Below are positions 1 to 64,000 of a stretch of DNA of 64,000 nt, piece after piece (position 1 is the first letter of the stretch; every line of letters begins with the position of its first letter). The DNA comes from an uncultured Chloroflexota bacterium. GTDB lineage: Bacteria; Chloroflexota; Dehalococcoidia; Lucifugimonadales; CAJXCD01. Below the pieces are notes generated by a model. That model was given only the letters and a program-made list of their open reading frames with translations, searched no databases and was not told the DNA's origin. The stretch covers positions 1 through 64,000 of the forward strand of contig CAJXCD010000008.1 of assembly GCA_913051545.1 (NCBI GenBank), read 5' to 3'. The position numbers and the translations under genes were made by a program.

Positions 1-257
1 TCAGACAGTGGTGAGGCAGAACCTATTTTTTGTGAATCTAATTCATCGAGACCAAAAATTTCCCGGCCTTCTTCAGAAATATCATATCTGGCTGGAATAA
101 GCCTACAGGAAAGGATAGAGGGCAAGCTGCTGTATAGACCGTGGTATTAAAAATGGGGGTCAAAATGGGATTCAAAACGCTAAGTCAGGGGGTTATATCA
201 ATGGATAAAGGTACATGCCAATCACCCACGAACACCTACAACATGCGGTGCAGGGCG
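1..257. other. Left edge, no assignable gene
   Basis: I see no recognisable protein or RNA here. A plus-strand frame is open from base 1 to a stop at 147-149, but its translation matches no family I know. The secE/nusG genes that often follow tRNA-Trp are not visible on the minus strand. Confidence 0.3.
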
Positions 258-334
258 TGGCAGGAGCGACAGGACTCGAACCTGCGACCTGCGGTTTTGG
301 AGACCGCTGCTCTCCCAAACTGAGCTACGCTCCT
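258..334 (-). tRNA. tRNA-Trp (anticodon CCA)
   Basis: On the minus strand a full cloverleaf can be drawn. The 7-bp acceptor stem is AGGAGCG/CGCTCCT. The 5-bp anticodon stem GCGGT/ACCGC closes the loop CTCCAAA, whose anticodon CCA reads UGG (Trp). The T arm contains GGTTCGAGTCC. The discriminator base is G, and the 3' CCA tail is encoded at 258-260. Short ORFs crossing this stretch on the plus strand are chance frames. Confidence 0.97.
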
Positions 335-420
335 ATGTCAAAATCAACCCAAACTTATTCGATTCGAAACAGATCAAAATCGCTAAATCGATATAGCCTA
401 AACCTCACACATCAAGTGAT

Positions 421-606
421 CTAAACAATCTGATGAATAGATCCTGCTATAACAACGGAAGAAGCGGCGTTATCACTTGATTCATCATCCTCTTTTGTAC
501 ACATGCTAGCTGCAACCACAACCCCTATAAGGATAATCACTACAAGTATCATGCCGTCAACTCCAACCTTACTTCGTATCTTACTTATCCATCCACTAGT
601 GTCCAT
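421..606 (-). CDS. Small single-pass membrane protein, unknown
   Basis: This is a 61-residue ORF beginning MDTSGWISKI when the second ATG is used. That ATG has a G-rich Shine-Dalgarno-like run (GGGGGG) about eight bases upstream; the ATG eight codons earlier has none. A hydrophobic segment at about residues 19-34 (GMILVVIILIGVVVAAS) is followed by an acidic, serine-rich tail. It lies upstream of tRNA-Trp on the same strand. I do not recognise the family. Short length and absence of homology make this a tentative gene. Confidence 0.4.
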   Translation of the reverse strand: MDTSGWISKIRSKVGVDGMILVVIILIGVVVAASMCTKEDDESSDNAASSVVIAGSIHQIV

Positions 607-774
607 AATGTATGCCCCCCATAAATACAACCTGCTCTTTGATCACCTAATCATGACATCAACATCCTGCCAAGGGTCCAAAAGTAAAGTGGGAGCATTC
701 TAAGCCTGACAACAAAATGTGTCAATGCAGTACAAAATGATGTCTATTCCAAAATCACCTATTAATACTTACTG

Positions 775-1222
775 CACAAGGCGGCCGATAAGCCGAGTTC
801 TGTTACTAATGTAAAATTTGTTTACACCCAAATATTTCGAGGCTTCATCCAAATACTAAATTAGTCGACGACCATCTATCTAGCCACGATGTTGCCATCG
901 TGGTCAAGCAGCCAACCCAGGGGCAGCCCTCCACAGGAAAAAACTGAGGAGAGTCTAACTTTAGTCAGACCGAGTACTATAACCCCTTACTAGGCCTTGC
1001 TCCAGATGGGGTTTACCTTGCCTCCGATGTCACCACCGAAGCGGTGAGCTCTTACCTCACCATTTCACCCTTATCTCAAATAGTTCGAGACGGTATATTT
1101 CTGTGGCACTTTCCGTCGGGTCACCCCGCCCTGCCGTTAGCAGGCATCCTACCCGGTGGAGCTCGGACTTTCCTCTACTTCGAATATTCCGTCGAAGCAG
1201 CGGTCGCCTGGCCGCCTTGCAC
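775..1222 (-). ncRNA. rnpB: RNase P RNA (bacterial type A-like)
   Basis: Minus-strand catalytic RNA of ribonuclease P, which trims tRNA 5' leaders. The P1 helix is visible as AAGGCGGCC near 1210-1218 pairing with GGCCGCCTT near 778-787. The universal block GAGGAAAGTCCGAGCTCC lies near 1158-1175, followed by the CACCGGGTAGGATGCC region. The 3' conserved ACAGAA...GGCTTATCGG segment is near 787-803. The length of about 445 nt suits a type A RNA. A 5' copy of CAGGCGACCGCTGC follows P1. Ends are estimated from P1 and may be off by several bases. An ORF at 1044-1286 is only a frame across this RNA. Confidence 0.95.
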
Positions 1223-1293
1223 CGCTAAATTGTACTTCGGAATCATATCCGACGTCACTCTCTACGAAATCAATCCTGATTTATGACTAACAG

Positions 1294-2640
1294 CTAAACA
1301 ACAAAATTTATACTGTCATCCTGTACGTTTATCCTAACAATATGATTAAGTAGAAACTTCCTTCTCGAATCAAAATCTAGAGATTCCCAGTTATCTAATT
1401 GTACTGTTGTGTCTGTGTCATTGCTGGAACCTCTATTCACTTGAGCTTCTCGGGAAGAATCCAATTCTCTCAAATACTCACCAAGAATTGTTGACCTCAC
1501 ATCGCCGCGAGCTACCCTCTTGAGTGATTGAAGAAACTGACGCTCCGCATTTATAACACGTTGATCATACTTTACAGATTCATTATCTAACGTGGAACCC
1601 GAATATCTTTCACTGTCTAGACCATTGTCGTTGCTCTCAATAATATATTTGACTCGATCTATAACGGCTGCCTCCAGTTTAGATGTTCGCCAAGTGTGAT
1701 ACCCACATGTACTCAGGTTATTCCTAGACTGACATTGGTAGTACCGGTATGAACGTCTATTTCGTCGGCCATCCTTACCTTTCCATGACTGCCTTCTGGT
1801 AACTCCAATCATTTTATTATCGCAGTAAGCACAGTACAACAATCCTTTCAATAGGAAAGGTTCATATTTAGATATTCTACCTATTGGTCTGCGAGATTTA
1901 ACAATATCTTGGGCTAACCTGAAAGTTTCAGAGGGTATTATTGCTTGATGTATTTTTGCTTTGCGCATACCAAGACGAGAATAAGTACCGGTATAGACAG
2001 GGTTTCTAAGAATATCTCGTATAGCTATTACTGCCCAACTCCTATCACGCCTCGTATTTATACCTCGTTCATTAAGATGTTGAGCAATAAGCCGAAATCC
2101 TAATTTATCTTTGGTGTATAAACGATATATTAGCTCCACTACCAAAGCTTCCTCAGAATTAACTTCTAAAATGCCCTGCAACCCTACTCTATAACCATAT
2201 GGAGGCCGCCCCATTGCCTTGCCCTCTGAAACTCTAGCTCGCATGGCTTCACGTATACTACGACTTCTCGTGCGCGACACGCCTTTTACTCCGAGTGTCT
2301 GAAAAGCATTCTGTATCGGGTCAGGGAATTCCTCATCCCAGCAAATCAACTTGCAGTCTAATTTTTCTAATTCAATAACTGCTCTTGCCACATTCTCCAA
2401 ATCGTTGGCTATGTGAGAAGAATCTGGTATTACAACCAAGAACCCTCCATCTGTAAGGTTTATGTACTCAATAAGATTTTGGAACTCTTGAGAAATTCGA
2501 CCTAAGTCTTCGCCTACAGATATAAACGTTTCCATAGGACGATGCATATTAAGCTTACAGTATTCGTTGAATTTCCCTTCCATGGAATCCAAGAGTGATT
2601 GATCTGATACCGAAACGTTAAAATAACCTATAGCACGCAC
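1294..2640 (-). CDS. Serine recombinase-like protein, catalytic arginines missing
   Basis: This 448-residue protein has the large serine recombinase layout: a resolvase-like N domain (about 1-135), a recombinase DNA-binding domain (about 145-250, with GRPPYGYRV and RDILRNPVYTG), a zinc ribbon (CAYC...YYQCQ...CGYH, about 270-330) and a charged helical tail. Ser10 is present in YFNVS. The Arg two residues before it is Asn8, and the usual DRLxR motif reads PDSSHIAND. Measured against gamma-delta resolvase numbering, R8, R45, R68 and R71 all appear to be lost. It starts at GTG, 12 bases after the zinc-ribbon gene, and rnpB follows on the same strand. No flanking att sites or cargo are evident, so a domesticated DNA-binding role is more likely than active recombination. 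Confidence 0.85.
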   Translation of the reverse strand: MRAIGYFNVSVSDQSLLDSMEGKFNEYCKLNMHRPMETFISVGEDLGRISQEFQNLIEYINLTDGGFLVVIPDSSHIANDLENVARAVIELEKLDCKLICWDEEFPDPIQNAFQTLGVKGVSRTRSRSIREAMRARVSEGKAMGRPPYGYRVGLQGILEVNSEEALVVELIYRLYTKDKLGFRLIAQHLNERGINTRRDRSWAVIAIRDILRNPVYTGTYSRLGMRKAKIHQAIIPSETFRLAQDIVKSRRPIGRISKYEPFLLKGLLYCAYCDNKMIGVTRRQSWKGKDGRRNRRSYRYYQCQSRNNLSTCGYHTWRTSKLEAAVIDRVKYIIESNDNGLDSERYSGSTLDNESVKYDQRVINAERQFLQSLKRVARGDVRSTILGEYLRELDSSREAQVNRGSSNDTDTTVQLDNWESLDFDSRRKFLLNHIVRINVQDDSINFVV

Positions 2641-2652
2641 AAAATCACCGTC

Positions 2653-3423
2653 TTAAACTAAATATAATATCCGACCACAATTGTTACATTGCACAGTATC
2701 ATCAGAGTTGTGAACTTTCTGAAGTTCTAGTGTCGGGAGAGTAACACGGCAACCTTGACACATGCCACCTTCTACTTTGGAAATAGCATGCCCTCCCTTT
2801 CGTTGAATAATCGATTCGTATTTGGACATAACCATAGTCGGGATATCTGGAACAAGCTTATCTCGCTCACTTCGAACTTGATGAATATCTACATCAAATT
2901 GCTCTTCTTGAAGCCTGAGTTTCCGAATTTCTTCAGGCCTTGATTCTTCCAAACTACTTAATTCCTCTACCGCCTCAGTCTTAGATATCTCTATCTCTTC
3001 TGCTTCGACCATTATTTCAAGCAAACTGTCTTCTGCCTCACTGATCTGACTAATAATAAAAACTTTCTCCTCTTCAGCGGCTTCCATAGCTTTTGGGTTG
3101 GTGATCGCACCACTGTATAACTTCTTCTCTATTGACCCAAGACGCTCATTTAGTTCGGACACGTTTCGCTCCATGGAACGACGCCTAGCCGAAAGATCGT
3201 CAAGAATAGAGATCAATCTATCCCTGTTTCCTTTAGCTAGGTCTATTTCTGATTCATCTGAGATCAGTACACGTATCTGGCTTAATTGCTTCTCAAATTT
3301 ACTGATTCTCAAATCGAGTTCCTGTATATCGTAGAGCTTCTTTAGATTTCCTATGATTTTCTCCCCTTGCAAAACACTTCCACAAATTGACGTTTGGATG
3401 GAACATTGTAACTCAACACACAA
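2653..3423 (-). CDS. Coiled-coil C4 zinc-ribbon protein
   Basis: The protein is 256 residues from the first ATG. A long charged coiled coil runs from about residue 28 to 205 (KLYDIQELDLRISKFEKQL onward). A C-terminal zinc ribbon has C222xxC225 and C246xxC249 (CQGC, CNNC). This matches the DUF164 / zf-RING_7 family, whose members often lie near rnpB or RNase H genes in actinobacteria. The role is not well established; nucleic acid or nucleotide-related functions have been suggested. The true start is uncertain: a strong AAGGGGAG Shine-Dalgarno lies just before GNLKKLYD, with only ATC or ATA codons at the right distance. That start would give about 233 residues. Confidence 0.85.
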   Translation of the reverse strand: MCVELQCSIQTSICGSVLQGEKIIGNLKKLYDIQELDLRISKFEKQLSQIRVLISDESEIDLAKGNRDRLISILDDLSARRRSMERNVSELNERLGSIEKKLYSGAITNPKAMEAAEEEKVFIISQISEAEDSLLEIMVEAEEIEISKTEAVEELSSLEESRPEEIRKLRLQEEQFDVDIHQVRSERDKLVPDIPTMVMSKYESIIQRKGGHAISKVEGGMCQGCRVTLPTLELQKVHNSDDTVQCNNCGRILYLV

Positions 3424-3595
3424 AACGGTTTCATCTAAGATTCTATGAAACTATATCAAAATCTCTTCTGGAATTGTCTGTCGTAACTATAACTAATTTG
3501 GCACATGTATGGCCTCTAGTCATATTGACCGTGGAGTGTCAACAATCACATAATAGCATTCAAGGCCTTGTTAAGAATCATACGGAGTACCACAA

Positions 3596-5026
3596 ATGGA
3601 CCTAGATATACGTCCCAAAACAAAGATTATTTGCACACTTGGTCCTGCTAGCTGGTCTGAACAAACCCTGGAACGATTGATATCTAATGGCATGAGTATC
3701 GCTAGATTAAATATGTCTCATGGCTCACTTACAGAACATGATTCCGCCGCAAAAAGAGTTAGGAAAATTTCAGATGAACTAAATATCCCCATAGGCATTC
3801 TAGTAGATATACCAGGTGCGAAATACCGCACTGGACCACTAGAAAAAAAATCATTTGAACTGGCGACTGGCGAAAACATAACACTTACAAGCCGAGATAT
3901 TATTGGTACCAGTAATGAAGTATCCGTATCCCCCCCTGGTATACATAAAGACTTAAATCAAGGAGATTCGGTACCTGTAGATGACGGTCGTATTGAGCTA
4001 CTCGTCCTTGAAATCCAAAACGAAAATGTAATATGCGAGGTTATTAGAGGCGGCTTTCTAACAGAAAAACGCGGGGTAGCAACTCCGGGTAAAATACCGT
4101 CACAACCATATCCTGACAAGGCTACATTTAAAGCATTCGAATTCGCAGCAAAAATCAAAGCTGACTTCGTGGCATTATCAATGGTAACTACCAGCGCAGA
4201 AGTTTTTAATGCTCGAGTAATACTGAAGAAACATGGATTGAATCCATTTATCATATCTAAAATAGAAAGATCAGAAGCTATCGGAAAATTTAATGAGATC
4301 TTGGATGCTAGCGATGGAATAATGGTTGCAAGAGGGGACATGGGAGTAGAAGTTAATGTAGCCCAGATACCTGTCATACAAAAGGATCTGATTTCTCGCT
4401 CAAACCTAAGTGGTAAACCTGTAATAACCGCGACCCAAATGTTAGAGTCTATGGTCACATCTCCTATACCAACTAGAGCTGAAGTTACGGACGTAGCTAA
4501 CGCAATTTATGATGGAACAGATGCAATAATGCTCTCCGGGGAAACGTCGGTTGGAGATTTCCCTGTGGAAGCTGTGACATTAATGTCGGAGGTTGCCATA
4601 GAAGCAGAGACTCACATACCATACGAACGTATACTGATTGAAAAAAGAGAGCATCTGGAAAGAAAAACAGATGACGCAATCAGTTATGATGCGTGCCAAA
4701 CCGCCAAACAATTAGAAGCAAGTTTAATAGTTGCTTTTACTGAATCGGGAAGTACTGCTAGTAGAGTATCCAAATACCGACCGATTACTCCAATCATTGC
4801 CTTGACACCTAGCGAAGCAACCCAGCGCAAGTTAACACTTCGATGGGGAGTCACACCTATTGTCGTACCTAAAATGAATACAGTAGATGAACTTTTTGCT
4901 ATTGGAGAATCGAAAGCTACGGAGGTGTCTGGAGTAGAATCAGGCAATTTGGCAATTCTTGTGGCTGGATTACCAATCGGAATATCAGGTGGTACCAACC
5001 TACTTAGAGTACTAACCCTACCATAG
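3596..5026 (+). CDS. pyk: Pyruvate kinase, divergent
   Basis: The enzyme converts phosphoenolpyruvate and ADP to pyruvate and ATP at the end of glycolysis. The 476-residue protein shows CTLGPAS (13-19), ARLNMSHG (36-43), the catalytic Lys region SKIE (221-224), ARGDMGVE (245-252), ATQMLESM (279-286) and an allosteric-type C-terminal domain with TESGSTASRVSKYRP. Two conserved stretches differ from the usual: the segment normally like KGPE/KIRTG reads PGAKYRTG (73-80), and the usual SFVR reads SMVTT (195-199). A CGGAG Shine-Dalgarno precedes the ATG. It is divergent from the zinc-ribbon gene. Substrate preference of this clade is less certain than the family assignment. Confidence 0.88.
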   Translation: MDLDIRPKTKIICTLGPASWSEQTLERLISNGMSIARLNMSHGSLTEHDSAAKRVRKISDELNIPIGILVDIPGAKYRTGPLEKKSFELATGENITLTSRDIIGTSNEVSVSPPGIHKDLNQGDSVPVDDGRIELLVLEIQNENVICEVIRGGFLTEKRGVATPGKIPSQPYPDKATFKAFEFAAKIKADFVALSMVTTSAEVFNARVILKKHGLNPFIISKIERSEAIGKFNEILDASDGIMVARGDMGVEVNVAQIPVIQKDLISRSNLSGKPVITATQMLESMVTSPIPTRAEVTDVANAIYDGTDAIMLSGETSVGDFPVEAVTLMSEVAIEAETHIPYERILIEKREHLERKTDDAISYDACQTAKQLEASLIVAFTESGSTASRVSKYRPITPIIALTPSEATQRKLTLRWGVTPIVVPKMNTVDELFAIGESKATEVSGVESGNLAILVAGLPIGISGGTNLLRVLTLP

Positions 5027-5149
5027 AGTCATAGCCACTTGATATTCTTGGATGTAGAATTTATGGAGCATGAAATCTTAACTCCTTTTACATATTATGT
5101 TTCGAAATCTTGTAGCAACATGTAGACTTCAGAATATTGGAGATTTAGT

Positions 5150-6172
5150 ATGCATTTGACTTTATTATGGCTACAGCTCGCTGCAGTGGCAGTGGTGATT
5201 CTGATAGCATCTCATTTCCTCGCCAAATCAGCGGATACAATTGCCGAGAAAACTGGCTTAGGAAGATCTTTAGTTGGAATATTACTACTAGCAACTGCTA
5301 CATCTCTTCCTGAAATGGGAACTGGGATAAGTTCTATAGTCATGTTTGGATCTCCCGACTTGGCTGCCGGAGATGCTTTTGGGAGCAACCTTTTCAATTT
5401 ACTTATTATAGGCCTTCTGGATCTTTACTGGAGAAATGGACCAATACTTAATGCAGTCAGTAAGAACGGTAGTCTAATCGGATTATTCTCTATTCTATCC
5501 ATTGGATTGGCATCTATCGCAATTTTCGTTGACACGGGCTCAATTTCAGTTTTCGGGCTTAATATGAGTCCCGTATCATTCCTAGTAGTTATAGTTTTTA
5601 TATGTGCAACATACACAATCTATCGACGCAGTAGCAACAATGAAGAGCCTGAAAATAATACTGAGAACAGTCCTGAATTAGATTATGCAAATACAACTGC
5701 ATCAAAAGCAGCTTTAATGTACATAATTTCAGCGTCAATAGTAGTTGTTGCTGCTGTCTTATTGGCTAAAACAGGTGATACGTTAGCAGAAGAATTGGGA
5801 TGGGAAGCTAGCTTCGTAGGTACCTTGTTCCTAGCCTTTAGCACATCTCTTCCTGAACTGGCTACATCTTTCGCCGCACTAAGGATAAAAGCACCTGAAT
5901 TGGCTATCACCAACGTACTAGGAAGCAACCTTTTCAATATGGGCCCTGTCTTGCTGTTTGATGATATAGCATATTCTCAAGATTCGCTTTGGAACGGAAT
6001 ATCGAACATCCACACTCTCAGTGGAGGAATAGCCGTGTTGATGACTTTAATAGTCATAGCAGGTATTAGAATGAGACCTAGACAAAGACCAACAAGCGCT
6101 CTGACAATTGAAAGCTCCTTACTAATTGCTCTATACGTAGCAGTCAGTGTCCTCGTATTCCTATTAGCATGA
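5150..6172 (+). CDS. CaCA-family Na+/Ca2+-type cation exchanger
   Basis: Integral membrane antiporter of 340 residues with about ten hydrophobic segments. It has the two inverted alpha repeats of the calcium/cation antiporter family. Alpha-1 has TSLPEMGTG (Glu55) and GDAFGSNLFN (75-83). Alpha-2 has STSLPELATS and NVLGSNLFN around residues 228-270. A hydrophilic, Asn/Glu-rich loop (about 162-182) separates the halves. The family exchanges Ca2+ or another cation for Na+ or H+ across the plasma membrane; the ion cannot be read from sequence. It follows pyruvate kinase on the same strand after 123 bases and converges on the polyprenyl synthase gene. Confidence 0.88.
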   Translation: MHLTLLWLQLAAVAVVILIASHFLAKSADTIAEKTGLGRSLVGILLLATATSLPEMGTGISSIVMFGSPDLAAGDAFGSNLFNLLIIGLLDLYWRNGPILNAVSKNGSLIGLFSILSIGLASIAIFVDTGSISVFGLNMSPVSFLVVIVFICATYTIYRRSSNNEEPENNTENSPELDYANTTASKAALMYIISASIVVVAAVLLAKTGDTLAEELGWEASFVGTLFLAFSTSLPELATSFAALRIKAPELAITNVLGSNLFNMGPVLLFDDIAYSQDSLWNGISNIHTLSGGIAVLMTLIVIAGIRMRPRQRPTSALTIESSLLIALYVAVSVLVFLLA

Positions 6173-6183
6173 TGTCTAGGATT

Positions 6184-6203
6184 ATATTTTCGCAATAAAA
6201 TAT
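6184..6203. terminator. Weak AT hairpin between convergent genes
   Basis: ATATTTT (6184-6190) and AAAATAT (6197-6203) form a 7-bp stem with a CGCAAT loop between the exchanger stop and the polyprenyl synthase stop. The A/T-only stem makes terminator function uncertain. Confidence 0.25.
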
Positions 6204-6204
6204 T

Positions 6205-7206
6205 TTAGAATCGTCTATCCACTACATATTCAGCCAATACTTCAAGGGATTGACGAGAACGATTTAGTTCAATATTTCTTATGCTGTCTAAGGCTTTGGA
6301 TGAATACTCCCTGGCTATCTCAATCGAGTCTTGTATAAATGAGTGGTTGTGAATCATTTCTAACGCAGTTTTCAATTTTTTTTCATCAGATGGGTCTTCA
6401 CATAATGCAGATATCGGATTATTTACCGGATACTGCTCAAGTGCCAGTATGGCAGGCATAGTAAGGATTCCTTGGGTTAAATCGTTGCCAACAGGTTTGC
6501 CAACCTCTGCCTGTTTTCCATCAAAATCGAGGACGTCATCCACAATTTGAAATGCCATCCCTAAGTTGTATCCATAATCTTTTAATGCTTTTATTACATG
6601 TTCAGGTGAACCAACCACCATCGCTCCTGATTCTGCTGCTGTAGTGAATAAAGATGCCGTCTTACGATATATACGATCCAGATACTGATTCCTGGTCAAA
6701 TCTTTGCTATAAGCACTCTCAATTTCACGTAATTCCCCACTAGAAAGTTCCATAGCTGTCTCAGCGAAGCGTCTAATCACTCTAACATTCTCAGTATCAC
6801 AAACAAACTTTGCAGATGTCGCAAAGACGTAATCCCCTAATAAAACAGCCCTTTTTGGTCCCCAAAGACTGCTTACAGTAGCCTTTCCTCGTCTAACCTC
6901 TGAACTGTCCACAGTATCATCATGAATCAAGGTGGCCATGTGAAGCAACTCCACAGCTGCAGCCAACGTCTCGACATCACAATCATCGTTGGAATGAAAA
7001 TTTGAGGCAAGTAACACTACAGTGGGGCGAATTAATTTTCCGGTAGCATCAAGCACGTGGTCAAGAAGCTCTGACAATATGCCTGGTTGCTGACTAACTA
7101 GTTCCGATAACATTTCTACAGATGATTGCAGACGGTTTCTAACTGGATCATAAACGTATTCAAGCAAATCGGAACTGGTTTTCGTACTATTCATGTAAGA
7201 ACTCAT
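6205..7206 (-). CDS. Polyprenyl diphosphate synthase
   Basis: Trans-isoprenyl diphosphate synthase that lengthens allylic diphosphates with isopentenyl diphosphate, probably to make the quinone side chain. The 333-residue protein shows GKLIRP (56-61), the first Asp-rich motif LIHDDTVD (93-100) followed by RRG, and the second motif QIVDDVLDFDG (about 221-231). Residue content suits the octaprenyl/heptaprenyl class rather than short-chain farnesyl synthases, but chain length cannot be fixed by eye. It lies 75 bases after metG on the same strand and may share its transcript. Start choice between Met1 and Met5 is open because neither has a strong Shine-Dalgarno. Confidence 0.88.
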   Translation of the reverse strand: MSSYMNSTKTSSDLLEYVYDPVRNRLQSSVEMLSELVSQQPGILSELLDHVLDATGKLIRPTVVLLASNFHSNDDCDVETLAAAVELLHMATLIHDDTVDSSEVRRGKATVSSLWGPKRAVLLGDYVFATSAKFVCDTENVRVIRRFAETAMELSSGELREIESAYSKDLTRNQYLDRIYRKTASLFTTAAESGAMVVGSPEHVIKALKDYGYNLGMAFQIVDDVLDFDGKQAEVGKPVGNDLTQGILTMPAILALEQYPVNNPISALCEDPSDEKKLKTALEMIHNHSFIQDSIEIAREYSSKALDSIRNIELNRSRQSLEVLAEYVVDRRF

Positions 7207-7281
7207 ACAAATCTTCGTTAATTGAGGGAGTAATGACTGATATCAAAGGTGTTGTCATCAAATAATTCTCCTGAATTAGAT

Positions 7282-8952
7282 TTAAGACCTATCCATTTTC
7301 TTAGCCTCATGTTGTACAAGATCCTCATCTAACTTATGAAACAATGGCTCAGGGGTACCCAATTTCTGACCTGACATAAGTATCTCTGGGTCCCAATTCC
7401 ATCCATTATCCATTGGGGACCCGCGAAATCCAAGCATTAGGTGTAATTTTTCAGAACTAAATGGAAGAAAAGGGTAAAACATAGTTTTGAGACCGTTTAT
7501 TACCGTCATGCTAACCCACAAAGTTGTAGCAGCCTCACTCCTGTTTTCCTTTATAGTCTTCCAGGGCTCCTTTTTGTCAAGATAACGGTTACATTCTTGA
7601 GCCAAACCCATAACTGTATTAAGAGCCTCCCTGAAACGACATAAGGCGATACTTTCTGCTACCTGTTCCAGTCTACTACGAGCTTCACTTATCAATCCTT
7701 CAGATATTTCATCAAGATTTCCAGGCTTGGGTACTCTGGCATCAAAATTTTTATATGTGAATGTTAATACCCTATGAACTAAATTCCCGTAAGTTGAGAC
7801 GAGTTCTTCATTATTTGCCCTGACATACTCTCTCCAAGAGAAATCAGAGTCACTAGTCTCTGGCATATTGACAGTGAGAACGTAACGAAGTGGATCAGGG
7901 TCATATTTATCCAGATATTCAGGTAACCATACTGCCCAATTTCTACTGGTAGAAAATTGACGTCCTTCTAAATTCAGGTATTCATTAGCAGGAACATCAT
8001 AGGGAAGGTTTAGGTCTCCACTGCCCATTAACATCGCTGGCCATATTATAGAATGAAATGGAATATTATCCTTACCCATAAAATAATACGAACGACTGTC
8101 ACCTCTCCAATAATCGCGCCATCGCGATTCGTCACCTATAGATTTTGCCCATTCAACAGATGCAGAAAGATATCCTATCACTGCCTCAAACCACACATAT
8201 ATCCGCTTACTTTCATACCCATCCAAAGGCACTGGCACACCCCATTCAATATCCCTGGTTATTGCACGATCTCGTAGCCCAGACTCTAAATATCCAATGG
8301 AAAAGTTGCGTACATTAGGCCTCCAATAAGTTTTATCACCTATCCACTCAAGTAATTCATCATTAAAAGAACTTAAGTTGAGAAAAAAATGTTCAGTTTC
8401 TCGTATCACCGGAGTGTTACCACATAATAAGCAAATCATTCCCATTAAATCTTGTGGGTCAAGAGTGCGACCACAATTGTCACACTGATCACCTCTAGCA
8501 GTATCAAAACTGCAGTGAGGACAGCTTCCTTGAACATATCGGTCAGCCAGAAAACGGTTGTCGCTTTCACAAAATGGCTGCATCATCATACCTTTACTGA
8601 TATGCCCATTCTTATACAAACTGGAAAAGATATCCTGAGTAACAGATATATGGTTATCAGTATGGGTGGAAGTAAAAAGATCAAAGCTGATCCCAAGATG
8701 ATCCCAATTATCCAAAAATTGTTCGTGATATTCCTTGAATACATCTTCAGGAGAGACGTTTCTCCTTTCAGCCTCCAACGTGACTGGAGTTCCATGGGAA
8801 TCGCTCCCCGACACCATAAGAACTTCATCCCCATTCATTCGATGATACCTAGCGAAAATATCTGCTGGTAAATATGCACCGGCAACTTGGCCCATATGTA
8901 TAGAGCCGTTTGCATAGGGCCAAGCAACTGCAACTAAAATTCGTTCTGACAT
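7282..8952 (-). CDS. metG: Methionyl-tRNA synthetase
   Basis: Class I synthetase that charges tRNA with methionine. In 556 residues it shows PYANG (12-16), the connective domain with knuckles C144/C147/C157/C160 and C174/C177, the WGVPVP region (237-242), YVWFEAVIGY and an anticodon-binding helical domain. There is no C-terminal tRNA-binding extension. Both signature motifs are unusual: the HxGH motif reads HMGQ (19-22), and the KMSKS position reads QFSTSR (332-337). Neighbours on the same strand are rsmI upstream and the polyprenyl synthase downstream. It is the only metG in the window. Confidence 0.95.
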   Translation of the reverse strand: MSERILVAVAWPYANGSIHMGQVAGAYLPADIFARYHRMNGDEVLMVSGSDSHGTPVTLEAERRNVSPEDVFKEYHEQFLDNWDHLGISFDLFTSTHTDNHISVTQDIFSSLYKNGHISKGMMMQPFCESDNRFLADRYVQGSCPHCSFDTARGDQCDNCGRTLDPQDLMGMICLLCGNTPVIRETEHFFLNLSSFNDELLEWIGDKTYWRPNVRNFSIGYLESGLRDRAITRDIEWGVPVPLDGYESKRIYVWFEAVIGYLSASVEWAKSIGDESRWRDYWRGDSRSYYFMGKDNIPFHSIIWPAMLMGSGDLNLPYDVPANEYLNLEGRQFSTSRNWAVWLPEYLDKYDPDPLRYVLTVNMPETSDSDFSWREYVRANNEELVSTYGNLVHRVLTFTYKNFDARVPKPGNLDEISEGLISEARSRLEQVAESIALCRFREALNTVMGLAQECNRYLDKKEPWKTIKENRSEAATTLWVSMTVINGLKTMFYPFLPFSSEKLHLMLGFRGSPMDNGWNWDPEILMSGQKLGTPEPLFHKLDEDLVQHEAKKMDRS

Positions 8953-9028
8953 TACTTACTTATCCGAATTATGAAAATTTTATTGGCTTGATATTATCAC
9001 AATCAAATTTGCAAAAACCTTCGTGGCC

Positions 9029-9880
9029 TCAAGTATATTTGTTAGAATCCAGCCACATAGAATACACTTTCTGCCTTGAAATCCCAGTCTTGTCCACAAT
9101 TAAAGAAACCGCCTCTTTCACTCTAACACCATCAGATCTCATCAAAGTGCAAAGATCGAGAATTTCCTGATAATTCTGAATACATTTATTTTTGGATTTG
9201 GAATTTGTTCCAGAACCACCTTCAAGCACTATAGTGAATTCACCTCTGGGAACATCAAAATAGTCAATTGCTTCCGTGACAAAACCCCGAAAAGATTCTT
9301 CATGAAGTTTGCTTAGTTCTCTACAAACAATAATCCGACGGTTACCCAAAATACCTAGAATATCTTCAAGGGTTGATTTGATTCTATGTGGAGCTTCAAA
9401 AATTATTACTGGCCAACTTTGAGTGGAAATCGATCCGAACATATTTTCCCGATCAGATCGTTTCCTGGGCAAAAATCCAAGACACGTAAAGCTGTCAGCC
9501 TGAAAACCAGAAATTGAAATAGATGAAGTTACGGCTGATGGGCCAGGTATAGAAATAATCTCGATTCCTTTGTCTGCAGCGGCTGACACTAACTCTGCCC
9601 CGGGATCATTTATCCCAGGAGTACCCGCATCGGTGACCAATGCTACGTCACTATCCCTCAACATACTAAGGAGTTTGGGTAGCTTACTGACCTTATTATA
9701 CCTATGGTAACTGGTAAGCTTGGTCGAAATATTATAGTGGGAAATCAACTTTCTGGTAACTCTAGTGTCCTCCGCTGCAATTAAATCCACATCTTGTAAA
9801 ACGCGCAAAGAACGCATTGTCACATCCTCAAGATTTCCTATCGGAGTTCCTACCACATAAAGCGTCTGCATTTTTCTCAT
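9029..9880 (-). CDS. rsmI: 16S rRNA 2'-O-ribose C1402 methyltransferase
   Basis: SAM-dependent tetrapyrrole-methylase-fold enzyme that methylates the ribose of C1402 in the decoding centre of 16S rRNA. The 283-residue protein begins TLYVVGTPIGNLEDVTMRSL and contains AAEDTRVTRKLL-type sequence, SYHRYN, VTDAGTPGINDPG and IPGPSAVTSS, all typical of RsmI. It starts one base after the amidohydrolase stop, so the two are almost certainly co-transcribed, with metG following 76 bases later. The length matches the family. Confidence 0.95.
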   Translation of the reverse strand: MRKMQTLYVVGTPIGNLEDVTMRSLRVLQDVDLIAAEDTRVTRKLISHYNISTKLTSYHRYNKVSKLPKLLSMLRDSDVALVTDAGTPGINDPGAELVSAAADKGIEIISIPGPSAVTSSISISGFQADSFTCLGFLPRKRSDRENMFGSISTQSWPVIIFEAPHRIKSTLEDILGILGNRRIIVCRELSKLHEESFRGFVTEAIDYFDVPRGEFTIVLEGGSGTNSKSKNKCIQNYQEILDLCTLMRSDGVRVKEAVSLIVDKTGISRQKVYSMWLDSNKYT

Positions 9881-9881
9881 T

Positions 9882-10670
9882 TCAATTTATATTAAACACA
9901 ACTGAAGCGGTCTTTCCCATCACCCACTCCCTATCAGACATTTTACTTAAACTAGGATGTCCTAAAACACCATTCAGCGCATTACGGTACCCTTCACGAC
10001 TACTCACAGGAGGGAAATCACTTCCCCACATCATTCGCCTAACTCCGAAAGCCTCCTTTACCATCTCTATTAAAGGTGGCATATGATCAAAATTCAACCT
10101 AGAATGTAATATTTCTGGCCTACTACTTATTTCACCTAGACCAGGAACCTTTATATAAATACCAGGGTATTCAGACAAGTCCAAAACCTTGTGAAATTGG
10201 CCGTGTGTAGAACCATTTTCTGCGTGTCTTATTCCTCCTAAATGTTCGATGACTAATGGCAACGATGGTAGCTCAGTAATAAGCTCTTTAAACTTATCAG
10301 ATGCGAAATCTTCTAAGTTGCCCAAGGAACTAACGCTAAGTCCTAGGCTCAAAGCCTTCTTCCAAATCAAGAATTTATCTTTGCCTGGTGAACGTACCGT
10401 AGGCCCCAAGCGCACACCTACAACGCCCTGTTCAGCTAAACGGCTGAGGTTTTCACAAGCATTGGGATCTCTATGATTTACTAGAGCTACAACACTAAAT
10501 CTACCTGGAAATCTTTCTGAACATTTGAGTAGATAAGAATTCTCGAACATTCCCATGTGCTGGATAAGAACACCTTTATCAACACCATTGGAATCCATCT
10601 GTTGGATAAGAGACTCCACCGGCTCAAACCAACTTTCACCAGCATGGCAATGAGAATCTACTACTCGCAT
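9882..10670 (-). CDS. Amidohydrolase-2 family metal hydrolase
   Basis: TIM-barrel metal-dependent hydrolase of 262 residues. The N-terminal metal motif is DSHCH (H7 and H9). The mid segment LVIEHLGG supplies a His, and the C-terminal WGSDFPP supplies the catalytic Asp. This pattern fits the Amidohydro_2 group, which includes 2-pyrone-4,6-dicarboxylate lactonase and carboxymuconate-type decarboxylases. The substrate is unknown. The gene leads directly into rsmI and follows the 2-hydroxyacid dehydrogenase gene on the same strand after 72 bases, so it may belong to the adjacent catabolic block. Confidence 0.8.
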   Translation of the reverse strand: MRVVDSHCHAGESWFEPVESLIQQMDSNGVDKGVLIQHMGMFENSYLLKCSERFPGRFSVVALVNHRDPNACENLSRLAEQGVVGVRLGPTVRSPGKDKFLIWKKALSLGLSVSSLGNLEDFASDKFKELITELPSLPLVIEHLGGIRHAENGSTHGQFHKVLDLSEYPGIYIKVPGLGEISSRPEILHSRLNFDHMPPLIEMVKEAFGVRRMMWGSDFPPVSSREGYRNALNGVLGHPSLSKMSDREWVMGKTASVVFNIN

Positions 10671-10742
10671 TCAAACTCCTTCTGTTGAGTCCAATTGAAT
10701 TATGCACAAGACTAATAGTGACTATACCTAACTCAAAAATAC

Positions 10743-11726
10743 CTATTCGTCGTAGACTTCAGGATTTACACAGGCAAGCAACTTCTCGCCTTTCAACCCA
10801 TTTATAAGGTTCTGTACAGTGATACGTGACATCTCTGCCCTAGTTTTTACACTAGCACTAGCTATATGTGGAACTATCACGCAATTATCTAGAGTGAGTA
10901 GAGGATCGTTATATGGTATTGGTTCTGGTTCGGTCACATCAAGACCAGCAGCTGAAATCACTCCCGTTTTTAAGGCATCATATAGAGCCTGATGATCAAC
11001 TATGGCTCCTCGAGCAGCATTAACTAGAATGGCTGATTTCTTCATCTTAGACAATGCTTCTTTATCTATAAGATGGTGGGTAGACTTACTAAGCACTGTA
11101 TGAATACTGACAAAATCCGATTCCTTTAAAAGTGTATCCATATCCACATATCGCATTTTATACTCTTGCTCGATATCCTGTCTCCGAACTACATCCGTAT
11201 ACAACACATCCATATCGAATCCTGCAGCACGACGTGCAACCTCTAATCCTATCCTGCCCATACCAATGATCCCTAACGTACTACCATAAACATCTCGACC
11301 AAGGTAATGCAATGGATGCCATGTCTTCCATTTCCCGTCACGTACCGCTATAGAACTTTCAACTATACGCCTAGCCGCCGCCATCAATATCGCCCAAGTC
11401 GCATCTGCTGTTGTTTGTGTCAAAACATCAGGGGTATTTCCAACGGGTATACCGCGTTTTGTTGCTTCCATAACATCTATGTTATCGAACCCCACAGCTA
11501 TCTGACTAATCACCCTAAGGCTAGGGCCGGCAGCGTCCATAAGTTCAGCATCGATCTTGTCAGTAAGCAAACAAATTAAACCATCAATCCCTTCCACTCT
11601 TTTCAACAATACATCCCGAGAAGGAGGGAGTTCATCTTCCCATAAATCAACTTCTACTCCGGTGTCAAGCATATTGAGCGCTTTTTGAAAAATACGTCTA
11701 GATACGAATACCCGCGCTCTATCCAT
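10743..11726 (-). CDS. D-isomer 2-hydroxyacid dehydrogenase
   Basis: NAD(P)-dependent reductase/dehydrogenase of 2-hydroxy acids, 327 residues. The Rossmann motif is GIIGMGRIGLEVARR. The catalytic triad regions are visible as VNAARGAIVD (Arg), DVTEPEP (Glu) and VPHIASAS (His). QTTADATWAILMAAARR is characteristic of the glyoxylate/hydroxypyruvate reductase branch. It is divergent from the malate/lactate-type dehydrogenase gene, with a 167-base gap between them. Together with the aldolase and dioxygenase genes it suggests breakdown of small hydroxy- or oxo-acids. Exact substrate is inferred only to the family level. Confidence 0.87.
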   Translation of the reverse strand: MDRARVFVSRRIFQKALNMLDTGVEVDLWEDELPPSRDVLLKRVEGIDGLICLLTDKIDAELMDAAGPSLRVISQIAVGFDNIDVMEATKRGIPVGNTPDVLTQTTADATWAILMAAARRIVESSIAVRDGKWKTWHPLHYLGRDVYGSTLGIIGMGRIGLEVARRAAGFDMDVLYTDVVRRQDIEQEYKMRYVDMDTLLKESDFVSIHTVLSKSTHHLIDKEALSKMKKSAILVNAARGAIVDHQALYDALKTGVISAAGLDVTEPEPIPYNDPLLTLDNCVIVPHIASASVKTRAEMSRITVQNLINGLKGEKLLACVNPEVYDE

Positions 11727-11893
11727 TTTAATTTACCTCCTATTCAAAATTTTAACTACGATTCAGTACCAAATTTTGCCTCAAACAAAAATGTACCAAA
11801 ACCATAATGAATTAAGTTACAATGCAGGATCAAGCCAATTGGAGTCCATCTTACAACTATATCTACACCAATAAACTTACCTAGGGAGTAAAT

Positions 11894-12937
11894 ATGCCCG
11901 TTAAAACATCTGATGAATTACACAATGTCGTCAAACAAATCCTGGTTGCAGTAGGCGCTGATTCCGAAAATGCTGACAGAGTTGCCGAAGGCCTAGTATC
12001 TGCAAATCTATCTGGCGTGGATCCACACGGGGTTTACCACCTCCCTGGCTACGTGAAAGACATCCGTGAGGGATCGTTGGTACCTGATGCAAAGTCTGAA
12101 ATACTAAATGAAACCCCAACTACTGCTCTTGTAAGCGGGAATTGGTCATTTGGATTCGTAACAGCTAAATTCGCCCTAGACCTCGCTATCGAAAAAGCTG
12201 AACAATATGGCATTTCGATAGTCGGTATAGTCCAATGCCATCATATCGGAAGGCTCGGTGAATACGCAGAAATTGCAGCCGAGAAAGGAATGATTTCCTA
12301 CACGTGGGCTGGAGGATACTCGGAGAAGCAACAGTCTACCGTACCATTCGGTGGTCGAGGGAAAGTACTACATACAAATCCTCTATCGATAGGGTTTCCG
12401 GCAGGAGACGAAACTCCCATGGTTATGGACTTCGCGACTACAATGGGGTCAGGATCAAAAATTATGGTTGCAGAGGAGAAAGGCGAACAACTCCCGCCAG
12501 GATATATACTCGACAAAGACGGAAATCCATCAACGAACCCTTCTGACTTCTTAAACGGTGGGTCTCACCTCCCATTCGGGGGCCATAAGGGATATTCAAT
12601 AATGCTAGCAGTGGAATTTTTGGGTCGAATACTGACAGGCTCCGACGATTATGTTGAATCGAACCGAGGTGGACTATACATGGCTCATCAGGGAATCACA
12701 ATGATTGTGCACAAGGCTGATCTGTTTCAACCCCTTGAGAAATTTAACGAAAGGGCTGATGAGATGGAAAAACGATTGAGAGCCGTCCCTCCTGCACCAG
12801 GATTTAGTGAGGTCCTGATACCTGGAGACATGGAGGCTCGAACCAGGGAAATTAGAAATCGAGACGGTATTCCCTTATCAAAGCATACCTGGGAATCATT
12901 AGTTGAGGTCGCTTCTTCACTAGATGTAACAATATAG
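11894..12937 (+). CDS. Malate/L-lactate-type (Ldh2) dehydrogenase
   Basis: This 347-residue protein belongs to the Ldh2 / YlbC / ureidoglycolate dehydrogenase fold, distinct from Rossmann malate dehydrogenases. Markers are SGVDPHGVYHLPGYV, CHHIGRLGEYAEIAAEKG, NPLSIGFP, VMDFATTMGSGSKI and GGHKGYSIML. The family oxidises or reduces 2-hydroxy acids with NAD(P). A GGGAG Shine-Dalgarno sits before the ATG. An HpaI aldolase gene follows on the same strand, so product of the aldolase (a 2-oxo acid) and this dehydrogenase may be linked. Confidence 0.88.
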   Translation: MPVKTSDELHNVVKQILVAVGADSENADRVAEGLVSANLSGVDPHGVYHLPGYVKDIREGSLVPDAKSEILNETPTTALVSGNWSFGFVTAKFALDLAIEKAEQYGISIVGIVQCHHIGRLGEYAEIAAEKGMISYTWAGGYSEKQQSTVPFGGRGKVLHTNPLSIGFPAGDETPMVMDFATTMGSGSKIMVAEEKGEQLPPGYILDKDGNPSTNPSDFLNGGSHLPFGGHKGYSIMLAVEFLGRILTGSDDYVESNRGGLYMAHQGITMIVHKADLFQPLEKFNERADEMEKRLRAVPPAPGFSEVLIPGDMEARTREIRNRDGIPLSKHTWESLVEVASSLDVTI

Positions 12938-13020
12938 TAGAATAACTCCCAGAAATGTGAGTGAATTTATGTCTGGGATACCTGATTTGTCTCGTCCCTT
13001 ATTTTTATGAAGGAACAACA

Positions 13021-13782
13021 ATGAAATTCAACAAGGCGAAAGAACGAATGTTAGACGGTAAGGCGGCTCTGGGAATTGAAATATGTCTTGGATCCCCTCT
13101 TGCCGCAGAATTGATCTCCCCTATGGGGTTTGATTATATCGTCGTCGATACTCAGCACGGGTCGTGGTCAGAAGACACCACAATGCAGGCATTTCGTGCA
13201 ATAGCATTAGGTTCTGCAGTGCCAATGGCTAGGGCGAGAAGCAATGACTTCGGCTTAATTGGCAGGTTATTAGACGTCGGTGCTCTGGGTATAATAGTCC
13301 CGATGGTTAACTCCGCAGAAGATGCCGAGAAGGCTGCATTTGCAGTTCGATACCCGCCTAGTGGAGGACGGTCCGGTGGGGAATTCGGGACAGGGTTTTA
13401 TGGAAATGACTACAGTAAATGGGCAAACGAAGAAGTTTTCTTAGCCGTCCAGATAGAAACCGCTACCGGACTCGATAATGCCGATGCCATAATGTCTGTA
13501 GATGGAGTTGATGGATGCTGGATAGGCCCACACGATCTTAGTAAATCATTAGGCCTCGACTTGACTAATCCAAAAGATAAATCAGATCACAATAAAGCAA
13601 TTGGATCTATAGTAGATTCATGCCATCGTCAGGGAAAAATTTCAGGAATCTCTACCCAAAGTATAGATATGGCACAACCTTGGCTAGATAAAGGTTGTCA
13701 ATTCGTGACCTTAGGTGGAGACGTTGAATGGTTGATCGAAGGAGCAGAAGAAACATTACGAAGATTAGGAAGAATATCTTAA
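13021..13782 (+). CDS. HpcH/HpaI-family class II aldolase (copy 1)
   Basis: Metal-dependent aldolase that splits or joins 2-keto acids and aldehydes, 253 residues from the ATG at 13021. That start has an AAGGAA Shine-Dalgarno; the frame is open from 12961 but lacks one there. Motifs are VVDTQHGSW with the catalytic His, MARARSND (Arg), QIETATG with the metal Glu, and GCWIGPHDLSKSLG with the metal Asp. It lies downstream of the Ldh2 gene and 36 bases upstream of the dioxygenase-like gene, suggesting one operon. A second family member is at 43902-44729. Confidence 0.9.
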   Translation: MKFNKAKERMLDGKAALGIEICLGSPLAAELISPMGFDYIVVDTQHGSWSEDTTMQAFRAIALGSAVPMARARSNDFGLIGRLLDVGALGIIVPMVNSAEDAEKAAFAVRYPPSGGRSGGEFGTGFYGNDYSKWANEEVFLAVQIETATGLDNADAIMSVDGVDGCWIGPHDLSKSLGLDLTNPKDKSDHNKAIGSIVDSCHRQGKISGISTQSIDMAQPWLDKGCQFVTLGGDVEWLIEGAEETLRRLGRIS

Positions 13783-13818
13783 TCTTTCTGAAAGTAACTA
13801 TCTCAGAAGATATCCTAT

Positions 13819-14613
13819 ATGCTAACACCACAACAAATTTCATATTTTGAAACGTTCGGATTCCTCAAGATGCCTGGTGTGTTCTCATCGCAAGAAGTAA
13901 ATCTGATAAGAAAAGCTTCGATTGAAGCTTTGGGGAAACTAGAGGATAACAGCGAGATCAATCCTCATAAATCTCAGTTTAGCATGCCATTCTTTGAGCT
14001 AGATCCTCAGCTAACAAACCTACTAGATGATGACAGGATCCACCAAATACCAGAAAGTTTATTGGGATCCGATTTCTTTCTCGATCAAACTGAGGGACAC
14101 CAGCGTGTCGGCGACACTCCATGGCATGGAAGCACTAACTTCAGCGATGGAATAAGATTCATCAAAGTCGCTATGTACCTAGATACTCTTGTACGTTCTA
14201 CTGGATGTCTAAGAGTAATACCAGGATCACATAGAGAAGGGAAACCTGATCTTTTTAGAAATTTACGGCTTGCCAACAAAGACCCTAAATCTTCCCCGTT
14301 TGGCTTATATCCGTCAGACATCCCATGCGTAGCACTTGAATCTAACCCTGGTGACGTCTTAGTTTTTACTGAAAAAGTTATTCATGGCGCATTCGGAGGC
14401 AATGGCAGAAGACTGCAAATCTGCGCCAGTTTTTTTGCTAACCCTACAACAGAAGACCAAATCAACGAGATAATTTCCGAGTATAAAAAAACCAAGTATT
14501 CATTCCGTCCTTCAGAATCTTATATTAATAGCGAGAACCCACGAATACGAAGGATGGTGTCAAAGCTGGTTGAACTAGGGTTTGAGGCATCAAAATTGAA
14601 AGCATTAGGTTGA
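13819..14613 (+). CDS. Phytanoyl-CoA dioxygenase-like protein with HxS iron site
   Basis: PhyH-superfamily protein of 264 residues beginning MLTPQQISYFETFGFLKMPG, the usual N-terminal helix pattern. The normal Fe(II) facial triad is HxD...H. Here the first motif is PWHGS, with His103 and Ser105 in place of Asp, while the distal His189 (VIHGAFGG) and the 2-oxoglutarate-type Arg (R197 or R198) remain. RVIPGSHREGKPD is also typical. Loss of the carboxylate ligand resembles Fe/2OG halogenases, where the Asp is Gly or Ala, but inactivity is equally possible. It ends two bases from the convergent lipoprotein gene. Second PhyH gene at 41918-42805 has a normal HxD. Confidence 0.85.
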   Translation: MLTPQQISYFETFGFLKMPGVFSSQEVNLIRKASIEALGKLEDNSEINPHKSQFSMPFFELDPQLTNLLDDDRIHQIPESLLGSDFFLDQTEGHQRVGDTPWHGSTNFSDGIRFIKVAMYLDTLVRSTGCLRVIPGSHREGKPDLFRNLRLANKDPKSSPFGLYPSDIPCVALESNPGDVLVFTEKVIHGAFGGNGRRLQICASFFANPTTEDQINEIISEYKKTKYSFRPSESYINSENPRIRRMVSKLVELGFEASKLKALG

Positions 14614-14615
14614 AT

Positions 14616-15500
14616 CTATCTCTCTCTGGGAGGATTCACCAATATATTTGCTTCTTCATCTACTTCAAATTCTGGCATAATTTGATATTCGACATGAGTA
14701 CCTAAAAACGGTGCTTTATATCTAACCAAAGGTATTACACTAGGACCATATTTAAAAGCTGCCTCCTCAGCCTGACGATAGAAACCGGCCTTAAAAGGTG
14801 CGGAGAAACTTTTACTTGTAAAATTAGTGTAGTTTTCAGGACCAGTTTGGTGAATAAGCCTAGCGAGAAGTTCCGCAGACTGTTGCAAATTGCCTCTAGT
14901 CTCTGTCAAAAACATTGTCATATTTCCGTCAGCTAACATCTGTACAAATTCATCCTCATCTTCAACAACTTTCAAATTCACTGACAAATTTATTCTTGAA
15001 AGCTGACTACTTATTTCTATTCCCGCCCATTCAAGACTGGACGGCACTAAAAGTTCTAAATTGCCATATCCGACTTGTTCAACCATTGCTTTCGCTACAG
15101 ATTCCTGTTCCGATTGATCTCCCACTGAATAAGTGTTGCCCGGAGAAACCACACTGACTTGAACTGTACTTTCTCGAATTAAATAGTCTTGCTGCATAAG
15201 TTTGTTGAGATTCTCACGATTAAGTGCAAGACTTACAATCTCCCTGAGATTTGCATCATTAAATGGGTCAGCATCAACTTTCATTCCAACATACAGCATA
15301 TAGTAAGTGGGACCCTTACTGATTGCCATCGCCTCTGAATCATCTAAAACACTTTCAGATAAAATAGGACGCGCAGTCACCGTCACTTTTGGAAGCACCC
15401 GTGGCGTACCTACAATTAATTCACTACTACCACTGCTACAAGATACCCCACCTAAAATCAGTACAAACAAAAACACGGTCACAAATAGAAATGTTTTCAT
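14616..15500 (-). CDS. Lipoprotein resembling half of a family-5 solute-binding protein
   Basis: Exported lipoprotein of 294 residues: hydrophobic signal (about 4-18), lipobox GGVSC with Cys21, then a Ser-rich linker. The segment DPFNDANLREIVSLALNRENL resembles the conserved stretch of peptide/nickel-binding (SBP_bac_5) proteins before the second lobe. FYRQAEEAAFKYGPSVIPLVRY resembles their C-terminal lobe. A whole SBP_bac_5 protein is about 500-550 residues, so the N-terminal lobe is missing. No permease gene is adjacent. It may be a reduced binding protein or a remnant kept for another job. Convergent with the dioxygenase-like gene. Confidence 0.65.
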   Translation of the reverse strand: MKTFLFVTVFLFVLILGGVSCSSGSSELIVGTPRVLPKVTVTARPILSESVLDDSEAMAISKGPTYYMLYVGMKVDADPFNDANLREIVSLALNRENLNKLMQQDYLIRESTVQVSVVSPGNTYSVGDQSEQESVAKAMVEQVGYGNLELLVPSSLEWAGIEISSQLSRINLSVNLKVVEDEDEFVQMLADGNMTMFLTETRGNLQQSAELLARLIHQTGPENYTNFTSKSFSAPFKAGFYRQAEEAAFKYGPSVIPLVRYKAPFLGTHVEYQIMPEFEVDEEANILVNPPRER

Positions 15501-15607
15501 ACTTGATGATCAATCCAATCCTGTAAAATAAAAAACGGCATAAAACGCATAGGAATATACATCTAAGAAACCAACCTAAATTTTTATAATTCCATTACAA
15601 ATAACTA

Positions 15608-16543
15608 TCAGTCCGACGGCTTCAATCCAACGGCCTCAAGTCGAATTTTCATATCGCTATAAATTTCTTCCGGTAAAACACCCTTATCAATTGCAGCAAG
15701 ATTTTCTTTCAAATGGTCAGGATTTGATGTCCCTACAATATTAGTATCAGCGTTGGGATGGGATAAAGTGTACCTGAGAATAAGTGAAGTGCGAGTCTCA
15801 TTCTCATCTAGCAAATCGTCCAAATTCGCCTCTTTAAATTTTCGCCATTTGTCTTCAGATCCACCGCCAAAAGTGGTAGTCGCGGTTGGTCCAGCACTAG
15901 GGTCACCTTGGGCTACTCCTCCCCTCACTATTATACCCACTCCTGCCTGGGCAGATTTAGTAATCCAATTCTCATGATCCCTCTCAAGAGCAGAGTATGG
16001 TATTTGAAAAGTGTCAAAAATCCCCCAACTTAGAAACGTAGGCAGATGAGGTAATGTAGTAGATATCCCAAGCCACCTTACTTTGCCTTCCTGACGCATG
16101 TCTGTCAGTGCTTCAACTAACCCCCCCTCTTGAACTTCCTCTACACTTGGATTGTGATACTGCATAACATCAATGTAATCTGTGTTAAGCCTCTTTAAAC
16201 TCTCATGGAGTCCTCGGAATGCATTCTCTCTAGTCCATATATGCTCACCACCCCAATTTGGTCTTTCTCCATCTCCTGGAGGACATCCACATTTTGTTGC
16301 TAAAAAGAACTCCGATCTCCTACTTGATATATGCCTACCTATAACACCTTCTGCAGGCAATCCCCACCCAACACCATAATCATTTGCAGTATCAATAAAA
16401 TTAATGCCAGAATCTAGTACCTCATTTAGTAGCCTCCCCCACGCAATTTCATCGAGGTGCTTACCAATAGCTGTTCCATATCCTAATCTGGAAACTTCGA
16501 GTCCTGTTCGGCCTAAAATAGACATAGATAATGATCTGCCCAT
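15608..16543 (-). CDS. Aldo/keto reductase
   Basis: NAD(P)H-dependent TIM-barrel oxidoreductase of 311 residues. The catalytic tetrad is visible: Asp and Tyr in FIDTANDYG, Lys in LATKCG and His in MQYHNPS. Cofactor-binding sequence at the C terminus includes NIVGTSNPDHLKENL. This arrangement fits the AKR / L-galactose dehydrogenase-like group. The upstream lipoprotein gene is on the opposite side of a nearly 400-base gap with its own hairpin, and a sigma-70-like promoter lies 59-87 bases before the start. Substrate unknown. Confidence 0.88.
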   Translation of the reverse strand: MGRSLSMSILGRTGLEVSRLGYGTAIGKHLDEIAWGRLLNEVLDSGINFIDTANDYGVGWGLPAEGVIGRHISSRRSEFFLATKCGCPPGDGERPNWGGEHIWTRENAFRGLHESLKRLNTDYIDVMQYHNPSVEEVQEGGLVEALTDMRQEGKVRWLGISTTLPHLPTFLSWGIFDTFQIPYSALERDHENWITKSAQAGVGIIVRGGVAQGDPSAGPTATTTFGGGSEDKWRKFKEANLDDLLDENETRTSLILRYTLSHPNADTNIVGTSNPDHLKENLAAIDKGVLPEEIYSDMKIRLEAVGLKPSD

Positions 16544-16601
16544 TAGTTAATAAATCCTTTCTAGCAACCTAATATGTTGGGTATTTCAAATCGGATTATA
16601 A

Positions 16602-16630
16602 AGTTTAGCCCAGACATCACATGAGGTCAA
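16602..16630 (-). promoter_or_regulatory. Predicted promoter of the aldo/keto reductase gene
   Basis: On the minus strand TTGACC (16625-16630), a 17-base spacer and TAAACT (16602-16607) form a plausible sigma-70 promoter reading toward 16543. Confidence 0.4.
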
Positions 16631-16633
16631 AAA

Positions 16634-16711
16634 ATGAATTTCTATAAATCATCAAACGCCGCATTACAAACAAAAGCTACTAGCCTTTTGAACCTAAAAG
16701 ATTTCGTGTAA
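16634..16711 (+). CDS. Possible 25-codon mini-ORF ending in the hairpin
   Basis: A short ORF begins ATG at 16634 with GAGGT six bases upstream and starts MNFYKSSNAALQTKATSLL. Its TAA (16709-16711) falls inside the left arm of the perfect hairpin at 16696-16733. It is the only coding-like content I see in the gap at 16544-16940. No homology is recognised, so it may be chance. Confidence 0.2.
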   Translation: MNFYKSSNAALQTKATSLLNLKDFV

Positions 16712-16733
16712 CATCGGTTACACGAAATCTTTT
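16696..16733. terminator. Perfect 17-bp hairpin, probable bidirectional terminator
   Basis: The arm AAAAGATTTCGTGTAAC (16696-16712) is perfectly complementary to 16717-16733, with the loop ATCG. The outer A/T pairs give an A-tract before and a U-tract after the core on either strand, as in bidirectional intrinsic terminators. It lies 207 bases beyond the stop of the minus-strand lipoprotein gene. An operator role for the palindrome is also possible. Confidence 0.55.
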
Positions 16734-16940
16734 CAACCCAATCATGCCTTACAGAATAAGCTCAGTACGACACGGCACCAATCAGCCCCGTGAATTTCAA
16801 CATATCCCTATGTGTATACATTAAAACTAAATTGGACGGCTTTTAATACGGATTCCAAGACAATAGGACTGTTCAGACTGAAGGGGTTAGCTACCATAAA
16901 TTCATAGATAGCTCTACTCTATCATTCTATTAGGTTTTTT

Positions 16941-17420
16941 CTATTGTTCGACCTTAATAACATGAGTGAATAGTTTCCACCGACCACCTTCATCGACATA
17001 ACGCAACTTAAATGTAATAGGAGAAGGACTTATGTCAAACCTACCCTCAAACACTATGATTTGAGTTCTTTGCTCACTTGGATTACGATCAATACCTGCT
17101 GAAGTAATTACAGGCTCAGCCGTAGTAAGTTCAGAAAGATCGTAACCTGCCGCTATTTCTTTCTTCTTTGCATTAGAAAAAGTCCTATAAGATGTAAAGG
17201 ATGTATACTCTTTAGACATAGCATTGTAGTAGTCCGTAAAATCCTCTTTTTCTATAGCTTCAGCATATAATGCTAAGGTCTCCTTCGCCAAAGGTACCAA
17301 CAAATCGTTCCCAGGTACTGGCACTGGTGTAGGAGGTACGTATGAAGACCCACATCCAATAGTACCTAACAGCAAAACTCCAACAATCACCATTAATAAT
17401 CGCATATCGTTCATTTTCAC
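16941..17420 (-). CDS. Lipoprotein, NTF2-like domain candidate
   Basis: Predicted secreted lipoprotein of 159 residues: a signal with a hydrophobic core (about 8-19), lipobox LGTIGC (Cys23) and a Pro/Val-rich linker (PPTPVPVPG). The mature part has a helix-rich start (LAKETLALYAEAIEKEDFTDYYNAMS) and a beta-rich end finishing in GGRWKLFTHV. That order is typical of small SnoaL/NTF2-like domains, as in DUF4878-type lipoproteins. Function unknown. Start could be Met1, Met3 or Met6; all keep the lipobox. Confidence 0.7.
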   Translation of the reverse strand: MKMNDMRLLMVIVGVLLLGTIGCGSSYVPPTPVPVPGNDLLVPLAKETLALYAEAIEKEDFTDYYNAMSKEYTSFTSYRTFSNAKKKEIAAGYDLSELTTAEPVITSAGIDRNPSEQRTQIIVFEGRFDISPSPITFKLRYVDEGGRWKLFTHVIKVEQ

Positions 17421-17588
17421 TCCCAGAACCTAAAATACATGACTCGCTGACTCAGCACTGATCAAAGCTACAAGCCGGAGCCTGAAATCACCACTCATTG
17501 TACACTATGGGCAACCATCCAAACCATTTCATAAGTAGGGTTCCCGTAATTTGTCTAATTACGAATATCAAATTACTGCATCGGAAAT

Positions 17589-17873
17589 TTAGTACACATC
17601 CAGTGAAAAACCGATGCCTTGAGGAGTTTTTTTGAAATCGAACACCGAATTAGAAAGCTTTTCAGACAAATGACTTGTGATTAATAATAAGGGCCGACCC
17701 TCAAAATCAATCACAATATCGTTCTCTCTATTTTCGTCTATCACTATTCCAAAATCACCTTCCCCTACCCATTCAGGAGGAGTAGCTAACCTGAGGTATT
17801 TCCCTGATTCAATACTGCTCGTTCTAACTATTCTCTGAAGTTCTTCCATCGCAGATTCAGTAACATTTAACAT
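17589..17873 (-). CDS. HesB/IscA-like protein without cysteine ligands
   Basis: Short protein of 94 residues from the ATG at 17873, chosen because GGAG lies nine bases upstream; the ATG five codons earlier lacks a site. The pattern MLNVTESAMEELQRIV, KYLRLATP, GDFGIVIDE, DIVIDFEGRPLLL and a final GIGFSLDV follows the A-type iron-sulfur carrier fold (IscA/HesB/ErpA). The three conserved Cys (one mid-domain, two in the C-terminal CGC motif) are all absent. It therefore cannot hold a cluster in the standard way. Function unknown. Confidence 0.65.
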   Translation of the reverse strand: MLNVTESAMEELQRIVRTSSIESGKYLRLATPPEWVGEGDFGIVIDENRENDIVIDFEGRPLLLITSHLSEKLSNSVFDFKKTPQGIGFSLDVY

Positions 17874-18007
17874 ACATTCATTCTCCATATGCTATGAATC
17901 ACTACTACCTAGTAAGGAAACTAAGATAGATTGTAAATACAATTAAATATATCAATCAAGAATAACCTTAATTCACACAATACCTAAAGATCTACAATAT
18001 TATCAAT

Positions 18008-18790
18008 TCAATTTTTATCTTTCATTCTTAACAGACGTGATGCTCTACGCAGACCACCAAATCTGAGTCTGATCAAACCATTTAAGTCAGTGATGGCAGT
18101 AGAAAAAATCCTAACCCTGCTATCCGTGTCATCAGTCCATTTCACCGGTATTTCATTTATACTGTACTTGTTATAACTTGCCAAAATAATTAACTCAGTG
18201 TCGAAAAACCAGCCTGTATCCTCAATTATCGGCAGGATATCTCTAGCTGTATTTCTACTGATGGCTTTACATCCACATTGATAATCCTTGATTTTCATCA
18301 AAAATGTCGATCTTACAATGAAACTGTAAGCTCTAGATATAAATTCTCTGTGAAGCGGGCGACCTATAACTTTAGATCCTGCCTTAAGTCTTGAAGCAAT
18401 TGCAATATCATATCCATCCACGTCAATCGCATTGACTAATTTTTGCAAAGCCTGCATTTCTGTAGAAAGGTCGACATCCATATATATATGTATATCCGCA
18501 TTTTTCTCAAGCCACCCCCTACTCACTGCACGACCTCGACCCCTTTCCTCCAAAACCAGCACATCTACATTAATCAAATCTTGCGAAATATTTCTTGCTA
18601 CCTCTTGAGTGGAGTCTGTGGACCCGTTATCTACGATCAAAATATGCCAATCATAAGATGTGAAATTTTCTGACATATACTTATAGACGGCGGAAATGCT
18701 TCTCGCAAGAATCGCCTGCTCATTAAGGACTGGTATAACTATTTGGATAGACCTGGATAAACCATCTGGCGATGTTGATAAATCTTCCAT
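18008..18790 (-). CDS. Family 2 glycosyltransferase (dolichyl-phosphate-sugar synthase type)
   Basis: The 260-residue GT-A protein contains IVIPVLNEQ, IVDNGSTDST and the metal-binding DVDLST, followed by AIASRLKAGSKV and the lipid-phosphate-sugar region YQCGCKAISRNTARDILP. This order fits dolichyl/undecaprenyl-phosphate sugar synthases acting at the inner membrane face, though no transmembrane helices are present. It starts four bases after purH on the same strand, so it is probably the last gene of a purF-purH transcript. Sugar and acceptor cannot be read from sequence. Confidence 0.85.
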   Translation of the reverse strand: MEDLSTSPDGLSRSIQIVIPVLNEQAILARSISAVYKYMSENFTSYDWHILIVDNGSTDSTQEVARNISQDLINVDVLVLEERGRGRAVSRGWLEKNADIHIYMDVDLSTEMQALQKLVNAIDVDGYDIAIASRLKAGSKVIGRPLHREFISRAYSFIVRSTFLMKIKDYQCGCKAISRNTARDILPIIEDTGWFFDTELIILASYNKYSINEIPVKWTDDTDSRVRIFSTAITDLNGLIRLRFGGLRRASRLLRMKDKN

Positions 18791-18793
18791 AAC

Positions 18794-20338
18794 CTAATGC
18801 TTGAAATGACGAACACCTGTAAACATCATCACGATACCTAAATCATTGGCAACACTAATTACTTTGTCGTCATTAACTGAACCACCCGGCTGAGAAATAG
18901 CTACCACTCCTCCCTTAGCAGCCATTTCTATTCCATCAGGAAACGGGAAAAATGCATCTGAAGCCATAACACAGCCATGCGCTTTTTCTCCTGCAACCCT
19001 CAGACCCAAATGGACACTAGTAACCCTATTAGGCTGACCCGCTCCCATTCCTATCATTGCTTGATCCTTCGCGAGAACAATAGAATTGGACTTGATATTC
19101 TTCATCGCTTTAACAGCGAAATGTAAATCATCAAGCTGCTGACCTGATGGAGATTTTTTCGTCACCACCTCCCATGCCAAAGGATCTTCACAAATAGAAT
19201 CTGTAATTTGTACAAGCGCCCCTCCAGATACTGTGCGGAAATCTATACCATCTAAATTACTCTGACTAGGTTTCACTTCAATTACTCTAGTAGATTTGCG
19301 TTTTTTCAAAATATCCAAAGCCTCTGGGTCATACTCGGGAGCAACTATTACATCCAACAAAACTCCTTGCATTTCTTCAGCAGTTTCTGCCTTAACTTTT
19401 GTATTGAAACCAACAATTCCACCGAATGCCGACATAGAATCTCCCTCAAATGCCTTTCTGTAAGCAGTTGGTTGGTGCTCATGAACAGCGAGTCCACATG
19501 GATTCATATGTTTTACAACTGCTACCGCTTGATCATGAAAATCAGACACGGCCATCCATGCAGCCTCAGCATCTAAGATATTGTTATACGACATATCTAT
19601 CCCATGTAAACGTTTACCCCTAACTATCCCGCCTGAATCCATTGGGTCTACAAAAACTGACGCATTTTGATGAGGGTTTTCTCCATAACGAAGATCATTT
19701 AATTTCTCATAACCTAATGTCAATTCTTCCGTATGAATAGCTCCTCCCACTCGCAAGTATTGAGCTATAGAAGTGTCATACAGTGCGACATGCTGAAATG
19801 CCTTCTGGGCAAGTTTTTTACGCTCTTCAACACTAATTACGTCTTTCCCTTTTTCAGATTTATCTGTGCCACGTAGGCGTTGAGCAATCCATTCGTAATC
19901 ATCTGGATCTACCACAACTACCACGTGGGGATAGTTCTTCGCAGCAGCCCGTAGCAACGTAGGACCACCTATATCAATGTTTTCGAGAGCTTCGTCAATA
20001 GTCACATCTGGTCGATTAACGGTCTGCACAAAAGGATATAGATTAACCACCACTACATCTATGGCATCTATTCCATGCGCATTCATTGAGTCAATGTGTT
20101 CCGGTATATCACGGCGCGCAAGAATCCCGCCATGGATTTTCGGATGAAGAGTCTTAACACGGCCATCCATTATTTCCGGGAATCCTGTTAGGTCAGAAAC
20201 TTGTGTAACGGGCAACCCTACGTCCGAAAGAGATCGTCCTGTACCCCCAGTACTAACTAAATCATATCCTGCTTCATTTAGAGCCCAACCTAAATCCTCT
20301 AAGCCTCTTCTGTCAGACGCACTTAAAAGCGCTTTCAT
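18794..20338 (-). CDS. purH: Bifunctional AICAR transformylase / IMP cyclohydrolase
   Basis: Catalyses the last two steps of purine synthesis: formylation of AICAR by 10-formyl-THF and closure to IMP. The 514-residue protein has the N-terminal MGS-like cyclohydrolase domain (STGGTGRSL, LTGFPEIMDGRVKTLHPKIHGG) and the C-terminal transformylase domain with VVKHMNPCGLAV and GMGAGQPNR. Standard family length. purF ends six bases upstream and the glycosyltransferase starts four bases downstream. Confidence 0.97.
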   Translation of the reverse strand: MKALLSASDRRGLEDLGWALNEAGYDLVSTGGTGRSLSDVGLPVTQVSDLTGFPEIMDGRVKTLHPKIHGGILARRDIPEHIDSMNAHGIDAIDVVVVNLYPFVQTVNRPDVTIDEALENIDIGGPTLLRAAAKNYPHVVVVVDPDDYEWIAQRLRGTDKSEKGKDVISVEERKKLAQKAFQHVALYDTSIAQYLRVGGAIHTEELTLGYEKLNDLRYGENPHQNASVFVDPMDSGGIVRGKRLHGIDMSYNNILDAEAAWMAVSDFHDQAVAVVKHMNPCGLAVHEHQPTAYRKAFEGDSMSAFGGIVGFNTKVKAETAEEMQGVLLDVIVAPEYDPEALDILKKRKSTRVIEVKPSQSNLDGIDFRTVSGGALVQITDSICEDPLAWEVVTKKSPSGQQLDDLHFAVKAMKNIKSNSIVLAKDQAMIGMGAGQPNRVTSVHLGLRVAGEKAHGCVMASDAFFPFPDGIEMAAKGGVVAISQPGGSVNDDKVISVANDLGIVMMFTGVRHFKH

Positions 20339-20344
20339 GCCTTA

Positions 20345-21730
20345 TCAAACCTCTAGAGCTAGTTTATCCATTTCCAGCTGGACCGGTATCGGATGATTCC
20401 CCGTAAAACATGCCATGCACATACGACTCTTGGGAGTCTCAATCGAAGCCAACAAACCTTCATGACTCAAATATCCGAGAGAATCTACTCCAAGAAATTT
20501 TTTGATTTCTTCCTCTGTTTTATCCGCTGCCAAGAGCTCCTTTCGAGTAGGAAAATCTACACCAAGATGACAAGGATACATTATGGGTGGAGCACAAACA
20601 CGCAAATGTATTTCAACTGCGCCCCCTTTCCTGAGCAGATTGACCACCGGAGGCGTTGTAGTACCCCTTACAATACTGTCATCAACAACCACTAGCCTCT
20701 TACCCTTTATAATGTCTGACAGGGGATTAAATTTAGTCCTAACTCCTAAGTCCCTAAGACGTTGATCCGGGGATATGAAAGTACGACCAACATATCGATT
20801 CTTAACCAATCCCTCTCCGTACGGTATGCCCGATTCTTTAGAGTAACCCACCGCGGCTGCAATAGCTGAGTCAGGAACACCTATCACCATATCTGCATCT
20901 ACTGGATACTCCTTGGCAAGCTCCGCCCCCATTGCCATACGACTGTTATAAATTAGCTTACCATCCAATACACTATCTGGCCTAGCAAAATAAATGTGTT
21001 CAAAAATACACGAAGCCGGACCATGATCAGATTCTTTTCTATATATCGTCCTCATGCCATCTTTGTCTATTAATACAGCCTCCCCAGGGTCTATTTCTCT
21101 CAAAAAGTCTGCACCTATATGATCTAAAGCACAAGTCTCCGATGCGATTACCCATCCGTCATTGATGGTGCCTATCACCAATGGCCTAACTCCCAATGGG
21201 TCTCGTACACCCAATAGCTCAGATTTGGTCATTATTGTTAGAGAGTAGGCCCCTCTTAAGCGACCCATAGCGTAAGAAATGCGTCCCTGCCATTCGGCAG
21301 CTGGAGCATGTGACAAAAGATGTGCTATTGTCTCGGAGTCACTACCTGTAGTGATATCTGCTCCCCACCTGGACAAGTCGTCACGTAATTCCAAAGCATT
21401 AACAAGGTTGCCATTATGGGCTATTGCAACCTCTATTTCAGGACCTTGAGAAACGAACGGTTGCGCATTCTTAATATCACTTGAACCAGTCGTAGAATAC
21501 CGAGTATGCCCTATACCAACGTGCCCAGGCAATTTAGCCAAATCGTCTTCATTGAAAGATTGGGCCACAAGACCCATGGCAGTTCGAATTCTTATGGTTT
21601 CACCATCACCTGTAGCAATACCCACACTTTCCTGTCCCCTATGCTGTAGAGCATATAGTCCAAAAAAAGCTGGGCGCACTACATCATGGCCGGGATCATA
21701 AACACCCACTACACCACATGCTTCTTGCAA
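20345..21730 (-). CDS. purF: Amidophosphoribosyltransferase
   Basis: First committed purine enzyme: PRPP plus glutamine gives phosphoribosylamine. I place the start at the TTG at 21730 because GGAGG lies five bases upstream; the earlier TTG at 21742 overlaps that site. This gives MQEACGVVG, a four-residue propeptide before nucleophile Cys5, and 461 residues. The PRPP loop is VVVDDSIVRGTTT. Cys residues in SCIFEH, PCHLG and CMACFTG match the four [4Fe-4S] ligands of the Bacillus-type enzyme. A strong promoter lies upstream. Confidence 0.96.
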   Translation of the reverse strand: MQEACGVVGVYDPGHDVVRPAFFGLYALQHRGQESVGIATGDGETIRIRTAMGLVAQSFNEDDLAKLPGHVGIGHTRYSTTGSSDIKNAQPFVSQGPEIEVAIAHNGNLVNALELRDDLSRWGADITTGSDSETIAHLLSHAPAAEWQGRISYAMGRLRGAYSLTIMTKSELLGVRDPLGVRPLVIGTINDGWVIASETCALDHIGADFLREIDPGEAVLIDKDGMRTIYRKESDHGPASCIFEHIYFARPDSVLDGKLIYNSRMAMGAELAKEYPVDADMVIGVPDSAIAAAVGYSKESGIPYGEGLVKNRYVGRTFISPDQRLRDLGVRTKFNPLSDIIKGKRLVVVDDSIVRGTTTPPVVNLLRKGGAVEIHLRVCAPPIMYPCHLGVDFPTRKELLAADKTEEEIKKFLGVDSLGYLSHEGLLASIETPKSRMCMACFTGNHPIPVQLEMDKLALEV

Positions 21731-21819
21731 ATTATCCTCCAAGAATCATCAACATGTTAACGAATACCTTATCGAGGACAATACCTTCTTTTTACCTAAT
21801 CACCCCTGTACCAAAATGC

Positions 21820-21849
21820 ATTATAGGCGGTGTCAGAAAGAGAGGTCAA
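21820..21849 (-). promoter_or_regulatory. Strong sigma-70 promoter of purF-purH
   Basis: Minus-strand TTGACC (21844-21849), an 18-base spacer and a perfect TATAAT (21820-21825). It lies about 90 bases before the purF start. Confidence 0.75.
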
Positions 21850-21856
21850 TTAGTAT

Positions 21857-21885
21857 AATTGGAAATATTTAAAATACTTCCAATT
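21857..21885. terminator. Hairpin at the end of the MFS gene
   Basis: AATTGGAAATATTT (21857-21870) pairs with AAATACTTCCAATT (21872-21885) apart from one G-T wobble. The inner A/T pairs would open as loop. It begins in the MFS stop codon. No U-run follows, so its strength as a terminator is uncertain. Confidence 0.4.
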
Positions 21886-23155
21886 ATTTCATCAAATGTC
21901 TTAGATCTTCGGTTGGCAACCGAAGAATTGGTAAGGTCACCGCTATAACAAATATACAAATAATTCCTATTGAAGAATTAATCCCAAGCGCAATAGACGG
22001 GGAGAATGATTCTGTCATTTTTGCTAGCCATAGAGAACCGAGTGGGTTGGTTCCTATAGCCAAACTGACAACTCCTAAAACTTTCCCCCTTATATTTTCC
22101 TCAGATAACAGCATATATAGAGTAAATTGCCCAGGGCCAAAACATGATACCCCTACACCAAGCGTAAACAGAGCAACAAAGGAAATAATATACCAGCTCG
22201 ATACAGAAAACATGAACAACCCTATCATGGCTATCATTCCACCCGACAAAACCAAAATAGCATGGTGGCGGAAATTGGGTCGTGACGCCAACAAAAGATT
22301 TCCAATAATTGAGCCGAATCCTGGTGCCCCGGACAATAATCCCAAATAAGCCGGACCTACGTGTAGAACATCGATCGCAATAACTGGTACTAGCGGCATG
22401 TACGTAAAAAGCAGAACATTCATCAATATAGTAATGATTGCAAGAATACGCAATACAGGGTGCTTCAATACGTATGATATTCCCTCAAAAGCAGTTCCTA
22501 TAATTGCCGTTCCACTTTGCAATTTTCTATATTTTTGAGGGATCCCTATATTAAACAAAAGGAACGCAGATATTATATATAACCCAGATACCACTAGGAA
22601 GCTCCCTGTGACATCTACCAAACTTATAAGGAAGCCTGCTAAAATTGGACCTATCATAGTGCTCACACTCAGACCTAACGCGTCTAGAGCAAGTCCGTTG
22701 GTCACACCTGAATTCCCCAACATGTCTAATAACAGTGATCTTCTGGATGGCATATCTAAAGCCCATCCTATTCCGGACACCATAACTACAGTATAGGCAT
22801 GCCATACATTAACTACATCAAACATCAGAGACACAGAGAACACTACACACGCCAAAAAATTAATAAAGGCCACTATTACAAGGATTTTCTTACGATTAGA
22901 AGTGTCGGCTAAGACGCCCCCCAGCATACCGAAAGGTATCATTGGCCCCCAGCTAAAAAAACCAACCAAAGCGACAAGCCAAGCAGAGTCGGTTAACTCC
23001 CATACCAGAAAAGACACTAGAAAGATCTGCATCCATCGACAAGTGAAACCGACTAGCGTACCAGGCCAAAGAAATCTAAAACTCCTGTATTCGAAAGCAC
23101 TAAATGTCCTAGGTAGATAGTTCTTTGAGAATTTCCGTTGATGAACTTCAGGCAT
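21884..23155 (-). CDS. Major facilitator superfamily transporter
   Basis: Integral membrane protein of 423 residues with about twelve hydrophobic helices. GGVLADTSNRKKILV (loop 2-3, the MFS motif A position) and GPGQFTLYMLLSEENIRGKVLG fit the MFS_3 / enterobactin-exporter-like branch, which often exports small compounds. The N terminus FSAFEYRSFRFLW is typical of that branch. Substrate unknown. It is preceded on the same strand by the Lrp-type regulator gene (135-base gap), which might control it. Confidence 0.85.
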   Translation of the reverse strand: MPEVHQRKFSKNYLPRTFSAFEYRSFRFLWPGTLVGFTCRWMQIFLVSFLVWELTDSAWLVALVGFFSWGPMIPFGMLGGVLADTSNRKKILVIVAFINFLACVVFSVSLMFDVVNVWHAYTVVMVSGIGWALDMPSRRSLLLDMLGNSGVTNGLALDALGLSVSTMIGPILAGFLISLVDVTGSFLVVSGLYIISAFLLFNIGIPQKYRKLQSGTAIIGTAFEGISYVLKHPVLRILAIITILMNVLLFTYMPLVPVIAIDVLHVGPAYLGLLSGAPGFGSIIGNLLLASRPNFRHHAILVLSGGMIAMIGLFMFSVSSWYIISFVALFTLGVGVSCFGPGQFTLYMLLSEENIRGKVLGVVSLAIGTNPLGSLWLAKMTESFSPSIALGINSSIGIICIFVIAVTLPILRLPTEDLRHLMK

Positions 23156-23290
23156 TCACATAATCTTCAAATACGACCACTATTAAGACTCTCGTTAGTA
23201 CTTGTTCTAGGCGTAAACAGAATTTTGAAACTAAAAATATCTAAAACTATTAACTAATATCTGAAAATTCGATCTGTGACCTGGGCTATG

Positions 23291-23734
23291 TTAAACGTTG
23301 TTCCAATCAGTAGGGAGATTTACAAACGTTTCTGTTCGCCTGACACCTTCAATATTTCCTATCATTTCGCGTAAATAAAGTCCTAGGTCTTGCGTATTTT
23401 TCAAGGTTACCCACGCAAACAGATCAAACGAACCCGTCGTCGCTGATACCCACACAACTTCATCTGAATCTAACATTGTCTGAGCCACACTTGCTATTTT
23501 GTTAGGAGCAACCTGTAAGGCAACCAAAGCCTGAGATTCATACCCAAGTTTTGAATATTCTGGTTGCACAGTCACCTGGATATATTGTTCTCTAACGAGC
23601 CTTTTTAATCTCCTCCGAATTGTACCTTCACTGACACTCGCTGCTCTAGCCATATCAGCATTCGACCGTCTGCCATCCTTTTTCAGGAGACTTACAATCA
23701 GGGAATCCAATTTATCCAAATTACTATCGCTCAT
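23291..23734 (-). CDS. Lrp/AsnC-family transcriptional regulator
   Basis: DNA-binding regulator of 147 residues. The N-terminal winged helix-turn-helix (LDSLIVSLLKKDGRRSNADM, SVSEGTIRRRLKRL, about 6-50) is followed by an AsnC/RAM ligand domain (about 65-140) with VQPEYSKLGYESQALVALQV and TGSFDLFAWV. Family members respond to amino acids or other small molecules as octamers. It is upstream of and codirectional with the MFS transporter gene. Confidence 0.9.
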   Translation of the reverse strand: MSDSNLDKLDSLIVSLLKKDGRRSNADMARAASVSEGTIRRRLKRLVREQYIQVTVQPEYSKLGYESQALVALQVAPNKIASVAQTMLDSDEVVWVSATTGSFDLFAWVTLKNTQDLGLYLREMIGNIEGVRRTETFVNLPTDWNNV

Positions 23735-23819
23735 TCTTGAATATGCCTCTGTTCATCGCTACCGCACTGAATAGTATTGATATCAATAACTTCTGTCAAA
23801 TATGACTTTTCTATAAAAA

Positions 23820-24302
23820 TCATTTCAATCGACTAACTGAAATTGCCAACCCTACAAATGTACCAACAAGTGCTGAGAAAAGGAATGTTCCTACTATCAC
23901 GGAAAAACTAACGTATGCAATAAATACGCTCACACCAGCAACATACTGCAACTTCATTCCACGCTTCCTGTTAGTAGCTATACCTATACTCTCACCTATC
24001 ATTAATCCCAAACCGGCAAAAGCTAACAAAAATAGCAACGAATCGTATGTGACAAAAAGATATATGATGCCGTAGAGTATCCCACCCAAAAGGGCCAAGA
24101 AGGTACCCATAGCTATTCCACGCAGTAAAATTGCGAGGGAAATTTCATAGGTTGGTAAACGCCTAGCCTGGCCATGCTCTCTACAGCGAATCCCCACGGG
24201 AGCATGAACCATACACAACGGGCACACCAATTTATTACACTGGCTACATTTCAGATTAGTCTGATTCTTAGGGTGCTCAGCGCAGTATTTAATCAACATC
24301 AT
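23820..24302 (-). CDS. B-box-type zinc-finger membrane protein
   Basis: The 160-residue protein opens with a cysteine/histidine cluster: CAEHP, CSQCNKLVCPLCMVH and CREHG (about residues 7-43), spaced like a B-box zinc finger. Four or five hydrophobic helices follow (about 55-155). Proteins of this layout are frequent in Chloroflexota; their function is not known to me. It ends 85 bases before the Lrp gene and starts 18 bases after plsY, so it may be co-transcribed with plsY. Confidence 0.8.
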   Translation of the reverse strand: MMLIKYCAEHPKNQTNLKCSQCNKLVCPLCMVHAPVGIRCREHGQARRLPTYEISLAILLRGIAMGTFLALLGGILYGIIYLFVTYDSLLFLLAFAGLGLMIGESIGIATNRKRGMKLQYVAGVSVFIAYVSFSVIVGTFLFSALVGTFVGLAISVSRLK

Positions 24303-24320
24303 TTGACTTTACAACCTGGT

Positions 24321-24983
24321 TTAATCTGGTTTTCTAGAAGTCCAGCCAACTCCTCGAGGGACATCTCTATCCCAAAGAATCCTATTAACAACTACAGATA
24401 GTATAGGATAACCCTGATCTGGAATTTCCCAATTTGCCAGAAGTCTCTTTGCTATTATTATTACCGTCGCTGCAACAAACATGTACGTAAATTGTATTTG
24501 GCCTAACAACAATTCTAAAACGGGGAACAGAATCAAAGTCACTAAAACCATTAATGCCGTGTCACGCATTAACACTTTCCCAATAATCCCTATCATTACG
24601 GCAGCAAATAACATCTCTCTCCACATCAAGAACCCTAGCATGACTCCAGTAAGAGTTGCGATTCCTCTCCCTCCAGTAAAGCGTATAAACGGAGACCAAT
24701 TATGACCTGCTACAGTAACTAGCCCTACAGTTATCTGAATTGGAACTGATTGATCTAGTAATTTTGCAACAATTATTACTAAAGTGCCTTTACCCACACT
24801 ATCAAATATTCCTAGAAAAAATCCCTTCATTAAGCCGATATGTTCAATAACATTAGATGCGCCAACATTTCCAGAACCATAAGTTCGAATATCTATACCC
24901 TTTAAGAAACGTCCTGCCATGTAAGCTGACGGAATCGCACCCCAAAGGTAGGCAACAAATATTAAGAACGTGGTAGTAAGCAT
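24321..24983 (-). CDS. plsY: Glycerol-3-phosphate acyltransferase PlsY
   Basis: Membrane acyltransferase using acyl phosphate to acylate glycerol-3-phosphate, the first step of phospholipid synthesis. The 220-residue protein shows loop motif 1 GAIPSAYMAGRFLKGIDIR with YGSGNVGASN, motif 2 GGRGIAT and multiple transmembrane segments. The C-terminal region is about 20 residues longer than minimal PlsY. Same strand as the PHP and B-box genes. Confidence 0.93.
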   Translation of the reverse strand: MLTTTFLIFVAYLWGAIPSAYMAGRFLKGIDIRTYGSGNVGASNVIEHIGLMKGFFLGIFDSVGKGTLVIIVAKLLDQSVPIQITVGLVTVAGHNWSPFIRFTGGRGIATLTGVMLGFLMWREMLFAAVMIGIIGKVLMRDTALMVLVTLILFPVLELLLGQIQFTYMFVAATVIIIAKRLLANWEIPDQGYPILSVVVNRILWDRDVPRGVGWTSRKPD

Positions 24984-25083
24984 ATATGCTATAAAATATG
25001 AACCGTATTAAACCCTAACCGCGAATCTGGAATCTGAGGATATTGATTTTTACAATTTCATTTTGAAAGATACGATTCATACA

Positions 25084-25944
25084 CTATATATCCTCTCCCT
25101 TAAGATCCAATAGAGCTTCATATGACTCTATAGGAGGCCCAACGGTGCCTGGTTCTGGCTCATCTGGATTGCCCGAGGCATGGTAATCACTTCCTCCGCA
25201 GGCAATTAAATTAAATTCATTCGCTAGATTAGCTAGATCTGAAACTTGACTGGGTGAATAATCTCCATAATAAACTTCCATTCCCACCAATCCTGATTCT
25301 TTAAGTTCCGCCAATACTGGCCTCAATTCTGAAATATTATCGGGTCCAGATTTTGAGCTTACGTACGTGGGATGAGCAATGACAGGTAGCGCCCCATTTT
25401 GAAGTAGTATTTGAACTGCCTGTCTGGGTTCAAGTTTTATTCTCCCTACATACGCGGGACCATTTCGACCTATGTACCGATCAAATGCATCGCGAGGGTA
25501 TTTAACGTATCCTGCCTCAACCATCGCCTTAGCTATATGTGGCCTCCCGATCGATCCTCCATCAGCTAATTCTTCTACCCTTTCCCAAGACAAGACAATA
25601 CCTAATTCATCCAACCGTCTTACCATACCTTTAGCCCGATCTTCTCTACCTTCACGAAACTCACTAAGCATACTCTGAAAACCACTCTCTAGGTAATCTA
25701 CGAAGTACCCCAGTATATGAACCTCTGAGCCTGGAATATCCGTACTCAGCTCAATTGCTGGAATCACTTTCATTCCTGGAAATTCTTCAGCTGCTTGATT
25801 AGCTTCCTTTATTCCTTCCGTGGAATCATGATCACTAACTGCAATTACCTTCAGCCCTTTGCTGGCACACAGACTAACAAGATTTTTAGGGGTCAAAGTA
25901 CCGTCAGAATACGTGGTGTGCAGATGCAAATCAACTTCTATCAT
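25084..25944 (-). CDS. PHP-domain phosphoesterase (TrpH/YciV-like)
   Basis: Metal-dependent phosphoesterase of 286 residues. PHP motifs are DLHLHTTYSDGTL (N-terminal HxH), AVSDHDS, VIPAIELS, IAHPTYVSS and the C-terminal GGSDYHA. The family includes RNase AM / 3',5'-nucleoside bisphosphate phosphatase, which removes nucleotides from RNA 5' ends and degrades pAp. pAp is also the by-product of PAPS reduction, so a link with the sulfate pathway at 49-52 kb is possible but unproven. Adjacent to ymdB and rny on the same strand. Confidence 0.88.
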   Translation of the reverse strand: MIEVDLHLHTTYSDGTLTPKNLVSLCASKGLKVIAVSDHDSTEGIKEANQAAEEFPGMKVIPAIELSTDIPGSEVHILGYFVDYLESGFQSMLSEFREGREDRAKGMVRRLDELGIVLSWERVEELADGGSIGRPHIAKAMVEAGYVKYPRDAFDRYIGRNGPAYVGRIKLEPRQAVQILLQNGALPVIAHPTYVSSKSGPDNISELRPVLAELKESGLVGMEVYYGDYSPSQVSDLANLANEFNLIACGGSDYHASGNPDEPEPGTVGPPIESYEALLDLKGEDI

Positions 25945-25988
25945 TTCATCTGCCGCCCCAGATTTTCACCAAACTTCCAAATATATAT

Positions 25989-26759
25989 TCAATACTCAAA
26001 TTCCCTGTCCACCCTTTCAGTCAACAATACAGTCCCGGAAAAATCATCCACATCAAACATCACACTATTAAAACGTACAGGGCCTGTCTTCACAAATGAT
26101 AGTCTATGAGGGATTTGGTCTAAAAACCTATTCAATACATCTTCTGGTTCGGCACCAATAATGGAATTCACTGCCCCACACATACCCAAATCACTCACAA
26201 AACCCGTTCCTTTGGGTAATATCCTGCAATCTGCAGTTGCTACATGTGTGTGTGTACCTGCTACAACACTAACTCGACCATCTAGATACCAACCTAATGC
26301 AGCTTTCTCTGATGTCGCCTCCGCATGAATGTCAATAATTTTTATGATTGCATCCTGATGCTGTTGTAAAAAGTTATCCATAGCTCTGAATGGATCATCA
26401 AAATTCCCAACGAACACCCTTCCTATGAGATTGACTATCAGTACCCCATTTACATCAACATACCCGGATCCAGGGGTAGAGTCAGGATAATTAAGTGGCC
26501 TCAGCACACTGGCTTGGTCATTTAAAAGTGGAATTATTTCCTTCTTATCCCAGATATGATTACCTGATGTTATGACATCAACCCCATAGGAAAATATTTC
26601 CCTGGCTGTATCTGGGGTAATCCCAAGACCGCCGGCTGCATTTTCCCCATTTGCAACCACTATGTCCAATTCCAACTGCCTTCGCAAATCCGGCAGTATT
26701 TTTCGAACAGCCTCGCGGCCAGGGCGACCTACGATGTCCCCAATCATCAATATTCGCAA
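25989..26759 (-). CDS. YmdB-type metallophosphoesterase
   Basis: Calcineurin-like phosphoesterase of the TIGR00282/YmdB family, 256 residues, which hydrolyses cyclic nucleotides in Bacillus. Metal-site motifs are MIGDIVGRPG, VANGENAAGG, TSGNHIWDKKE, DIHAEATSEK and GTHTHVATAD. It lies directly downstream of rny, the same pairing seen in Firmicutes, where YmdB and RNase Y are functionally linked. The gap to rny is 112 bases. Confidence 0.93.
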   Translation of the reverse strand: MRILMIGDIVGRPGREAVRKILPDLRRQLELDIVVANGENAAGGLGITPDTAREIFSYGVDVITSGNHIWDKKEIIPLLNDQASVLRPLNYPDSTPGSGYVDVNGVLIVNLIGRVFVGNFDDPFRAMDNFLQQHQDAIIKIIDIHAEATSEKAALGWYLDGRVSVVAGTHTHVATADCRILPKGTGFVSDLGMCGAVNSIIGAEPEDVLNRFLDQIPHRLSFVKTGPVRFNSVMFDVDDFSGTVLLTERVDREFEY

Positions 26760-26871
26760 CGAGAAATTCCTAATCCCATGTAATCACTACACTCTAGAAG
26801 AAAAATGCTTACATTGGTTGCTTGTGCATGCAACTACACTAATATTTAACTGCCAAAATTACTCTGGAAGA

Positions 26872-28407
26872 TCACTTAGCATACTCGACGCTTCGACTTT
26901 CCCTAATCACGGTGACCTTGATCTGTCCAGGATAGGTTAGAGTTTCCTCTATTTTCTTCACTATATCCCTAGCCATTGTTGTCGCCGAAACGTCATCTAC
27001 CTTATCAGGCTGCACTATAATCCGTATTTCCCTGCCTGCCTGTATTGCAAAACATCTTTCCACACCATCAAATGATCGAGCTACGTCCTCTAGAGCCTCA
27101 AGTCGCTGTATGTAGTGCTCCACTGTATCACGCCGTGAACCCGGCCTGGCTGCACTTATAGCATCAGCCGCGGCTACCAGAAAAGATTCTATGGTGCTAT
27201 GGTCATCATCATGGTGTTCTGCTATGGCAGTTATAACTGGTTGAGGTATCTTATTCTTTGCAGCCACATCAGCACCTATCTGTGCATGAGGACCTTCAAT
27301 CTCGTGAGTAAGTGCTTTCCCGATATCATGTAAAAGACCACCCATTTTTGCTACTTTAACATTGACACCTATTTCACTCGCCATCATACCAGCCAAATGA
27401 GCAACTTCTATACTGTGCTGCAAGACGTTTTCTCCATAACTGAAGCGGTATTTTAGTCTGCCAAGTAACTTGGCTAGTTCAGAGTTGACGCCTCGAACCT
27501 CTGTGTCCATTAGTGTCGCGTCCCCAGCTTTCTTGATCGTTTCCATCAATTCTTCTTCAGATTTGGATACCATCTCCTCTATCCTGGCTGGGTGAATCCG
27601 TCCATCCGCAATCAACTTTGTTACTGCTAATCGCGCAGTTTCTCTGCGTATTGGATCAAACCCAGATAGAGTTACCGCCTCCGGTGTATCATCGATTATA
27701 AGATCTATACCAGTTGCCTTCTCTATGGCTCTAATGTTTCTTCCTTCACGACCAATGAGACGACCTTTCATTTCATCTGTTGGCAAAGGAACACTAGTTA
27801 ATGTGGCCTCAGAAACAACATCAGACGCGAGTCTCTGAATGGCAAGTCCTAAAATGTTACGAGCATTGTCCGTGGCTTCGTCTTTAGCACTCTCTTCCAT
27901 ATCTCTGTAGCGAATGGCGAGCTCTTGCCCCATCTCTTCTTCAGCCAGACGCATAACCTCATCACGAGCCTCGTTCTCTGAAAAGTTTGATATCTCTTCT
28001 AGCTTCGTCAGTTCCTGACTTCTTAACTCTTCCAAATCTGTACGAAGGGAATCAGATTCTTTTTCCTTGTCAACTAGAGCTTGCTCTCGTCGGTCCAGAT
28101 TATCAGCCCGTCTTTCGACATTTTCCTCACGGTTAGAGACACGACGCTCCATTTGTTGCACTTCAGATCTACGTTCCCTCAGCTCAGCGCGTTCACTTTC
28201 ACTAACAGACCTGATACGCTGTGCTTGATCACGTGCTTCTGTCAACAGTGCACGCTCCTGAACGCGTGCATCATCCAACATCCTTTGTGCATCTTGTCGG
28301 GCTGACTCAAGCTTACCACTCGATATTATTCGCCAGCCAAAATAACCGCTAAGTCCACCAACCACTAAACCAACGAGGATGGCAACAATCGCAGCGATAA
28401 ATTCCAT
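26872..28407 (-). CDS. rny: Ribonuclease Y
   Basis: Membrane-anchored endoribonuclease that starts mRNA turnover. The 511-residue protein has an N-terminal transmembrane helix (about 4-27), a long Arg/Glu-rich coiled coil (about 30-200), a KH domain with GRLIGREGRNIRAIE and an HD domain with GLLHDIGKALTHE. The C-terminal end VRESRSVEYAK is typical. GGAGGTGAG precedes the ATG. ymdB follows. Confidence 0.97.
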   Translation of the reverse strand: MEFIAAIVAILVGLVVGGLSGYFGWRIISSGKLESARQDAQRMLDDARVQERALLTEARDQAQRIRSVSESERAELRERRSEVQQMERRVSNREENVERRADNLDRREQALVDKEKESDSLRTDLEELRSQELTKLEEISNFSENEARDEVMRLAEEEMGQELAIRYRDMEESAKDEATDNARNILGLAIQRLASDVVSEATLTSVPLPTDEMKGRLIGREGRNIRAIEKATGIDLIIDDTPEAVTLSGFDPIRRETARLAVTKLIADGRIHPARIEEMVSKSEEELMETIKKAGDATLMDTEVRGVNSELAKLLGRLKYRFSYGENVLQHSIEVAHLAGMMASEIGVNVKVAKMGGLLHDIGKALTHEIEGPHAQIGADVAAKNKIPQPVITAIAEHHDDDHSTIESFLVAAADAISAARPGSRRDTVEHYIQRLEALEDVARSFDGVERCFAIQAGREIRIIVQPDKVDDVSATTMARDIVKKIEETLTYPGQIKVTVIRESRSVEYAK

Positions 28408-28720
28408 CGCTACTCACCTCCTCATCTAATATTTTCAACCCTTATGTAACAAAACCTAACATTCACCAATGGTACGGCCCTTAAAATCTCGTGTCAAATC
28501 TAAATATCTCCAGAACTAAACCATTCTCATTCACCTTCATCCCAGCAGACTCAATCTTGCAGTAATTAAATCTTTTGCCAAACACTATACTCAAGGACTT
28601 CCATTCATCTATAATCCAAAAGTACAAGGAATAGTGATCCATACGCTAGACTTACCGGAATGTGTCCACTTTCATAATTGTGGTGCTAATAGATCAAAAA
28701 CGTTAGAAAGGCTAGTCCAG
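28408..28720. other. Divergent intergenic region between rny and aspS
   Basis: The region holds the rny ribosome-binding site (GGAGGTGAG on the minus strand) at its left end and the aspS site (GAAAGG) at its right. The aspS frame stays open back to 28634, but without the family's conserved N terminus. I see no other gene or strong hairpin. Confidence 0.4.
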
Positions 28721-30514
28721 GTGCTAAAAACAAAAGGTTGCGGTGAAATTAATAATTCCCATATAGGTAACAATGAAACTTTAGCTGGATGGGTCCACCG
28801 TCGAAGAGACCATGGGAATCTTATTTTTGTAGATTTACGGGACAGAAGTGGCATTATTCAAGTAGTTTTCAACCCCGATCTCTCACCACAGTCACATAAA
28901 ATTTCTCAGCAACTTCGCAACGAATGGGTTATACAAGTAACTGGCACAGTAAATCCAAGACCAGATGGCACACAAAATGCAGATTTAACCACTGGAACTG
29001 TCGAGTTAGTATCCGAACAGATTAAAGTCCTAAATACTTCTAAAACACCTCCATTTTACATAAATGAAGATTCTGAAATAGATGAATTCATAAGACTGAA
29101 ATACCGGTACCTAGACCTCCGCAAGCAAAATATGAAGAAAATTCTATCTATTAGACACCAAGTTGTGAAATTCATGCGTGATTTTCTGGACCAGCGGGAA
29201 TTTTTGGATGTAGAGACTCCCATATTAATCAAAAGTACTCCTGAAGGAGCTAGGGATTATTTGGTTCCTTCCAGACTATATCCAGGCAAGTTTTATGCCT
29301 TACCACAATCACCTCAGCAACTGAAGCAACTCCTTATGGTGGGCGGTATAGAAAAATATTTCCAGATTGCTCGATGCTTTCGCGATGAAGATCCAAGGGC
29401 AGACAGAGTAGTCGAACTGACACAACTAGATGTCGAAATGAGCTTTGTAGACGAAGAGGATATATTGGCCTTAATAGAAGAACTGTACTCATCCCTTGTC
29501 AAAACCCTTTTCCCTAACAAAAAATTAATGACACCCTTCCCAAGGATGTCATATAAAGATGCTATGGACACCTATTCTACAGATAAGCCAGATCTCCGAT
29601 TTGAACTTAAGATGTCGGACGTGTCTAAATCAGTAACTAATTCAGAATTCAAAGTGTTCAGTTCTACAATCGCCAAGGGCGGTATAGTAAAAGGATTTTC
29701 TGCACCAAGATGCGCCGGGTACCCTAGGAGGCAATTAGATGATCTCGTAGAATTTGTGAAAACTAAAGGTGCAAATGGACTAATCTGGATTGCGCTCGCA
29801 GGTGAATCAGGTGATTTGGATAACCTAACCGTAGAACAAATTAAATCGCCCGCATCAAAATTCCTATCTGTAGAAACAGTTAAAAACATAGCTGCTAGTA
29901 CAGGTGGCGGCATAGGAGATCTAATATTCTTAATCGCGGGGGACGATAAATCAACAAATTTAGCACTTGAGGCATTAAGAAATGAAATGGGTCGCAGACT
30001 AGACTTGGCGGACCCTGATATGTTGGCATTTGCATTCGTAACTGACTTTCCATTACTGGAATGGGAAGACGATAGTAATAGTTGGACCGCTATGCATCAT
30101 CCCTTCTCATCTCCAAAAGATGGCACAGAGCATATGCTAAACACGTCACCTGAATCCGTTATAGCAAAACAATATGACCTGGTATGTAACGGCGTCGAAA
30201 CTGCTGGAGGAAGCATACGTATCCACCAGCGAAACATTCAAGAAAAAGTCTTTGAACTTATGGGACATTCCAAAGAGGGCATTCAAGAACAATTCGGACA
30301 GTTGTTAGACGCTTTAGAATATGGCGCTCCGCCCCACGGTGGATTTGCCGGCGGAATAGAACGCTTGTTGATGGTTTTGACAGGAATAAACAATATACGA
30401 GATGTGATTGCATTCCCAAAAACTCAGACTGGCGTAGATCCATTATTCCAGGCTCCTGGAATTGCAAGCGAGGGACAATTAAAGGAACTCCATTTGAAGA
30501 CGACGGAAGAATAG
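28721..30514 (+). CDS. aspS: Aspartyl-tRNA synthetase
   Basis: Class II synthetase that charges tRNA-Asp. I choose the GTG at 28721, since bacterial AspRS begins with LKTKGCGE-like sequence and GAAAGG lies nine to fifteen bases upstream; this gives 597 residues. The anticodon-binding OB fold contains GWVHRRRDHGNLIFVDLRD. Class II motif 2 is FRDEDPRADR, and motif 3 is GGFAGGIERLLMVL. A GAD insertion domain of bacterial type lies between. Whether it also charges tRNA-Asn cannot be told. Confidence 0.95.
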   Translation: MLKTKGCGEINNSHIGNNETLAGWVHRRRDHGNLIFVDLRDRSGIIQVVFNPDLSPQSHKISQQLRNEWVIQVTGTVNPRPDGTQNADLTTGTVELVSEQIKVLNTSKTPPFYINEDSEIDEFIRLKYRYLDLRKQNMKKILSIRHQVVKFMRDFLDQREFLDVETPILIKSTPEGARDYLVPSRLYPGKFYALPQSPQQLKQLLMVGGIEKYFQIARCFRDEDPRADRVVELTQLDVEMSFVDEEDILALIEELYSSLVKTLFPNKKLMTPFPRMSYKDAMDTYSTDKPDLRFELKMSDVSKSVTNSEFKVFSSTIAKGGIVKGFSAPRCAGYPRRQLDDLVEFVKTKGANGLIWIALAGESGDLDNLTVEQIKSPASKFLSVETVKNIAASTGGGIGDLIFLIAGDDKSTNLALEALRNEMGRRLDLADPDMLAFAFVTDFPLLEWEDDSNSWTAMHHPFSSPKDGTEHMLNTSPESVIAKQYDLVCNGVETAGGSIRIHQRNIQEKVFELMGHSKEGIQEQFGQLLDALEYGAPPHGGFAGGIERLLMVLTGINNIRDVIAFPKTQTGVDPLFQAPGIASEGQLKELHLKTTEE

Positions 30515-30571
30515 TATTATCTAATCAAGTCACGTCTTTGTTTCAATCTACTTTTGGATAAGGAGTAATCT

Positions 30572-32149
30572 ATGTTCGATGTCATAGTATCCAACGGAAC
30601 CTTGATTGACGGAACAGGATCACCGAGCTACGAGGCCGATGTAGGAATTTCAGGAGACAAAGTAACCGCTATTGGGGATCTGTCTGAAGCTACCTCGAAA
30701 CGGACTATCAATGCTACGGGACTAGTAGTAGCACCAGGTCTAATCGACAGCCATGTACATTCAGACGGTGTTTTATTAATTGACCCTCAACATGCCAATA
30801 GCCTACGCCAAGGAGTAACCACTGAGATACTTGGGCAAGACGGTTTATCTTATGCCCCTCTATCGCAAGAAAATTATCAAATATATAGAAAATATCTCGT
30901 AGGGATTCTAGGAGAACCTCCCGAAGAATTGGATATGAGCTCTGTACGGTCATTCCGATCCCATTATCACAAGAAAACGTCTATCAATACAGCTTACCTT
31001 GTCGCTCATGGTGCTATTCGTCTAGAGACGCTTGGATTCCAAGATGTGCCTATGACAGGGCAATCCTTGAAGAAAGCTTGCGACCTCATCAAACAAGGCA
31101 TGGAAGAAGGTGCTGTCGGATTTGCAACCGGTCTTTCATATCATCCGCAGGCATGGAGCGATACGAATGAACTTGTTGCACTATGTGAAGCGACTAATGA
31201 ATTAGATGGAGTGTACGTCACACACCTAAGAGATGTAAATACAGATAGGGCATTTGGAGGAGGAGGGATACCTGAAGCCCTTGAAATAGGAAGACGGTCA
31301 GGTGTTAAAGTTCATTTTTCACATACTAGAACCTCAGAAGAAAATGCAGGCAAGGTTGGAGAAGTACTAGAACTTATAGATAAATCAAAAGATCAAGTCG
31401 ACACGACACTGGAATTGTACCCCTACCCAACAGGTAGCACTTTCTGCACAAGTCTCCTCCCTAGCTATGCCCATATAGGAGGTCCAGACGAGATACTTAA
31501 AAAATTAAATGATCCATCTGAAAGGAAAAAACTTGGCAAGTATATGGAAGAAAATACTGTCAAATCAGCAGACCAAGCTATCTTGTCATCTGCACCAAAC
31601 AGTAAACATCTCGAAGGAATGTCAATGATTAAAATAGCGGAGGAAATGGGACTTCCAGTAGGTGAGGCTCTTTGCCAACTCCTCTTAGAAGAGGATTTAA
31701 AATTAGGATTTTGGCTGACACCTCCTGCGGATGTATCTGCCTGGCGACAGGTAAGTAAAGATGCTCTTACCTTCCTATCTAGGCCTGATTATATGGTTGG
31801 CAGCGACTCTATCCCAGTCGGAGGTCATCCCCACCCACGCGCATATGGTACTTTCCCAAGATTTTTGGGAAGGTTACGAAGGCAATTCGGGGTTCTTTCT
31901 CTTGAAAAAATGATCCAACGTATGACTCAAAATCCTGCGGAAAGATTCGGTCTGAAAGGCCGGGGAATTTTGAAAAAGGGTAATTACGCTGACATTGTCA
32001 TTTTTGATCAACACAAAATCATAGACACAGCTACGTACGATGACCCACATCAGTTCCCTGTAGGGATACCCTACGTCCTAGTTAATGGAATGATCGCGGT
32101 TGATCAAGAACGCTGCACAGGAATTTTGGCTGGATATGCCATTCCATAA
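30572..32149 (+). CDS. N-acyl-D-amino-acid deacylase-like amidohydrolase
   Basis: TIM-barrel amidohydrolase of 525 residues. The metal motif is GLIDSHVHSDG, with HFSHTRTSEENAGK mid-protein and MVGSDSIPVGGHPHPRAYG near the end, plus a composite beta-sandwich (SNGTLIDGTG...KGNYADIVIFD). This is the D-aminoacylase/dihydroorotase-like group. The Cys that bridges zinc in D-aminoacylase (GNCG) is replaced: the equivalent reads GQDGLSYAP. Substrate is thus uncertain. A TauE-type exporter gene follows 23 bases later and may form one operon. GGAG Shine-Dalgarno upstream. Confidence 0.87.
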   Translation: MFDVIVSNGTLIDGTGSPSYEADVGISGDKVTAIGDLSEATSKRTINATGLVVAPGLIDSHVHSDGVLLIDPQHANSLRQGVTTEILGQDGLSYAPLSQENYQIYRKYLVGILGEPPEELDMSSVRSFRSHYHKKTSINTAYLVAHGAIRLETLGFQDVPMTGQSLKKACDLIKQGMEEGAVGFATGLSYHPQAWSDTNELVALCEATNELDGVYVTHLRDVNTDRAFGGGGIPEALEIGRRSGVKVHFSHTRTSEENAGKVGEVLELIDKSKDQVDTTLELYPYPTGSTFCTSLLPSYAHIGGPDEILKKLNDPSERKKLGKYMEENTVKSADQAILSSAPNSKHLEGMSMIKIAEEMGLPVGEALCQLLLEEDLKLGFWLTPPADVSAWRQVSKDALTFLSRPDYMVGSDSIPVGGHPHPRAYGTFPRFLGRLRRQFGVLSLEKMIQRMTQNPAERFGLKGRGILKKGNYADIVIFDQHKIIDTATYDDPHQFPVGIPYVLVNGMIAVDQERCTGILAGYAIP

Positions 32150-32172
32150 ATAAATCGACAGGATTATCGTAA

Positions 32173-32919
32173 TTGCCCGAATTATTGCAAAATATCCTGA
32201 TAATACTTGCTGTGCTGATTGGGGCATCTGTGTCAAGCATTATGGGATTCGGATTTACCATACTGATTAGTCCAATATTACTACTCTTGTCTTTGGATCC
32301 TAAAACAGTTGTGGTAGTTGTCAATTTCTGTATCCTAATAATTTCTTTTATGGTACTGATCCAATCAAAAAACCACCTGCCAATCAAGGAAATGACACCT
32401 GTAACGATAGGAGGCGTACTAGGAGTACCATTAGGAGTTCTTGCATTAAACTATGCTAACGACAACACCCTAAGCCTAACTATAGCCATTGTGGTCATCA
32501 TTCTGACTACAATGGCTGTTAGGCATATAACTATACCTTCGATGCATAACCAAATTATAAGCATGATTACCGGAGTTGTAATCGGGGCAGTAGTGGGATC
32601 AACTGGAATAGGTGGAGTGTTAATAGCAATATCTTTGTTGAGCAAGAATTATGGAAAACTGTCTCATAGAGCAGCAATATCTTTTTTCTCCACACCAGCA
32701 ATAATAATTTCAATCATTGGCTACGCGATCACAGGTTTATTAACACAGGAACGGTTATTTCTAATTTTAATTTCCATTTTTCCAATCATATTAGGTTTCA
32801 CGTTTGGAACGAAGTTGTTAAACAGCATCAACGATAAGACATTCCAAAACGGGGTGATAGCTTTAACGTTTGCATCTTGTGTACTAATATTATCTAAAGC
32901 AATTTTTCAATCTATATGA
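32173..32919 (+). CDS. TauE/SafE-family membrane exporter
   Basis: The 248-residue membrane protein has about eight hydrophobic helices and two repeated halves; SSIMGFGFTILISPILLL and VVGSTGIGGVLIAISLL are the repeat signatures of the TauE/SafE (DUF81) family. Members move sulfite, sulfoacetate or other organic anions across the inner membrane. Start is TTG at 32173 with AGGA about ten bases upstream. It follows the amidohydrolase gene closely. Substrate unknown. Confidence 0.87.
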   Translation: MPELLQNILIILAVLIGASVSSIMGFGFTILISPILLLLSLDPKTVVVVVNFCILIISFMVLIQSKNHLPIKEMTPVTIGGVLGVPLGVLALNYANDNTLSLTIAIVVIILTTMAVRHITIPSMHNQIISMITGVVIGAVVGSTGIGGVLIAISLLSKNYGKLSHRAAISFFSTPAIIISIIGYAITGLLTQERLFLILISIFPIILGFTFGTKLLNSINDKTFQNGVIALTFASCVLILSKAIFQSI

Positions 32920-33028
32920 CTCGAGAGAGTGCATTGCGAATAAAATATCAGTGTACTGGATGTATAGTCCTTATATATATTAACTCGATCATATATCCTA
33001 ATACGACCACGTTGAAAGGAACGATTTA

Positions 33029-34771
33029 ATGGTCACAGAGGAAAATTTTGACCTCACAGAACTTCGTAAACGTATACGACATTCCGCAGCACATGTAATG
33101 GCAGATGTAGTAACACAAATGTTTCCAGAAGCTAAACTTGCCATCGGCCCTCCCACTCAGGATGGATTTTACTATGACTTCATGGTATCTAAACCGTTCT
33201 CAGAACAGGATTTAGCCAAAATAGAAAAACGGATGAAAAAGGTAATACAACGAAATCATACATTTGAATATCAGGAGTATGACAGAGACGAAGCTTTGAA
33301 ACTAAATTCTGATGAACCTTTGAAGCTCGAAATAATTAATGAGATTCCTTCGAACGAGAAAATTACTACCTACAAACATGGAACATTTGAAGATCTGTGT
33401 GCAGGCCCTCACGTCAAATCTACTGGGGAAATACCGGCTTTCAAGCTATTAAACGTTGCGGGTGCTTATTGGAGAGGCGATGAAACTCAGCCAATGCTAC
33501 AAAGAATATACGGCACCGCTTTTGAATCTAGAGACGCCCTAGAAGAACATCTCGTCAGGCTTGAAGAGGCCCGTCGCAGAGACCATCGTATTCTAGGTAA
33601 AGAGCTTGATCTTTTTTCTATACATCAAGAGACAGGACCAGGACTCATAATCTGGCACCCCAAGGGGGCCAAAATTAGAGGACTAGTCGAAGAATTCTGG
33701 AAGAATGAGCATGAAAATGCGGGATATGAACTTGTATACACACCACATATAGGGAAATCGACCCTATGGGAAACGAGTGGTCACCTAGAGTTTTATGCCG
33801 AAAACATGTATGCGGCCATGAATATGGATGGGCAAGATTATTATTTAAAGCCGATGAACTGTCCTTTCCACATCACCTATTACAAAACGAGTTTGAGAAG
33901 CTATCGAGATCTACCTATGCGAATAGGTGAATTGGGCACAGTTTACCGATATGAAAGGGGAGGGGTCGTACAAGGGCTACTGCGAGTACGTGGACTCACC
34001 CAAGATGATGCACATATATTTTGTAGACCTGACCAAGTTGAATCTGAGATCAACGGGGTTTTAGATCTAACCTTTCATCTTTTAAGTAGTTTTGGATTCA
34101 AAGAGTACGAAATAATGCTGGCTACTAAACCTGAAAAATCTGTCGGATCAGACGATAAATGGCAACTTGCTACTGATTCACTACGCCGCACATTAGACTC
34201 TCGTAACACTGAATATTCTGTAGATGAAGGCGGAGGGGCTTTCTATGGTCCTAAGATAGATGTACATATTAAAGATGCTTTAGGCAGAAAATGGCAAATA
34301 ACAACAGTGCAATTCGATTTCAATCTGCCAGACCGATTTGGCCTAACATATGTAGGAGAGGATAGCGCAGTTCATCAACCATACATGATTCATAGGGCTT
34401 TATTAGGAGCGATGGAACGTTTTATGGGAATACTCATAGAACATTATGGAGGCGCTTTCCCAACCTGGATAGCACCGGTACAGGTTAAAGTAATCCCTAT
34501 AGCAGAACGTCACAATTCTTACGGTCAACAGGTAACTTCATTACTGGTTAATTCGGGTATTAGGGCCGATTTAGACGACAGAAATGAACGCATGAACTTC
34601 AAGATACGTGACTCCCAAATTCAAAAAGTACCTTACATGCTGGTGGTGGGCGACAAAGAGGTTGAGACCTCTACCTTAGCAGTGAGATCACGGTCTGCTG
34701 AAGATATAGGGGTATTAACTACAGAAGAATTTAAATCACGCGTATTAGCAGAAATCAACAGTCGCATATAA
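33029..34771 (+). CDS. thrS: Threonyl-tRNA synthetase lacking the TGS domain
   Basis: Class II synthetase for threonine, 580 residues. The protein begins directly in the editing (SAD) domain, with HSAAH (H18, H22) and CAGPHVKSTGE, so the usual N-terminal TGS domain of about 60 residues is missing. The catalytic core has KPMNCPFHI (zinc Cys), YRYERGGVVQGLLRVRG and MIHRALLGAMERF. The C-terminal anticodon-binding domain is complete. GAAAGGA precedes the ATG. The shortened form suits some Chloroflexota enzymes. Confidence 0.95.
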   Translation: MVTEENFDLTELRKRIRHSAAHVMADVVTQMFPEAKLAIGPPTQDGFYYDFMVSKPFSEQDLAKIEKRMKKVIQRNHTFEYQEYDRDEALKLNSDEPLKLEIINEIPSNEKITTYKHGTFEDLCAGPHVKSTGEIPAFKLLNVAGAYWRGDETQPMLQRIYGTAFESRDALEEHLVRLEEARRRDHRILGKELDLFSIHQETGPGLIIWHPKGAKIRGLVEEFWKNEHENAGYELVYTPHIGKSTLWETSGHLEFYAENMYAAMNMDGQDYYLKPMNCPFHITYYKTSLRSYRDLPMRIGELGTVYRYERGGVVQGLLRVRGLTQDDAHIFCRPDQVESEINGVLDLTFHLLSSFGFKEYEIMLATKPEKSVGSDDKWQLATDSLRRTLDSRNTEYSVDEGGGAFYGPKIDVHIKDALGRKWQITTVQFDFNLPDRFGLTYVGEDSAVHQPYMIHRALLGAMERFMGILIEHYGGAFPTWIAPVQVKVIPIAERHNSYGQQVTSLLVNSGIRADLDDRNERMNFKIRDSQIQKVPYMLVVGDKEVETSTLAVRSRSAEDIGVLTTEEFKSRVLAEINSRI

Positions 34772-34803
34772 TTGATTTTTTAGACTGTCAAACAATTGGT
34801 TTG

Positions 34804-35904
34804 TTAATGGAAACAGCCACGTCCTGGGATATCCCAAACTCCCTCTACTAAACCATTCCTAATACCTACAAAGCGATCCCACTGGTTAACAAGACCGTCT
34901 TGATATCCGGGGTTTAGCATAAACTTGTCTCCAATTTTAAGTGGCATTTCCCCATCAGATTTAAGCACTATCTGTTCTGACGCAATGGATTCAACTGTCA
35001 CTCCAGATAATCCATCAACATCGGGTATCAGACTTCCTCCTACTGCAAGGCCTCTACTACCCACATCGCCGATAGCAAAATCAGGTCTTGGAGTACTAAT
35101 CACACTTGCAAGTACCTTACCAGCATATTTAAACATGCCCATGTGTTTAGCACTAGTTCCCATCAGCGCGTACGTACCACCCTCTACTTCCGTGATTCCA
35201 CCAATATCTCGAGCTAAGTCGTATGACCATGTTTCACCACTTGAGACTATTTCGACTGGTATCCCATCATCTTCTATCGCTTTCTTGACATCCAAACAGA
35301 TCTGTATCATCTTCGCACCTTCAAGATACCTTTCATCTCTAGTTGGGTGCCCATATAAATGCTGATGACTCATAACACCTCTAAATTCTATTCCTGGCAA
35401 TTCACTAATTATCCTGGCCAATTCGACGCCTTCTTCAATGGTACGTATCCCCGCCCTATCCATACCAGTATTTATTTCAATCAGAACACCGATTGTCACT
35501 CGTTCACGCACTGATATATCGGATATGTCACGTACATTCTTTAGGCTATCTACACAAACTTTGATATCCCCCCGTCTTGCCAAGCCACACAACCTTACGA
35601 TTTTGTCCTCTGAAACTATCTGGTTTGGGATAAGTATGTCCGTAATGCCTCCAAGAAACATAGCTTCTGCCTCAGAAACTTTCGCGCAACACACACCACC
35701 AACTGTGCCGCCTGCTTCAATTTGCATCCTCGCAAGAAAAGGAGTCTTGATGTTTTTTGCATGCTCCCTCATCTTGCAAGAACTGTTTTTGTAAGCTTCG
35801 GCAACTACGCGAAAATTATGTTCTAGAGAGTCCATGTCTACTACAAACAAGGGAGTATCTAAATTCTCTACCGATGTTCCTATAGGTGGGCGATATGTAT
35901 CCAT
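34804..35904 (-). CDS. D-threonine aldolase-like PLP enzyme (copy 1)
   Basis: Fold-type III PLP protein of 366 residues in the alanine racemase N / D-serine dehydratase-like family. NLDTPLFVVDMDSLEHNF starts the barrel, and REHAKNIKTP supplies the PLP lysine Lys50. AGGTVGGVCCAKVSEAE and GTSAKHMGMF lie in the barrel and domain interface. The C-terminal metal site, normally PNHxC in D-threonine aldolases, reads PGYQDG, so the standard metal His is absent. It starts 11 bases after the stop of its paralog. The reaction may be aldol cleavage or dehydration of a beta-hydroxy D-amino acid, but this is inferred. Confidence 0.8.
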   Translation of the reverse strand: MDTYRPPIGTSVENLDTPLFVVDMDSLEHNFRVVAEAYKNSSCKMREHAKNIKTPFLARMQIEAGGTVGGVCCAKVSEAEAMFLGGITDILIPNQIVSEDKIVRLCGLARRGDIKVCVDSLKNVRDISDISVRERVTIGVLIEINTGMDRAGIRTIEEGVELARIISELPGIEFRGVMSHQHLYGHPTRDERYLEGAKMIQICLDVKKAIEDDGIPVEIVSSGETWSYDLARDIGGITEVEGGTYALMGTSAKHMGMFKYAGKVLASVISTPRPDFAIGDVGSRGLAVGGSLIPDVDGLSGVTVESIASEQIVLKSDGEMPLKIGDKFMLNPGYQDGLVNQWDRFVGIRNGLVEGVWDIPGRGCFH

Positions 35905-35915
35905 TAGCAGCTTCC

Positions 35916-37025
35916 TTACCTATATCTTCCTCGCGCAGAAATATTCCAAACTGTCTCAAGAATACCACCGCGAACTCCAAAGAAATAATCATGGAGATTA
36001 GAACAAGTTCTCATATCAGATGGAGTGAACCAAACCTTCGATCCAATTGAAGGCACATCAACGATATCTAGGCTTCTTCGAAGGTTAACGTGTTCCGCAC
36101 TTAGACCTTGCACTGTGACGTCTGTTAGATTATCTACTGAGGGATTTCCCCATTCTGAACCGATAGATTTCCCACCTCCATCAGTTATGATTATGCCGAC
36201 CTCTGGTAAACTGGTAACCGTCGTCATTACTCTCGCTGCCACGCCAAACTGTGGTTCAAATGTGCTATACGTACCATCTAAAAGCGCATACGAACCAGCC
36301 CTTATTTCCGTAACCTCTTCGATCTCACTTACAACATCAAATCCAGTAGTACCACCCACGCTGACCTTATCAACCGATAGACCATCCTTTTCTATAATGT
36401 TCTTAGTCTCGATCACATCCCCTATACACCTATGAATTTCATCAGAAAGATTGTTTGTGTCCATATGATTTAATAAACCATGATCTGTCATTAATCCGGC
36501 AAAATTTAGACTGGGGGATTCATGGATTACTTTTGCTAATTCTAATGCAGGGTAACCTGGCTCAACTCCACACATATCCAACCCTGAATTTATTTCAACC
36601 ACTACATCCAATTTTACATTCTTTGATAACGCTATCTCTGAAATACCTCTAACAGCATGAATGTTGTCTGCTGCAAGAGTTATGTTGGCACTCAATGCTA
36701 AGGCGCAGAGTCTAACTATCTTAAGTGGTGTTACAGTAACGGTTGTAAGAAATAAATCTGTAAAACCCGATTCGGCAAATATCTCAGCTTGACCTACGGT
36801 GGTTACACAGATTCCTCCGGATGTACCACCAGCAGCTACTTGTTTATGGGCAATAGCAGGACAAAGATGTGTGGAAACATTTGGCCTAAGGGTGACGTCC
36901 TTATCACAAAAGAAAGAATGCATATACTCAATATTACGCTCAAGAACACTCAAGTCTAATATCAGTGACGGAGTATCCAGTTGCTCTACAGGTGTTCCTA
37001 TCGGTTTTAATATGGGCGTTTCCAT
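35916..37025 (-). CDS. D-threonine aldolase-like paralog without PLP lysine (copy 2)
   Basis: The 369-residue paralog aligns along its length with copy 1: QLDTPSLILDLSVLERN, AAGGTSGGICVTTVGQAE and a matching C-terminal domain (HDYFFGVRGGILETVW). In the PLP-binding segment, copy 1 has HAK where this protein has NVS (49-51, in LRPNVSTHLCP). The Schiff-base lysine is therefore Ser51. The metal site reads PSDMRT instead of PNHxC. It is probably a pseudoenzyme or partner subunit of copy 1, which follows immediately in the same transcript. Confidence 0.75.
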   Translation of the reverse strand: METPILKPIGTPVEQLDTPSLILDLSVLERNIEYMHSFFCDKDVTLRPNVSTHLCPAIAHKQVAAGGTSGGICVTTVGQAEIFAESGFTDLFLTTVTVTPLKIVRLCALALSANITLAADNIHAVRGISEIALSKNVKLDVVVEINSGLDMCGVEPGYPALELAKVIHESPSLNFAGLMTDHGLLNHMDTNNLSDEIHRCIGDVIETKNIIEKDGLSVDKVSVGGTTGFDVVSEIEEVTEIRAGSYALLDGTYSTFEPQFGVAARVMTTVTSLPEVGIIITDGGGKSIGSEWGNPSVDNLTDVTVQGLSAEHVNLRRSLDIVDVPSIGSKVWFTPSDMRTCSNLHDYFFGVRGGILETVWNISARGRYR

Positions 37026-37225
37026 CCCATACTCCTAACTGAGTTTACACTACTTATCATTATATTTTATTTGAAAAACTGGTAACTATTCGACCGTCGC
37101 GGAGCATAGCATAACCTCAAGTAGTAGTCCACGTACATAAAACACTCGGAGCCGGATTAGTGTTAACATGACCTAATTATAAATCAATCCCAATAGAATC
37201 ATTATAGGATCAATGGAGCATGGGA

Positions 37226-37807
37226 ATGGGAAGCGGTATACAAAAAATATCTGACATAGAATTACTGAATGACGAAACCGTAGATTTAGCTTTAAATGTC
37301 GAGGTTTCTCCACCGACCGGAAAGACCAAGAACCTCGATGCAGTATTTATGACTAATCTTAGAATAATCAAAATCGGAACCAGTAAAGGGAAAAAAACCA
37401 TCGTATTCTCCTCCCTTGATGATATAGACTCGGTAAGCGTTGTAGAGGATGACATAGGAATAAGAGGATATGCTTGGGGACTGCTATCCTTCGCAGCTTC
37501 AATAATATCATGGCATATGTGGGATCATCCTATTGGATCACCTACAGGATCATTAGCCCTTTTATTAATGGGTGTTTACCTAATCGTTGATCACAAGCTA
37601 AGTATAAGGCGATTAAAAATACTGTTTGAAACTAATAGCGGTACAATCGAATATCTAGCCGGTCCGATGGCAAACACTCAGCACATTTACAATTTCGTAA
37701 ACCGTCTGTTCAACTTGAAAGAAATTAACAAAACGAAATTGATCGGTAACCGTCCCAAAGGAAGAAATATTAGAACAGCCAATCATAGGGTTTTTGCACC
37801 TAGATGA
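37226..37807 (+). CDS. Hypothetical protein with membrane helices and PH-like pattern
   Basis: Protein of 193 residues from the ATG at 37226, which has GGAG seven bases upstream; the ATG at 37220 is too close to that site. The N-terminal half is beta-rich (FMTNLRIIKIGTSKGKKTIVF). A helical hairpin of two hydrophobic segments sits at about 84-120. A second beta-rich stretch (KILFETNSGTIEYLAGPM) and a basic tail follow. The layout recalls bacterial PH-domain membrane proteins, but I do not recognise the family. Divergent from the aldolase-like pair and convergent with tsaD. Confidence 0.55.
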   Translation: MGSGIQKISDIELLNDETVDLALNVEVSPPTGKTKNLDAVFMTNLRIIKIGTSKGKKTIVFSSLDDIDSVSVVEDDIGIRGYAWGLLSFAASIISWHMWDHPIGSPTGSLALLLMGVYLIVDHKLSIRRLKILFETNSGTIEYLAGPMANTQHIYNFVNRLFNLKEINKTKLIGNRPKGRNIRTANHRVFAPR

Positions 37808-37852
37808 AAAACATCGGCAAGTAACCCAAGAATGTGAATTTCAATACCATAT

Positions 37853-38878
37853 TTAACCCAATCTTAAACTAGGCACCACGTCCATATTCCACTGGTAGCT
37901 CGCCTCATGCCTCAAATGGAACCATGTCGCCGAGCCAATCATAGCGCCATTATCTGTACACAACTTAGGCTCAGGAACAATCACTTTAACAGGTGATCTT
38001 TTGTTAAATTCTTCTCTAAGAAGCGAATTAGCTGCCACTCCACCACCAAGAATCACACCCTTGACCTTGTAGCTGCTTACCGCTTCCAAGGTTAGTGACA
38101 CTATCGTGTCTACTATGGCTTCTTGATACACTGATGCAACGTGAGCTACTTCGAGGTCATCAGGCACACGCGCATCGCTGTCAGAGTACCATCTGCGCCC
38201 TTCAACACGCCTCAAAAGAGCGGTCTTGAGACCGCTAAAACTGAAATCAAGTGATCCTTTGATTCTTGGTCTCGGCATACTAGGTTCTTCACCTGATCCT
38301 GATCTAGAAATCCTTTGTATTTCGGGACCTCCTGGAAATCCGAGTCCTAAAACTCGTGCACCTTTGTCAAAAGCTTCTCCGGCGGCATCATCCCTAGTCC
38401 TTCCAATCAATTTAAATTGCCCGTGTCCCTCCATTAATATCAAATCTGTATGTCCACCCGATGCAATAAGACACATTATCGGGAAACCTGGATCAGATTC
38501 GGGATCCTCTTCACCTAACCAAGAAGCATATATATGTCCCTCTAGGTGATTTACTCCATAAAGTTGTATGTCATGAGAAATAGCCAATCCTTTTGCAGCA
38601 TTTACCCCTACCAGGAGAGATCCAGCGAGTCCGGGCCCATATGTCACCCCTATTCCATCAATTTGGTTTATCTCAAGATTGGACTCAGCAAGTGCCCTAT
38701 TAACTACTGGAATAATTGTTACTAAATGCTGTCGAGATGCAACTTCAGGAACTATACCCCCAAAATCAGAATGCATCTCCGATTGAGTAGCTACTACGTT
38801 AGAAAGGATGGAACGACCATCCTCGACTACTGACACCGCAGTTTCATCACAAGACGTCTCAATACCTATAAGTTTCAT
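37853..38878 (-). CDS. tsaD: tRNA N6-threonylcarbamoyladenosine transferase
   Basis: ASKHA-fold enzyme that places the threonylcarbamoyl group on A37 of ANN-decoding tRNAs with TsaB and TsaE. The 341-residue protein shows IGIETSCDETAVSVV, the metal-binding pair in NHLEGHIYAS, LIASGGHTDL and VILGGGVAANSLLR. Full family length. No tsaB or tsaE gene is in the window. Confidence 0.97.
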   Translation of the reverse strand: MKLIGIETSCDETAVSVVEDGRSILSNVVATQSEMHSDFGGIVPEVASRQHLVTIIPVVNRALAESNLEINQIDGIGVTYGPGLAGSLLVGVNAAKGLAISHDIQLYGVNHLEGHIYASWLGEEDPESDPGFPIMCLIASGGHTDLILMEGHGQFKLIGRTRDDAAGEAFDKGARVLGLGFPGGPEIQRISRSGSGEEPSMPRPRIKGSLDFSFSGLKTALLRRVEGRRWYSDSDARVPDDLEVAHVASVYQEAIVDTIVSLTLEAVSSYKVKGVILGGGVAANSLLREEFNKRSPVKVIVPEPKLCTDNGAMIGSATWFHLRHEASYQWNMDVVPSLRLG

Positions 38879-38996
38879 TACTTATGCCTCATTTTTTTTC
38901 TAGATATATTCTGTCACAATATAGACCTAAAATGTTTCCACTTCCTTCAACTAACATTACACGGTAATATTTGATACAATTTACTACGAATATACG

Positions 38997-39026
38997 TTGA
39001 CTCTATATTTCCTTCTCTGATAAAAT
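38997..39026 (+). promoter_or_regulatory. Promoter upstream of the cupredoxin lipoprotein
   Basis: TTGACT (38997-39002), an 18-base spacer and TAAAAT (39021-39026) on the plus strand. Transcription would start near 39033, giving a leader of about 77 bases before the TTG start. Confidence 0.55.
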
Positions 39027-39039
39027 TTGATGTCTAGAT

Positions 39040-39086
39040 CCTTGGGTGGCGCCCCTGCTCCAAATCCTTTTAACCCAAGGGTTTTT
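39040..39086 (+). promoter_or_regulatory. Leader hairpin followed by U-run
   Basis: CCTTGGGT (39040-39047) pairs perfectly with ACCCAAGG (39073-39080), and GTTTTT follows (39081-39086). This resembles an intrinsic terminator placed inside the leader of the cupredoxin gene. The 25-base loop makes it weaker than a standard one. Confidence 0.35.
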
Positions 39087-39109
39087 ACGCGTCTGGAGGA
39101 CTAAAAATT

Positions 39110-39661
39110 TTGAAGTTTCTAATTGCTTATTCCTTAGTGATAATGTTTGCCAGTATTTCATGTGGGTTTCTTACACCTCCTCCAGTCCCAACCCCACAAC
39201 CGACTTGGCCGCCTATTCAAACAGAAGATAAGGTAGTTAGACTAGATATAAAAAATCGACGATCTCGAGAACACCATTCTATCGAAATCCTAAAGGGCAC
39301 GACTGTAATATGGCTGAGTGACGATTCCTCTCTTCACAACATACGCCACACACGCCATCTAAATGATACAGAAACTCTATTCCTAAGTGCTAACTACGCA
39401 GCAGGAGAAGACTTTAGAGTAACATTTAATGACGTGGGTGAGTATCGTTATTTTTGCGAGGCACATGCCGGACACAGCATTGCAAGGATATACGTTGTAG
39501 AAGAGTTTGGGACATCTGAATTTAAAGAATATTGCACAGGTTCTATCAGGGATCATGATGATGGTAAAGTTTGTGATTGGGTGGGTGATTATAGTCTTAC
39601 TGATATAGAAAATTTATATGCGAAGTACGAGGTCATAACACCTCACGATCACGATAACTAG
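39110..39661 (+). CDS. Cupredoxin-domain lipoprotein
   Basis: Secreted copper protein candidate of 183 residues, starting at TTG with a TGGAGGA site upstream. The signal peptide ends in a lipobox (Cys18), followed by a Pro-rich linker. The plastocyanin-like domain spans about 40-132: His76 in SLHNIRH, then YFCEAHAGHS with Cys116 and His119. At the axial-ligand position there is His122 in amicyanin-like spacing, not Met. A C-terminal extension (about 133-183) has two Cys and a His/Asp end (PHDHDN). Likely role: electron transfer or copper handling at the outer face of the membrane. Confidence 0.8.
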   Translation: MKFLIAYSLVIMFASISCGFLTPPPVPTPQPTWPPIQTEDKVVRLDIKNRRSREHHSIEILKGTTVIWLSDDSSLHNIRHTRHLNDTETLFLSANYAAGEDFRVTFNDVGEYRYFCEAHAGHSIARIYVVEEFGTSEFKEYCTGSIRDHDDGKVCDWVGDYSLTDIENLYAKYEVITPHDHDN

Positions 39662-39788
39662 CCCAATAATAGTTTTACGCAAATAATATACGGATCGTCA
39701 TAAAATTACTGCTACTGAGAGTGACCAAAGATGCTCGTTGCATCAACTTGTTCGGGATTTGATCGATGCCAACAGTTCAAATCTAAAT

Positions 39789-40919
39789 CTACGTCACTGA
39801 CACACCTATTAGACTGCCTACTGCAAAGGTGACAGCAGCCGCTAATGTGCCAACCATGAGCATGCGTGCAGAACCGAATACTACACTCCTACCCGAGATA
39901 GCGGCTATGACCCCACCAAGCGTTACGAGAACAGAACCACTCAAACCCGCACTAATGTATACAGCAAAATTTCCCGTTTCGAAGATGTACGGCAGTATGG
40001 GAATAACTGCTCCTGACAAAAATGCTACGAAAGAACTCCCACTTGCGGACCATGGCGAGCCCAACTGGGATGGATTTAACCCTAATTCTTCTCGAGCCAT
40101 GGTATCTAGCGCTACTTGAGGATCAGACATTACTGTCTTTGCAATCCTACGAGATTCATCTTCAGAAATACCCTTTGCTCGGTAAATTAGGACTAGTTCT
40201 TCCTCTTCATCCTCAGGGTACTCCTGAAGTTCTATTTCTTCTTTACGTAATTCATTTTCATAAATATCAGTCTGCGAACGCATGGAAACATATTCGCCCG
40301 CTGCCATAGAGAAAGCGCCGGCTAACATGCCAGCCGTTCCTGCAAGAAGAACAACGTCTGTGTTGCTAATTCCAGCTGCCTCTATACCGCCTGCAACTCC
40401 CATAACTAGACTGAAATTAGATAAAAGCCCATCATTAACACCTAATATGGCTGCTCTAAGGCTCCCACTCCCACCAAACGGTAATCCCCTAATTGATGCT
40501 AGCGCTTGATCAACAGATCCACTATAAGCTAGATTCTTTAGAGTCCGAGAATGCTTCATCTCCTCTTCCACCAAGTCAACTGCTTCAGGGTCAGACCCGT
40601 ATATAGCCACTTCATCAGCTTCCAATTTTAGTACGATAGGCAATACTTTACGCGTACCAAACATACTGGCTATCAGTTTCATCAATTTCAACTTGGCACT
40701 AGGGAATTCCGGCCTAATACTAGATGGGTCCATGCCGAGTTTTTCAGCCCAACGCGCGGCATGCTTCATTTCCGCACCGACCAATTCTAGGAATATTTCC
40801 CTGCGTTCAACATCTTTCTCGACGTTAGCCAATGCCGAGTATAAAGCTGCCGCCTCAAGCTCTGACTTAAGATACGATTTGTAACGTTTTTTCCTTGATT
40901 TATCGTCTTTTACCATCAC
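39789..40919 (-). CDS. Ferritin-like / VIT1 (CCC1) iron-manganese transporter fusion
   Basis: The 376-residue fusion has an N-terminal ferritin-like (rubrerythrin-type) domain, about 1-130, with ELEAAALYSALANVE and GAEMKHAARWAEK supplying Glu/His ligands and a later DEVAIYGSDPEAVDLVEEEMKHS. The C-terminal VIT1/CCC1 membrane domain (about 150-376) has LRAAILGVNDGLLSNFSLVMG and GEYVSMRSQTD. The family exports Fe2+ or Mn2+ from the cytoplasm; the ferritin-like part may bind or deliver the metal. Convergent with the cupredoxin gene. Confidence 0.9.
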   Translation of the reverse strand: MMVKDDKSRKKRYKSYLKSELEAAALYSALANVEKDVERREIFLELVGAEMKHAARWAEKLGMDPSSIRPEFPSAKLKLMKLIASMFGTRKVLPIVLKLEADEVAIYGSDPEAVDLVEEEMKHSRTLKNLAYSGSVDQALASIRGLPFGGSGSLRAAILGVNDGLLSNFSLVMGVAGGIEAAGISNTDVVLLAGTAGMLAGAFSMAAGEYVSMRSQTDIYENELRKEEIELQEYPEDEEEELVLIYRAKGISEDESRRIAKTVMSDPQVALDTMAREELGLNPSQLGSPWSASGSSFVAFLSGAVIPILPYIFETGNFAVYISAGLSGSVLVTLGGVIAAISGRSVVFGSARMLMVGTLAAAVTFAVGSLIGVSVT

Positions 40920-41016
40920 ATTCCTTACATTAATCTTCTAGAAAAATATAAATAACTCAACAATATTTATTGCAAACTAACGATGCCTGAAATACAGTAT
41001 GTCTTTCTGAAAAAGA

Positions 41017-41871
41017 CTAGTTTCTAATATCTACTTTAGAACGTATTTTCTTAAGCAAATCCACATTTCTTTTGTCAGGCCCATTTCCATCCATGCCAGG
41101 AACCTCTAAGAGGAAAGGCACTTCATTAAAAGCAGGATGAGAAATAATAGTCTCAAACCCAAGCAATCCTATATGTCCTTCGCCTATATTCTCGTGCCTA
41201 TCAACTCCACCACCTAGTACTATCTTAGAATCGTTCGCATGTACCGCGACGAGCTTTGAAAGCCCCACTTCCTCTTGAAATTCATCCATAGCTTCGTTCA
41301 ATCCATTATATTCTGCTAAATTGTATCCCGCCGCAAAGCTGTGCTGCGTATCCAGACACACCTTAAATTGAGGGCTCTCTAATTCCCTGACAATACGCCC
41401 TATTTCCGAAAACGAGGATCCAATATGAGATCCCATACCAGCACTGTTTTCAATGACCAACAAAACGTCCCTCGGACTAGACTCAAGGACTGACTTCAAC
41501 GCTGAAATAGCCTGTTCAAATACTCCATCAAAACCAACTCCTTTATGACTTCCTCCATGAAATATCACGCCCATTGCTCCGATTTTGCTTGCGGCATTCA
41601 TATGGTCTTTGAGAGAGGAAATCGATTTAGCTAAAATATCATTAGCCCCTCCAATGTTTACCAGATAACTACAGTGTATGAACATCGGAGATACCTTTGA
41701 TTTATTAACTCTCTCTTGGTATAAATCTATGTCTTCCGGGGAATGATGACGAAATCGCCATGCCCTAGGAGAGGATGCAAATATTTGGATAGCCTCTGCA
41801 CCAATTTCTTCAGCACGATCTACCGCAGTGTGCAAACCTCCAGATGTTGAAACATGAGCTCCTATCTTCAT
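41017..41871 (-). CDS. nfo: Endonuclease IV
   Basis: AP endonuclease of base-excision repair, 284 residues, a TIM barrel with three zinc ions. It begins MKIGAHVSTSGGLHTAVDRA. It contains HCSYLVNIGG, GVIFHGGSHKG, IENSAGMGSHIGSSF, CLDTQHSFAAGYN, VHANDSK, DRHENIGEGHIG and the final LLEVPG. All expected metal-ligand segments are present. Confidence 0.97.
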   Translation of the reverse strand: MKIGAHVSTSGGLHTAVDRAEEIGAEAIQIFASSPRAWRFRHHSPEDIDLYQERVNKSKVSPMFIHCSYLVNIGGANDILAKSISSLKDHMNAASKIGAMGVIFHGGSHKGVGFDGVFEQAISALKSVLESSPRDVLLVIENSAGMGSHIGSSFSEIGRIVRELESPQFKVCLDTQHSFAAGYNLAEYNGLNEAMDEFQEEVGLSKLVAVHANDSKIVLGGGVDRHENIGEGHIGLLGFETIISHPAFNEVPFLLEVPGMDGNGPDKRNVDLLKKIRSKVDIRN

Positions 41872-41917
41872 GATTTTATACTACGCTTCATTATTTTTCC
41901 CTCGATTGAAATCCACA

Positions 41918-42805
41918 CTATGATGAAACTACTTTCATTTTGCCATCTCCGTACTGTACGTCAAACCCTCTGACTCCCGTTTCCATCTTGCTTATTTCAA
42001 TCATTCGATCTATCCATTGCTGACGTTTATCACTTCCTCCCCTGTTGGCCATCCAGTCCTGATACACAGAATGTGGATTCCACGGGTCAGATGGCTCGGA
42101 TTCAGTGTTCAAATGACCTTGAACATTACGTATTATTACTTCGTACTGCTCAGGAGTGTCAGGATCGATATAATAATTTACACTGCACATATGCCTATCG
42201 TCAGAACCACCTAAGCTAGCATGATACAAACGCAAATCGAATGCGACCACATCTCCTGGGTCAGAATTGCAAACATACGCTGGAATTTCTGAGATTGCCT
42301 TAGAAGCAATTTCTGCTTCTTCTTCAGTCCGAGCTGCACGTGTCCATCTTGGCCCTACTCCTTCATAATTATATATCTCGTCAAACCATTGCTTCTTGTG
42401 AGATCCTGGGATAACTCTTAGAGCACCCGTATCAGCTCGCACAGGCTGCAGATAGAAAGCAAATTTAACTCCTGGGCCCTCATATGCTCCTGCATCGTAA
42501 TGCCATGGTGTGTTCCCTGTATACCTATCCGCATCTATATTATGTCCAATTACACTACCAAACATCTGTTCAGCAGCCACTGAGAACCTTGGATCTTCCA
42601 GCAAAGCTGAAAAAAAAGGCGTGTCTGACCCCATCATCCTAATATTGTGTCTTTCTGAACCGTCAAAAGCCTTATAACTAGATGCCACTTTTGAACGGTA
42701 TTCAAATTCATCATTGATTAATCGCATCTCTTCAGGTGAGAAAAACTGCCGTAATATCACGAATCCAAACGATTTAAAATGTGTCACTTGATCTTTTGTA
42801 AGCAT
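41918..42805 (-). CDS. Phytanoyl-CoA dioxygenase family protein
   Basis: Fe(II)/2-oxoglutarate oxygenase candidate of 295 residues. It starts MLTKDQVTHFKSFGFVILR after a GGGAGGG site. The facial triad is intact: His102 and Asp104 in PWHYD and His195 in LYHASLGG, with Arg204 for 2-oxoglutarate. RVIPGSHKKQW is typical. Its N-terminal pattern matches the HxS protein at 13819-14613, so the two are paralogs. Substrate unknown. An SDR gene lies upstream on the same strand with an 86-base gap. Confidence 0.9.
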   Translation of the reverse strand: MLTKDQVTHFKSFGFVILRQFFSPEEMRLINDEFEYRSKVASSYKAFDGSERHNIRMMGSDTPFFSALLEDPRFSVAAEQMFGSVIGHNIDADRYTGNTPWHYDAGAYEGPGVKFAFYLQPVRADTGALRVIPGSHKKQWFDEIYNYEGVGPRWTRAARTEEEAEIASKAISEIPAYVCNSDPGDVVAFDLRLYHASLGGSDDRHMCSVNYYIDPDTPEQYEVIIRNVQGHLNTESEPSDPWNPHSVYQDWMANRGGSDKRQQWIDRMIEISKMETGVRGFDVQYGDGKMKVVSS

Positions 42806-42891
42806 ATCGAGCCCTCCCTAGGTAAAATATCCACTATTAAATGTAAAAACCCCTGAATTACTTACTAATATCTTATCTATAAATAAACTAC

Positions 42892-43653
42892 CTAACCACG
42901 TCCTACATATGGCATTTTTGTGGCCATTATAGTCAACGTCAGTATGTTAGCATCTAACGGAAGATTTGCCATATATAACACAGATTCGGCAACATGTTTA
43001 GCGTCAAAAGTTGGCTCCAGATCAACCCCACCATATGCCTGGGGCATCCCATCTTTGGGCATTCTTGCTGTCATATCGGTAGCAGCATTTCCTACGTCTA
43101 TCTGCCCACAAGCAACATTGTATTTGCGCCCATCAAGAGCAGTTGCTTTCGTAAGTCCAGCCACCGCATGCTTGGTAGCCGTATATGGAGAAGAATTTGG
43201 TCTTGGAGTATGAGCAGATATAGACCCATTATTTATTATTCTACCACCCATAGGATCCTGATTCTTCATAATCTTCATGGCTTCTTGTGTACATAAAAAA
43301 GTGCCGGTCAAATTTGTGTCTACCACACTCATCCAATCTTGAAATTTCAAATCTTCCATCGGCACGCCTGGTGCACCTACGCCTGCATTATTGAACAAAA
43401 CATCTAATCTGCCGAATCGATCTCCTGTCCTGAGAAAGAGGGCTTTTACCTGACTTGGGTCTCCAACGTTCGTCGGGACAGGTAAAACACGTGATCCATG
43501 CTCTCCTGCTTCCTCAATCACCATTTTTAACGCGTCTTCCCTGCGCCCGGCAATTGTAACTGAATATCCGTCTCTTACTAATGCCAATGCAGAATGTTTA
43601 CCAATCCCTGATCCCCCTCCAGTAACAATTGCCACCTTACCGTTAGATTTCAT
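42892..43653 (-). CDS. Short-chain dehydrogenase/reductase
   Basis: NAD(P)-dependent Rossmann oxidoreductase of 253 residues. The cofactor motif is [21 protein letters not shown] is present, and the active site has the Ser in NNGSISAH and YTATK (Tyr/Lys). The Arg in AGRRED after the second strand suggests NADP. It is transcribed toward the dioxygenase gene and divergent from the HpaI aldolase gene, so it probably belongs to this catabolic block. Confidence 0.9.
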
Positions 43654-43827
43654 AGCTATATCCCCTTTTTGCTCTTTAACTCGTTTGACATAATCATCCT
43701 GTGATCTGGACTAAATTAATTTACCTGAACAACACTTAACGCAATAGTTCAACTGATTTAAAAATATCCCAAATCTTGCAATCCATGACTTCTAGCATTC
43801 ACACATAATTAACTAAAGGCTACTCTC

Positions 43828-43855
43828 TTGACAGAGAATATAGTAATTATACAAT
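43828..43855 (+). promoter_or_regulatory. Strong promoter of the second aldolase
   Basis: TTGACA (43828-43833), a 16-base spacer and TACAAT (43850-43855) read toward the aldolase start at 43902. Confidence 0.65.
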
Positions 43856-43901
43856 CTCTTATCGAGACACTGATTAAAATTTTTCGTCCACTGGAGACAA
43901 A

Positions 43902-44729
43902 ATGAACGGCAAAGAATTGAAAAACAAGGTAAAGTCGGGGGGCATTATATATGGAAGCATGTTAAGCATGGGCCGAAACCCCCGCTGGTCAACACCAATC
44001 TCAGCATTCGGTCTAGATTACGTAGTCATAGACACGGAACATTCCCCCAGAGACAGAAACGATATAGCAGATTTCCTAGCAGCATTCACCGACTCAGGGG
44101 TAGTTCCAATCGTCAGGGTACCAATCCCAGACTCCCACTACGTAACCATGACTATCGATGCGGGGGCACAGGGAGTCCTAGCCCCGTACTGCGAGACCGT
44201 TGAAGAAGTTATGGAAGTAGTAGCTGCCGCTAAGTGGAGGCCCCTGAAAGGTGCCTTGGCACGAAAGGCTGTTGAAACAGGTAAGCTCCCAAGCGAAGCG
44301 AGCAAGAAATACCTAGAGGATAAGAACGCCAACACAGTTTGTCTTATCGGTATCGAAAGTGTGCCGGCAATAGCAAACCTAGAAAATATACTGAAAATTG
44401 ATGGGATAGATGGGATATTTGTTGGCCCAAATGATCTATCAATATCACTAGGCGTACCGGACCAATATGACCATCCAGACTATGAAGAAGCCCTACGCAA
44501 AGTCATATCCACGTGTAACAAGTACAGTGTGCCTGTGCTCATCCACCACCAAACAGTAGCATTAACCACTAAATGGCTGAAAGAAGGCGTTCGATTTGTA
44601 CTTCATAGCTCTGATGCCAGAACTTTGCATAGTGGGTATAGAACAGATTTCGATGAAATTAAATCTGTTGGAGCTGAATTAGGAGGTGGGCCGGTGACAG
44701 ATGTGGGAGAGTCTGAAGAAGTCATATAA
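43902..44729 (+). CDS. HpcH/HpaI-family aldolase (copy 2)
   Basis: Class II aldolase of 275 residues with VVIDTEHSPRDRND (His region), PIVRVPIPD (Arg), DAGAQGVLAPYCET, IGIESVPAI (metal Glu) and GIFVGPNDLSISLG (metal Asp). Codons here and in the next genes look somewhat richer in C and G than the neighbouring housekeeping genes. It follows a strong promoter and GGAGA site. The SMP-30 gene follows 43 bases later. Compared with copy 1 it is about 22 residues longer, mainly after the metal Glu. Confidence 0.9.
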   Translation: MNGKELKNKVKSGGIIYGSMLSMGRNPRWSTPISAFGLDYVVIDTEHSPRDRNDIADFLAAFTDSGVVPIVRVPIPDSHYVTMTIDAGAQGVLAPYCETVEEVMEVVAAAKWRPLKGALARKAVETGKLPSEASKKYLEDKNANTVCLIGIESVPAIANLENILKIDGIDGIFVGPNDLSISLGVPDQYDHPDYEEALRKVISTCNKYSVPVLIHHQTVALTTKWLKEGVRFVLHSSDARTLHSGYRTDFDEIKSVGAELGGGPVTDVGESEEVI

Positions 44730-44772
44730 GAATGACAATAAATATCTTTCAGATTGAGTGCGGGAGGGCAAT

Positions 44773-45684
44773 ATGACTTGGGAGTTTGAGTTGATCGCTG
44801 GACCATTTGGGGGTGTTACCGAGGGTCCAGCTTGGGATGGCACGGGACTGCTGTATACGCACATCCCGACGAGCCGAATCATGCGATACATGCCCGAGAC
44901 AGGCGAGTCAATGATACATATGGCAGGCACAAATAACGCAAACGGGCTAATGCTAGATAAGTGTGGGAAGCTCTACGCTTGCGAAGGCGGAGCAAGAAGA
45001 GTAGTTCGATACAGTGGCACAGGGACCCCCACTATTCTTGCTGACAGTTTCGACGGTCAACGACTCAACATACCGAATGACCTAGCCATCGACCCTCAAG
45101 GAAGCGTATGGTTTACAGATCCATACTACGAAGGAGCTGGTGGGACATGGAGCTTGGATCGAGCGAACAAAGACCTTGATCACGACTCCGTATATAAAAC
45201 AGTAGAGAATATTTCGGGCGAGTGGGAAATACAACGCATGACGTTTGATACAACTCGTCCAAACGGGATCCTTTTCTCGCTGAAGTACGAAACGCTTTAT
45301 GTCGCTCAGAGTGGACGCGGACCAGACGAGGAACGTCAGCTTAGGGCTTATCCCATCCTAAATGATGGCACATTGGGAAAAGCTAGAATCTTGCATGATT
45401 TTGGTCTCAATCGCGGCATTGACGGAATGTGTTTAACTATGGGAGGGGATATTGTAGCAACTGCTGGATGGGATTCAGGTGGGCCTGGATCGATGATCTA
45501 CGTATTCTCACCTACAGGCAAAGTCATAGAGATGCATCCTTTCCCTGTGGATAGACCAACAAACTGTAGCTTCGGAGGCGACGACCTCAATATACTATAC
45601 GTCACATCAATAGATGGGCACCTCTACAAAACTGACACTGACCTGAAGGGAAGGCTTCTATATCCTCCTAATCCAAAGCCTTAA
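44773..45684 (+). CDS. SMP-30/gluconolactonase-like protein
   Basis: Six-bladed beta-propeller lactonase family, 303 residues from the ATG at 44773, which has GGGAGGG six bases upstream; an in-frame GTG at 44758 is less likely. Markers are TEGPAWDGTGLLYTHIP, NANGLMLDKCGKLYACEGG, IPNDLAIDPQGSVWFTDPYY, PNGILFS and RPTNCSFGGDDLNILYVTS. The family hydrolyses sugar lactones and other esters with a divalent metal. It follows the aldolase on the same strand, consistent with sugar-acid or aromatic-acid catabolism. Confidence 0.9.
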   Translation: MTWEFELIAGPFGGVTEGPAWDGTGLLYTHIPTSRIMRYMPETGESMIHMAGTNNANGLMLDKCGKLYACEGGARRVVRYSGTGTPTILADSFDGQRLNIPNDLAIDPQGSVWFTDPYYEGAGGTWSLDRANKDLDHDSVYKTVENISGEWEIQRMTFDTTRPNGILFSLKYETLYVAQSGRGPDEERQLRAYPILNDGTLGKARILHDFGLNRGIDGMCLTMGGDIVATAGWDSGGPGSMIYVFSPTGKVIEMHPFPVDRPTNCSFGGDDLNILYVTSIDGHLYKTDTDLKGRLLYPPNPKP

Positions 45685-45698
45685 TAGTTAATCTAGGC

Positions 45699-45728
45699 TT
45701 GACAAGGCATTTTGTAATGTGATAAAAA
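45699..45728 (+). promoter_or_regulatory. Predicted promoter of the ABC operon
   Basis: TTGACA (45699-45704), an 18-base spacer and TAAAAA (45723-45728) lie in the gap before the permease gene. A promoter here suggests that the permease is the first gene of its own transcript. Confidence 0.5.
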
Positions 45729-45833
45729 TTCGGCACCCTGAACAGCTGTAGGGGGAGCGCAGGGTCTTCGTCCAGATTTCTGGATCGTACGAATTTATTT
45801 AACTCCCTTAATATCCAGGCTGGTGCACCAATT

Positions 45834-46982
45834 ATGGCAGAAGAAGCAGTAATACCGAGTACAGCATCCGAAAGCCTAGAACAGCAAGATGAGGAATTTA
45901 GTGTAGCCTCACAGTGGAGGCTCATGTGGTGGAGGTTCAGGCGACACAAACTCGCTTTAATAGCGGGTGTAATATTGGCCTTGTTCTACGCCACTTTCCC
46001 ACTATCGGAATTCATCGGTATAGGAGATCCTGCCCTCAACTTTACAAAACTGTCTTTCTTGAGACCACAGCCAATAAGATTCTTTGACGACAGTGGGTTC
46101 AACCCTCATGTCAACGCCGTAGAATCCTACAGGGATAAGGTAACTTTCAAACCAGGATTCCGCACTGTTGAGGATGAACGAGTTCCTGTCGGCTTCTTCG
46201 TAAAAACATGGGAGTACTCGTTCCTAGGATTCATAAAGACTGATCGGCATCTTATCGGAATCTCAGATCCGGCTGATCTAGCAAAGCGTCCTTCGCTATA
46301 TATATTAGGTAGCGATAGCCTTGGGAGAGATCAGTTCTCCCGACTAATGCTGTCCACCAGGATATCCCTTTCCATAGGCCTTGTGGGCGTGGCTATCAGC
46401 CTTATTATTGGAATCGTACTTGGTGGAATATCTGGGTTCTACGGTGAGCTTGTTGACACGATTATTCAACGTATTATCGAAATTATAGGTGGTGTCCCCA
46501 CATTGCCTCTATGGATGGGGTTATCTGCCGCTGTGCCACAAGACTGGGCTGTAATGCAGGTGTATTTTGCTATTACAGTAATACTTTCTATATTTGGTTG
46601 GACGGGAATGGCTAGGGTAGTGAGAGGGAAATTCTTCCAGTTGAGAGAAGAAGACTTCGTTATGTCTGCTCGTATAGCAGGAGCATCGGAGGGTCGGATC
46701 ATGTTCATTCACATGCTACCATCCTTCTACAGTCACATTATAGCCAGTATAAGTCTATCTATCCCTGGCATGATCATAGGGGAGACTGCACTAAGTTTCC
46801 TCGGGCTAGGCCTTAGAGCACCTGCAGTCAGCTTTGGAATTATGCTGCAAGAAGCACAGAATCCATCTACTGTAGCTCTGTACCCGTGGCTAATGTTCGT
46901 CGCAGTACCTGTAATTATCATAGTGTTAGCTTTCAACTTCTTGGGAGACGGGTTGCGGGATGCTGCTGACCCCTACGGATAA
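45834..46982 (+). CDS. Opp/Dpp-type ABC permease (DppC-like)
   Basis: Inner-membrane permease of 382 residues. The N-terminal cytoplasmic part (WRLMWWRFRRHKLALIAG) leads into TM1. A long periplasmic insertion (about 62-150) follows, then the BPD_transp_1 domain with GSDSLGRDQFSRL, ISGFYGELVDTIIQR and the ATPase-contact segment ARIAGASEGRIMFIHMLPS. This is the C-type partner. The usual B-type permease and solute-binding protein genes are not next to it. Two ATPase genes follow at 31 and 15 bases. Confidence 0.92.
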   Translation: MAEEAVIPSTASESLEQQDEEFSVASQWRLMWWRFRRHKLALIAGVILALFYATFPLSEFIGIGDPALNFTKLSFLRPQPIRFFDDSGFNPHVNAVESYRDKVTFKPGFRTVEDERVPVGFFVKTWEYSFLGFIKTDRHLIGISDPADLAKRPSLYILGSDSLGRDQFSRLMLSTRISLSIGLVGVAISLIIGIVLGGISGFYGELVDTIIQRIIEIIGGVPTLPLWMGLSAAVPQDWAVMQVYFAITVILSIFGWTGMARVVRGKFFQLREEDFVMSARIAGASEGRIMFIHMLPSFYSHIIASISLSIPGMIIGETALSFLGLGLRAPAVSFGIMLQEAQNPSTVALYPWLMFVAVPVIIIVLAFNFLGDGLRDAADPYG

Positions 46983-47013
46983 ATCGTAGACTTCGCGGAA
47001 TTAAGGAATAAAT

Positions 47014-48084
47014 ATGGTCCAAACAGAAGTATCTGCAAAACAGCTTCCTCTTTTATCGGTTAACGACCTTAAGGTTCACTTTCACACCGATGAGGGTATA
47101 GTAAAGGCCGTCGATGGGGTTTCCTTCGACATAATGCCAGGTAAAACTATGGGTGTGGTAGGAGAGAGTGGCTGTGGCAAAAGCACCCTGGGGCGCACTT
47201 TGCTCCAAATAATTGAAAAGCCCGGTCTTATAGATGACGGCTCTATAGTGCTACGGAGTGAGGATGAAGAAGGTAATCCGTATGAGATTGACATTGTAAA
47301 TGAGCATTCCAACAGCCGAACTATGCGAGCTGTCAGAGGACAGGATATAGCGTTAGTGTTTCAGGAGCCGATGACCTCCTTTAGTCCTGTTCATACCATA
47401 GGTAACCAGATCAAAGAAGCTATTAGACTGCATCATGATGTATCAGAAAAAGAGGCCCAAGATAGAGCCTTAGAGTTAGTCACACAGGTAGGTATTCCTA
47501 ATCCAGCTCAGAGATTAAGTGAGTATTCCTTCCAACTTAGTGGAGGTTTGCGACAAAGAGCCATGATAGCCATGGCCCTCTCATGCGAACCCAAGTTGTT
47601 AATCGCGGATGAACCAACAACTGCTCTAGATGTAACTACTCAGGCACAAATACTTGACTTGCTGCGCGATTTGCAACAACAAAATGGCATGGCAATCATG
47701 TTAATAACACACAACCTTGGAGTTATAGCCGAAATGGCTGATGACGTGGTTGTAATGTACCTAGGGAGGGCTGTTGAGACAGGAAATGTCAACGATATCT
47801 TCCATTCACCCCAACATCCGTATACTCAAGGATTGCTGAGATCTATACCTAGCATATATGAAAAGGGTATAGAGAAATTACCGTCTATAAAAGGGTCAAT
47901 ACCACATCCTTTCAATAGGCCTTCTGGATGTACATTCAGGCCTAGATGCCCGTCATACATGGAAGGCGTCTGCGATTTAAATGACCCTGTATTTCTTGAC
48001 ATAGAAGGTACCAGTCAAGCTGTTGCGTGTTTCTTACACCATCCGCCAGACGGGTCTTCTACGAATGGTAGTGAATCTGCCTAA
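47014..48084 (+). CDS. Opp/Dpp-type ABC ATPase (DppD-like)
   Basis: The 356-residue ATPase shows Walker A GESGCGKST, the signature region LSGGLRQRAMIAMAL, Walker B LLIADEPTTALD and an H-loop in LITHNLG. A C-terminal oligopeptide-transporter domain carries a Cys cluster (GCTFRPRCPSYMEGVCD), typical of the peptide/nickel family and often a [4Fe-4S] site. AAGGAA precedes the ATG. It works with the next gene product as a heterodimer energising the permease. Confidence 0.93.
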   Translation: MVQTEVSAKQLPLLSVNDLKVHFHTDEGIVKAVDGVSFDIMPGKTMGVVGESGCGKSTLGRTLLQIIEKPGLIDDGSIVLRSEDEEGNPYEIDIVNEHSNSRTMRAVRGQDIALVFQEPMTSFSPVHTIGNQIKEAIRLHHDVSEKEAQDRALELVTQVGIPNPAQRLSEYSFQLSGGLRQRAMIAMALSCEPKLLIADEPTTALDVTTQAQILDLLRDLQQQNGMAIMLITHNLGVIAEMADDVVVMYLGRAVETGNVNDIFHSPQHPYTQGLLRSIPSIYEKGIEKLPSIKGSIPHPFNRPSGCTFRPRCPSYMEGVCDLNDPVFLDIEGTSQAVACFLHHPPDGSSTNGSESA

Positions 48085-48099
48085 AAGAGGTGACATCCA

Positions 48100-49149
48100 T
48101 TGGCTGAAGCAACCGTAGAAACTACAAATACGACTGAGTCTGGAACTTTACTCGAAGTTAATAACTTGGTAAAGCATTTCCCAATTCAAAAGGGTTTCTT
48201 GAAAAGAACCGTTGGGAGTGTTCGGGCAGTTGATGACGTATCTTTTTCTGTAACACAAGGCAAGACACTAGGACTGGTGGGAGAGAGTGGATGTGGTAAA
48301 ACAACTACCTCTCGTTGCATACTTCGTGCGATAGATCCGACTAGCGGGCAAATATTGTTTCGTAAAGAGGATGGTGAAACCGTAGATGTTGCAACTATGC
48401 CATACCAACCTCTGAGGGATCTGCGTAGGGACATGCAGATGATTTTCCAGGATCCATACGGTTCACTAAACCCTAGAATGTCGCTATTTGACATAGTAGG
48501 CGAACCACTACTTGTTCATGGTATGAAAAGTTCCTCTGAACGAGCTGACAGAGTTGCAGAACTCCTAAGGCTAGTAGGACTCAGACCTGAATATATGAGA
48601 CGATTCCCACATGCTTTCAGCGGTGGTGAAAGACAGAGGATTGGTATAGCAAGAGCACTGGCACTTAACCCTCGTCTCGTTGTTGCAGATGAGCCAGTTT
48701 CAGCCCTTGATGTATCAGTTCAAGCCCAAGTTATTAACCTTCTTCAAGAGATTCAAGAAAGTCTAAACCTCACATACCTATTTGTTGCCCATGACCTCAG
48801 TGTTGTTAGGCATATTGCTGACGAAGTTGCAGTAATGTACGTCGGCAAGATAGTTGAATTAGGTGACACAGAAAAAATCTTTGCAAATCCGAAGCACCCA
48901 TATACATCAGCCCTTTTGTCTTCTGTACCGATCCCTGATCCGAGTGTTCGTCAAGATCGCATCATTCTACAAGGTGAAGTAGCTAATCCAGCTAATCCAC
49001 CTTCTGGATGCTACTTTCACCCTAGATGTGAATATGCAACAGATCAGTGTAAAACAGAGGAACCTCAGCTTGAACTAATTGACGAAGGTAGATGGGTTAG
49101 CTGCCACCATGCTAAAGACTTAGACCTAACTGGACTGAGTGCTAAGTAG
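48100..49149 (+). CDS. Opp/Dpp-type ABC ATPase (DppF-like)
   Basis: Second ATPase of the pair, 349 residues. Walker A is GESGCGKTT; the Q-loop region is [14 protein letters not shown]; the signature is [15 protein letters not shown]; Walker B is [12 protein letters not shown]; and the C-terminal Cys cluster is [15 protein letters not shown]. It starts at TTG with a strong AGAGGTGA site seven bases upstream. This is the last gene of the transcript; it converges on the sulfurylase gene. Confidence 0.93.
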
Positions 49150-49254
49150 TAATAATTTCTATCAAGTAACCGAATGGTTCACGAACTTATTAATATCACC
49201 AATGGTTAGGTTTGCTATTTCCAGAGTGTCAATAAGAACGGTGATTAGGATCAA

Positions 49255-51039
<1,785 letters not shown>

Positions 51040-51080
51040 CTAATTTTTTTTGATAAAACCCTTCAACTTCATAAACCATC

Positions 51081-51818
51081 TCAAATAGTTCTACCCCATG
51101 CAGGACCAACGTGTATACCACATTCTTTGGGAATACCTTTTTCCCACCACCATCTTCCTGCTCTGTCTGATTCACCAGATTCAGTAGGTCTTGTACACGG
51201 AGCGCAACCTATACTCGTATATCCCTCATCATAAAGATGGTTGTACGGAACATCATTTGAATTGATATATTCCCAGACTTGATCATAAGACCAATCAGCT
51301 AAAGGATTTATCTTGGTAAGCCCAGGATGAGAAGAATCTATTTGCAATTTTGGTGTCTGGGCCCTTGTCTCAACTTGAGTACGCCTCAGACCAGTCATCC
51401 ATACATCAATCCCCTCCATTTCTAATGCGTGGTTAATCGGGTTCACTTTTCGCACACTACAGCAGAGTAATCTCAAAGATACACTTCTGTAAAAAGGATT
51501 ACTGCCATGCTTGCTTACCATCTGAGAAATTTCTTCTGAGTCAGGGAAATACACTGAAATACGGATTCCATATCGCTCTCTAACTTTGTCAATTAAATCG
51601 TATGTCTGCTGAGGAAGCCTACCGGTGTCAATGGTGAATACTTTCACATTCTTATCGATACGAATAGCCATATCAATTATCACCATAGAATCTGCCTGTA
51701 AGCTAGTGGATATGGCTACCTTTGAACCGTATGTTGATATAGCCCACTTTACCACTTCTTGTGCATTCTTATCTTCCAAATCTATAGCTAGTTTTCTGAC
51801 CTCGTCCTGAGTAGTCAT
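51081..51818 (-). CDS. cysH: Adenylylsulfate/PAPS reductase, iron-sulfur type
   Basis: Reduces activated sulfate to sulfite using thioredoxin. The 245-residue protein has the PP-loop-like STSLQADSM and the [4Fe-4S] Cys set C119-C120 (CCSVRKV) and C205xxC208 (CAPC). The catalytic Cys233 lies in the C-terminal KECGIH. Cys pairs of this sort mark APS reductases and Bacillus-type enzymes that accept APS and PAPS. AGAGGT lies six bases before the ATG. A transcription terminator sits only 36 bases upstream. Confidence 0.95.
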   Translation of the reverse strand: MTTQDEVRKLAIDLEDKNAQEVVKWAISTYGSKVAISTSLQADSMVIIDMAIRIDKNVKVFTIDTGRLPQQTYDLIDKVRERYGIRISVYFPDSEEISQMVSKHGSNPFYRSVSLRLLCCSVRKVNPINHALEMEGIDVWMTGLRRTQVETRAQTPKLQIDSSHPGLTKINPLADWSYDQVWEYINSNDVPYNHLYDEGYTSIGCAPCTRPTESGESDRAGRWWWEKGIPKECGIHVGPAWGRTI

Positions 51819-51854
51819 TTTACCTCTGTGATTTTTGGTGTTCGTTTTTCTCTC

Positions 51855-51888
51855 AAAAAAAACCCCCGGACTTTCAGTCCGGGGGTTT
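51855..51888 (-). terminator. Strong intrinsic terminator inside the cysH leader
   Basis: The arm 51876-51888 (AGTCCGGGGGTTT) and the arm 51860-51872 form a perfect 13-bp GC-rich stem with a 3-base loop. On the minus strand a U-run follows (eight T from the A-run at 51855-51862). It lies after the promoter at 52034-52062 and 36 bases before the cysH start, so it can switch cysH on or off. It may also end ATP synthase transcripts. Confidence 0.9.
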
Positions 51889-51916
51889 AGATATTACCGT
51901 AATTTTATCTTAAAAT

Positions 51917-52000
51917 TTACACTGCAATCTTAGGTAAGTCAGTACAGTCAGCGACTGAGCTGCCTAGATCCCCTGAGAAATTTATACAGGGACAAACCAT
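51917..52000 (-). CDS. 27-codon Cys-containing leader ORF of cysH (candidate)
   Basis: An ATG at 52000 opens a 27-residue frame that begins MVCPCINFSGD and ends with TAA at 51917-51919. Cys codons occur at positions 3, 5 and 19. GGA lies seven bases before the ATG, so the ribosome site is weak. The ORF ends 28 bases before the terminator stem. Its place between promoter and terminator of a sulfur-assimilation operon makes it a candidate leader peptide. No homology is recognised and the frame could be chance. Confidence 0.35.
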   Translation of the reverse strand: MVCPCINFSGDLGSSVADCTDLPKIAV

Positions 52001-52033
52001 CAATAAATCCATATACTTTAAATTCATAAATAA

Positions 52034-52062
52034 AGTGTACTTTTATGTCCGTATCGTGTCAA
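52034..52062 (-). promoter_or_regulatory. Promoter of the cysH leader
   Basis: Minus-strand TTGACA (52057-52062), a 17-base spacer and TACACT (52034-52039). Transcription would start near 52027, giving a leader of about 210 bases. Confidence 0.6.
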
Positions 52063-52160
52063 CAATTAACTAAATAAACTCCTCCTCCTAAATCTAATGT
52101 ATTTCTAAATAACATGATATTAAGAGATGATAGTCTACAAATACTCATCAATATCAAACT

Positions 52161-52589
52161 TTAAGTCTGTATGGTAGGAGTATTTGATCTTTTACGTCTA
52201 GCAACCTTGATACGAATTCTAGACCTTCTGAGAGATGCTAGCGCTTTCTGTAAGTCTACATCACTAACAGCTGACTCCATCTCCTCTTGGGCAACCTTGA
52301 ATGCTTCCTCAGCACGCTCTATATCAATTTCTTCACTGCGCTCAGCTGTATCCGCCAGAACAGTAATCGTATTCCCTAAAACTTCCATAAAACCACCACT
52401 AATGGCTATATATCTTTCTTCACCACCAGTGATCACGCGTAACTCACCAGATTTGAGTGAACTCAGGAGCGGAGCATGCCTTGGCAATATAGTTAATTCC
52501 CCTATTTCACCAGGCACAACCACTCCCTCCACCAATTCTGAAAACAACAACCTCTCGGCTGTTACAATATCCAACTGAATAGTCGACAT
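52161..52589 (-). CDS. atpC: ATP synthase F1 epsilon subunit
   Basis: Central-stalk subunit of 142 residues. It has the N-terminal beta-sandwich (QLDIVTAERLLFSELVEGVVVPGEIGELTILPRHAPLL) and a C-terminal helical hairpin (about 90-135, ending in a basic tail RIRIKVARRKRS). It couples rotor and F1 and may inhibit ATP hydrolysis. It follows atpD by 22 bases and is the last gene of the operon. Confidence 0.96.
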   Translation of the reverse strand: MSTIQLDIVTAERLLFSELVEGVVVPGEIGELTILPRHAPLLSSLKSGELRVITGGEERYIAISGGFMEVLGNTITVLADTAERSEEIDIERAEEAFKVAQEEMESAVSDVDLQKALASLRRSRIRIKVARRKRSNTPTIQT

Positions 52590-52611
52590 AGCGTAATTTA
52601 GCCCCTAACGC

Positions 52612-54039
<1,428 letters not shown>

Positions 54040-54086
54040 TTAATTATTAACTAACACCAATTGGCAGAATTGAGTATAATCCGATC

Positions 54087-54947
54087 CTACGCCTCCACAG
54101 CCACCGCACCACTAACTATATCTAATAACTCAGTCGTTATACTCTCCTGCCTAGCTTTATTCATTACTAAAGTCAAGTCGTCTATCATTTCATTTGCACT
54201 ATCAGTAGCATTCTGCATAGCCACCATACGAGCCGACTGTTCACTAGCTATAGATTCCAAAATTGCATGATATATTTGCATTTCAACGTATCTCGGCAAT
54301 AGATTAGAAAGTACTTCATCAGATGATGGTTCATAGATGTACCCGACAGCATCCTCAGGTCGAAGCTCAGACGGTATCACTGGTAACAAAGGATATATAA
54401 CAGGCGTTTGAACTGTTGTTGAAACAAATTTAGCATAAGAAATATATACAGAATCGAGATTTTCGTGAGTGTAATCTTGTATTACTATCGAGGATATGGG
54501 AGTGGTATCGAGTAACGACGGTCGATCTCCTAGGTCTGAAAAAGCAGCTTTCACCTTTTGTCCTCCCTGAGACAAAAAATCCCTCCCCTTTTTCCCTACA
54601 GCGACTACATCGGATGAATTATTACTGTCCAAAATAAATTGAGCGATTGAACGATTAATATTAGAATTGAGTCCACCTGTCAAACCTCTATCTGGAGTTA
54701 TATGTACAACTCCTACTCGCCTAACTTCCCTCTGTCGCAAGAGCGGATGGACACTTTCCTCATCTCTAGGCTGAGCAGATAAATGTGCAAGCAAGTCTCT
54801 CATTCTGTCCGAATACGGTCTACCTCTACTTGCCATCTCTTGAGATCTTCTCATTTTGGATGCAGCGATCATGGACATTGCCTTTGTGATTTTGGCAGTG
54901 TTTTGAACGCTACGTATACGCCGCTTTATCTGTCTTACACTCGGCAT
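54087..54947 (-). CDS. atpG: ATP synthase F1 gamma subunit
   Basis: Rotor shaft subunit, 286 residues. It has the N-terminal helix RQIKRRIRSVQNTAKITKAM, the DRGLTGGLNSNI segment and the C-terminal helix MVAMQNATDSANEMIDDLTL. All are typical of the family. It is flanked by atpA (46-base gap) and atpD (77-base gap). Confidence 0.97.
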   Translation of the reverse strand: MPSVRQIKRRIRSVQNTAKITKAMSMIAASKMRRSQEMASRGRPYSDRMRDLLAHLSAQPRDEESVHPLLRQREVRRVGVVHITPDRGLTGGLNSNINRSIAQFILDSNNSSDVVAVGKKGRDFLSQGGQKVKAAFSDLGDRPSLLDTTPISSIVIQDYTHENLDSVYISYAKFVSTTVQTPVIYPLLPVIPSELRPEDAVGYIYEPSSDEVLSNLLPRYVEMQIYHAILESIASEQSARMVAMQNATDSANEMIDDLTLVMNKARQESITTELLDIVSGAVAVEA

Positions 54948-54993
54948 AATACTCCTGGATTACCTCTCAATAAATGCGAACTGCTATCAGACC

Positions 54994-56505
54994 TTAATAA
55001 GGGACAGTTGATTTAAAATTATTAACCGCCTCAACCAGTTCCCCGTTAATTTCTTCTGAAATTACCTTCTGATCTTCTATAGACTTCAACAAATCAGAAT
55101 TATTTGCATCTAAATAATTCTGAAGCTCTGCTTCGAAATCCTTAATTTTTCCTATCTCTATGTCGTCAAGTAGTCCATTGGTCAGAGCAAATAAGATCAC
55201 TATCTGATGGGACAGTGAAAGAGGAGCATCTTGAACCTGTTTAAGAACTTCTACTGCTCGCTGACCTCGTTCAAGCTGTCCCCGTGTTGCAGCGTCAAGG
55301 TCCGAGGTCCCAAATTGCGCAAAAGTGGCCAACTCCCTATACTGAGCCAAATCTAGTCTCAACCTACCCGCTACCCCTTTCATCGCTTTTGTCTGAGCAG
55401 CACTTCCAACTCTCGATACTGACAAACCTGCATTCACAGCAGGGCGTATTCCAGCATTAAACAGTTCGGGCTCTAAGTATATTTGACCATCTGTAATGGA
55501 AATTACATTGGTTGGAACATACGCCGACACATCTCCAGCAAGGGTCTCAATAATTGGTAACGCTGTTATAGATCCCCCACCCAATTCTGTAGTTACCTTT
55601 GCCGCACGTTCGAGCAAACGACTGTGAAGATAAAACACATCTCCCGGATATGCCTCCCGTCCTGGAGGCCGCCGCAATAACAACGACATTTGCCTGTAAG
55701 CCCACGCGTGTTTAGACAAATCGTCATACGCAATCAAAACATCCTTACCTTGGGCCATGAATTCTTCTGCCATAGTACATCCAGCATATGGAGCTAAGTA
55801 TTGCATTGGAGCAGGATCCGATGCATCAGCAGAGACCACAATTGTATGTTCCATAGCGCCATGTTTTTCTAGCAATCCTACAGTCTGAGCAACCTTACCA
55901 ACCTTCTGACCTATTGCTACATATATACATAATAGGTCTCCACCCTTCTGATTAATAATCGCGTCCGTAACTAAAGTAGTTTTACCAGTCGACCTGTCCC
56001 CTATAATTAGCTCCCTCTGTCCCCTACCTATAGGTATCATCGCATCCACACTCTTGATACCAGTCTGGACCGGAGTATCAACCGACTGTCTTGAGGCTAC
56101 GTCAGGAGCAACTATCTCAGCAGGCCTAGTTTTGTCACTTTGTATAGGCCCTTTCCCATCAACAGGATTACCCAAAGCATCCACTACCCTGCCAAGAAAC
56201 TGATCCCCAACTGGCAACTCCGCTATTTTACCTGTTGCCCTAACCTCAACACCTTCCTTTACTCCTAGGTAATCACCTAGAATGACAGCCCCAACACTAT
56301 CCTCCTCTAAATTTAGAGCCATACCAATGGTGCCTTCACCAAATTCCAATAATTCACCAGATCCTACCCCTGACAGACCATGGACTCGAGCAATGCCATC
56401 TCCTACCTCTACCACTACTCCCACATCAACCATCTTCAGATCCTGCCCAAACCCTTCTATCTGGCGTTTTATAACGGAAGCTATGTCCTGTCCTCTAACT
56501 GCCAT
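54994..56505 (-). CDS. atpA: ATP synthase F1 alpha subunit
   Basis: Non-catalytic nucleotide-binding subunit, 503 residues from the ATG at 56505. GGAGAGG lies just upstream of that codon, whereas the frame extends eight codons further without a site. P-loop [34 protein letters not shown] and [16 protein letters not shown] are visible. The C-terminal helical domain is complete. Confidence 0.98.
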
Positions 56506-56549
56506 ACATACCTCTCCATTTCGGTTCACAATTTACTAATCTAATATAA

Positions 56550-57092
56550 CTATACATTTCGAGACACTACTTTGCGTCTCATTTCCTTTAATTTTGACCT
56601 CAGACTACCATCTATCATATGATCCCCAGCTCTTACTATAAAACCTCCAAAAATATCTGGGTCTACCCTAACCTCTAAACGAATATTCTTCCCTGTCAAC
56701 GCTCCTAGGATTTTTGCAATTTCATTCTCGCTCTCTGAATTTAGAGGTACGGCAGACGTTACATAAGCCATCTCAGTACCTTCATGGACATCCACTAACC
56801 TACTGAATCTCTCCTGAACCTCAGGAAGTATACTTGTCAAGCACTTAGTAGCCAGCAGTGAAATAAGCTTTAGTGCCAAAGGAGACACCGACTTACCAAA
56901 AAGATCGCCAACTAAGTCCATTTTAATAGAAATATGTACCTGTGGAGCATCTAAAAAGCCTTCTAAATCGGCCTCTTTAAGTGCTCCTGCTAGCACATCT
57001 AGGTCACTAACCCAAGCTTCGATCGTACCCTGCTCAAGTGCAATTTGCATAATAGCTTGAGCATAGCGCACAGGTGATATAGATACTGCCAT
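56550..57092 (-). CDS. atpH: ATP synthase F1 delta subunit
   Basis: Peripheral stalk subunit, 180 residues (OSCP-like). ARY-type N terminus (SPVRYAQAIMQIALEQG), six-helix N domain and the conserved C-terminal IDPDIFGGFIVRAGDHMIDGSL-like segment followed by LKEMRRKV. A 165-base gap separates it from atpF, large for this operon. Confidence 0.95.
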   Translation of the reverse strand: MAVSISPVRYAQAIMQIALEQGTIEAWVSDLDVLAGALKEADLEGFLDAPQVHISIKMDLVGDLFGKSVSPLALKLISLLATKCLTSILPEVQERFSRLVDVHEGTEMAYVTSAVPLNSESENEIAKILGALTGKNIRLEVRVDPDIFGGFIVRAGDHMIDGSLRSKLKEMRRKVVSRNV

Positions 57093-57257
57093 TCTCCACC
57101 TTTCCCTAGCTCTATCTCCGGCAAATACCTGCTACACAGCGATGGATCACCAAATGGCCACGCGTTTGAACTTAACTCCTAATCGACATCTGGAAAACTA
57201 CCCCATCGCTTTCCATAATTTTGATCTCGTACAGATATCAAAGTATAGAGCGATTTA
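57093..57257 (-). other. Structured gap between atpF and atpH
   Basis: On the minus strand ATCGCT and AGCGAT enclose TTTGAT and ATCAAA, so a nested hairpin can form just after the atpF stop. No ORF is apparent. It may be a stability or partial termination element that tunes subunit ratios. Confidence 0.3.
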
Positions 57258-57752
57258 TTATTTTATTTTTAAACTTTCCTTCAAAACATCATCAATTATG
57301 TCACGATGAGCTTCTTCATCCATAGTGCGACTCACTAGTCGCTCCGCCGCTGACATAGCTAATCCTGCAAAATGCTCACGCAATTCCTCTATAGCTGCGT
57401 CCCTCTCTTGCCTTATTTCCGCTTCAGCTTTGCTGCGCTCCGCTTGTATTTCAGAACGAGCTTTAGCTAATTCTTCTTCCTTAAACCTATCAGCGATTTC
57501 CCTAGCTTGAGCAATCATTTCCTGACCCTCAACACGAGCTTCATCAAACTTTTTCTGGATCTCATCTCGTGATATGTCAGCTTCCTGCTTAGCTTTATCT
57601 GCCGATTCTAAACTTTCTTTTATTTTCTGCGATCTCCGATCAAGTACTTTCAGAATCGGCTTGTACAACAAAACTCTAAGCCCAATGAACAATATCAAAA
57701 AGCTAACTATCTGTGTCAACAAGCCTGCAGCATTGATTCCTAATGCTTCCAT
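57258..57752 (-). CDS. atpF: ATP synthase Fo b subunit
   Basis: Peripheral stalk subunit, 164 residues. One N-terminal membrane helix (about 7-27, LLTQIVSFLILFIGLRVLLYKPILKVLDRR) is followed by a long charged helix rich in Glu/Lys/Arg/Ala. Typical length. It follows atpE by 68 bases. Confidence 0.96.
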   Translation of the reverse strand: MEALGINAAGLLTQIVSFLILFIGLRVLLYKPILKVLDRRSQKIKESLESADKAKQEADISRDEIQKKFDEARVEGQEMIAQAREIADRFKEEELAKARSEIQAERSKAEAEIRQERDAAIEELREHFAGLAMSAAERLVSRTMDEEAHRDIIDDVLKESLKIK

Positions 57753-57820
57753 ATATTATCTTCCCATCCGACAATTACAGGACATTTCAAAAAATATCCT
57801 AAAACAGCCTTTTTAAGTAA

Positions 57821-58087
<267 letters not shown>

Positions 58088-59179
58088 CTAATGTCCTTCC
58101 GAACCATGTCCCATGGTTGCCGTTGTAGCAAAAACAAGAGTCAACATAGAGAAGATAAACCCTTGTATTAGTCCCACAAAGAGTTCAAGCCCTAGGAAAG
58201 GAACTAGTCCTACGAGTGGGACTAGAAAAGCTATTACTATCAACAAAACTTCACCAGCAAATATATTACCAAATAGCCTGAATGTAAAACTCAAAACACG
58301 AGCAAATTCGGTGATACCTTCTAGAAGTCCTACAAACAACATTATAGGACCACTTCTGAAGTTCAGAAATTTGCCTATATGCTCACGAATACCCAACGCC
58401 CTTATCCCCCACCAATGCACTGCTATCGTAGCAATCAGAGCAATCGCCAGAGTGGTATTGATCTCTGTATTAGAACTTCTAAAGAATGGCACTAAAAGTC
58501 CAGCCCTATCTCCATTCTTCGATTCACCATGACCGTGACCTTCAATTTCTTTAGCTGTTAAAACATCGCCTATTGATCCGAAGGGAATAAAGACGAATCT
58601 ACCATCTCCTTCAAATTTATGAAGATGTATGGATGAAAGATCTACATGATCTCCATCTCCTTTTAATTTTTTCTCTGCGTGATGTATTACCTCTGATGCG
58701 GGTTCGAAGCGACCAATCGTCCCAAACCCTGGCAATACACCTAGCCAATTCGCCGTGACAACAAATAGGAATATAGTCATGAAAAGAGGGAAAAACATTC
58801 TGCCCTTCGTTGGACCCGCTACCTTCTCTGCCAAACCTAAGAATAACTCAAGGATTGCTTCTAATAAGCCCTGGAATCTGCCAGGGGTATCCGTAATATT
58901 CTTTGTGCCCAAGTACGCCAATAAGAGCAGAAGACTTACAACTATCCAAGTAGTGACCATAGTATTGGTCAGGTATACATCTCCAAAAACTGGCAGCCCT
59001 CTGATAATCGGAGCGGATAGAATAGGTTCGGCAGCAAGTTGTATATGTGCCAGCGGAGAACCTATGAAGCCTCCACCAAATTCATTTCCTAGGGCACCAC
59101 CAGCAAGGCCTAAACAAAAAAGAAACACTACAGCCACTAAGGCTACCAGCAACTTTGGTCTGTTTAACAAACTCGCCAC
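58088..59179 (-). CDS. atpB: ATP synthase Fo a subunit
   Basis: Proton-channel stator subunit, 363 residues, longer than the usual 240-270. The essential Arg region is FTFRLFGNIFAGEVLL, and helix 5-6 sequences follow with the final GLIQGFIFSMLTLVF. An extra hydrophilic stretch (about residues 160-215, Lys/His/Asp-rich) separates early helices. It starts 17 bases after the atpZ-like gene. Confidence 0.96.
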   Translation of the reverse strand: MASLLNRPKLLVALVAVVFLFCLGLAGGALGNEFGGGFIGSPLAHIQLAAEPILSAPIIRGLPVFGDVYLTNTMVTTWIVVSLLLLLAYLGTKNITDTPGRFQGLLEAILELFLGLAEKVAGPTKGRMFFPLFMTIFLFVVTANWLGVLPGFGTIGRFEPASEVIHHAEKKLKGDGDHVDLSSIHLHKFEGDGRFVFIPFGSIGDVLTAKEIEGHGHGESKNGDRAGLLVPFFRSSNTEINTTLAIALIATIAVHWWGIRALGIREHIGKFLNFRSGPIMLFVGLLEGITEFARVLSFTFRLFGNIFAGEVLLIVIAFLVPLVGLVPFLGLELFVGLIQGFIFSMLTLVFATTATMGHGSEGH

Positions 59180-59196
59180 TTCTACCCATTAACTCC

Positions 59197-59403
59197 TTAT
59201 TTATTACCGACCCCATCGATAACGTCCTTCAACATTCTGTGTACCCCCAAAATTGACACTGAAATCCCTGCAATTATACCTACTAGTGTCAAAAACGGAC
59301 TTGAACCCAACCACTGGTCCAGTACATACCCACCTAATCCACCACCCAATAGGCAGACACCTACCAACCACCCAAATCCAATAACCTTAAAAGCTGATCC
59401 CAT
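59197..59403 (-). CDS. AtpZ/AtpI-family small membrane protein
   Basis: Small hydrophobic protein, 68 residues, two transmembrane helices (about 5-29 and 37-57). GGGLGGYVLDQWLGSSPFLTL is the AtpZ/AtpI signature. The family assists c-ring assembly or Mg2+ uptake for the synthase. First gene of the atp operon. Confidence 0.85.
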   Translation of the reverse strand: MGSAFKVIGFGWLVGVCLLGGGLGGYVLDQWLGSSPFLTLVGIIAGISVSILGVHRMLKDVIDGVGNK

Positions 59404-59584
59404 CTAGGCACCCCAATGGGGTCTATTAGAAAGCTCATGTATCGTAATTACAGGCAAAAACCAAGCGTCAATCTGCACTAAAAACCACTAAACCTTAAGA
59501 TAAAAGTTCGTAACCCATTTAAGGCCCAACGGCACATAAAGGTACTAAAGAATATAAATTCACTCCAAATCCTTACACCCTACC

Positions 59585-60163
59585 TCAACTATTCTCTGGA
59601 GCCTGCGGCTCAGATGGAGGCTTCTCTTCCCTTCCCAAATCATCCAAATTCAATGTCTCTACGAAATCAGTAAACGCCGAAAGACTACGTAATTCTTCAA
59701 CACCTACTGGCTTTTTATCTCTACCGACATTACCTTGTGGAATAATGGCTTTACCAGTCTCATCATCCATCTCAACCCCAGCTTTATCTATCACCACGCT
59801 CTCCGCAAAAATTGGGGCAGACGTCCTAACTGCCAACGCTATAGCATCACTCGGACGAGCATCCACCTCTAAAACAGTACCGTTGAGATCCAAAATAATT
59901 TTCGCATAGAAAGTATCTTCATTTAGATCAGAGACTACTATGCTAGCAACGGACGCCCCCAGGGATTCCACAAGGGCTTGCATCAAGTCATGAGAAAGAG
60001 GCCTGGGAACTGCCACATCCTGTAATTTGAGAGCAATCGAATCTGCCTCAGAGGGGCCTATCCATATAGGCAGGAATTTACTTGAATCCTTCACCCTCAA
60101 TATCACGACTCTCTGGTAACTCATGAGGCTCACCCGGATGCTGTCTATCACCAGTTCCAACAT
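59585..60163 (-). CDS. Bifunctional nuclease family (BFN/DUF151) protein
   Basis: The 192-residue protein begins MLELVIDSIRVSLMSYQRVVIL and contains LPIWIGPSEADSIAL, RPLSHDLM, the conserved EVDARPSDAIALAVRTSAPIFA and a UVR-like acidic C-terminal tail with Pro/Glu. This is the DUF151 family; one plant member has DNase and RNase activity, bacterial roles are unclear. GGAGGAATATCG precedes the ATG. The gap to the atp operon is 181 bases. Confidence 0.92.
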   Translation of the reverse strand: MLELVIDSIRVSLMSYQRVVILRVKDSSKFLPIWIGPSEADSIALKLQDVAVPRPLSHDLMQALVESLGASVASIVVSDLNEDTFYAKIILDLNGTVLEVDARPSDAIALAVRTSAPIFAESVVIDKAGVEMDDETGKAIIPQGNVGRDKKPVGVEELRSLSAFTDFVETLNLDDLGREEKPPSEPQAPENS

Positions 60164-60362
60164 CGATATTCCTCCAGCCCCGATTATGACATTTAATCTT
60201 GCGCAATTGTAAATCCAGGACTCTATACTGTCAATGACTTCAACGTCATTTAGATCCCACTCAACGCACCTAGAATACGGTCAACAACATCAATGCCTAT
60301 ATATTCGCAGTGTATTCAACTTAACATCCCTTTTTAAGTATAAAGCGCTTGAGTAATTCACT

Positions 60363-60539
60363 CTAATTCGCCTTGATACGCTTCTTCAAATTAGATCTCG
60401 TTAGCATTACCAGCCTGTTGCACAAAGTACACCTAATCTTGACATCCGCGCCTAACCTAACGACTTCCCACTCATATCCTCCACATGGGTGGACCTTTCT
60501 TAGATTTAATAAATCGCCAAGTCTTAAGTCTTGCCCCAA
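60363..60539 (-). CDS. DUF951 small zinc-binding protein
   Basis: A 58-residue protein below the usual ORF-length cutoff. It starts at TTG (60539) with GAGGGG five bases upstream, inside the end of pyrF, so the genes overlap by 16 bases. The sequence runs LRLGDLLNLRKVHPCGGYEW, then GADVKIRCTLC and LVMLTRSNLKKRIK, matching DUF951, with three conserved Cys (C19, C37, C40). Function is unknown; members are small, basic and probably nucleic-acid binding. Coupled translation with pyrF is likely. Confidence 0.88.
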   Translation of the reverse strand: MGQDLRLGDLLNLRKVHPCGGYEWEVVRLGADVKIRCTLCNRLVMLTRSNLKKRIKAN

Positions 60540-61366
60540 TTTTTCCCCTCATCCTCCAAAATACTATTGATATTGTTTCTAATTTCTATGGCCTTTGATC
60601 GAGCCAATTCACTGTAATCTGATCTACTCGAAGAAGCGTATAGCACCCCTCTTGAACTGCTCATAATTATATTTCTGCCAAAACGATCCATCCCGGATAG
60701 CAAAGCTCTCTTCAATTCACCTTCTTGAGCGCCGACGCCAGGCACCAAAAATGGCATTTCCGGACAAATCTTTCTAATCAATGCTATGTCCCCTGGGTAA
60801 GTTGCACCAGCTATTATTCCTACATTTCCATACCTGTCCCAATCTGAAATTCTATTGGCCAGCCATAAAAACATACTAATTTGACCATCCCCAGACACGA
60901 CTTTAACATCTTGCACACCTATATCATTATTCGATGACCGACACCAAATAAAAATACCCCTGTCTGCATACTCTACAAACGGGGCCAGCGCTTGCAATCC
61001 AGCATACGCATTGACTGTAATAGCATCGAATCCTAAAAAATCGAACATGGCTTTGGCATGGACTTTATTGGTAGAAGCAATATCCCCTCGTTTAGCGTCA
61101 CCGATCACAACAACATTCGGTGCTACATCTCTGATATGTTCAATTGTAGCCTTTAATACGATTAGGCCATCCGTACCGAGCGCATCAAAAAATGCTAGGT
61201 TGGGTTTATAAGCGCAGACAATGTCTTTGGTGGCATTTATTATGGCTTTGTTAAATTGGAGCATGTCACTAATAGCTGCTGCTGATGGGTCAGGATCCAA
61301 TCCTACGCACAACAAACTTTTATTCAATTCGGAAGAGTATTTTAGCTTCTCTGAAAACGTCGACAC
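60524..61366 (-). CDS. pyrF: Orotidine 5'-phosphate decarboxylase (type 2)
   Basis: Decarboxylates OMP to UMP, the last step of pyrimidine synthesis. The 280-residue protein begins with CVGLDPD and has YKPNLAFFDALG, the catalytic VIGDAKRGDIAST (the Asp-Lys-Asp set), FDAITVNAYAG and FLVPGVGAQEG. It matches the longer, type 2 enzyme. The last bases contain the start of the DUF951 gene. Confidence 0.95.
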   Translation of the reverse strand: MSTFSEKLKYSSELNKSLLCVGLDPDPSAAAISDMLQFNKAIINATKDIVCAYKPNLAFFDALGTDGLIVLKATIEHIRDVAPNVVVIGDAKRGDIASTNKVHAKAMFDFLGFDAITVNAYAGLQALAPFVEYADRGIFIWCRSSNNDIGVQDVKVVSGDGQISMFLWLANRISDWDRYGNVGIIAGATYPGDIALIRKICPEMPFLVPGVGAQEGELKRALLSGMDRFGRNIIMSSSRGVLYASSSRSDYSELARSKAIEIRNNINSILEDEGKNWGKT

Positions 61367-61575
61367 AATCTCTACTCCATCACTCTTTCAATGGGATCGT
61401 CTTGCATTGTACCCAAAAGTTTAACCGCGCGCATATAGTCTCGCAATTCACAGTAAATTAATGGAAACACTCTTGCGAAGTACATTTCTGCTATATCTAA
61501 CCAGTCTATTAGATAATTTTTTTTGTGTGTAATTGCTTTAAGTATTTAATCTATAATGAAAAGCCAACCACAAAA

Positions 61576-62244
61576 ATGTTACTTTCAATATTCAATAGAT
61601 TAATTGAACACTACGGACCACAAAATTGGTGGCCAGGAGACACAGTTATAGAAATAATGGTAGGAGCAGTACTTACCCAAGCAACTTCATGGAAAAATGC
61701 TGAAAGTGCAGTAGAAACTTTAAAAACAAATAATTTACTTTCGCCAAAATCAATTCGCAACTTAGATCAGAATACTTTAGGAAATCTCATCTACAGTTCT
61801 GGATATTATAACGTCAAGGCTAAGAGACTCAAGGCATTAATGAATTATATATATGACCAATTCAATGACGATATTGAAACCATGTCATCTTGCGACATTG
61901 AAACTTTGAGGAATGGGTTATTATCAATTCACGGCATAGGAGAAGAGACAGCTGACGACATCTTATTATATGCACTTGAAAAACCAGTCTTCGTTATTGA
62001 CTCCTACACAAAAAGGATTTTTAGCAGACTCGGGCTTACCCCTCTACACGGTAGTTATAAACTATATTCCGACTTTTTCACCAAAAATGTTTGTCTGAAT
62101 TCTAAACTATACGGCGAATATCACGCACTGCTAGTAATACATGGTTCAGCCACATGTAAACCTATCCCAAAATGCAAGGAATGTTGCCTATTAGACGTAT
62201 GTAAGACAGGTGTCGAAAATATGAAATTTTCATCAATCTGTTGA
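61576..62244 (+). CDS. EndoIII-like HhH-GPD DNA glycosylase
   Basis: Base-excision repair glycosylase of 222 residues from the ATG at 61576; an earlier GTG at 61525 is in frame but adds unrelated residues. Features are VGAVLTQATSWKNAESAV, the helix-hairpin-helix LLSIHGIGEETADDILLYA, the catalytic Asp in VFVIDSYTKRIFSRLG and four C-terminal Cys (CKPIPKCKECCLLDVC) for a [4Fe-4S] cluster. The lyase Lys of EndoIII is Glu here (GEETAD), so it should be monofunctional, as in MagIII/MpgII alkyladenine glycosylases. Confidence 0.88.
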   Translation: MLLSIFNRLIEHYGPQNWWPGDTVIEIMVGAVLTQATSWKNAESAVETLKTNNLLSPKSIRNLDQNTLGNLIYSSGYYNVKAKRLKALMNYIYDQFNDDIETMSSCDIETLRNGLLSIHGIGEETADDILLYALEKPVFVIDSYTKRIFSRLGLTPLHGSYKLYSDFFTKNVCLNSKLYGEYHALLVIHGSATCKPIPKCKECCLLDVCKTGVENMKFSSIC

Positions 62245-62258
62245 TAGCATGCCTAACT

Positions 62259-63359
62259 TTAATCACCACTATCGAGTATGAGAATACTGCTACTTTTTAT
62301 GATCATGAAAATTTTCATGCCTTGTTTTAATTCTAATTCTTCAAGGCCATTCTGTGTAATTTCTGCCGTCAAGCGTATCCCTATATCGATATATACAAAA
62401 ATCCTGCATCCGACATAATTAACCTCTTGCACCAAGCCTGAAATGATATTTTGAGCACTTATTCTAGTGGGATTATCTAGCGCCAGTATTATATCTCTAG
62501 CTCTAATCGATATAGTGATTGTCTTTCCTACCACAACTCCAGGCAACTTAGGCACCAAAATACGAGCACTTCCTGCTTGTATTTGGCTCAGTCCGATTTT
62601 TTCCATTCGATCATCTTCAACGATTTTCCCATCGATTATATTTTCGAAAGACTGGAGTTGTGAAATACGACCAGCACTAGGATGTGCAAATGCATTTGTA
62701 GCGGACGCATGCAATACTTTTTTACCATCACGCAATATCAACACATCCTCTGCAAGAGACAACACTTCTGAGATTGAATGAGATACAAGAACCATAGGAG
62801 TTCTCAGCTCTCTCCAAACACTTTTTAGGTATCTGATTGTAACTCCTCGCATCCCTACATCTATCGAAGAAAAAGGTTCGTCAAGAAGCAATAATCTGGG
62901 CGATGTTGCCAAAGCCCGAGCCAGTGCAACTCGTTGACGCTCACCACCAGACAAATTTTTACTTGAGCGACTAGTCAGAGATGCTAGGTTGAATAGGTCA
63001 ATCAAATTTTTCGGATCTATCCTCCTGCTTCCACTATCGGTCAACTTGTAACCGAATAATATATTGTCTAAGACACTTAGATGAGGGAATAAAGGTGTGT
63101 CTTGAGCAACATAACCGAAATTACGCTTCTCTGGAGGAATATTTAAACCTTCTTTGTAGGAATACATCGGAACTCCTGACAGGGAAACAAACCCTTTGTC
63201 TGGAATATCAAATCCCGATATGCAATTAAGCAACGTTGTTTTCCCGCTGCCAGATGGACCAAAAATACCGGTTACCCCAGAGTAAAATAAAGCCTCACAG
63301 CTTAGATTAAACCCAGAATACTTCTTAGTGATATTGAATTCCAATAATTCTTCAGCCAC
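62259..63359 (-). CDS. modC: Molybdate-type ABC transporter ATPase
   Basis: The 366-residue ATPase has Walker A GPSGSGKTT (about 34-42), the signature LSGGERQRVALARAL, Walker B LLLLDEPFSSID and an H-loop VSHS. The C-terminal MOP/TOBE domain (about 260-366, with ISIRARDIILAL and NIISGLVQEV) binds oxyanions. It overlaps the permease gene by eight bases and converges on the glycosylase gene. Tungstate transport is equally possible. Confidence 0.9.
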   Translation of the reverse strand: MAEELLEFNITKKYSGFNLSCEALFYSGVTGIFGPSGSGKTTLLNCISGFDIPDKGFVSLSGVPMYSYKEGLNIPPEKRNFGYVAQDTPLFPHLSVLDNILFGYKLTDSGSRRIDPKNLIDLFNLASLTSRSSKNLSGGERQRVALARALATSPRLLLLDEPFSSIDVGMRGVTIRYLKSVWRELRTPMVLVSHSISEVLSLAEDVLILRDGKKVLHASATNAFAHPSAGRISQLQSFENIIDGKIVEDDRMEKIGLSQIQAGSARILVPKLPGVVVGKTITISIRARDIILALDNPTRISAQNIISGLVQEVNYVGCRIFVYIDIGIRLTAEITQNGLEELELKQGMKIFMIIKSSSILILDSGD

Positions 63360-64000
63360 CTATAATTCTCCTGCCGGCTGTTCCAACTAACCAATTGTGT
63401 ATCACAAGAGTAGACACCGCCAATACAACTGAAATCCCAGCAAGGTATAACGCTATTTGTTCATTTCCAGTTTGCAAATTAGAATAGATGGCTAAAGACA
63501 GCGTCTGAGTCTTCCCAGGAATGTTACCTGCAACGGCTATAGTGGCTCCAAATTCACTGATGGATCTAACAAACCCCAACAGTGTTCCAGCCAAAATACC
63601 TTTATAAGCCAAAGGTATTGTTATAGTAAATATCACCCTCCACGGCCCTGCACCTAGACTGCGTGCAGTCTTCTCTACACGTTCATCCACTTCACCCATT
63701 GCAACAACGATTGCCCTAGAAATTAATGGGAATGACACAACGGCTGAAGCTAGTGCAGCTGCAAACCAGGTAAAAACTATATCAACAGAGAGAAATTTGT
63801 ACAGTAGAAACCCTACAGGCCCAGTACGACCTAAAACCAACAACAACAAAAACCCTACGGTTACAGGGGGCAGAGCTAAAGGGAAAGAAATTAATACATC
63901 TAAGAAAAATCGATACCTAGTATTGGTTTTAACAAGTATCCATCCAACAATCAATGCCAGAGGTAGATTAATTACAGTAGCAACTGCCGCTACCTTTAAC
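63352..64000 (-). CDS. modB: Molybdate-type ABC permease, cut by the window edge
   Basis: The frame continues to base 64000 without a stop, so the true start lies outside; at least 215 residues are present. LKVAAVATVINLPLALIVGW starts the visible part. ISFPLALPPVTVGFLLLLVLG and the ATPase-contact loop ARSLGAGPWRVIFTITIPLAYKGI are typical of ModB/CysT permeases. Stop at 63352 overlaps modC. The binding protein modA is presumably beyond the edge. Confidence 0.9.
   Translation of the reverse strand, partial: LKVAAVATVINLPLALIVGWILVKTNTRYRFFLDVLISFPLALPPVTVGFLLLLVLGRTGPVGFLLYKFLSVDIVFTWFAAALASAVVSFPLISRAIVVAMGEVDERVEKTARSLGAGPWRVIFTITIPLAYKGILAGTLLGFVRSISEFGATIAVAGNIPGKTQTLSLAIYSNLQTGNEQIALYLAGISVVLAVSTLVIHNWLVGTAGRRIIGG

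Follow-up and report, generated by a model that had tools for sequence, protein, structure and literature searches.

A candidate cysteine-responsive transcription attenuator upstream of cysH in an order of Chloroflexota

Introduction

Classical attenuators of the trp, his and leu operons combine a leader peptide in which the regulated amino acid is abundant with alternative antiterminator and terminator structures. The leader described here would differ from them in that the amino acid is cysteine, and in that its ORF is probably translated without a Shine-Dalgarno lead. According to the accounts of Canestrari et al. (2020, Mol Microbiol) in PMC9031893 and PMC13236596, mycobacteria carry leaderless polycysteine ORFs at which cysteine is proposed to be sensed through the speed of the ribosome at the Cys codons; a (probably) leaderless Cys-rich ORF before sulfur-assimilation genes, and this proposed mode of sensing, are common to both systems. 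The mycobacterial leaders have no conserved terminator (PMC1262725) and their mode of action is called translation attenuation, whereas the present leader, from another lineage, has an intrinsic terminator and a candidate antiterminator. The uORFC-8-2 motif, found before cysS in Rhodobacterales, contains tandem Cys codons in a short ORF, structures and an intrinsic terminator, and readthrough at cysteine shortage was proposed for it in the part of PMC8632094 that describes it. In that description, the motif differs from the present leader by its target, cysteinyl-tRNA synthetase rather than cysH, by its Cys codons, usually at positions 14-15, and by its host group, the Alphaproteobacteria; it makes no mention of leaderless translation.

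A literature search with partial journal coverage gave no publication that describes cysteine attenuators in Chloroflexi. The leader before cysH combines features of known cysteine attenuators so far described separately. If it acts as proposed, cysteine-responsive attenuation would extend beyond the groups where we found it described, in a form that joins a probably leaderless ORF, as in mycobacteria, to an intrinsic-terminator switch, as before cysS in Rhodobacterales.

Results

The cysH leader and its surroundings

We analysed a 64,000-nucleotide stretch of an uncultured Chloroflexota genome (the window). The cysH leader lies on its minus strand, between atpC (end at 52161) and cysH (start at 51818). 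The cysH gene (51081..51818, minus strand) encodes an APS/PAPS reductase, as indicated by Pfam PF01507 and NCBIfam NF002537 and TIGR02055, and 3' of it, in the same direction, lies a sat-cysC fusion encoding an ATP sulfurylase / APS kinase (49255..51018, minus strand; Pfam and NCBIfam); both identities agree with a first-pass annotation made from the letters of the window. The cysH-sat-cysC gene order is repeated in several related families, and the fusion is probably in one operon with cysH.

Sequence scanning recovered the promoter of that annotation on the minus strand (52034..52062): TTGACA (52062-52057), a 17-nt spacer and TACACT (52039-52034), with a spacing to the leader start codon as in relatives. 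By itself, the consensus scan does not exceed chance, with 4 matches against 5.7 expected in shuffles. Transcription is predicted to start at about 52027, at or within 1-2 bases of an ATG located 6 nt 3' of the -10 box. This ATG opens a 36-codon frame, MNLKYMDLLMVCPCINFSGDLGSSVADCTDLPKIAV (51917..52027, minus strand), with Cys codons 12, 14 and 28, and the position and Cys clustering of this ORF are kept in relatives. The 27-codon ORF originally annotated, MVCPCINFSGDLGSSVADCTDLPKIAV (Cys codons 3, 5 and 19), is the 3' portion of this frame; its frame and Cys codons are present as described, but its start is likely nine codons further upstream, ATG 52027 being the more likely true start to judge from the sequence. 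Because transcription is predicted to start on or beside this ATG, the ORF is probably leaderless, and its start codon would form the 5' end of the transcript. The first two Cys codons (TGT CCC TGT, 51986..51994, minus strand) are the predicted stall site and match the location of the Cys clusters of relatives.

An intrinsic terminator follows (51855..51888, minus strand; sequence scan), at a site that has its equivalent in relatives. Its stem (51888-51860) is perfect, with 13 pairs, 8 of them GC, and a 3-nt loop, and is followed by a run of Ts; cysH starts 41 nt after the end of the stem and about 36 nt after the end of the T run, the latter being the distance first annotated. We looked for a second terminator between atpC and cysH and found none besides this one. 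Leader terminators are rare in this genome: a scan of 1.836 of its 1.856 Mb found one at 10 of the 662 genes that have a long gap upstream.

RNA folding also recovered the small hairpins that had been noted in the leader, including CAGTC-GCT-GACTG (51945..51957, minus strand), which lies within the antiterminator loop and overlaps Cys codon 28. No clear antiterminator had been seen initially; the folds do provide a candidate, AGGGG (51970..51974, minus strand), whose partner is the CCCC of the terminator arm and which occupies the same place as the G-run of relatives, though it is weak in the window copy. Before the 3' arm of the terminator is transcribed, AGGGG and CCCC pair with a folding probability of about 0.7. 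A ribosome that has reached the stop codon would leave AGGGG free and cover just the inner part of the antiterminator. The complete terminator (-23 kcal/mol) outcompetes the antiterminator, so that antitermination would have to be kinetic.

The window copy is among the weakest examples of its leader type and is reduced, with two plus one Cys codons and a weak antiterminator. Taken by itself, its Cys content is not significant: two Cys in seven codons were reached by 17% of shuffles and are also found in 152 of 554 upstream regions of the same genome. Likewise, its antiterminator pairs no better with its own terminator arm (-9.9 kcal/mol) than with non-cognate arms (-11.9 kcal/mol). Proof from the window alone was therefore given up; the significance of this leader comes from the comparison with relatives. 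Neither its genus nor its family provided a second genome, and the nearest relatives are from other families.

Cys-rich leaders in front of cysH across the order

A search for cysH covered 250 genomes of the order and was positive in 88, with a best identity of 60%. The comparison used 72 upstream regions, of which 70 belong to the order and two are L002 and L003. A short ORF with at least three Cys in seven codons was present in 39 of the 72, nearly all from the same order, against 4.3 expected from dinucleotide shuffles, and at least four Cys in seven codons were found in 21, against 0.26 expected from such shuffles. On the opposite strand of the same 72 regions the corresponding counts were 3 and 0. 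The encoded Cys runs include CTCCCRSGG (L006), CACACC (L016, L026 and L034) and CCCCC (L067 and L069). In a set of 49 leaders, which includes some two-Cys leaders picked by eye, 40 have an in-frame ATG or GTG 4-11 nt 3' of a promoter-like -10 box, a spacing that makes leaderless translation of the ORF probable. An automatic scan placed an intrinsic terminator after the ORF in 43 of 48 leaders; in the Cys leaders of the order, the terminator mostly starts 25-45 nt, typically about 35 nt, past the ORF stop. In other families the same leader is found behind unrelated upstream genes and, because it recurs in these different contexts, we assign it to cysH rather than to the atp operon. Comparison with the cysH leaders of relatives had been suggested as a check in the first-pass annotation; it shows that the Cys-rich ORF, the spacing from -10 box to start codon, the antiterminator (see below) and the terminator are kept in many families.

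The distribution is not uniform. In family f34, which has one of the more similar cysH sequences, no Cys cluster was found at any of the five loci and the leader is missing, and in family f14 (L017) the leader is reduced, much like the window copy. In the rest of the class, at least three Cys were found at 1 of 50 cysH loci, within a long reading frame; a CSCY peptide is present in L102 and L107, from the class outside the order. In the rest of the phylum, at least three Cys were found at 5 of 28 cysH loci, which by eye are apparently out-of-frame readings of upstream genes. The search of viral contigs returned no relative. Within this sample, the Cys attenuator of cysH thus appears essentially confined to this order. 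At several cysH loci outside the order, cysH seems by eye to lie directly behind a sulfite-reductase-like gene.

Pairing between the Cys-proximal segment and the terminator arm

In most leaders, a G-rich segment right after the Cys codons is complementary to the 5' arm of the terminator. The pairs include GAGGGG with CCCCTC, GCAGGGGT with ACCCCTGC (L028 and L031), GGGGTTCGC with GCGAACCCC (L069) and CCGGG with CCCGG (L072). A dinucleotide-shuffle test applied leader by leader gave p < 0.05 in 16 of 43; since G-runs survive shuffling, we used a cognate/non-cognate pairing test over 17 family or genus groups in its place. The segment prefers its own terminator arm over the arms of other families by a mean difference of -3.5 kcal/mol (Wilcoxon p = 0.0002).

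We also folded the leaders with a ribosome in place, its footprint being set by a rule of thumb. When the ribosome was placed on the Cys codons and the 3' arm was still missing from the transcript, upstream pairing of the terminator arm had a probability above 0.5 in 36 of 43 leaders; a ribosome on the stop codon lowered this pairing. The complete terminator is more stable than the antiterminator in almost all leaders, and the switch would thus have to act during transcription. Most leaders show no clear separate protector stem.

Proposed mechanism and alternative explanations

All together, we interpret the leader with good confidence as an attenuator of transcription that works through the ribosome, and which would sense charged cysteinyl-tRNA and control the cysH operon. 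Across the order there is a Cys-codon ORF, a terminator precedes the first gene of the operon, and in the group an antiterminator excludes the terminator, weakly so in the window copy; these parts and their conservation are observed directly. Together with the conserved spacing from promoter to start codon, they lend strong support, over many families, to the translated cysteine attenuator first proposed from the window. The case for cysteine attenuation is good for the order as a whole, and for the window copy we judge it probable.

We infer the following order of events. Transcription would begin at or within 1-2 bases of ATG 52027, and the first ribosome would load directly at the transcript's 5' end. 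At low cysteine, this ribosome would wait at TGT-CCC-TGT, AGGGG could then capture the terminator's 5' arm, and RNA polymerase would continue into cysH and sat-cysC. At ample cysteine, the ribosome would proceed to the stop codon and disrupt the antiterminator region, so that the terminator would form 41 nt before cysH. Given the weak antiterminator and the few Cys codons, the response in this genome may be shallow.

Alternatively, the terminator could merely end the atp operon; leakage would then account for cysH expression, and the Cys codons of the window copy would be a relic or a chance occurrence. The position of atpC, with no other terminator before cysH, is compatible with this view, as are the chance-level Cys density, the weak antiterminator and the missing leader of family f34. 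However, a near-consensus promoter with a conserved spacing to the ATG separates atpC from the leader, and other families have the same leader behind unrelated genes, which makes this explanation unlikely.

It is also rather improbable that the ORF is translated and stalls ribosomes but controls cysH translation or the access of Rho, instead of an intrinsic terminator. Such a mode of action has precedents, since the mycobacterial polycysteine leader ORFs before cys operons are without obvious terminators (PMC1262725) and the M. smegmatis case was described as translation attenuation in 2026 (PMC13236596). The lack of a terminator and the translation-level control that mark the mycobacterial class are not what we find: nearly every Cys leader of the order is followed by an intrinsic terminator whose distance from the ORF stop varies little, and the 5' arms of these terminators match the segment following the Cys codons.

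A metabolite-binding riboswitch, of the SAM type or of an unknown class, which had been left as an option by the first-pass annotation, is very improbable as the element controlling the terminator: SAM riboswitches often control sulfur genes and a SAM-IV-like leader exists elsewhere in the genome (34.9 bits, below the family cut-off of 38), but Rfam searches of the cysH leader at gathering and relaxed thresholds returned only weak, mostly terminator-driven matches, none of which reached a gathering score, and no conserved core common to the leaders was seen beyond the Cys codons, the G-run and the terminator. No SAM family of Rfam matched at the cysH leader, in line with the earlier remark that a SAM-I-like core is missing, and neither did the T-box family (RF00230). 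The RF00230 search does detect T-box-like leaders, as seen from a 90.2-bit match before an ileS-like gene of the same genome.

A second polycysteine leader in front of a lipoprotein gene

Cysteine attenuation at cysH gains support from a second leader of this kind in the same genome (contig C12, L145:1317-2963), located before a gene for a 455-aa lipoprotein. It consists of a TTGACA element, a leader peptide ending in MEYSKIYCICCCFKDGTRSMDL and a terminator, GAGACCTCCATCTAGCGAGGTCTT, and its predicted stalled-state fold is the antiterminator even when the full terminator is present. By its sequence and folding, it is a textbook polycysteine attenuator. Relatives of the lipoprotein in other families (75-87% identity) also have polycysteine leaders, up to CCCLCCCLCCCGD (L244); the gene and such a leader occur together at L236-L239, L242-L244, L246 and L247. 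Not all of these leaders appear leaderless.

The genome has two copies of the lipoprotein gene, C12:1596-2960 and C28:689-2035, 79% identical; upstream of the one on C28, 330 nt of sequence show no polycysteine frame. No Pfam family above cut-off and no convincing PDB match were obtained for the lipoprotein, the searches giving weak beta-propeller repeat signals alone.

We tentatively suggest, as a possibility that we hold at somewhat less than even chances, that polycysteine attenuators with intrinsic terminators define a cysteine-starvation regulon in this order, which would join cysH-sat-cysC with a highly conserved secreted lipoprotein. In that case, the lipoprotein would represent a new protein for acquiring sulfur or sparing cysteine. 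The leader may in this way serve as a handle to discover the cysteine regulon of uncultured bacteria from sequence, and it already flags a conserved lipoprotein without known function.

In L240, L241 and L245, which have the same lipoprotein gene, the polycysteine leader is replaced by a conserved short frame, MLIRF(K/E)DDLFHLC..., and a terminator. In L240 and L245 a TTGACA-17-TATA(T/G)T promoter precedes this frame, which starts 7 nt behind it. It had no NCBIfam match, and we take it to resemble the leader peptides of actinobacterial sulfur genes.

Other leaders with terminators in the genome

The T-box-like leader before the ileS-like gene (contig C1, gene at 295045-298245, minus strand) also has a terminator, and its score lies just under the RF00230 cut-off of 93 bits. 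The SAM-IV-like riboswitch, again with a terminator, is located at L212:5077-5185 (contig C7). Both belong to the 10 cases of a leader terminator from the genome scan. Finally, positions 1-364 of contig C15 carry a leader terminator, AAATCCCAACC...GGTTGGGATTT, which may belong to an aromatic amino acid attenuator; the gene behind it may encode a DAHP synthase.
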